IMG/VR virus record: IMGVR_UViG_3300022752_000343
Location: 1-25,941 of that record
DNA: 25,941 bases
Strand: one strand, 5' to 3'
Source of the DNA: a virus
Each line of letters starts with the position of its first letter. The stretch's first letter is position 1. This document shows positions 1-25,941 of this stretch, piece by piece. A program made the position numbers and the translations under genes. The notes under the pieces were generated by a model, which saw only the letters and a list, made by a program, of their open reading frames with translations, was not told the origin of the DNA and did no database searches.

Positions 1-1
1 C

Positions 2-64
2 CGCTTCACACCTATCCGCAGTTTAGAACTTTTTGGTAATAAAGCAACACAGGGGGAAAAATGA
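2..64 (+). CDS. 3' end of an upstream gene (partial)
   Basis: The reading frame beginning at base 2 is open to a TGA at 62-64, which overlaps the ATG of the next gene as ATGA, the junction used throughout this window. Only about 20 C-terminal residues are visible and they match nothing I recognise. A second frame, open from base 1 to a TAA at 37-39, is an alternative tail, so which one is real is uncertain. Confidence 0.35.
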   Translation, partial: RFTPIRSLELFGNKATQGEK

Positions 65-1278
65 TTATAGAGAGCCTTCGATCTCTCGCGGTTCCGATTG
101 AATCTTTGCGCGGCTTGCCTGGCAATCCACGCAGGGGCGATGTTGATGCAGTGGCCGCTTCATTGTCGCGTTTCGGTCAACGCAAGCCAATCGTGGTGCG
201 CAAAGACGATGGCACAATCATCGCGGGAAATCATACTTGGCAAGCCGCAAAGAAATTGGGTTGGTCTGAAATCGCCGTGGCTTATGTAGGCGATGACGAT
301 GTCACTGCGCAGGCTTATGCCCTTGCAGATAACCGCACTGCCGAACTTGGTGACTATGATGATGAGCTATTGAAGCAACTGATTGAATCTGTCGGACAGA
401 TTGATCCTGAGTTACTGCACGACACAGGATGGTCAGATGATGCAGTCAAGGAATTGCTTGACAAAATTGAATCAGAACTTCCAAAAGTAGTTGATGAAGA
501 TGAAGTGCCTGAGCCACCTATTGAACCAAAAACAAAACTAGGTGACCTGTATCACTTAGGTCGTCATCGCTTATTGTGCGGTGATAGCACTGATGAAGCA
601 ACTGTTGCACGCCTAATGGATGGTGCAAAAGCAGATATGGTTTTCACTGATCCACCTTATGGTGTTGCTTATACCGGCGGTCTGCAATTCAAAGATGGTA
701 ATGTTGAAAAAAATAATCGTGAAATGATTAAAAATGATGACATTGATATTTATGAAGATGTCTTCAAAATGCTTTCTAAATTCTCAAATGGCCCTTGTTA
801 TGTTTGGTTTGCAGGCACAAAAGCATCCTCACTTTATGTTGCTGCTGAAGAATATGGAGATATTCACGCTCTATTGATTTGGGTTAAAAATGGCGGTTAT
901 GGTGCGCTGAACGCAAACTATAAACAAAAACACGAACCTTGCATTTATTGGAAACCAAAAGGTAAAACATTAAATTTCATTGGTTCTACAACTGAAACAA
1001 CTATTTGGGAAATTAATAAAGACGGGCGCAATGATTTGCATCCTACGCAAAAACCTATTGCCTTGCCTAGCAAGGCTATTCAAAATCATAATGGCAAAAC
1101 TGTCTTAGATTTATTTGGCGGTTCAGGTTCAACTCTTATTGCCGCAGAGCAGACAAACCGCACTTGCTATATGATGGAACTAGACCCTAAATATTGCGAT
1201 GTAATCGTTCAGCGATGGGAAAATCTCACGGGCGAGAAAGCCAAGTTGATTAGTAATGCCGAATCCGCCAAAGCCTAA
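61..1278 (+). CDS. ParB-like domain fused to DNA methyltransferase
   Basis: A 405-aa DNA methyltransferase that should methylate adenine N6 or cytosine N4 in phage DNA. Residues 1 to about 95 look like a ParB/sulfiredoxin-type domain (LPGNPRRGD start, then an IIAGNHTWQAAKKLGW stretch). Residues about 160-400 are the methylase. Its catalytic DPPYG motif IV is at 197-201 and the S-adenosylmethionine-binding LFGGSGS motif I is at 351-357; this order is typical of the beta class. The start is supported by AGGGGGA six bases upstream. The 3' end overlaps the terminase small subunit by 23 bases. The C-terminal half is clearly more AT-rich than the N-terminal half. Such fusions are common in phages and usually serve against host restriction; the target site cannot be read from sequence. 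Confidence 0.9.
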   Translation: MIIESLRSLAVPIESLRGLPGNPRRGDVDAVAASLSRFGQRKPIVVRKDDGTIIAGNHTWQAAKKLGWSEIAVAYVGDDDVTAQAYALADNRTAELGDYDDELLKQLIESVGQIDPELLHDTGWSDDAVKELLDKIESELPKVVDEDEVPEPPIEPKTKLGDLYHLGRHRLLCGDSTDEATVARLMDGAKADMVFTDPPYGVAYTGGLQFKDGNVEKNNREMIKNDDIDIYEDVFKMLSKFSNGPCYVWFAGTKASSLYVAAEEYGDIHALLIWVKNGGYGALNANYKQKHEPCIYWKPKGKTLNFIGSTTETTIWEINKDGRNDLHPTQKPIALPSKAIQNHNGKTVLDLFGGSGSTLIAAEQTNRTCYMMELDPKYCDVIVQRWENLTGEKAKLISNAESAKA

Positions 1279-1708
1279 CGAGGTCAAAAGAAAACTTGGC
1301 AACCCTGGTAAGCGCGCTCTTCCTGACCAAGGCAAACTGATTGCGTTACCGATGGTCGCCGAGCCACCGACACCGCCACGGCCACTAGGCCCCGAAGGTC
1401 TAAAACTTTGGAATCGAATTTGGGAGCAAGGTCGAACTTGGATTAGTTCTAACTCAGACCTTGAGATGGTGACTTTGCTCTGCGAATCTATGGATGAGCG
1501 TTCTCAACTCCGTCTTCAAGTCTTACGAGGCACAGGCGATTGGCGAGATCGTGTGGCGTTGCGAAGCCTAGACGCGCAACTTCAAACTATGCTTAGCCTT
1601 CTCGGAATGAGTCCGACTGACAGAACCAAATTGGGGGTTGCAGAGGTCAAGGCACGAAGCAAGATTGAAGACCTACTGCACAAGCGCGATGCCGCCAAAG
1701 AAAAATAA
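1256..1708 (+). CDS. terS: terminase small subunit, P27-like
   Basis: A 150-aa protein placed directly before the large terminase. Its N-terminus has the basic KRKLGNPGKRALP stretch typical of the P27 family of small terminase subunits, followed by a helical region (about residues 45-145) with the EGLKLWNRIWEQG and DLEMVTLLCESMDE segments usual for that family. It should recognise phage DNA and load the large subunit for packaging. The start lies inside the methyltransferase gene and the stop overlaps the large subunit start by 20 bases, which suggests translational coupling. Confidence 0.85.
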   Translation: MPNPPKPNEVKRKLGNPGKRALPDQGKLIALPMVAEPPTPPRPLGPEGLKLWNRIWEQGRTWISSNSDLEMVTLLCESMDERSQLRLQVLRGTGDWRDRVALRSLDAQLQTMLSLLGMSPTDRTKLGVAEVKARSKIEDLLHKRDAAKEK

Positions 1709-3236
1709 ACAAAAGAATCACAGTTGGCCCCCGCGCTGGCTTACGCCGGTGCCACAGTCTGAACAAGACGCGGGCGATGGCGACATCTATGCCAAGTTCG
1801 CAGAGGCCGTTTGTCGAGTGACGAAAGATTCCGTCGCTTCTCCTGCCGGAAAACTTCTCGTTCTTCGTGATTGGCAGAAGGAACTTCTACGCCACGCACT
1901 AGCTCGCCGAGACGATGGCAGATTCAGACATCGCACTGCACTTGTTGGAATGGCTCGCAAAAATGGCAAGAGCGCATTGGCAGCGTCAATGGGTCTTGCA
2001 GGCTTGACTATCGGTGGCAACGGATCAGAAATTTATTCGTGCGCAGCAGATAGAGATCAAGCACGCATCGTTTTCGGAACTGCAAAACGAATGATTGAAC
2101 TTGATGAAGAACTTTCATCAATGTTCACTCTCTATCGTGACGCTATTGAATACAAAGACAAGGCAAGTGTTTATCGTGTTCTCTCTGCCGAGGCCTACAC
2201 CAAAGAAGGCCTCAACCCTTCACCGCTTGTCATCTTTGACGAGGTTCACGCACAACCGTCGTGGGATTTATGGAACACGCTTTCCCTTGCCGGTGGCGCT
2301 CGTGCGGATTCTTTACTTTTCGGCATTACGACTGCGGGAGTCAAGACATCGGCAAATGGTCAAGACTCGCTCTGTTACTCGCTCTATCAATACGGACAGA
2401 AGTTAGTCAAAGGCGAGAGCGTTGATCCATCATTCTTCTTTGCTTGGTGGGAACCAACCGCCGTTGATGCCGATCATAGAAAACCTGAAGTGTGGGCAGA
2501 AGCCAACCCTGGTCTCGGTGACATCGTTGATATTGGCGATTTTGAGTCGGCAGTATTGCGAACACCTGAAGCAGAATTTCGCACCAAGCGATGCAACACA
2601 TTTGTCAGCACAACGACTGCGTGGCTTCCGCAAGGTTCGTGGGAAGCTCTTGTCTATGAAGGCAGACCGAACATTCCTGGCGAAGATGTAGTGCTTGCCT
2701 TTGATGGTTCATTTTCCAATGACTCAACCGCTTTGCTTGCGTGGTATCTCGGCGGAGAAAAACCACATTGCTCAGTGATTGGATTATGGGAGAAGCCTGA
2801 TAATGCAGAACAAGGATGGTTCGTGCCGGTCGCCGAAGTCGAGCAGGCAATCATCAACACTGCACGCAATAATCGAATCAATGTCCGAGAGATTGTTTTC
2901 GATCCCGCAAGGTGGAACAGAACCTTTATGGTTCTTGACGAAGAAGGATTGCCCGTTGTGGCTTATCCCAACTCAGCAGAACGCATGGTTCCTGCAACGC
3001 AGAAGTTCTACGAAGCAGTCGTCAATCAATCCTTCACACATGACGGACACGAAGGTCTTGCCAGACACATCGCCAACTGCGTGACAAAGCAATCAAGTCG
3101 CGGAGTGATGGTTGCCAAGGCATCGGCACGGCGCAAAGTGGATGCCGCCGTCGCTGCCATTTTTGGCTATGACAGGGCAACACAACCGCCACCGCCAAAG
3201 GCGCCTGTGGCTAAGTTCTTTTCAATACAAGTCTGA
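1689..3236 (+). CDS. terL: terminase large subunit
   Basis: The ATP-driven DNA packaging motor and headful/cos nuclease, 515 aa from the ATG at 1689. The frame is open to an earlier ATG at 1638, but the 1689 start gives the usual short overlap with terS and a normal N-terminus (MPPKKNKQ). The Walker A-type motif GMARKNGKS is at residues 87-95 and Walker B LVIFDE at 180-185. The C-terminal nuclease has the acidic residues D339 (LAFDGS), D405 (IVFDPAR) and D485 (KVDAAVAAIFGYD), which fits the RNase H-like fold of this enzyme. Length is normal for the family. Confidence 0.95.
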   Translation: MPPKKNKQKNHSWPPRWLTPVPQSEQDAGDGDIYAKFAEAVCRVTKDSVASPAGKLLVLRDWQKELLRHALARRDDGRFRHRTALVGMARKNGKSALAASMGLAGLTIGGNGSEIYSCAADRDQARIVFGTAKRMIELDEELSSMFTLYRDAIEYKDKASVYRVLSAEAYTKEGLNPSPLVIFDEVHAQPSWDLWNTLSLAGGARADSLLFGITTAGVKTSANGQDSLCYSLYQYGQKLVKGESVDPSFFFAWWEPTAVDADHRKPEVWAEANPGLGDIVDIGDFESAVLRTPEAEFRTKRCNTFVSTTTAWLPQGSWEALVYEGRPNIPGEDVVLAFDGSFSNDSTALLAWYLGGEKPHCSVIGLWEKPDNAEQGWFVPVAEVEQAIINTARNNRINVREIVFDPARWNRTFMVLDEEGLPVVAYPNSAERMVPATQKFYEAVVNQSFTHDGHEGLARHIANCVTKQSSRGVMVAKASARRKVDAAVAAIFGYDRATQPPPPKAPVAKFFSIQV

Positions 3237-3244
3237 GAGGCGAT

Positions 3245-3385
3245 ATGAAGAAGATTGATATTTCTGCCCTCGTTGGTTTTGGCGGTTTAGTCATTGCCAC
3301 GACAGGTCTTGCATTACTTTCAATCCCTCTAGCTCTCATCTGCTTGGGGTCATTTCTAGTATGGATCACGGAGAAGGCTAACTGA
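3245..3385 (+). CDS. 46-aa membrane protein
   Basis: A small ORF starting MKKIDISALVGFGG and ending VWITEKAN, preceded by GAGAGG five bases upstream of the ATG. Residues about 8-41 are almost wholly hydrophobic, enough for one long or two short membrane helices with a turn. Its TGA overlaps the portal ATG as TGATG, so it is probably translated with the portal. I do not recognise the family; no function is claimed. Confidence 0.7.
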   Translation: MKKIDISALVGFGGLVIATTGLALLSIPLALICLGSFLVWITEKAN

Positions 3386-5043
3386 TGGGAATTTCAAAGC
3401 GCATTCGTAGTGGATTTGCCAAGCGGTCAAATGATTCGCAATGGGTTGAGCCACTCATTCCTGGTCGCCCTGCGTTTATGGCACCATCAGGAATTGATGT
3501 CACCGCCGACTCTGCTATCAGAATGTCAACCGTGTATGCCTGCGTTCGCCTACTCGGTGACACAATTTCATCGCTTCCACTCGGCGCCTATGTTCGCCGT
3601 GGTCGTAATCGAATCTCTTATGCTGCGGTCTATGGTTCACAACCTGAATGGATAAACCGCCCAAATCCTGAAACCTCGCGTCTTGAGTTCTTTGAGCAAG
3701 TTATTGCCTCGCTCAACCTTCATGGCAACGCTTTCATCTTGACAGTGCGCGATGAGAACGATGAAGTATTTGAACTTTATTGCTTGAACCCTGACGAGGT
3801 TCGTATTCGTCGCCTCCGCCCGAATGAGCCGCTTGTTTATGAAGTCACGATTCGTGATGTCAATGAGGCACGCACCGAGATTCTCACAAGCAGAGAAATC
3901 TTGCATATCCCAATGTTCAGACTTCCAGGATCACACTATGGCCTCGGCCCTGTCTCTGCCGCTCGCCTTACCATAGGCGCGGCAATGGCCGCCGACACCT
4001 ACGCTGCCGCTTACTTCGGCAATGCTGCCAACCCTGGCGGAGTTATTGAGGTTCCTGGCGAACTGACACAAGAGCAGGCGCAAGATATTGGTCGTGATTG
4101 GAACATCACTCACACAGGCCCTTATCGTGCAGGCAGAATCGGAATCTTGTCAGGTGGCGCTGCTTTCAAGCCTTTGACTTTGAACGCTGCCGATGCTCAG
4201 TTGCTTGAGGCTCGTCGCTTCAATGTTGAGGATATAGCACGCCTTTTCCGCGTTCCTGTGAGCCTTCTAGGGCATCCCGTAGCAGGTGCCATGTCATTTG
4301 CTTCGGTTGAAGCTCAAAACCTCTCATTTGTCCAACATAGCCTTCGCCCGCTACTTGAGCGCCTAGAGCAGAGCCTTTCGGCATTGCTTCCTGAATCTGA
4401 TGGTTTTATCAAGTTCAACCTTGACGCCCTTCTTCGTGGCACAACTCTTGAGCGTTATGAGGCCTATACCAAGGGCCTTCGTGAAGGTTTCCTATCCTTG
4501 AACGATGTTCGCTCAGTTGAAGATTTGTCACCTATCGGAGAAGCAGGCGATCAGTTCCGCGTTCCATTACAGAACATTGATGCTGCCGATGCCAAGGATG
4601 TCGGACTCAATTTGCGTGCTGACATCGTGAGCAAATTGGTTCAGGTTGGCTTTGATCCTGCCGAAGTTCTCAAAGCAGTTGAGATGGTGCCTATCGCACA
4701 CACAGGCGTTCCAAGTTCACAACTTCAACCGATTTCTCAGATTGATCCTGCCGATCCATCGGCTGCCTACGATGTGCGCGAGATGCCAGAAATGCCTGAC
4801 ATCATCGTCAATGTCGGTCAACCGAATGTGGATATTGAAACCCCTATTGTTGAAATTGAGCAACCAAACATCACAGTTGAGGCACCAAATGTTGAAGTGA
4901 CCGCACCAACTGTCAATGTTGAAGCTCCAAATGTTCAAGTCACAAACACTATTGAGCGCAAGAGAATCCGTAAGATTGTCAAGCGCGATGAAAACAACAG
5001 AATCGCTGAAGTTGTCGAAGAGTTCCTTGAAGGAGACGAATAA
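3385..5043 (+). CDS. portal protein (HK97-type) with repeat tail
   Basis: The dodecameric DNA-entry ring of the head, 552 aa. The N-terminal and central parts carry portal hallmarks: an early segment with AIRMSTVYACVRLLGDTISS, NPETSRLEFFEQ, then LHGNAFI at about 112-118, and a helical wing with RVPVSLLGHP and SFASVEAQNLSFVQ around 286-316. Residues 481-522 are six tandem 7-residue units of the form N-V-x-V-x-x-P (NVDIETP, IVEIEQP, NITVEAP, NVEVTAP, TVNVEAP, NVQVTNT), followed by a charged tail. The core is a confident call; the repeat tail is an unusual appendix, probably beta-structured and possibly surface exposed. Confidence 0.93.
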   Translation: MGISKRIRSGFAKRSNDSQWVEPLIPGRPAFMAPSGIDVTADSAIRMSTVYACVRLLGDTISSLPLGAYVRRGRNRISYAAVYGSQPEWINRPNPETSRLEFFEQVIASLNLHGNAFILTVRDENDEVFELYCLNPDEVRIRRLRPNEPLVYEVTIRDVNEARTEILTSREILHIPMFRLPGSHYGLGPVSAARLTIGAAMAADTYAAAYFGNAANPGGVIEVPGELTQEQAQDIGRDWNITHTGPYRAGRIGILSGGAAFKPLTLNAADAQLLEARRFNVEDIARLFRVPVSLLGHPVAGAMSFASVEAQNLSFVQHSLRPLLERLEQSLSALLPESDGFIKFNLDALLRGTTLERYEAYTKGLREGFLSLNDVRSVEDLSPIGEAGDQFRVPLQNIDAADAKDVGLNLRADIVSKLVQVGFDPAEVLKAVEMVPIAHTGVPSSQLQPISQIDPADPSAAYDVREMPEMPDIIVNVGQPNVDIETPIVEIEQPNITVEAPNVEVTAPTVNVEAPNVQVTNTIERKRIRKIVKRDENNRIAEVVEEFLEGDE

Positions 5044-5045
5044 CA

Positions 5046-5429
5046 ATGGCCACAGGTCTTAGTTCTTATCTTGCCAATTCATTTCTGAATGCTCTTGGCA
5101 ATGCAACCTCGTTTTCTGTTGCAACTGTTTATGTCAAACTCCACACGGGCGACCCTGGGGCGAATGGAACTGCGAATGCAGCAACCGAAACAACACGCAA
5201 AGCCGTCTCGTTTGCGAACGCTTCTGCCGGTGCTATGGCAAGCGACGCGGACATTACTTGGACGAATATCGCAGGAAGTCAAGATGCCACCTTCTTCACT
5301 GCTTGGGATAATTTGTCTGCTGGCAATTTCCTTTTCAGTGGCACTATTAGTGGCAATCCATACACTGCTGGCGATACTTATGTCATCCCTAGTGGTTCTC
5401 TTACTACTTCTCTCACAGTAGCGAGCTAG
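5046..5429 (+). CDS. virion surface / tail-fibre-like protein (LHTGDPG type)
   Basis: A 127-aa protein with the layout of a small beta-rich phage family: a helical start (SYLANSFLNALGN), the segment VYVKLHTGDPGANG at about 28-41, a TRKAVSFANASAGA segment, and an ending with GDTYVIPSGSLTTSL. Proteins of this type occur beside phage structural genes and are variously annotated as fibre or head-associated. AAGGAG stands ten bases before the ATG. Its place between portal and protease favours a head-surface role, but that is inference. Confidence 0.6.
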   Translation: MATGLSSYLANSFLNALGNATSFSVATVYVKLHTGDPGANGTANAATETTRKAVSFANASAGAMASDADITWTNIAGSQDATFFTAWDNLSAGNFLFSGTISGNPYTAGDTYVIPSGSLTTSLTVAS

Positions 5430-5433
5430 TTTT

Positions 5434-6258
5434 ATGCCAGGTTTTATCCTTGGCACGAGCAAACTTGGCGAGGATCGACTTGGGCCGATAGGTGTTGCAA
5501 CTTCTAGTCTTGGGAATCTAAATGCTCAGGCAAGTGCGAATGTTACAAATTACGCATCTGCTCAAAGTATTTTTGGCTCGCTTGAAAGTAATGCCAATAC
5601 AACAGTCACAAATTACGCAACTGCAACAATATCTTTCGGAGAATTAACAAGCGCGGCAAGTGCTTCTGTTGTCAATAATGTTTCTGCTCAAAGTCTCTTT
5701 GGAGAACTTGTAGGAAATGCGATTGCGTCAGTTAGTCACGAAGCAAGCGCATCATCTTCTCTTGGAGATTTATCAAGCAACGCTGGCGCAGTAGTCACAA
5801 ATTATGCAACAGGGCAATCGGACTTTGGCTCTTGTGTCATAGATGCCACTGCCACAGTCATTCATTCAGTTCAAGCAGATTCAACGCTTGGCTCTTTGAC
5901 CGCCTCGGCAGAGGCTCAGGTTGATAATGTTGTCAGTGCAAATGCTTCTTTCGGAAGCCTTGCAAGTGCTACTTCTGCGGAAGTTACTCACTACGCATCA
6001 GGCACGAGCGATCTTGGCGAGATGTCTGCCAATGCAAACACGCAACCTGAATCACAAATTACTGCAACAACCGGCGGTGGTCATCAGTTCGTTCAACCGA
6101 ACTTTGTTCCAACGCTAGACATTGTCAAAGAACCTTCAGTGAAGACGCAGTTCGGCATCATTGTCGCTGCGCAATTCGGGGGTCTAAATTCAGAAGCCAC
6201 GAGCGACATCACCTTCTCTATCACAGAAGACGAGTCCGAATTGTTGCTCTTGATCTAG
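5434..6258 (+). CDS. 274-aa protein built of 21-residue repeats
   Basis: Not assignable to a named family by eye. Residues 24-191 are eight gap-free repeats of exactly 21 residues. Each follows the pattern S-x-[LF]-G-x-L-x-x-x-A-x-A-x-V-x-N-x-x-S-A-x, for example SSLGDLSSNAGAVVTNYATGQ; a ninth unit starts at 192 with SDLGEM. The units are Ala/Ser/Asn rich with regular hydrophobic positions and no cysteine pattern, which suggests a beta-solenoid or similar fibrous rod. A non-repeat domain follows (about 205-274). No good Shine-Dalgarno precedes the ATG, which lies four bases after the previous stop, so coupled translation is likely. Its position among head genes suggests a fibre or decoration on the head. 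Confidence 0.75.
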   Translation: MPGFILGTSKLGEDRLGPIGVATSSLGNLNAQASANVTNYASAQSIFGSLESNANTTVTNYATATISFGELTSAASASVVNNVSAQSLFGELVGNAIASVSHEASASSSLGDLSSNAGAVVTNYATGQSDFGSCVIDATATVIHSVQADSTLGSLTASAEAQVDNVVSANASFGSLASATSAEVTHYASGTSDLGEMSANANTQPESQITATTGGGHQFVQPNFVPTLDIVKEPSVKTQFGIIVAAQFGGLNSEATSDITFSITEDESELLLLI

Positions 6259-6267
6259 GAAGAGAAA

Positions 6268-7791
6268 ATGCCCTATTACATATCAGACAAGCAAGACGAT
6301 TGCCAAGGATGGGCAACAGTCAAAGAAGAATCTGATGGTTCTTATACGACAATTGGATGTCATTCTTCAAAGCAAGATGCGATTGACCAAATGGTGGCAG
6401 TTTCAATTTCAGAAGATATGGAACCAGGCGGAGAAGTTCGCCAAGTAGATTTGACCGCACCTCAGTTTATCCGCGACAACGCAGCTCGTGGTTTGAAATA
6501 TCTTGAGGAAGGTTTTGGGGGCGATGGTTTGACTGACGGCACAAAGCGCGAAGCACGCGAAATGGCCGCAGGTCGAATCAGCGAAAACAAAGTTCGCAAG
6601 ATGGCACCTTGGTTTGCTCGTCATAAAGTTGACGGCCAAGCGCCAAAGAACAGAGATTCATCGCATCCGCAATACCCAGGAGCAGGTCTTGTTGCTTGGT
6701 TATTGTGGGGCGGAGATTCAAACTTTAGTGACAGAACGCAAAATTGGGCGCAACGAAAGATTGATGCCCTAGATGCCGAAGCCGATTCAAGGAGCAAAAT
6801 GGCAAAGAAAATCGAACGCCGCACTTACACAGTGCGCGATGTAGAAGCGCGAGCAGATGGAAAGAAGATGCGCCTGTCTGGTTACGCGGCGGTCTTCAAT
6901 GACTCAAGCCTTCCACTGCCTTTCAAAGAGAGCATCGCGCCAGGAGCGTTCCGTAAGACTCTCAGTGAGACACCTGATGTGCGCCTTCTTATCAATCACG
7001 AAGGTCTGCCTCTAGCTCGCACAAAGAATGGCACTTTGAAACTTGAAGAAGATGAGCGCGGATTGAGATTTGATGCGCAACTTGCAGACACGCAAGAAGG
7101 TCGGGATATTTATGAACTTGTCCGTCGTGGCGATGTGGATCAAATGTCATTTGCCTTCCGCGTTATTCGCCAAAAATGGAATGATGATAGAAGCACCCGA
7201 GTTCTCACCGAAGTTTCACTAGCAGATGGCGATGTCTCTGTTGTGACATACCCTGCCTATCCAACAACAACTGTTGAAGCCCGTGAACATATCAAGAACG
7301 CTATTAAGGCAATCAAAGAAGGTCGCGAAGTAACCGGCGAATCTCTCATTGTTGTTCAGGCAATTCTTGACAAAATTGATGAATCTTATGAATACCTTGA
7401 TGAAGGAAAGACAATGCTTGAGCAACTTCTCGGGATTATGCCTGAAGAAGATGTCCTTGAAGAAGATTCTCGTGCCGTTGATGTCGTAGGCGATTTCGTT
7501 GAATGGGATTCATCGGGCGGAACTGCACGCGGTCGCATTGAACATGTTATGCGCGAAGGTGTGCTTGGCATTCCAAATTCAGATTTCTCCATAACTGCCG
7601 AAGAAGGCGACCCTGCAATTTTAATTCGCGTTTATCGTGAACTCCGCGATGGATGGGTTGAAACTGAAACCCTCGTCGGTCATAAATCATCAGAGCTTCG
7701 CGCTATTGATCCGTTACCTGCGCCAAGTGAAGAAGAAGGTCGCAAGATTTCTTTGCGCCTTGCTCAAGCAATTATCAACGCCACAAAATAG
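6268..7791 (+). CDS. prohead protease, three-module polyprotein
   Basis: A 507-aa protein with three parts. Residues 1 to about 175 hold two N-terminal modules: a CQGWATVKEESDG/GCHSSKQDA segment, then a helical region with ARGLKYLEEG, KVRKMAPWFARHKVD and GAGLVAWLLWGGD. Residues about 178-345 are the HK97-type prohead protease (SGYAAVFNDSS, GAFRKTL, INHEG, DQMSFAF, VSVVTYPAYP); H244 and S294 are the likely catalytic pair. Residues about 405-485 resemble a small beta-barrel domain seen attached to phage proteases (FVEWDSSGGTARGRIEHV, then GDPAILIRVY and LVGHKSSEL). The protease processes the capsid shell during assembly. M178 has its own AAGGAG, so a shorter protease may also be made. Confidence 0.9.
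   Translation: MPYYISDKQDDCQGWATVKEESDGSYTTIGCHSSKQDAIDQMVAVSISEDMEPGGEVRQVDLTAPQFIRDNAARGLKYLEEGFGGDGLTDGTKREAREMAAGRISENKVRKMAPWFARHKVDGQAPKNRDSSHPQYPGAGLVAWLLWGGDSNFSDRTQNWAQRKIDALDAEADSRSKMAKKIERRTYTVRDVEARADGKKMRLSGYAAVFNDSSLPLPFKESIAPGAFRKTLSETPDVRLLINHEGLPLARTKNGTLKLEEDERGLRFDAQLADTQEGRDIYELVRRGDVDQMSFAFRVIRQKWNDDRSTRVLTEVSLADGDVSVVTYPAYPTTTVEAREHIKNAIKAIKEGREVTGESLIVVQAILDKIDESYEYLDEGKTMLEQLLGIMPEEDVLEEDSRAVDVVGDFVEWDSSGGTARGRIEHVMREGVLGIPNSDFSITAEEGDPAILIRVYRELRDGWVETETLVGHKSSELRAIDPLPAPSEEEGRKISLRLAQAIINATK
6789..6801 (+). promoter_or_regulatory. internal ribosome site in the protease gene
   Basis: AAGGAG at 6789-6794 lies four bases before an in-frame ATG at 6799 (M178). This start would give a 330-aa product that begins at the edge of the prohead protease domain (MAKKIERRTYTV). 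The site matches the strength of the true gene starts here. It could be chance in a Lys/Arg-rich linker. Confidence 0.4.
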
Positions 7792-7794
7792 ATT

Positions 7795-7812
7795 TCTGCT
7801 CATTCGAGCAGA
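7795..7812 (+). other. 7-bp stem-loop after the protease stop
   Basis: TCTGCTC (7795-7801) and GAGCAGA (7806-7812) are perfect inverted repeats around a 4-base loop ATTC. There is no T-run after it, so it is not a typical rho-independent terminator. It starts six bases after the AAA codon that precedes the protease TAG. The 109-base gap 7792-7900 contains no other feature than the capsid ribosome site AAGGAG at 7886-7891. Confidence 0.5.
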
Positions 7813-7900
7813 TTGAAGTCGGAGCGAACCTCACACCCGAAAAGCGCCGTGAGCATCTTCGCCACCACCTCGCAACCCAACTCACAAGGAGCAAAACTCA

Positions 7901-9247
7901 ATGTCATATCTTGACAAAGTAGTCGAGCGCCGTGATGCAGTGAAGGCAGAAATGGATGCAGTTCTTGAGGCAGTTGCCGCAGAGAACCGCACCGATTTGA
8001 CCGCAGAGGAAACCGCAAAGGTTGATGCTCTAGTCGCTGAATCCCGTTCTCTCGATGAGAAGATTGAAAAGCTCACTGCACAAGCAGCAGCAGATGCGAA
8101 AGCCGCAGAAGCACGCTCAGCAGTAGCAGACATCGCAACACCAAAGGTAGGCGGTTTCAAGGTAACACGCGAAGCTCGCACCTACACATCTGACTCAGAT
8201 GCTTCCTTCTTCAAGGATGCTTATAACGCACAGTTCAAATCAGACTATGCTGCACAAGAACGCCTTGCTCGCCATCAGCGCGAAGAGTCAATTGAGCGCC
8301 GCGATGTCGGAACTGCTCAATTTGAAGGTCTAGTAATCCCACAATATCTCGTTGATCTCGCTGCGCCTCTTGCTCGTGCAGGTCGCCCATTCGCAGACTT
8401 CGTGACAAACAAGATGACACTCCCACCAAGCGGAATGACCTTGAATATCTCTCGCATGACCACAGGCTCATCAACTGCCGTTCAAGTAACACAGAACGAT
8501 GCAGTTAGCGAAACCGATGTTGATGACACACTATTGACCATCAATGTTCGCACCATCGCCGGTCAGCAAGACATTTCCCGTCAAGCAATTGAACGTGGAA
8601 CAGGTATTGATGCATTTGTAGCAGCAGACCTCATCAAGTCTTGGCACACCACACTTGATGCACAACTTCTTAATGGATCAGGAAACGCAGGACAGATTCA
8701 GGGTCTTCGCAATGCAGGTGGAAATGCAATTACTTTCACCTCAACTGCTCCGACAGTAGGTTTGCTATATCCGAAGCTCGCTGACGCAATTCAGCAGATT
8801 CAGACAAATTCATTCAACAACCCAACTCACTTCGTAATGCACCCACGCCGCCTTGCATTCTTGCTCGCTGCGGTTGATTCAACAAACCGTCCACTTGTTG
8901 TTCCTGCGGCTAATGGCCCAACGAACGCTTCAGGTGTCGGTGCAGGTGCTGCTGCTTACGGAAACTCTGGTTATCAGATGATGGGTCTTCCAATTGTGAC
9001 CGATGCAAACATCGGAACAACCTACGGAACCACAACAAATCAAGATGAAATCTATGTTGTGACCGCAGGCGAATCTCACCTTTGGGAACAACCAGGTTCT
9101 CCATTCACACTTCGCTATGACGCGACAGGTGCAGGAAACCTAACCATCAAAACCGTTGTTTATGGTTACGCTGCCTATACCGCAGGTCGTTACCCAACTG
9201 CCGCTTCCATCATTAGTGGAACAGGCTTGTCAGCACCAACCTTCTAG
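7901..9247 (+). CDS. major capsid protein (HK97 fold)
   Basis: A 448-aa shell protein. Residues 1 to about 75 are a charged, heptad-like coiled coil (ERRDAVKAEMDAVLEAVAAE, then LDEKIEKLTAQAA), the delta/scaffold domain usually removed by the prohead protease. The remainder has family features: GLVIPQYLVDLAAPLARAGR at about 143-162, a SGMTLNISRM segment, a DISRQAIERG helix start, THFVMHPRRLAFL and GLPIVTDANI. AAGGAG lies nine bases upstream. It follows the protease directly, as usual, and a strong RNA hairpin follows it, so it is probably expressed far above the next gene. Confidence 0.95.
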   Translation: MSYLDKVVERRDAVKAEMDAVLEAVAAENRTDLTAEETAKVDALVAESRSLDEKIEKLTAQAAADAKAAEARSAVADIATPKVGGFKVTREARTYTSDSDASFFKDAYNAQFKSDYAAQERLARHQREESIERRDVGTAQFEGLVIPQYLVDLAAPLARAGRPFADFVTNKMTLPPSGMTLNISRMTTGSSTAVQVTQNDAVSETDVDDTLLTINVRTIAGQQDISRQAIERGTGIDAFVAADLIKSWHTTLDAQLLNGSGNAGQIQGLRNAGGNAITFTSTAPTVGLLYPKLADAIQQIQTNSFNNPTHFVMHPRRLAFLLAAVDSTNRPLVVPAANGPTNASGVGAGAAAYGNSGYQMMGLPIVTDANIGTTYGTTTNQDEIYVVTAGESHLWEQPGSPFTLRYDATGAGNLTIKTVVYGYAAYTAGRYPTAASIISGTGLSAPTF

Positions 9248-9269
9248 TCTTTAACTAGAAGTCAAGATT

Positions 9270-9312
9270 GTGCAGAGGCGGTTAAGGCCCCCCGACTTAA
9301 TCGTCTCTGCAC
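9270..9312 (+). promoter_or_regulatory. 17-bp RNA hairpin after the capsid gene
   Basis: Left arm GTGCAGAGGCGGTTAAG (9270-9286) pairs with right arm CTTAATCGTCTCTGCAC (9296-9312) over all 17 positions; two of the pairs are G-U, so the pairing is complete only as RNA of the plus strand. The loop is GCCCCCCGA. No T-run follows, so it is more likely an RNA-stabilising, pausing or translation-control element than a classic terminator. Confidence 0.75.
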
Positions 9313-9318
9313 TTCCTA

Positions 9319-9334
9319 AAGTTCGGGGGAACTT
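9319..9334 (+). promoter_or_regulatory. hairpin enclosing the next ribosome site
   Basis: AAGTTC (9319-9324) and GAACTT (9329-9334) pair perfectly around a GGGG loop and end one base before the ATG at 9335. The loop G-run is the Shine-Dalgarno sequence of the glycosyltransferase. TCGGGGG (9323-9329) is also fully complementary to CCCCCGA (9289-9295) in the loop of the preceding hairpin, so a loop-loop or pseudoknot contact is possible. Confidence 0.6.
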
Positions 9335-10018
9335 ATGAAATCAGGTCACAAAGTTTCAATTGGGTCATGTGATCCTGGAATGGTCAATGGCGGATTCGCT
9401 TATCACCTTATCCAACTCGCATCGGCACGAGCATCAAGGCTTGGCCCTTTTGTTCGCATTAAAGGTTCAGGCTTACTTTCCAAGCAGCGCAACCGAGTAG
9501 TCAAGCAATTCCTAGAAATGACTGACTCTGATTGGCTCTTGATGATTGATTCCGATGAACAACTTGATGTGTTGACATTCGACAGATTATGCGAAACCGC
9601 ACACGATAAAGAACGCCCTGTCGTTGCCGGTCTAGTCTTTGCGGGTTTCGGAGTCGCAGGCAAGCCATATCCCAAGCCTGTTCCCGCAATTTTTCAAGAC
9701 TCACCCAATGGATTTCTTCCACTTTACAAATACGACAAGAACTCTGTCTTTGAGATTGATGCCGCAGGCACAGGGTGCCTGATGGTTCACCGAAGCGTTC
9801 TTGAAGCTATCCGCGACAATGCTGATCCTAATCAAGGCAAGGATTGGTGTTGGTTTTGGGATGGGCCTGTCAAAGGCGAATGGATAGGCGAGGACTTGCT
9901 TTTCTGTCGCCGCATCAAGTCTTTAGGTTTCCCAATATATGTGAACACCGCAGCAATTTTGCCTCATCAAAAGTCTTATTGGCTCAAAGAGGAACACCAC
10001 GACTCATGGCGCGACTAA
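9335..10018 (+). CDS. glycosyltransferase, GT-A type
   Basis: A 227-aa protein with a GT-A glycosyltransferase layout. It has an N-terminal sugar-nucleotide region with GLLSKQRNRVVKQFLEM, the metal-binding DSD motif at D72-S73-D74 (WLLMIDSDEQ), and a late GEDLLFCRRIKSLGFPIYVN segment like the ED-x-x-F-C-x-x of family 2 enzymes. It should transfer a sugar from a nucleotide donor; donor and acceptor are unknown. Its place between capsid and connector suggests that a virion protein may be glycosylated, which is inference. Its ribosome site is inside the hairpin at 9319-9334. Confidence 0.8.
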   Translation: MKSGHKVSIGSCDPGMVNGGFAYHLIQLASARASRLGPFVRIKGSGLLSKQRNRVVKQFLEMTDSDWLLMIDSDEQLDVLTFDRLCETAHDKERPVVAGLVFAGFGVAGKPYPKPVPAIFQDSPNGFLPLYKYDKNSVFEIDAAGTGCLMVHRSVLEAIRDNADPNQGKDWCWFWDGPVKGEWIGEDLLFCRRIKSLGFPIYVNTAAILPHQKSYWLKEEHHDSWRD

Positions 10019-10155
10019 AGCGCAAGGAAACTGCAACGGCCGCTCCTAAACTTGAGCGAGCAATTCAATCAAAACCAAAGAAGAGGACTACAAGTGGCAA
10101 TCACCAACGGCTACGCAACTCTCGCGGAAGTAAAGTCATCTCTAGCGATAACTGA
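10006..10155 (+). CDS. possible 49-aa basic protein overlapping two genes
   Basis: An ATG at 10006 opens a 49-aa frame beginning MARLKRKETATAAP that is very rich in Lys and Arg. It covers the 75-base gap between the glycosyltransferase stop (10018) and the connector start (10094), then runs 62 bases into the connector gene. AGAGGA lies rather far (12 bases) upstream. It could be a real small gene that leads translation into the connector, or chance; I cannot assign a function. Confidence 0.35.
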   Translation: MARLKRKETATAAPKLERAIQSKPKKRTTSGNHQRLRNSRGSKVISSDN

Positions 10156-10702
10156 TACGAGCGATGATGCTTTGCTTGAAATCTCTATTACTGCCACGAG
10201 CAGAATGATTGATGACTATTGCGGGCGCTTCTTTTATGCTGACGGCACAAGCCAAAGCCCTGTTGTTCGTTATTACACCGCACAAAATCCTTGGAGTCTT
10301 GCGGTAGATGATTTCACTTCTATCACAGGCATCGCCACCGACGACAACTTCAATCAAACTTGGTCAACAGTCTGGTCAACTTCTGACTTTATGACTGAGC
10401 CAATCAATAACCCTCGTCGCGGTTGGCCTTACACAAGACTCTTGGCAACAGGCGCTTATGTCTTCCCTTATTACTTACCACAGGCAGTCAAGGTGACAGG
10501 CGTGTGGGGATGGTCGGCAATCCCATCGGAAGTCAATCAGGCCTGCATCATTCAATCTTCGCGCCTCTTTGTGCGCAAGCAATCGCCTTTCGGTATTGCA
10601 GGAACTCCCGAACTTGGAACAGTGCGTCTAGCATCAAAGCTTGATCCTGATGTTGAGGCACTACTTCGTCCAATGAAAAGAAATAATGGTTTGGCAGTAT
10701 GA
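10094..10702 (+). CDS. head-tail connector / adaptor protein
   Basis: A 202-aa connector that binds the portal after packaging. I choose the GTG at 10094 (VAITNGYATLAEVKSSLAIT) over the ATG at 10052 because this family typically starts with this helix and AGAGGA lies 5-8 bases upstream. Residues about 8-40 match the usual start of gp6-like adaptors (TLAEVKSSLAITDTSDDALLEISI and a RMIDDYCGR helix); the C-terminal part has a helix with ACIIQSSRLFVRKQSP. It ends in an ATGA overlap with the next gene. Confidence 0.8.
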   Translation: MAITNGYATLAEVKSSLAITDTSDDALLEISITATSRMIDDYCGRFFYADGTSQSPVVRYYTAQNPWSLAVDDFTSITGIATDDNFNQTWSTVWSTSDFMTEPINNPRRGWPYTRLLATGAYVFPYYLPQAVKVTGVWGWSAIPSEVNQACIIQSSRLFVRKQSPFGIAGTPELGTVRLASKLDPDVEALLRPMKRNNGLAV

Positions 10703-11097
10703 ATCCAAGCACTGTTCGTGACCGACTCAAGAGTGCGCTTCAAACCATCTCAGGTCTGCGTGCTTATGACTTGATCCCCGATACTGTCGTGCCACCTGCC
10801 GCAGTAGTCGGACAACTAGATTTCACATTTGATATTGACAATGCTCGTGGTCTTGACCAAGCGCAAGTTGATGTCCTTGTGATTGTGCAACGCTTTTCAG
10901 AACGCTCAGGACAAGACAAGTTGGATGCCTACCTTGCAGGGTCAGGTGCTAGCTCTATCAAGGCCGCGCTTGAAAGTGATCGCACTTTGTCGGGAGCAGT
11001 GAACACACTGCGAGTCACAGGCGCTGAAGCAGGCACTTATGATTCACAAGGCGTCACTTTTCTCTCTTACAGATACAGACTCACGCTTTGGGGATAG
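10699..11097 (+). CDS. tail terminator-like / neck protein
   Basis: A 132-aa alpha/beta protein between the adaptor and the tail tube genes, the usual slot for a head-closure or tail-terminator protein. It starts with a helix (STVRDRLKSALQTISGLRAYD), continues with beta-type segments (QAQVDVLVIVQRFSERSGQDKLDAYL) and ends LSYRYRLTLWG, similar in outline to tail-terminator proteins. Call by outline and position, not by a diagnostic motif. Start overlaps the previous stop as ATGA. Confidence 0.55.
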   Translation: MNPSTVRDRLKSALQTISGLRAYDLIPDTVVPPAAVVGQLDFTFDIDNARGLDQAQVDVLVIVQRFSERSGQDKLDAYLAGSGASSIKAALESDRTLSGAVNTLRVTGAEAGTYDSQGVTFLSYRYRLTLWG

Positions 11098-11105
11098 GAG
11101 AATAA

Positions 11106-11282
11106 ATGACTTACAAGGTCATCTCAGACCGCGAGGTCTGTGGAAAGAAGCAAGGTGAGATTCTTACCTTGAAAGAACTCGAAGATGCAGGCGCAAACAT
11201 TGATGCTCTCATTGTCGGCGGTCATCTTGAAGTAGCAAATAAACCAACAATCAAACCAGCACAAGAAGGAGCCAAAAACTAA
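11106..11282 (+). CDS. 58-aa tail-region protein
   Basis: A small gene in the gap before the tail tube, with AGGAG upstream and TAATG overlap with the next ATG. The sequence begins MTYKVISDREVCGKKQGEIL and reads as a small acidic domain with a TLKELEDAGANIDALIVGGHLE segment and a flexible Lys/Pro end. Small proteins of this kind with LKELEDAG-like motifs sit beside tail genes in many phages, with unknown role. Confidence 0.7.
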   Translation: MTYKVISDREVCGKKQGEILTLKELEDAGANIDALIVGGHLEVANKPTIKPAQEGAKN

Positions 11283-11692
11283 TGGCACGCATTGTCCTCA
11301 CAAATGCCTATGTCACTGTCAACTCTGTTGATGTCAGCGACCATGTGGCATCAGTAACTCTCAACTCATCCATTGATGTTGTTGAAACAACTGCATTCGG
11401 AACAACCGGCGCACGCACACGCATCGGTGGCCTTGCAGATAACTCAATCACTTTGGAATTTCACCAAGACTATGCTTCAGGTTCTATTGAAGCAACTGTC
11501 TATCCTCTACTCGGCACCACAACCACAGTTGTTGTGAAGCCAAATGGCGGAACAACTAGCGCAACAAACCCTTCATATACTTCAACAGTTCTCGTCGCAG
11601 AATGGACACCACTCAACGGCGCAGTCGGCGAACTCGCTACTGCTTCCGTGACATGGCCTGTTAGCGGCGCAATTACGAAGGCAACTGTATAG
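11282..11692 (+). CDS. major tail tube protein, copy 1
   Basis: A 136-aa beta-rich protein directly before the tail assembly chaperone and tape measure, where the tail tube gene belongs. Features include MARIVLTNAYVTVNSVDVSD, LADNSITLEFHQDYASGS and EWTPLNGAVGELATASVTWP. The next gene encodes a protein roughly 70% identical by my manual alignment, with one residue deleted near position 46. Its TAG overlaps the next GTG start. It is short compared with many tail tube proteins but complete by comparison with its copy. Confidence 0.8.
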   Translation: MARIVLTNAYVTVNSVDVSDHVASVTLNSSIDVVETTAFGTTGARTRIGGLADNSITLEFHQDYASGSIEATVYPLLGTTTTVVVKPNGGTTSATNPSYTSTVLVAEWTPLNGAVGELATASVTWPVSGAITKATV

Positions 11693-12099
11693 TGGCAAGA
11701 CTCGTTCTCACCAATGCCTTCGTCAAATTCGGCAGCGTTGATCTCTCAGACCATATTGCAAGCGTGTCTTTGAATACGACTTACGATATTGTTGAAACAA
11801 CTGCTTTTGGAGATACGGCAAAGAAGAGAGTGGCGGGCTTGGCAGACAACTCTGTCAGCTTTGAATTTCATCAAGATTACGCTTCAGGCTCGGTTGAATC
11901 TACAATCTATCCGCTTCTTGGAACCGCAATCACCTGTGAAGTTCGACCTGTCAACACGACAGTCAGTGCCACAAATCCCAAATACACCTTCTCAGTGCTA
12001 ATCTCTGAATGGACACCGCTCAATGGTGCTGTGGGAGAATTAGCCACTGCAAGTGTGACTTGGCCGATTTCGGGTGCCATAACAAAAGCAACATCCTGA
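11692..12099 (+). CDS. major tail tube protein, copy 2
   Basis: A 135-aa paralogue of the preceding gene, starting at a GTG that shares its G with the previous TAG. The two proteins share the blocks LADNS, EFHQDYASGS and EWTPLNGAVGELATASVTWP exactly. Differences lie mainly in the first 35 residues and around 85-100. Most of the differences are conservative, so both copies seem under selection. Either both build the tube, or one has taken a special place such as the tube end. Confidence 0.8.
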   Translation: MARLVLTNAFVKFGSVDLSDHIASVSLNTTYDIVETTAFGDTAKKRVAGLADNSVSFEFHQDYASGSVESTIYPLLGTAITCEVRPVNTTVSATNPKYTFSVLISEWTPLNGAVGELATASVTWPISGAITKATS

Positions 12100-12120
12100 T
12101 AACTACTAGGGGGAAAATAA

Positions 12121-12399
12121 ATGGATGGACTGAAAATACGCGTCAAGACGACTGATGGAATAGATGCAACTTATTCGTTGCGCCCACGCATCATCGTCGA
12201 GTTTGAAACGAAATACAACAAGGGCTTGGCTAAACTCATTGCCGAAGAGCAGAAGTTGGAACATATCTACTTCCTTGCTTGGTCAGCAATGAAACACAAT
12301 GGTCGTGTCGTCAAGCCTTTTGGCTCCGACTTCCTTGATACTCTTGAAGAAGTCTCGCTGGTCACAGACCCTTCTTCCGAATCCACAGAGACAGTCTGA
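12121..12399 (+). CDS. tail assembly chaperone, first part
   Basis: A 92-aa protein following the tail tube genes and preceded by AGGGGG. It resembles the G part of split tail assembly chaperones: RPRIIVEFETKYNKGLAKLIAEEQKLEHIYFLAWSAMK, then KPFGSDFLDTLEEVSLV. Its TGA at 12397-12399 is followed in the -1 frame by a typical second (T) part. It keeps the tape measure soluble during tail assembly. Confidence 0.75.
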   Translation: MDGLKIRVKTTDGIDATYSLRPRIIVEFETKYNKGLAKLIAEEQKLEHIYFLAWSAMKHNGRVVKPFGSDFLDTLEEVSLVTDPSSESTETV

Positions 12400-12527
12400 T
12401 TTATTCAATAGCAGCTCTCTCTGTGGAGACGGGAATTTCGCCGGTCGCATTAGTTGATGCGCCTGACGGTATTTTGGAAGCAATGTTTGTTTATGTGAAA
12501 GAACGAGCAAAGGCGCGGAACAAGTAA
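12399..12527 (+). CDS. tail assembly chaperone, second part (-1 frame)
   Basis: The -1 frame is open from 12348 to the TAA at 12525-12527. It encodes SIAALSVETGISPVALVDAP followed by GILEAMFVYVKERAKARNK, the usual C-terminal part of siphophage chaperones (ALATGIPPxxLL-like helix, then a basic helix). The coordinates given run from the ATT that shares its A with the upstream TGA. The usual route is -1 ribosomal slippage from the first part; the only slip-capable codon I see is C-CCT at 12369-12372, which is weak. Start at the ATT by termination-reinitiation is an alternative. Its stop overlaps the next ATG as TAATG. Confidence 0.65.
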   Translation: MYSIAALSVETGISPVALVDAPDGILEAMFVYVKERAKARNK

Positions 12528-13174
12528 TGGATTCACCCAATTATCGAATTTCAATTCAGGGATTGAACAACACAATCTCTGCCATTGAGCGTTTCGCGCC
12601 TGATCTCAAGAAGCAACTTGACCGGGAGGTAAAAGGCATTCTCAGTAAGGTTGTAGAGGAAGCCCGTGGTCATATTCCTTTTGACATTCATCCTTCGGGG
12701 TGGGCGCGAGAGAATAAGAACGCGAGCCTTATTGGGCCTCTGCAAGAAGGTCAAGGTCGTGGAACATTTAAGCGATTTGATGCTGCTAAGGCCAAGGCAG
12801 GAATTAAAGCAACGACACCAACATCAAAATCAAGTTCAACAGGTTTTCGCAATTCGTATGGCGTAATTCAACGCGATGCGGCAGGTGCTATCTTTGAAAC
12901 TGCCGGTCGCGGAAGCAAAGCAAGTCGCGCACGCACTCGTGCTTCTCGATCCACAAATCCAACTGCATCACAAGACTTCATTCAAGCAGTTGAGAAATAT
13001 TATGGCGTTCTGCCAACTGCCAAAGGTCTTGGTCAAGATAAAGGTCGCGCCCTTATTCGTGCAGTTGATGACAACAAGAAATCTGCGCAGCGTGCTATCT
13101 TTGAAGCGGTCAAGAATGCTGAATCTAAAGCACAGACTCGAATGGATGAAAATTTGAGCAGGAGAGAGGGATAA
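12527..13174 (+). CDS. HK97 gp10-like / minor tail protein
   Basis: A 215-aa basic protein just before the tape measure. The N-terminus (IQGLNNTISAIERFAPDLKKQL, then VKGILSKVVEEARGHIP) resembles HK97 gp10-like neck or tail proteins. The centre is rich in Ser, Arg and Lys, and the C-terminal third is charged helix. In classical maps this type of gene lies before the tail tube; here it lies after the chaperone, which makes the exact role uncertain. Confidence 0.5.
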   Translation: MDSPNYRISIQGLNNTISAIERFAPDLKKQLDREVKGILSKVVEEARGHIPFDIHPSGWARENKNASLIGPLQEGQGRGTFKRFDAAKAKAGIKATTPTSKSSSTGFRNSYGVIQRDAAGAIFETAGRGSKASRARTRASRSTNPTASQDFIQAVEKYYGVLPTAKGLGQDKGRALIRAVDDNKKSAQRAIFEAVKNAESKAQTRMDENLSRREG

Positions 13175-13177
13175 TCG

Positions 13178-15574
13178 ATGGCAATTATTGAACGCATTGT
13201 CACGGTCTATAACGACAAAGGCTCCAAGCAGGCCCTCAATGACCTCAAGAAATTAGAAGCAACCTTCACAAATTCCGCCAAGAAGATTGCTAAAGCCTTC
13301 GGCGCCGCCACCGTCGCGGCAGCAGCATTGGCAACCAAACTCGCCGTTGACGGAGTGCAGGCCGCTATCGCGGATCAGAAGTCACAGGCTCTTCTTGCCA
13401 ACGCCCTTCGCAACACGACAGGGGCCAATGAAGCCGCTATTGCTTCAGTTGAAAGTTATATTGCGGCGCAACAAAAAGCCGTCGTCGTCACCGACGACGA
13501 GTTGAGGCCATCGCTTGCGACCCTTGTGAATGCGACCAAGGATGTTGCTCAAGCTCAAAGCCTTCAAAATCTTGCCCTTGATATTTCGGCAGGCACTCAA
13601 AAAGATCTGCAAACAGTTTCCTTGGCACTTGCCAAAGCCGTCGGCGGAAATATCGGCGCTCTGACAAAACTAGGCGTTCCACTCTCTGCCGATGTAAAGA
13701 AGAGCAAAGACCTCAATGGCGCTCTTCAAGAACTAAGCAAGACATTTGCAGGCGCAGCATCTACACGCGCACAGACATTTGAAGGCAGAATGACTGCGCT
13801 TCGCATCTCTTTCAGCGAAGCCTTGGAGAGCCTTGGTTATGCCCTCATCCCTGTTCTTGAAGAATTAGCAAAAGTCTTTCAAACACAACTTATCCCGATT
13901 TTTGAACAATTTATCGCAAACAATAAAGATGAAATTGCTCGAACTTTGGGCAATATCATCACATTTGGTATCAACGCAGCAAAAGCCCTTGCCTCATTGT
14001 TCAAGACTATTTCAGACAACTTGACAACATTCAAAGTCTTCGCAGGAATCCTCACAGGCATCTTTGTTGGAACTAAAGTCTATGCGGGCATCATTGCCAT
14101 CGTTGGTGCATTAAAACTTCTCACAGCAACTTTCAGACAACAAGCTATTGCAGGCACCGCCGCAGGCACTGCCACCGCTTTTGCAACCGGCGGTGCGTCA
14201 GCACTTGCCGCCGCCGCAGGCTTGACTGCGTTTGCCGCCGCCGCAGGTGCAACTTGGTATGCAATAAATAAATTGACCGATAGCATCAAAATCAATCTAT
14301 CTGCAACGAATGAATACACCAAAGCAACAAATGGTCACATCAACGAATTAAATCGTTTGGCTCAGGCTACTGCTGCCGCTAATCTTCAAAATACAAAAGG
14401 CTTGAAAGTTATCACGACCAACACTGCCAAAACAAAGGCGCAGATTCTTCTTGAAAAGACACTCGCTGCCTTGAGGAAAAAAGGCATCATCCCAACTTCT
14501 TCACTTCCTAAAGAAACGCAAGAAGCCATCAATCTTGAAGCCGCTCGACTCAATCAAATCAAGCAAGGTAATCTTGAAGAGCAACGCCGCGTTGAAGCCT
14601 TGATGAAGAATCTTGAAGCGCAGATGAAGCTCAATGAAGCAGCGCAACGATATGCCGACCTTCTCACTGTTCTTTCCGATCAAGTCATCAGCGACGAAGA
14701 AGTTTCGGTTCTTGCTCAAAAGTGGAATATCACTAAGGGTGAAGTTCTTGAATATATCGCCCGCATCTATGCTGCCAACTCCACTGATCTCAATGACGGC
14801 CCTATTGTCAACCTCTTGATGAAGTGGGGATTGACCAAGGAAGAAGCCGAGAAGTATGTAGATTTCACACGCGCCCTCAAAGACGAAAAGATTGACGACA
14901 AGGAAATCGAAGAGTTGATGGGCAAGTGGGGAATGACTCGCGCTGAGGTCATCTCTTATGCGAAACAAGTTCAAGATGGAACTGCGTTACAAAAGGCTCT
15001 TTCAAAGTCGTGGGCTTTGCCAGGCGATGAGGCCGCCGAAGCATGGAAACGCGCCCTTGCCGCTCTCAATGCCTATCTCGCCGCCCTCAAAGGCGTCGGC
15101 GGAGCAGGCGCAGGTGCTGGTGCAGGTGCTGGTGCAGGTGCTGGTGCTGGTGCAGGTGCAGGTGCAGGTGCTTCAAGCCCTGCCTATGCATCAGTGACGG
15201 CACTTCAAAATCATATAGACGACTTGACTGCAATGCGCACAGAGGTCGGTGGTGCAACTGCTCTCGGTATCAAACTCAAAGAACAAATTGACGAATATAC
15301 CGACCAAATAAAATTCGGTTCTGAGGCTCTTGGAACTGTTGTTGATGAGTCAACAAAAGCAGCGATGATGAACGCCTTGCGCCCTGGCACTATTACTGCC
15401 GATTCAAGTTTTGATCCTTCTTCATTCCGTATGTCAGAAAATGCAGGAATGACAATCAATATGACTGTTCAAGGCAATGTGCAGACTGAGAAAGATTTGG
15501 CAGACGCTATCCGTCAACGAATCTTGAGTGAGCAAGCAAGCGGTAAGCCAATCCTCTTTGTTGGCGGGTTGTAA
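13178..15574 (+). CDS. tail tape measure protein
   Basis: The longest gene (798 aa), which sets tail length. The start has a GGAGAGAGGG ribosome site. Residues about 1-230 are the conserved tape-measure domain (LNDLKKLEATFTNSAKKIAKAF; LGVPLSADVKKSKDLNGALQ; FEGRMTALRISFSEALESLG). Residues about 270-370 are hydrophobic and Ala-rich and include probable membrane helices. Three tandem 34-residue units follow, with KW at W516, W550 and W584. An (Ala-Gly) run lies at about 643-665, then a conserved-looking C-terminus. Followed by a TAATG overlap. Confidence 0.92.
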   Translation: MAIIERIVTVYNDKGSKQALNDLKKLEATFTNSAKKIAKAFGAATVAAAALATKLAVDGVQAAIADQKSQALLANALRNTTGANEAAIASVESYIAAQQKAVVVTDDELRPSLATLVNATKDVAQAQSLQNLALDISAGTQKDLQTVSLALAKAVGGNIGALTKLGVPLSADVKKSKDLNGALQELSKTFAGAASTRAQTFEGRMTALRISFSEALESLGYALIPVLEELAKVFQTQLIPIFEQFIANNKDEIARTLGNIITFGINAAKALASLFKTISDNLTTFKVFAGILTGIFVGTKVYAGIIAIVGALKLLTATFRQQAIAGTAAGTATAFATGGASALAAAAGLTAFAAAAGATWYAINKLTDSIKINLSATNEYTKATNGHINELNRLAQATAAANLQNTKGLKVITTNTAKTKAQILLEKTLAALRKKGIIPTSSLPKETQEAINLEAARLNQIKQGNLEEQRRVEALMKNLEAQMKLNEAAQRYADLLTVLSDQVISDEEVSVLAQKWNITKGEVLEYIARIYAANSTDLNDGPIVNLLMKWGLTKEEAEKYVDFTRALKDEKIDDKEIEELMGKWGMTRAEVISYAKQVQDGTALQKALSKSWALPGDEAAEAWKRALAALNAYLAALKGVGGAGAGAGAGAGAGAGAGAGAGAGASSPAYASVTALQNHIDDLTAMRTEVGGATALGIKLKEQIDEYTDQIKFGSEALGTVVDESTKAAMMNALRPGTITADSSFDPSSFRMSENAGMTINMTVQGNVQTEKDLADAIRQRILSEQASGKPILFVGGL
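15104..15172 (+). repeat. (GCWGGT)n hexanucleotide run in the tape measure gene
   Basis: About 11.5 tandem six-base units, mostly GCAGGT and GCTGGT, encode alternating Ala and Gly. The unit is six bases, so gain or loss of units keeps the reading frame. The run looks like a slippage-prone minisatellite forming a flexible linker between the 34-residue repeats and the C-terminal part. Confidence 0.9.
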
Positions 15575-16839
15575 TGCCAGGAACACCGCATCTTGGAGTT
15601 AGCATTGACTTTGCCAACGGCCCTGCCTTCGGCAACCCTCTTATTCTTGATGATCCGACAAGCCTTCTTGACACCGCCATCCTTGCAGACACACCGGCAG
15701 ATGTCGTGGATGTCAGTGACATCGCCCTTCGCGTCAGCATTCGGCGCGGTCGCAACCGCATTCTTAATAACTTTGAGGCAGGCACCGCCACTGTCGTCTT
15801 AGAAGATGACAATGGCGATTGGAACCCACAGAACACCTCATCGCCGTATTATGGCAAACTCTTGCCACTTCGCAAGATTCGTATTTGGGCAGATTATGAC
15901 GATGGCGGTGGCACCGACCGATATTATTTATTTTCAGGCTATATCACGAGCTATGACAACTCATTTCGTCTTGGTATAGATGAAGTCTCGAGCGTCACCC
16001 TGCAATGCGTAGATGCCTTCCGCCTTTTTCAAAATGTCAACATCACGACCGTTGCGGGTTCTAGCGCCGGTCAAACAACGGGGGCGCGCATTGAGAATCT
16101 GCTCAATTTGGCAGATTATCCATCAAGCCAACGCATCATTGACACCGGCGATAGCACAGTGCAGGCCGACCCTGCCACCTCACGCACGCTACTTGCCGCC
16201 TGTCAGACGCTAGAGCAGACCGAACTCGGCGGCTTCTTCATTGATCCTGAAGGCAATGCGGTCTTTTTATCTCGCACCAATGTCTCACTCAAAGCCGATC
16301 AGACGCCTCTGCTTTTCAATGATAATGGAACTGACATCGCCTATCAGAGCATTGACTTTGCCTATGATGACACTCAGATTTTCAATGACATCACAGTCAC
16401 AAGGCTCAATGGAAGCCCTCAAAATGTGCAGTCCACAAGTTCTATTGAAACCTACTTTATCCACTCAGGTTCTCGATCAGACCTTCTGATGCAGACCGAT
16501 TCTGAGGCTTTAGATCAAGCAGGAATGTTACTACACGCCCGCGAAAATGCCCTTTTTCGTATTGACTCTATCGGTTTGAATTTGATGGATGCGACCGCAA
16601 CAAGTCGCATTGTGGCAGGTCTTGGCTCAGACCTATTCACTCTCATCAATGTCACCAAAACAACACAAGGAATTTCAAGCATTACCCTTGAACTTTTCGT
16701 TCAGGGAATCACCCACGACATTACACCGAACACTTGGACAACAAGGTTCCTCACGGCAGAACCTATAATTCAGGCATTCATCTTGGATTCCACAACCCAA
16801 GGTGTTTTGGATGGAGCGCAAGGCGTTCTTTCATACTAA
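15574..16839 (+). CDS. minor tail protein (tail tip/baseplate)
   Basis: A 421-aa protein directly after the tape measure, the usual slot of distal tail or hub proteins. Visible segments are LRVSIRRGRNRILNNFEAGT and ATVVLEDDNGDWNP at about 50-85, RIWADYDDGG with YLFSGYITSYD, and a later YQSIDFAYDDTQIFNDITVTR. This pattern, in which a beta-domain measures a stretch called GxATVxLxNxxxxFxP, is common in actinobacteriophage tail-tip proteins. Exact function not shown by a motif. Confidence 0.75.
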   Translation: MPGTPHLGVSIDFANGPAFGNPLILDDPTSLLDTAILADTPADVVDVSDIALRVSIRRGRNRILNNFEAGTATVVLEDDNGDWNPQNTSSPYYGKLLPLRKIRIWADYDDGGGTDRYYLFSGYITSYDNSFRLGIDEVSSVTLQCVDAFRLFQNVNITTVAGSSAGQTTGARIENLLNLADYPSSQRIIDTGDSTVQADPATSRTLLAACQTLEQTELGGFFIDPEGNAVFLSRTNVSLKADQTPLLFNDNGTDIAYQSIDFAYDDTQIFNDITVTRLNGSPQNVQSTSSIETYFIHSGSRSDLLMQTDSEALDQAGMLLHARENALFRIDSIGLNLMDATATSRIVAGLGSDLFTLINVTKTTQGISSITLELFVQGITHDITPNTWTTRFLTAEPIIQAFILDSTTQGVLDGAQGVLSY

Positions 16840-16848
16840 GGAGAAAAG

Positions 16849-17706
16849 ATGGCTAAACAGACCTTCACCTCTGGTCAAGTTCTGACCGCAGCACAGATGA
16901 CTTCGCTGCAACAGACCGCGATGCTCGGTGGTGATGCAAGCGCAAAAACGAGTTCCTATACTCTCGTCGCTGCTGATGCAGGAACTGCAATCTCAATGAG
17001 CAATGCGAGCGCAACGACAATCACTGTCAACACAGGATTATTCGCCGCAGGTGACATCGTCACCATCGTCAATCTTGGCGCAGGTGTCTGCACCATCACC
17101 GCAGGAACGGCGACAGTTGCCACTTCAGGTTCTCTTGCTTTAGCTCAGAATCAAGGTGGCGTTCTTCGCTTTACAAGTGCAAGCGCAGCAATCTTTTTCC
17201 AATTCGCAACACCCGCATCGGGCGACATCGAAGGTGTCACCGCAGGCACAGGTCTGTCAGGTGGCGGAACTTCAGGCACGGTCACTTTAAGCATTGCTTC
17301 TGCGCAGTCTGATCTTGTCATCAAAGGTTTTGAAGAAGATGTCAATGTGGTCGCATCTGCTGCCACCGGCACCATCAATTTTGATGTGGCAACTGCCTCG
17401 GTGTGGTATTACACATCCAATGCAACTGCGAATCACACTTTGAATTTCCGTTACGATGGCTCCAACACTCTTAGCTCCAAATTAGCAGTCGGCGATGCAA
17501 TCACACTTGTTTGGCTCAACACAAATGGATCAACTGCCTACTATCCCAATGTCATTCAAATTGATGGAAGCGCCGTCACGCCAAAAGTGCCTTCCGCCAT
17601 TAGCGCGGGTAATGCTAGCGCCATTGACGCCTATGTCTTCACTATCATCAAGACTGCGGCCACGCCAACTTACACAGTTCTTGAAACACAGACAAAATTT
17701 GCATAA
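16849..17706 (+). CDS. tail fibre / tip protein
   Basis: A 285-aa protein with AAGGAG six bases or so before its ATG. It begins MAKQTFTSGQVLTAAQMTSLQ, a common start in phage fibre proteins in which a short helix precedes a beta-domain. Residues about 35-115 form a repeated beta pattern (TLVAADAGTAISMSN, TITVNTGLFAAGDIVTIVNLG). A GVTAGTGLSGGGTSGTVTLS segment at about 127-146 is typical of phage fibre shafts. The C-terminal domain is beta-rich. It probably contributes to receptor binding. Confidence 0.7.
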   Translation: MAKQTFTSGQVLTAAQMTSLQQTAMLGGDASAKTSSYTLVAADAGTAISMSNASATTITVNTGLFAAGDIVTIVNLGAGVCTITAGTATVATSGSLALAQNQGGVLRFTSASAAIFFQFATPASGDIEGVTAGTGLSGGGTSGTVTLSIASAQSDLVIKGFEEDVNVVASAATGTINFDVATASVWYYTSNATANHTLNFRYDGSNTLSSKLAVGDAITLVWLNTNGSTAYYPNVIQIDGSAVTPKVPSAISAGNASAIDAYVFTIIKTAATPTYTVLETQTKFA

Positions 17707-17715
17707 GGAGAATTG

Positions 17716-18582
17716 ATGTCGCCAATTTTGCAAAGCATAGGTAATTCATCCGCTCAGGGATATGGATTATTCAAAGGCATTCCTTTTTCTGCCACAGGTG
17801 GAACGGTTGTGACATCGGGTGGCTACAAATATCACACTTTCACAAGCAACGGAACATTCAGCGTGAGCGGAAGTAAAGCGATGGAATGGATTGTGATTGC
17901 AGGCGGCGGCGGTGGTGGATATAACGACCGCGCTGGTGGCGGCGGCGGTGGTGGTTTGCTTTATGGATCGGGCACAATCACAGGCGCAAATTATTCAATA
18001 ACCGTCGGCGGCGGCGGCGCATCGGGCGCGTCTGGCACAAATGGTTCAAATTCTGTTTTCAACTTATCGACCGCAACGGGCGGTGGTAAAGGTGGAAATG
18101 TCAATACTGCTGGCAATTCAGGCGGTTCAGGCGGTGGAGGATCAGGTATTGGAGCGGGTAGCAATTTAGCGGGTGGCTCTGGCACGTCGGGTCAAGGAAA
18201 TGCGGGCGGTTCGGGTTGGGGCGATGCAACAATCGTCAATCGAGCAGGTGGCGGCGGCGGTGGTGCGGGAGCTGTTGGCGGAAATGCTGCATCAAAAACA
18301 GGCGGCAACGGCGGATCAGGATCAAACACTTACTCAACATGGGCAAGCGCAACATCGACGGGCGTGAGTGGTTATTACGCAGGCGGTGGCGGTGGAAGCG
18401 TTTATATTACTAGCGGTTCAGTTGCAGGAAGTGGCGGCGCGGGTGGCGGTGGTGCTGGAACGGTTGAAGGGAATGGAAATCCTGGAACGGCAAACACGGG
18501 TGGCGGTGGTGGTGGATCAAGCACAGGTTCAAACGGTGCAGGCGGTTCAGGCATTGTGATTATTAGGTATTTAGCATCATGA
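17716..18582 (+). CDS. glycine-rich tail fibre/adhesin
   Basis: A 288-aa protein from the ATG at 17716 (a TTG three bases earlier is too close to AAGGAG at 17705-17710). Residues 1-50 are an attachment-like region. From about 55 on there are at least ten glycine clusters of four to seven residues, alternating with short polar loops (ITVGGGGASGASG, AGGSGWGDATIVNRAGGGG). The ending GSGIVIIRYLAS is a typical closing strand of glycine-rich fibre domains. Proteins of this type form polyglycine-II tips that bind receptors, with variable loops. Function by family resemblance. Confidence 0.75.
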   Translation: MSPILQSIGNSSAQGYGLFKGIPFSATGGTVVTSGGYKYHTFTSNGTFSVSGSKAMEWIVIAGGGGGGYNDRAGGGGGGGLLYGSGTITGANYSITVGGGGASGASGTNGSNSVFNLSTATGGGKGGNVNTAGNSGGSGGGGSGIGAGSNLAGGSGTSGQGNAGGSGWGDATIVNRAGGGGGGAGAVGGNAASKTGGNGGSGSNTYSTWASATSTGVSGYYAGGGGGSVYITSGSVAGSGGAGGGGAGTVEGNGNPGTANTGGGGGGSSTGSNGAGGSGIVIIRYLAS

Positions 18583-18911
18583 GTCATTTCGCAGAAATAA
18601 ATGAACAAAATCTGGTCGTGCGTGTTTTGGTTGGCGACAATAATGATCCAAATGGTGATGAAGGCTATCAATGGTTGATTGATAACTTGGGTGGTCGTTG
18701 GATTCAAACTTCATATAATCACAAATTTCGCAAACAATATGCGGGAATCGGTTATTATTACGACGAAGTGAATGATGTTTTCATTTCGCCACAACCTTTC
18801 CCATCATGGCAATTGGATTCAAATTTTGATTGGCAACCGCCAATTCCAAAACCTGAGAATGAAAATAAATGGATTTGGGATGAATCTTCTTTTTTATGGA
18901 TTGAAAATTAA
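18579..18911 (+). CDS. fibre-associated protein of aquatic-phage type
   Basis: A 110-aa protein whose ATG overlaps the fibre stop as ATGA. It matches the outline of a protein widespread in aquatic phages: MSHFAEINEQNLVVRVLVG, WIQTSYNHKFRKQYAGIGYYYD, then FISPQPFPSWQLDSNFDWQPP and a Trp-rich end. The residues are Tyr/Trp rich and it lies after fibre genes, so a role in the fibre tip or its assembly is likely. It is AT-richer than the upstream tail genes. Confidence 0.7.
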   Translation: MSHFAEINEQNLVVRVLVGDNNDPNGDEGYQWLIDNLGGRWIQTSYNHKFRKQYAGIGYYYDEVNDVFISPQPFPSWQLDSNFDWQPPIPKPENENKWIWDESSFLWIEN

Positions 18912-18929
18912 ATATAAATAAACAATAGT
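18901..18929 (+). promoter_or_regulatory. possible sigma70-type promoter before the lysis genes
   Basis: TTGAAA (18901-18906), a 17-base AT-rich spacer and AATAGT (18924-18929) match the -35 (5 of 6) and -10 (4 of 6) hexamers. The 46-base AT-rich gap 18912-18957 is one of the few non-coding spots in the plus-strand module. It could let the lysis genes be read separately. Weak by itself. Confidence 0.3.
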
Positions 18930-18957
18930 TTTGGGAATCATTTTCAAGGAGTTATCA

Positions 18958-19215
18958 ATGGGCATCTCCACGCGCCAAGTCACTGTCACCACATCGCCAA
19001 CCATTTTGGTTGACAACACTGCCGAGGCGGAAGAAGTGCATCTACACGCCGCAGGTGGTCAAGCAGTTCATATAGGGGATGCAAGCGTAACGACTTCAAC
19101 GGGTTATCAGTTGGCTAATGGCGAAAAAATAATTTTGCAGAGCAGAAATAACCCTGTCTATGGCATTACTAATACAGGAAGCACTGTTGTTCAAGTGATG
19201 GTGATTGGACTATGA
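18958..19215 (+). CDS. 85-aa beta-rich protein, virion-associated?
   Basis: I choose the ATG at 18958, seven bases after AAGGAG, over a TTG at 18931. The protein (MGISTRQVTVTTSPTILVDN start; then VHLHAAGGQAVHIGD and GYQLANGEKIILQSR) reads as a small beta sandwich like those used as phage decoration or fibre-tip modules. Its stop overlaps the next gene as ATGA. No family name can be given with confidence. Confidence 0.7.
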   Translation: MGISTRQVTVTTSPTILVDNTAEAEEVHLHAAGGQAVHIGDASVTTSTGYQLANGEKIILQSRNNPVYGITNTGSTVVQVMVIGL

Positions 19216-19415
19216 CCGCATTGGATTGGGCGTCGTTGGCAGTTGCAATCACGACAATTCTTGGCTCAGTCGCCATCGGCATCAAATGGCTCGTCAAGCA
19301 TTATTTGGCAGAACTCAAGCCAAATGGCGGATCGTCAATGCGTGATAAGGTGAACCAACTTGAGGAAAAAGTTGACTTCCTCACCGATCTCGTTAAAGAG
19401 GCATTGAAGCGATAA
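19212..19415 (+). CDS. small membrane protein, holin-like
   Basis: A 67-aa protein with one transmembrane helix (about residues 6-29, WASLAVAITTILGSVAIGIKW) followed by a coiled-coil-like charged region (MRDKVNQLEEKVDFLTDLVKE). It lies directly before the endolysin and its TAA overlaps the endolysin ATG. Such single-span proteins next to an endolysin are often holins or anti-holin/spanin-like partners. Confidence 0.6.
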   Translation: MTALDWASLAVAITTILGSVAIGIKWLVKHYLAELKPNGGSSMRDKVNQLEEKVDFLTDLVKEALKR

Positions 19416-19987
19416 TGTGTAACAAACAACTTGATAATTTTCTCCATATAGCAAGCGCCGAAGTTGGATATATTGAAGGCCCTGCCGATAATCAAACAAA
19501 GTATCAGAAGCCAAATCAACCTTGGTGTGGCGCATTCGTGAATTGGTGTGCAAAGCAAGTCGGCTTGAAAATTCCTGACTGCACCTACACACCGGCAGGG
19601 GCGAAGGCATTTGCCGAGGCGAAGCGGTGGCAGTTAGTCGCCGATGCCGAGCCAATGCCAGGTGACATCGTCTTCTTTGACTTTCCTGCCGATGGCATTG
19701 ACCGCATCTCGCATGTCGGTATCGTGGAAGCAGTCAATGCCGATGGCACCGTCACCTGTATTGAGGGCAATACTGCTCCCGACACGAAGGGTGATCAGCG
19801 CAATGGTGGTCAGGTAGCGCGTAAGATTCGCGCTTACAAAGTCAAGAATCGGGGGAAATTGAAACCCTCTTTGCCGGTGTTCATTGTGGGCTTCGGCAGA
19901 CCTAAATTCAAGGAGTGCAAATGCTCAACAAAGACAAGCTCGTCGCCATCGGTAGCACCTACGCAAGAGCAGGTGCGGCAGCCGTAG
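19415..19987 (+). CDS. endolysin, CHAP amidase/peptidase
   Basis: A 190-aa cell-wall hydrolase. The CHAP-type catalytic centre is visible: C38 in QPWCGAFVNWC, H100 in RISHVGIVE, and E117/N119 in CIEGNT. PGDIVFFDFP at 82-91 is also typical of the domain. It would cut peptidoglycan peptide or amide bonds at lysis. There is no signal peptide, so release by a holin is expected. The last 23 residues (about 168-190, Lys/Ser/Pro rich) are encoded in a 67-base overlap with the next gene. Confidence 0.88.
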   Translation: MCNKQLDNFLHIASAEVGYIEGPADNQTKYQKPNQPWCGAFVNWCAKQVGLKIPDCTYTPAGAKAFAEAKRWQLVADAEPMPGDIVFFDFPADGIDRISHVGIVEAVNADGTVTCIEGNTAPDTKGDQRNGGQVARKIRAYKVKNRGKLKPSLPVFIVGFGRPKFKECKCSTKTSSSPSVAPTQEQVRQP

Positions 19988-20118
19988 GCGCTCTCTACCT
20001 CGCCGACCCATCACGACCCATCAAAGATTATGTGACTGCATTCATTGCAGCAGTCATCGCACCATTGTTGAAGGCCATTGATCCTAAAGCGACAGAGTTC
20101 GGTCGCGGAAGTAAGTAG
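19921..20118 (+). CDS. small membrane protein, second holin candidate
   Basis: A 65-aa protein. The ATG at 19921 has AAGGAG five bases upstream; the GTG at 19915 would overlap that site. Two hydrophobic stretches (about 9-28 with AGAAAVGALYLA, and 35-52 with VTAFIAAVIAPLLKAI) are followed by DPKATEFGRGSK, an ending seen in small phage membrane proteins near lysis genes. It overlaps the endolysin by 67 bases in another frame. A holin role is likely but unproved. Confidence 0.65.
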   Translation: MLNKDKLVAIGSTYARAGAAAVGALYLADPSRPIKDYVTAFIAAVIAPLLKAIDPKATEFGRGSK

Positions 20119-20121
20119 TCA

Positions 20122-20391
20122 ATGAATCGGGGGAAGATTTTGGATGAGGCAAAACGCCTCACCGCAACGGATCGCAACGAGATATATGGCGACCCTTATA
20201 CGAATCACAAACGCATCGCAGACCTGTGGAGTGTTTATCTTGAAACTGAGATAAGCCCTTCGCAGGTCGCTTTGTGTTTATCGCTTGTCAAAATTGCTCG
20301 CCTCATTGAGTCACCGAATCATTTGGACTCTTACATTGATTTGGCAGCATATAGCGCCATTGCGGGGGAGATTTCTGATGCATCTGAATAA
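20122..20391 (+). CDS. DUF6378-like phage protein
   Basis: An 89-aa protein with the pattern I associate with a small phage family: ILDEAKRLTATDRNEIYGDPYTNH, then RIADLWSVYLETEISPSQVA, then LVKIARLIESPNHLDSYIDLAAY. All helical, acidic, with conserved Y-G-D-P and D-S-Y-D/I-D. Biochemical role unknown. It overlaps the next start by 14 bases. Confidence 0.7.
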   Translation: MNRGKILDEAKRLTATDRNEIYGDPYTNHKRIADLWSVYLETEISPSQVALCLSLVKIARLIESPNHLDSYIDLAAYSAIAGEISDASE

Positions 20392-21055
20392 CAATGTCGT
20401 GCTTGTGCCAACTCGTGGCAGACCGAAGAATGCGGTGGAAGTATTACAAGCCCACAAGGAGTTCTCGTGCCGGTCAGACATTCTCTTTGTCGTTGATACT
20501 GACGATGATGAACTTGTGAACTATCGCAGCGCAGTTGGCGTTGAATATATTGTTGAGGTTGAAAATAAGACACGAGGGATGGCATATCCCATCAATGTCG
20601 CTGCCAAGAAATATGCTAATGAGTATGAGTTCTTCACCTTTATCGGCGACGACCACAGATTCAGAACGCCTGATTGGGATGTGGTATTGATGCGAGCTAT
20701 CGGCAACCGCCCTGGACTTGCCTATGGCAATGACCTTTTGCAAGGCGAGAATCTGCCAACTGCGGTGATGATGTCAGGTGCCATTGTCCGTGGCCTTGGC
20801 GGGATGGTGCCACCGAAGTTGAAACATCTCTACCTTGACAATTTTTGGAAGCGATTGGGCGAAGACCTTGGCAACCTTTCATATTTGCCAGGCATTATCA
20901 TTGAGCATTGCCATCCGATTGCAGGCAAAGCCGAATGGGATGAAGGCTATCAAGCAGTCAATGCTCGTGAGGTTTATTCCTTTGACGCCTTGATGTTTGA
21001 TAACTACATCAAGAGCGAAGATTACGCAGTTCTCGTCAAGAACCTCAAGCAATGA
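20378..21055 (+). CDS. glycosyltransferase-like protein
   Basis: A 225-aa protein from the ATG at 20378, which has GGGGGAG upstream. The frame is open earlier but only over the end of the preceding gene. It reads as a GT-A enzyme: VLVPTRGRPKNAVEVLQAH at the start, an ILFVVDTDDDELVNY segment, then FIGDDHRFRTPDWD with D91-D92 as the metal site. It probably acts with the next two genes to modify a sugar polymer or virion glycan. ATGA overlap with the next gene. Confidence 0.75.
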   Translation: MHLNNNVVLVPTRGRPKNAVEVLQAHKEFSCRSDILFVVDTDDDELVNYRSAVGVEYIVEVENKTRGMAYPINVAAKKYANEYEFFTFIGDDHRFRTPDWDVVLMRAIGNRPGLAYGNDLLQGENLPTAVMMSGAIVRGLGGMVPPKLKHLYLDNFWKRLGEDLGNLSYLPGIIIEHCHPIAGKAEWDEGYQAVNAREVYSFDALMFDNYIKSEDYAVLVKNLKQ

Positions 21056-21795
21056 AGTGCATTGCCTTCTCGCTCTATGGCAACGAGTCTCGCTACACGA
21101 TAGGCGCAATCAAGAACGCGATTCTTGCTTCACGATACTTTCCCTTTGACGATGGTTTCATAGTTCGCTTCTATATCAGCGTCAACTCAAGCGTTGATGA
21201 ATCCATCATCTCAACTTTAGAGCGAGTCAAAGGCGTGCAAATCAGCATCGTCGGCGAACCTGAAGACCATCGGGCGAAGTTGTGGCGTTACTATGCCTTT
21301 TCTGATCCGCAATTCAACGCCGTCATCTGTCGTGATGTTGACGCTCGCCTGTCGTTTCGGGATCGAGTAGCTCACGAAGATTGGGAGCAGTCAGGTCTTG
21401 ATTACCACATCATCAAAGACCATCCGAGCGGTCACGACTATCCCATCTCTGCCGGTATGTTTGCGGGCAAGACGAAGAATCTGCGTGATATGGAAGAGCG
21501 CATTCACACCGCCAATGTCGGCAACTATTACACCACCGACCAAGACTTCTTGGCTTCACAGATTTATCCACGCATCAAAGATTCAGTCCTCATTCACGAT
21601 CCGTATTACGACACAGAGGTTGAAGGCAAATCAATTCGCACTAGGATTCCCTTTGATGCTCCTTCGCCTCTGTCACATATAGGCGCAGCTCTCAATGCCG
21701 ATGACACCTTTGTCTTTGATGTTGACCGAAAATTGAACGCATCTGATGGTTACTCTGAAAAATATCAATATGAAAGCGACAGGTGGGGGAAATGA
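21052..21795 (+). CDS. glycosyltransferase-like protein with DVD motif
   Basis: A 247-aa protein starting MKCIAFSLYGNESRYTIGAI. It has an IVGEPEDHRAKLWRYYAFSDP segment and VICRDVDARLS with D95-x-D97 as a probable metal-binding DxD, then SAGMFAGKTKNLRDM and TTDQDFLASQIYPR. This matches the outline of GT-A enzymes acting on surface sugars. Its TGA overlaps the epimerase ATG. Confidence 0.7.
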   Translation: MKCIAFSLYGNESRYTIGAIKNAILASRYFPFDDGFIVRFYISVNSSVDESIISTLERVKGVQISIVGEPEDHRAKLWRYYAFSDPQFNAVICRDVDARLSFRDRVAHEDWEQSGLDYHIIKDHPSGHDYPISAGMFAGKTKNLRDMEERIHTANVGNYYTTDQDFLASQIYPRIKDSVLIHDPYYDTEVEGKSIRTRIPFDAPSPLSHIGAALNADDTFVFDVDRKLNASDGYSEKYQYESDRWGK

Positions 21796-22655
21796 AGATT
21801 CTTATTACAGGTGACGAAGGCTTTGTCGGCACGAACTTCAAGAAGCATCTTGATAGCAAGAACAACCACATCACCGGCATTGACCTCAAGAGCGGCAAAG
21901 ATGTTCGTCATTTCTTCGCCACAGATAACACCAAGTTTGATGTCGTCATCCATCTCGCGGCAATCGTCGGTGGCCGCGCCACTATTGAGGGGAACCCTTT
22001 GGCAGTTGCCGCTGACCTCGCCATTGATGCCGACCTTTTTCAATGGGCGCTTCGCACTCGTCCTGGTCATATTGTCTATTTCTCATCATCGGCGGCTTAT
22101 CCCATCTATCTTCAACGAGCTGAATACAAACAGAACTTGAAGGAGTGGGATATAAACCTTGATCATATTCGCACACCTGATTTCACCTATGGATGGGCAA
22201 AGTTGTCAGGCGAGATGCTTGCAGGATATGCACGAGAAGAAGGTTTGAAGGTGACAGTCTTGCGACCTTTTAGCGGATATGGAAGCGACCAAAGCCTTGA
22301 CTATCCTTTCCCATCATTTATCAAACGAGCCAAGGAAAAAGCCAAGCCTTTTGATGTATGGGGCCGAGGAACACAAGTGCGCGACTTCATTCATATTGAC
22401 GATGTTGTTCGAGCAACCTTTGAAGCCGTCACCAACAATGTCAAAGTCTCTAACCTCTGCACAGGAAGAGCGACTTCGTTCATTGAATTGGCAGAACTAG
22501 CAATGATGCAGGCGGGATATTTGGCAGATATACGCACCAACCCGAAGGCTCCTGTCGGGGTTGCCTATCGGGTCGGTGATCCTAAATTTATGCTTTCGTT
22601 TTATGAGCCGAAGATTTCGTTGGAAGAAGGCATTGCTCGCGCTTTTGCCGACTAG
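21792..22655 (+). CDS. NAD-dependent sugar epimerase/dehydratase
   Basis: A 287-aa extended short-chain dehydrogenase from the ATG at 21792, preceded by GTGGGGGAA. The nucleotide-binding G7-x-x-G10-x-x-G13 is in ITGDEGFVGTNF. The catalytic Y133-x-x-x-K137 is in TYGWAK, with FSSSAAYP serines before it. RDFIHIDDVVRA is typical for the sugar-nucleotide branch. It would change the stereochemistry of, or dehydrate, a nucleotide sugar, so it may feed the two transferases before it. It ends in a 4-base overlap with the convergent gene on the minus strand. Confidence 0.88.
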   Translation: MKILITGDEGFVGTNFKKHLDSKNNHITGIDLKSGKDVRHFFATDNTKFDVVIHLAAIVGGRATIEGNPLAVAADLAIDADLFQWALRTRPGHIVYFSSSAAYPIYLQRAEYKQNLKEWDINLDHIRTPDFTYGWAKLSGEMLAGYAREEGLKVTVLRPFSGYGSDQSLDYPFPSFIKRAKEKAKPFDVWGRGTQVRDFIHIDDVVRATFEAVTNNVKVSNLCTGRATSFIELAELAMMQAGYLADIRTNPKAPVGVAYRVGDPKFMLSFYEPKISLEEGIARAFAD

Positions 22656-22888
22656 AACTGTTCCTCCATCTTGTTGATAGTGCGGTTGACATATCTCGGC
22701 CCGAGCCAATTCACAAACCATTGTGGGAAGGCAAATGCTTTGCGAGCCTTGACAGGCATTACAAGCAGAAGCAGTGGAATGAAGAAGCCATAGAAGACTG
22801 ACATCAGAGTCCAAAAGATGACGCTGCGACCGACGCTGAAAGCGTAGAACGCAGTGAAGAAGACAATAAGAACATCAAGTCCGTTCAT
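22652..22888 (-). CDS. 78-aa membrane protein
   Basis: The last gene of the minus-strand operon. Two hydrophobic segments at about 4-19 (LDVLIVFFTAFYAF) and 23-44 (VIFWTLMSVFYGFFIPLLLLVM) suggest a hairpin in the membrane, followed by a basic tail (KARKAF, then NRTINKMEEQF). Its ATG directly abuts the stop of the prim-pol gene, so translation is coupled. Unknown function. Confidence 0.75.
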   Translation of the reverse strand: MNGLDVLIVFFTAFYAFSVGRSVIFWTLMSVFYGFFIPLLLLVMPVKARKAFAFPQWFVNWLGPRYVNRTINKMEEQF

Positions 22889-23347
22889 CTAGCACCATCC
22901 CATCACAGGCGCAGGCTCAATGTCTTTGACGATTTCGTAGAACTTGCCATTCTCGTGTAGCGATCCTGCGGTCACGACATATCCGTTGAACTTGATGTCA
23001 ACGCCTTGGCGCAATTTGCCACCAAAGGTGGCACCGATAGGTGCCTGATAGTAGAGGTGCAGACCATCGCCGGTGGCGACTGTGAAGGTGTCAAGGTCTA
23101 ACCCATCGGTGCTTCCGCCATTACGATAATCAACATCAAAGACGACAAGATTGCTTGGCGCACAAGCGATGCCGATGTTCAGAAGCGGTGACTTCTCAAA
23201 CCATTTCTTGACTGTGGCGGGCTTATTCGACGCAGACTTATAGCCCTGCTTTGCGATAGGAAAGAATGGAACTTTTGCCTGCGGATAGCAAGGCAAGACA
23301 TACCAACCGCGCTCGGCAAAGGCAGTGGCAATTTCGGCGGTCGTCAT
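22889..23347 (-). CDS. stand-alone prim-pol (primase/polymerase) domain
   Basis: A 152-aa protein matching the bifunctional primase/polymerase N-terminal domain. Features are GWYVLPCYPQAKVPF near the start, NIGIACAPSNLVVFDVDY with the metal-binding D71-x-D73, GDGLHLYYQAP with H97, and GVDIKFNGYVVTAGSLH with D117. The family makes primers on single-stranded DNA and is often joined to a helicase. Here no helicase domain is attached and the protein ends about where the domain ends. Start overlaps the previous stop as ATGA. Confidence 0.85.
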   Translation of the reverse strand: MTTAEIATAFAERGWYVLPCYPQAKVPFFPIAKQGYKSASNKPATVKKWFEKSPLLNIGIACAPSNLVVFDVDYRNGGSTDGLDLDTFTVATGDGLHLYYQAPIGATFGGKLRQGVDIKFNGYVVTAGSLHENGKFYEIVKDIEPAPVMGWC

Positions 23348-23469
23348 TTGACGAACTCCTTGAGGAAATCAACGATTACTTCTGAGACTGTCTTGCCTTC
23401 TGACTTTGCCTTTGCCATCGCCCGACGCCACAGTTGTTCGCTGACGCGGATGGATCGAATCTTCTTCAT
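23344..23469 (-). CDS. 41-aa ribbon-helix-helix protein
   Basis: Begins MKKIRSIRVSEQLWRRAMAK and continues with a helix and the turn EGKTVSEVIVDFLKEFVK. A basic beta strand (IRSIRVS) followed by two helices with a KTVSEVI turn is the pattern of Arc/CopG-type DNA-binding proteins, which act as dimers. It is translated between two other small genes with ATGA overlaps on both sides. It could autoregulate the operon; that is inference. Confidence 0.75.
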   Translation of the reverse strand: MKKIRSIRVSEQLWRRAMAKAKSEGKTVSEVIVDFLKEFVK

Positions 23470-23594
23470 TCTGACACCACGCTTTCCTTGTGCATTGTCT
23501 TGATGTGATTGACAAGTGTTTGATGCGCGAAGTTACTGCGCACCTCAATTTCTCTGCCACAGATAGGGCAGGCGACTGTGCGATTGGCAGACAT
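23466..23594 (-). CDS. 42-aa zinc-finger protein (C2H2-like)
   Basis: Begins MSANRTVACPICGREIEV. The ligands fit C9-x2-C12-x17-H30-x4-H35 (VNHIKTMH), with an extra H24. This resembles a single C2H2 finger, which can bind DNA, RNA or protein. Stop overlaps the ribbon-helix-helix start as ATGA. Start overlaps the previous TAA as TAATG. Confidence 0.75.
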   Translation of the reverse strand: MSANRTVACPICGREIEVRSNFAHQTLVNHIKTMHKESVVSE

Positions 23595-23776
23595 TATGCA
23601 ACCACCTCTTCTGAACAGTTGTGATTGCTGAACGATTCAAATTCTCCACAAGCACCACAAACTTGCTTGCGTGAGCAATTATTGCAAACAAATTCAAGAT
23701 AACCTTGATTATCAACAACATTGCCATCAGTCTCGTCAAAATTGTGGTAGCACTCTAAGCAAGTAAATTGTCTCAT
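23594..23776 (-). CDS. 60-aa zinc-ribbon protein
   Basis: I choose the second ATG (23776), because AAGGGGG on the minus strand lies directly against the first (23782) but six bases from the second. The protein has C6-x2-C9, C31-x2-C34 and C40-x2-C43 pairs plus H52 and C54 (SFSNHNCSEE), enough for two zinc sites. Unknown function; probably a protein or nucleic acid binding module. Confidence 0.75.
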   Translation of the reverse strand: MRQFTCLECYHNFDETDGNVVDNQGYLEFVCNNCSRKQVCGACGEFESFSNHNCSEEVVA

Positions 23777-23787
23777 TGTCATCCCCC

Positions 23788-24081
23788 TTACAACTTGATT
23801 CCGTATGCATGAACGATTGCGCCTAACAAGTCATCGGTGGAGAAATCAAGTTCTTTGACTACGACTTTAGTTGCTTCGTTCTTATTAGCAATCATCTTGC
23901 CTTCGGTGCGGAACTGCTTATCAAGAGTTTTGATATGACGCTTTGCAATGCTCAACTTTGCGCTATCAACTAAGTCTTGGAGAATTGCTAAGTGCTTCTG
24001 ATTTTTCGGATCAATGACATCGGTGGCAAGAACATAACTGACAAACTCAATCACATCTTCGCCTTGATATTTCTTTGACAT
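23788..24081 (-). CDS. 97-aa protein of unknown function
   Basis: First gene of the minus-strand operon, about 42 bases after the predicted transcription start. It begins MSKKYQGEDVIEFVSYVLAT and contains a lysine-rich helical centre (AKLSIAKRHIKTLDKQF) and an acidic end (LDFSTDDLLGAIVHAYG). No recognised motif. First position suggests an early product. Confidence 0.7.
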   Translation of the reverse strand: MSKKYQGEDVIEFVSYVLATDVIDPKNQKHLAILQDLVDSAKLSIAKRHIKTLDKQFRTEGKMIANKNEATKVVVKELDFSTDDLLGAIVHAYGIKL

Positions 24082-24097
24082 TTTCTTCTTCCGTTTC

Positions 24098-24122
24098 TTG
24101 GAGCTACTACCTTTCGCTCCAA
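24098..24122 (-). promoter_or_regulatory. 5'-terminal stem-loop of the minus-strand mRNA
   Basis: On the minus strand TTGGAGC (24122-24116) pairs with GCTCCAA (24104-24098) around an 11-base loop. The predicted transcription start is about 24123, so the hairpin would be at the very 5' end of the mRNA. Such hairpins can protect messages from decay or control translation. Confidence 0.5.
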
Positions 24123-24128
24123 TAAGAG

Positions 24129-24144
24129 GACAATAGCGTTTGTC
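24129..24144. promoter_or_regulatory. operator-like inverted repeat over the -10 box
   Basis: GACAA (24129-24133), six bases TAGCGT, TTGTC (24140-24144). A further copy of the half-site lies in the spacer-35 area (TGTCAA, 24153-24158). The arms are short, so some matches are expected by chance, but the position over the promoter is favourable. Confidence 0.4.
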
Positions 24145-24158
24145 TATACGCCTGTCAA
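24130..24158 (-). promoter_or_regulatory. sigma70-type promoter of the minus-strand operon
   Basis: Perfect -35 TTGACA at 24158-24153, exactly 17 bases of spacer and -10 TATTGT at 24135-24130 (4 of 6). It points toward the six-gene minus-strand operon. A GACAA-N6-TTGTC inverted repeat (24129-24144) covers the -10, so a repressor could bind here. Confidence 0.7.
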
Positions 24159-24170
24159 TACATAGGCAAC

Positions 24171-24200
24171 TAGTCAGTTCGGCGTGTCGCCCTCTAGGAT
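24171..24200 (+). promoter_or_regulatory. possible plus-strand promoter
   Basis: TAGTCA (24171-24176), 18-base spacer, TAGGAT (24195-24200), each matching 4 of 6 consensus positions. It would start transcripts near 24207, 43 bases before the ATG at 24250. It fits the divergent layout, though the match is weak. Confidence 0.3.
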
Positions 24201-24220
24201 GTCAGACCTTCCCCTCATAC

Positions 24221-24229
24221 TTATCCACA
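24221..24229 (+). other. perfect DnaA-box 9-mer
   Basis: TTATCCACA in the divergent intergenic region equals the consensus DnaA box. It sits in the middle of a weak inverted repeat, CCTTCC (24207-24212) and GGAAGG (24237-24242), whose right arm overlaps the ribosome site of the next gene. Other near-matches in the window lie inside genes. An origin or host-controlled site is possible. Confidence 0.4.
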
Positions 24230-24249
24230 AGCAAACGGAAGGGGTATCT

Positions 24250-24402
24250 ATGCAGTATCTACTATTCGCAGGCGTAATCGCCTCTCTAGGGCTTCTGTGG
24301 GCCATTCTAAGCCTTCAGGACGACCCTTTGAAGGAAGGCATCAAACAGGCGCAGAACTGGGAAACCGCTCAAAAGCGACTTCGCAAGGTGATGCCTGAAT
24401 GA
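24250..24402 (+). CDS. 50-aa single-span membrane protein
   Basis: The ATG at 24250 follows AAGGGG by six bases or so; the longer frame from 24184 lacks a good ribosome site and would cover the control region. Residues 2-19 (QYLLFAGVIASLGLLWAIL) form one membrane helix, followed by an amphipathic tail (DPLKEGIKQAQNWETAQKRL). Its stop overlaps the next ATG as ATGA. Unknown function; first gene of the rightward set. Confidence 0.65.
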   Translation: MQYLLFAGVIASLGLLWAILSLQDDPLKEGIKQAQNWETAQKRLRKVMPE

Positions 24403-24734
24403 GCCTATTCTCAGTTCACAATGCAAGCGATGGCAGTCTTGTCATCTACCTTGAGGAACAGGATGCCAATCTCGATCTTCTTGAAGATGTCGTCGGGCAG
24501 GTGCCTCTGTTAGCTCTTTCTCGTCTAGCAGAGCATTCACAGATTGAATCGCTCAAGTCCGAGCAAGCAGCCAGGCTCTTGGACAAAGTGCGAGCGCAAC
24601 TGCCCGATGTATGCGTCAAGGTGGCCTCCATCACCGAAGACGAGGCGTTGGCGTTGGCGGAACAACTGATTATGTCAGTGAAGTTCGCCCGCGCCGTCGC
24701 CGGTAAATCAACGAAACTAGAGTTGGTTAAATAA
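24399..24734 (+). CDS. 111-aa protein of unknown function
   Basis: Acidic, helical protein starting MSLFSVHNASDGSLVIYLEE with a predicted beta start and a long helical remainder (EDEALALAEQLIMSVKFARAV). It is translated from an ATGA overlap and its TAA overlaps the next ATG. No recognised motif. Neighbours suggest a DNA metabolism or early role. Confidence 0.7.
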   Translation: MSLFSVHNASDGSLVIYLEEQDANLDLLEDVVGQVPLLALSRLAEHSQIESLKSEQAARLLDKVRAQLPDVCVKVASITEDEALALAEQLIMSVKFARAVAGKSTKLELVK

Positions 24735-25084
24735 TGGCTAATCCCAATGGTCGCAAAGGCTCTGCCTTTGAAATCGGAGTTCTCAAGTGGTTGCGTTCTC
24801 GTGGTGTCACCGCAGAGCGTTTGCGTCTATCGGGATCACAAGATGAAGGAGACATTGTTGCGTTCATTGCTGGCAAGACTTATGTGTTGGAACTCAAGAA
24901 CCGCAAATCAATCTCGCTTCCGACCTTTTGGGATGAGGCCTGCAAAGAAGCCAAAAACTATGCAAAGGCGCGGGGGCTTGAAGTAACACCACCATCATTT
25001 GTTGTGGTCAAGCGTCGCAATGCATCTATTGAACGAGCTTTCGTTATCCAAGACCTTGAATCCTGGTTAGGTGAAAGACAATAG
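24734..25084 (+). CDS. Holliday junction resolvase-like PD-(D/E)XK nuclease
   Basis: A 116-aa nuclease with E13 (GSAFEIGVLKWLRSRG), D40 (GSQDEGDIVAF) and E53-x-K55 (YVLELKNR), the metal-binding set of the PD-(D/E)XK fold. This order and spacing resemble small phage Holliday junction resolvases. It would cut branched DNA before packaging or in recombination. Its TAG overlaps the next GTG. Confidence 0.8.
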   Translation: MANPNGRKGSAFEIGVLKWLRSRGVTAERLRLSGSQDEGDIVAFIAGKTYVLELKNRKSISLPTFWDEACKEAKNYAKARGLEVTPPSFVVVKRRNASIERAFVIQDLESWLGERQ

Positions 25085-25554
25085 TGAATGCTCTACAATC
25101 GTTCTTCCCAACATTGCCACTGCTACCGCAAGCGAGTTGTCGAGGCATATTCAATCCAAACTTATTTTTTCCCGAATCAAGAGAACAAGAGGCAAAGTGT
25201 CTCCCAATCGTGCGTGCAATATGCGCCGGTTGTCCTGAACGAAAGGAGTGCTTGGACTACGCACTCAAGGAACAAATCGCACACGGAATATGGGCAGGAA
25301 CGACTCCTGCTCAGCGTGGATTTGGTCAAGGATTTAGAAACCGAAAGACCGGTCAAATGAACCGCTCTGACGCCATTCGATCCTTGTATGCCTTGGGGCG
25401 AACACCGAAAGAAATCGCGGACACCTTGCGAATTGAGTTGGCTTATGTCACTCAGGTTCTCAAGAGAGCTGCGAAATTGGAAGGAGAAACCCAATTACTC
25501 AACGCAGAAAAACAATCAGGGGAATCGCAATTATCATCGGAGTCAGCGCAATGA
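25084..25554 (+). CDS. whiB-like: WhiB-family regulator with C-terminal HTH
   Basis: A 156-aa protein from a GTG sharing its G with the previous stop. Cysteines C19, C47, C50 and C56 fit the WhiB C-xn-C-x2-C-x5-C set that binds a [4Fe-4S] cluster, and HGIWAGT at 67-73 fits the G-[IV]-W-x-G turn. WhiB proteins are restricted to Actinobacteria and their phages and bind the primary sigma factor. Residues about 94-128 (DAIRSLYALGRTPKEIADTL, then YVTQVLKRAAK) add a helix-turn-helix-like domain, which is not usual. A Ser/Glu/Gln-rich tail follows. It probably redirects host transcription. Confidence 0.9.
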   Translation: MNALQSFFPTLPLLPQASCRGIFNPNLFFPESREQEAKCLPIVRAICAGCPERKECLDYALKEQIAHGIWAGTTPAQRGFGQGFRNRKTGQMNRSDAIRSLYALGRTPKEIADTLRIELAYVTQVLKRAAKLEGETQLLNAEKQSGESQLSSESAQ

Positions 25555-25922
25555 CTTCAATGTTTGTCAATGCAGCATTCGCGCCGCAACCTGCGGTGCC
25601 TGCATCTATTATCTACAAAGACCGGCCTATCTTGGAGCAAGTGGATGCCAAGAAACTTGCCAAGGCTTTGTTGACGAAGAATGAGTATTCCTGCCTCACA
25701 AAATTGTTGGGCAAGGAATCGGCGTGGAATGAGTCGGCAAAAAATCCGACTTCAAGCGCCAAGGGAATCGGGCAGTTGCTTGACTCCACCTATCGTAACT
25801 TGGGAATGAAACATTCTCAAGCATCGGTGCCGCAACTTGTGGCAACGCTCGCCTATATCCACAGGCGTCATGTCACTGCCTGCAATGCCTGGCAGTTTTT
25901 CAAAGAACATAACTATTACTGA
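25494..25922 (+). CDS. secreted lytic transglycosylase (possible ATT start)
   Basis: A soluble lytic transglycosylase-like protein: KESAWNESAKNP with catalytic Glu (E56 counted from the ATG at 25551), then SAKGIGQLLDSTY and LAYIHRRHVTACNAWQFFKEHNYY. From the ATG it is 123 aa with a truncated-looking start. The frame is open upstream, and from the ATT at 25494 it gains TQRRKTIRGIAIIIGVSA, making a classic signal peptide (basic n-region, hydrophobic core, NAAFA|P cleavage site). AAGGAG at 25481-25486 is seven bases before that ATT. The ATG has only GGAG at 25539-25542 but gives an ATGA overlap with whiB. Either is possible; the product cuts peptidoglycan glycan strands. Confidence 0.7.
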   Translation: MTQRRKTIRGIAIIIGVSAMTSMFVNAAFAPQPAVPASIIYKDRPILEQVDAKKLAKALLTKNEYSCLTKLLGKESAWNESAKNPTSSAKGIGQLLDSTYRNLGMKHSQASVPQLVATLAYIHRRHVTACNAWQFFKEHNYY

Positions 25923-25933
25923 TTCGGGGATCA

Positions 25934-25941
25934 ATGTCAGT
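25934..25941 (+). CDS. start of a further gene, cut by the window
   Basis: An ATG at 25934, 12 bases after the previous stop and with CGGGGA four bases upstream, opens a frame beginning Met-Ser that leaves the window. Nothing more can be said. Confidence 0.4.

Follow-up and report, generated by a model that had tools for sequence, protein, structure and literature searches.

The window analysed here is a 25,941-nt stretch of viral DNA (positions 1 to 25,941 of IMG/VR record IMGVR_UViG_3300022752_000343), in which a WhiB gene at 25084 suggests an actinobacterial host. Its major capsid protein gene (Pfam PF05065, Phage_capsid, 4.8e-16; PHROG 2263, 1.7e-52) is followed by a gene for a glycosyltransferase-like protein of 227 aa (PHROG 34859, 2.3e-25), for which a Pfam search gave no match. 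The junction between the two genes is laid out as follows.

7901–9247, + strand: major capsid protein gene, with stop codon TAG at 9245–9247
9241–9261, + strand: small hairpin H0, CTTCTAGT-CTTTA-ACTAGAAG, with the capsid stop codon inside its 5' arm
9270–9312, + strand: hairpin H1, 17 bp including two G-U pairs; arms GTGCAGAGGCGGTTAAG (9270–9286) and CTTAATCGTCTCTGCAC (9296–9312), loop GCCCCCCGA (9287–9295)
9289–9295, + strand: conserved CCCCCGA of the H1 loop, 5' strand of a putative pseudoknot stem 2
9313–9322, + strand: TTCCTAAAGT, the linker that would remain with all seven stem 2 pairs formed
9319–9334, + strand: hairpin H2, 6 bp, AAGTTC (9319–9324), GGGG (9325–9328) and GAACTT (9329–9334), with the Shine-Dalgarno (SD) sequence in its loop; alternative to stem 2
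9323–9329, + strand: TCGGGGG, the glycosyltransferase SD and 3' strand of the putative stem 2
9335–10018, + strand: glycosyltransferase-like gene, 227 aa, starting at ATG 9335

Direct reading confirmed the two hairpins of a preliminary description of this DNA, the first of 17 bp with two G-U pairs and the second of 6 bp ending at the ATG; the spacer between them, given there as seven bases, is TTCCTA and thus six. The seven-base match that it proposed is exact, CCCCCGA (9289–9295) being the reverse complement of TCGGGGG (9323–9329). On folding, 9268–9334 formed both hairpins at -33.3 kcal/mol, and in a folding scan of the contig, 60-nt segments containing H1 ranked with the most stable. H1 starts 22 nt past the capsid stop codon, so that ribosomes ending translation of the capsid gene should leave it folded.

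Conservation and covariation of the junction hairpins

We scanned IMG/VR with the capsid and glycosyltransferase proteins and thereby retrieved relatives without reference to RNA. A capsid homologue lay immediately upstream of the glycosyltransferase in all 315 checkable loci, with a gap of 60–119 nt; some contigs are counted more than once among these 315, some loci come from a loop-pattern scan, and the loci behind the counts given here are related by descent. An uninterrupted H1-type stem was present in 76 of 78 distinct protein-retrieved junction segments, and the other two (L069 and L333) had a single mismatch. The 56 distinct elements have stems of 16 bp (n = 38), 17 bp (n = 17) or 18 bp (n = 1). 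The preliminary description had looked to relatives with the same gene order for the hairpin and its loop complementarity, and comparison of their junctions showed both to be kept.

The arms themselves have turned over among relatives (for example, GTGCAGAGGCGGTTAAG, GTGAAGAGTGGGTAGG and GGCCAGCAGCTGGGTT). We counted covariation separately for each stem length, leaving out a mixed 16/17-bp MAFFT alignment (A3) that was misregistered. In 12 diverse 16-bp stems every cell was paired and two-sided changes occurred at 15 of 16 pairs; the covariation score was 0.747, against 0.314 ± 0.033 for shuffled stems (0 of 500 shuffles), and sliding the partner arm lowered pairing to 28–48%. Twelve 17-bp stems were likewise 100% paired, with two-sided changes at 10 of 17 pairs and 0 of 500 shuffles on four of five measures. 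Slid controls over both length classes were 28–49% paired.

Across 58 stems we counted 858 Watson–Crick and 87 G-U pairs, against one A-C and one other. A G-U pair on the + strand would read A-C on the other strand; selection has therefore acted on + strand RNA. A perfect inverted repeat could in principle be read as a DNA element, such as a protein-binding or recombination site, and not as an RNA structure. A DNA site would favour neither strand, however, and would not account for 87 G-U pairs beside a single A-C; moreover, pairing alone is conserved here and the sequence of the arms is not. We ruled out a DNA-level palindrome on the strand asymmetry and give such a reading next to no probability. 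Judged by comparison of sequences, H1 is a real RNA element, selected as + strand RNA and not a product of chance.

The smaller hairpins follow a similar pattern. In 53 of the 56 distinct elements the G run is flanked by arms that pair over 3 bp or more and vary in sequence (AAGTTC/GAACTT, GATTC/GAATC, GAATC/GATTC, CTCTT/GAGAG, CTTT/AAAG and ACTA/TAGT among them); by this comparison H2 varies around the SD yet persists among relatives. H0, over the capsid stop codon, is also conserved while both of its arms change (CTTCTAGT/ACTAGAAG, AACCTTC/GAAGGTT and GCTTCTA/TAGAAGC).

A very stable hairpin directly after a major capsid gene could also work at the level of the transcript. As a terminator, an RNase III site or a 3'-end stabiliser, H1 would protect the capsid mRNA and thin the downstream transcript, and the match between loop and SD would be secondary. 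Mycobacteriophages with related capsids, of the Omegavirus and Marvinvirus type, resemble the window in having a strong hairpin after the capsid gene, although with other loops, and in the Pontimonas phage phiPsal1 (L369) the capsid and glycosyltransferase genes are separated by a canonical U-tract terminator (2385–2470). In none of 56 elements, however, do the 8 nt that follow H1 contain more than three consecutive T's, a terminator scan of 6000–14000 lists none at H1, and an ordinary U-tract terminator occurs elsewhere in the relative G025. The missing U tract rules out a canonical Rho-independent terminator at H1. A role at the transcript level would also leave the C5 loop, the G5 SD and the fixed stem length unexplained, and we consider it unlikely, while according it some weight.

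The element had been described as one without a name, and indeed no covariance model of the 4,227 Rfam families matched it at the gathering or a relaxed threshold. A literature search of limited coverage found no description of an element at the capsid–glycosyltransferase junction. Profile searches of genome contigs with the glycosyltransferase returned no host-genome or prophage copies. The Planktophila phages E7 and F5, isolated phages of Nanopelagicales (PMC10202952), have only a distant glycosyltransferase (27–28%) without such an element upstream, so a cultured system that carries the element is still to be found.

Complementarity between the H1 loop and the Shine-Dalgarno sequence

All 56 distinct elements carry CCCCCGA in the loop (with GA counted as stem in two), while the 5' flank and the length of the loop vary. 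Of 80 distinct sequences upstream of the glycosyltransferase gene, 79 have GGGGG as the SD, and in the same comparison the SD of the capsid gene is always AGGAG. For 42 of the 56 elements the longest exact complementarity between a loop and its own SD region spans at least 7 nt; for the other 14 it spans 5–6 nt. When the same 56 loops were compared with the G5 SD of a gene for a 92-aa protein at 12121, complementarity never exceeded 6 nt; the additional matching is therefore specific to the junction. Loop GA is retained also in elements whose SD flank offers it no pairing partner.

In the main family neither C5 nor G5 ever varies, which leaves no covariation to be seen in stem 2; the case for this putative stem rests on conservation and on one comparison from outside. 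Two loci, L362 and L363, have the loop CCCCCGATGC and the SD GCATCGGGGG, and a third, L364, has the loop CCCCTGTT and the SD AACAGGGG, in each case before a glycosyltransferase gene. These glycosyltransferases are 56% identical to one another and belong to a different family from that of the window; in the L362 contig, the gene is preceded by a small gene and by a capsid-like one unrelated in sequence to the window capsid. Between L362/L363 and L364, loop and SD change together and complementarity is kept. Once identity to the L362 glycosyltransferase drops below 50%, most relatives are without a loop–SD match.

Three further candidates were set aside. L375 is low-complexity sequence; L368 (Microcystis phage Mae-JY09, 2395–2506) has, before a glycosyltransferase gene, a 10-bp hairpin with a large loop that matches the SD region over 7 nt (CTCCCTG/CAGGGAG), which could be due to chance; and a second CCCCCGA/TCGGGGG pair in record G025 turned out to be an ordinary U-tract terminator.

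Geometry and action of the proposed pseudoknot

Classical H-type pseudoknots have a stem of 5–6 bp, one turn of the helix shorter than 16–17 bp. When the helix is modelled as ideal A-form, the start and the end of the linker lie on the same face of the helix at stems of 5–6 bp and again at 16–17 bp, and a stem 1 of 16–17 bp is predicted to need a linker of about 7 nt at minimum. Most elements have linkers of 6–14 nt; five would have 3 nt if stem 2 were fully extended, and a few in the main family need one or more H1 pairs to be opened. L362 and L364 would have no linker with a full stem 2, and several H1 pairs would have to open. Within this model, linker length does fit an H-type pseudoknot in most elements.

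The preliminary description offered a kissing loop or a pseudoknot, and only the second fits, with H2 opened. Kissing in cis of two intact hairpins is excluded in the ideal A-form model: the spacers of 0–10 nt would be too short, and the top of a 16–17-bp stem could not reach the H2 loop. In the window, the stem 2 duplex is worth -13.4 kcal/mol against -4.8 for H2, both figures before any pseudoknot loop penalty. Since stem 2 outweighs H2 and intact hairpins cannot kiss in cis, we favour a pseudoknot that would occlude the SD, with H2 as its alternative.

In late phage mRNA, the 16–17-bp H1 would fold downstream of the capsid stop codon, and its C-rich apical loop would pair with the G5 SD of the glycosyltransferase to form a stem 2 of 5–10 bp. 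The result would be an H-type pseudoknot, its linker lying along a single face of H1. With stem 2 open, the SD would sit in H2 instead, so that 30S binding would be hindered in both states and the same mRNA would give rise to a great many capsid proteins and few glycosyltransferase molecules. We put a probability of roughly 60% on this reading, in which a cis-acting RNA pseudoknot, or H2, hides the glycosyltransferase SD and keeps the enzyme low beside the capsid. From sequence we infer that stem 2 forms in the RNA, that it represses translation and that the level is constitutive rather than set by a signal. The idea of little enzyme beside much capsid gains some support from the phiPsal1 terminator at the same junction and from two mycobacteriophages, Porcelain (L277) and WXIN (L281), in which the SD of the next gene can, as in the window, be buried in a small hairpin, there a different one. 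The post-capsid loop that these two share, ATATAGC, differs from that of H1 in having no C run and is not complementary to the SD.

In the preQ1-I riboswitch and similar leaders, a hairpin loop pairs downstream, at the ribosome site of the gene under control, and ribosomal-protein operators provide related pseudoknot control. H1 is like such SD-occluding H-type pseudoknots in that its loop is complementary to a downstream SD and conserved in homologues. The known examples have short stems of about 4–7 bp and known ligands or proteins, whereas the present element has a stem 1 of 16–17 bp and no known ligand and is placed between two head-operon genes; to our knowledge, it is unusual for a stem in a pseudoknot to span some one and a half turns of the helix. 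The principle of loop pairing with an SD is thus known; what is new, as far as we could determine, is a phased stem of this length, together with its gene context and the family.

A further reading is a regulated switch, in which a ligand, temperature or a protein (the capsid or the enzyme itself) would act on H1 or its CCCCCGA loop and toggle between H2 and stem 2. Conservation of the loop GA where it cannot pair with the SD would suit such a switch, as would the existence of two mutually exclusive SD-hiding states, and phage T4 gene 32 offers a precedent in the pseudoknot operator that gp32 has in its own mRNA leader (PMC3014915, PMC535899). Beyond the loop there is no conserved core resembling a ligand pocket, however, and because the SD is hidden in both states a simple on/off logic is not evident. 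We regard a switch as very unlikely.

GGGGG Shine-Dalgarno sites elsewhere in these phages

Across 22 related records, GGGGGAA followed by ATG occurs 1–7 times per record, always on the coding strand, against 0–1 occurrences of the reversed pattern. In the window, the 92-aa gene at 12121 (site 12097–12121) lies between the major tail protein and tape measure genes and has the SD RAGGGGGAA, which is kept in essentially all relatives (57–100% protein identity) while adjacent bases drift. No C5 partner was found near this SD, and G5 SDs occur without a nearby C5 partner at further genes. The tape measure protein itself contains a Gly-Ala run coded by a tandem repeat of the GGTGC(A/T)GGTGC type (15085–15165). 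Further GGGGG SD-like sites in the window are the following.

45–61: before the ParB/methyltransferase-like gene at 61
20358–20378: second glycosyltransferase-like gene
21779–21792: epimerase-like gene at 21792, whose GGGGGAA is kept in closer relatives only

The recurrent G5 may be an SD style of these phages or the target set of a C-rich RNA. Under the latter view, the C5 loop of H1 would act in trans, either in addition to its action in cis or exclusively, on phage genes with a GGGGG SD, in the manner of the 6C/B11 small RNA of Actinobacteria, whose C-rich loops target G tracts at the ribosome sites of mycobacterial genes and, in the case of B11, repress through them (PMC10470900). The persistence of RAGGGGGAA at the 92-aa gene and the coding-strand bias of GGGGGAA–ATG sites are in keeping with this, and H1, like 6C/B11, presents a hairpin loop with a C run complementary to a G tract at a ribosome site. 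6C is, however, a free small RNA with two C-rich loops that acts in trans, whereas H1 has a single loop, lies in cis beside its target and has no match to the Rfam 6C family. In addition, the matching bases outside C5/G5 are specific to the SD of the glycosyltransferase, and G5 may be merely the SD variant that these phages use. Action in trans thus appears distinctly unlikely. The same low standing goes to its fullest form, in which the capsid 3' UTR hairpin would be the hub of a regulon, its C5 loop acting on the glycosyltransferase in cis and on other GGGGG-SD genes in trans (the 92-aa gene ahead of the tape measure gene and perhaps others) as capsid mRNA accumulates. If true, transcription of a structural gene would set how strongly late proteins made in sub-stoichiometric amounts are translated. 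The set of genes with a GGGGG SD in these phages is not one that a simple anti-SD model predicts.

H1 is an RNA element with strong covariation that had not been listed before, and it occurs at hundreds of environmental actinophage loci from a large family of lake-water phages. If the favoured reading, an SD-occluding pseudoknot acting in cis, is true, the element shows how one long head operon yields hundreds of capsid subunits and little of the adjacent enzyme, and it would offer a small system for testing long-stem pseudoknots.
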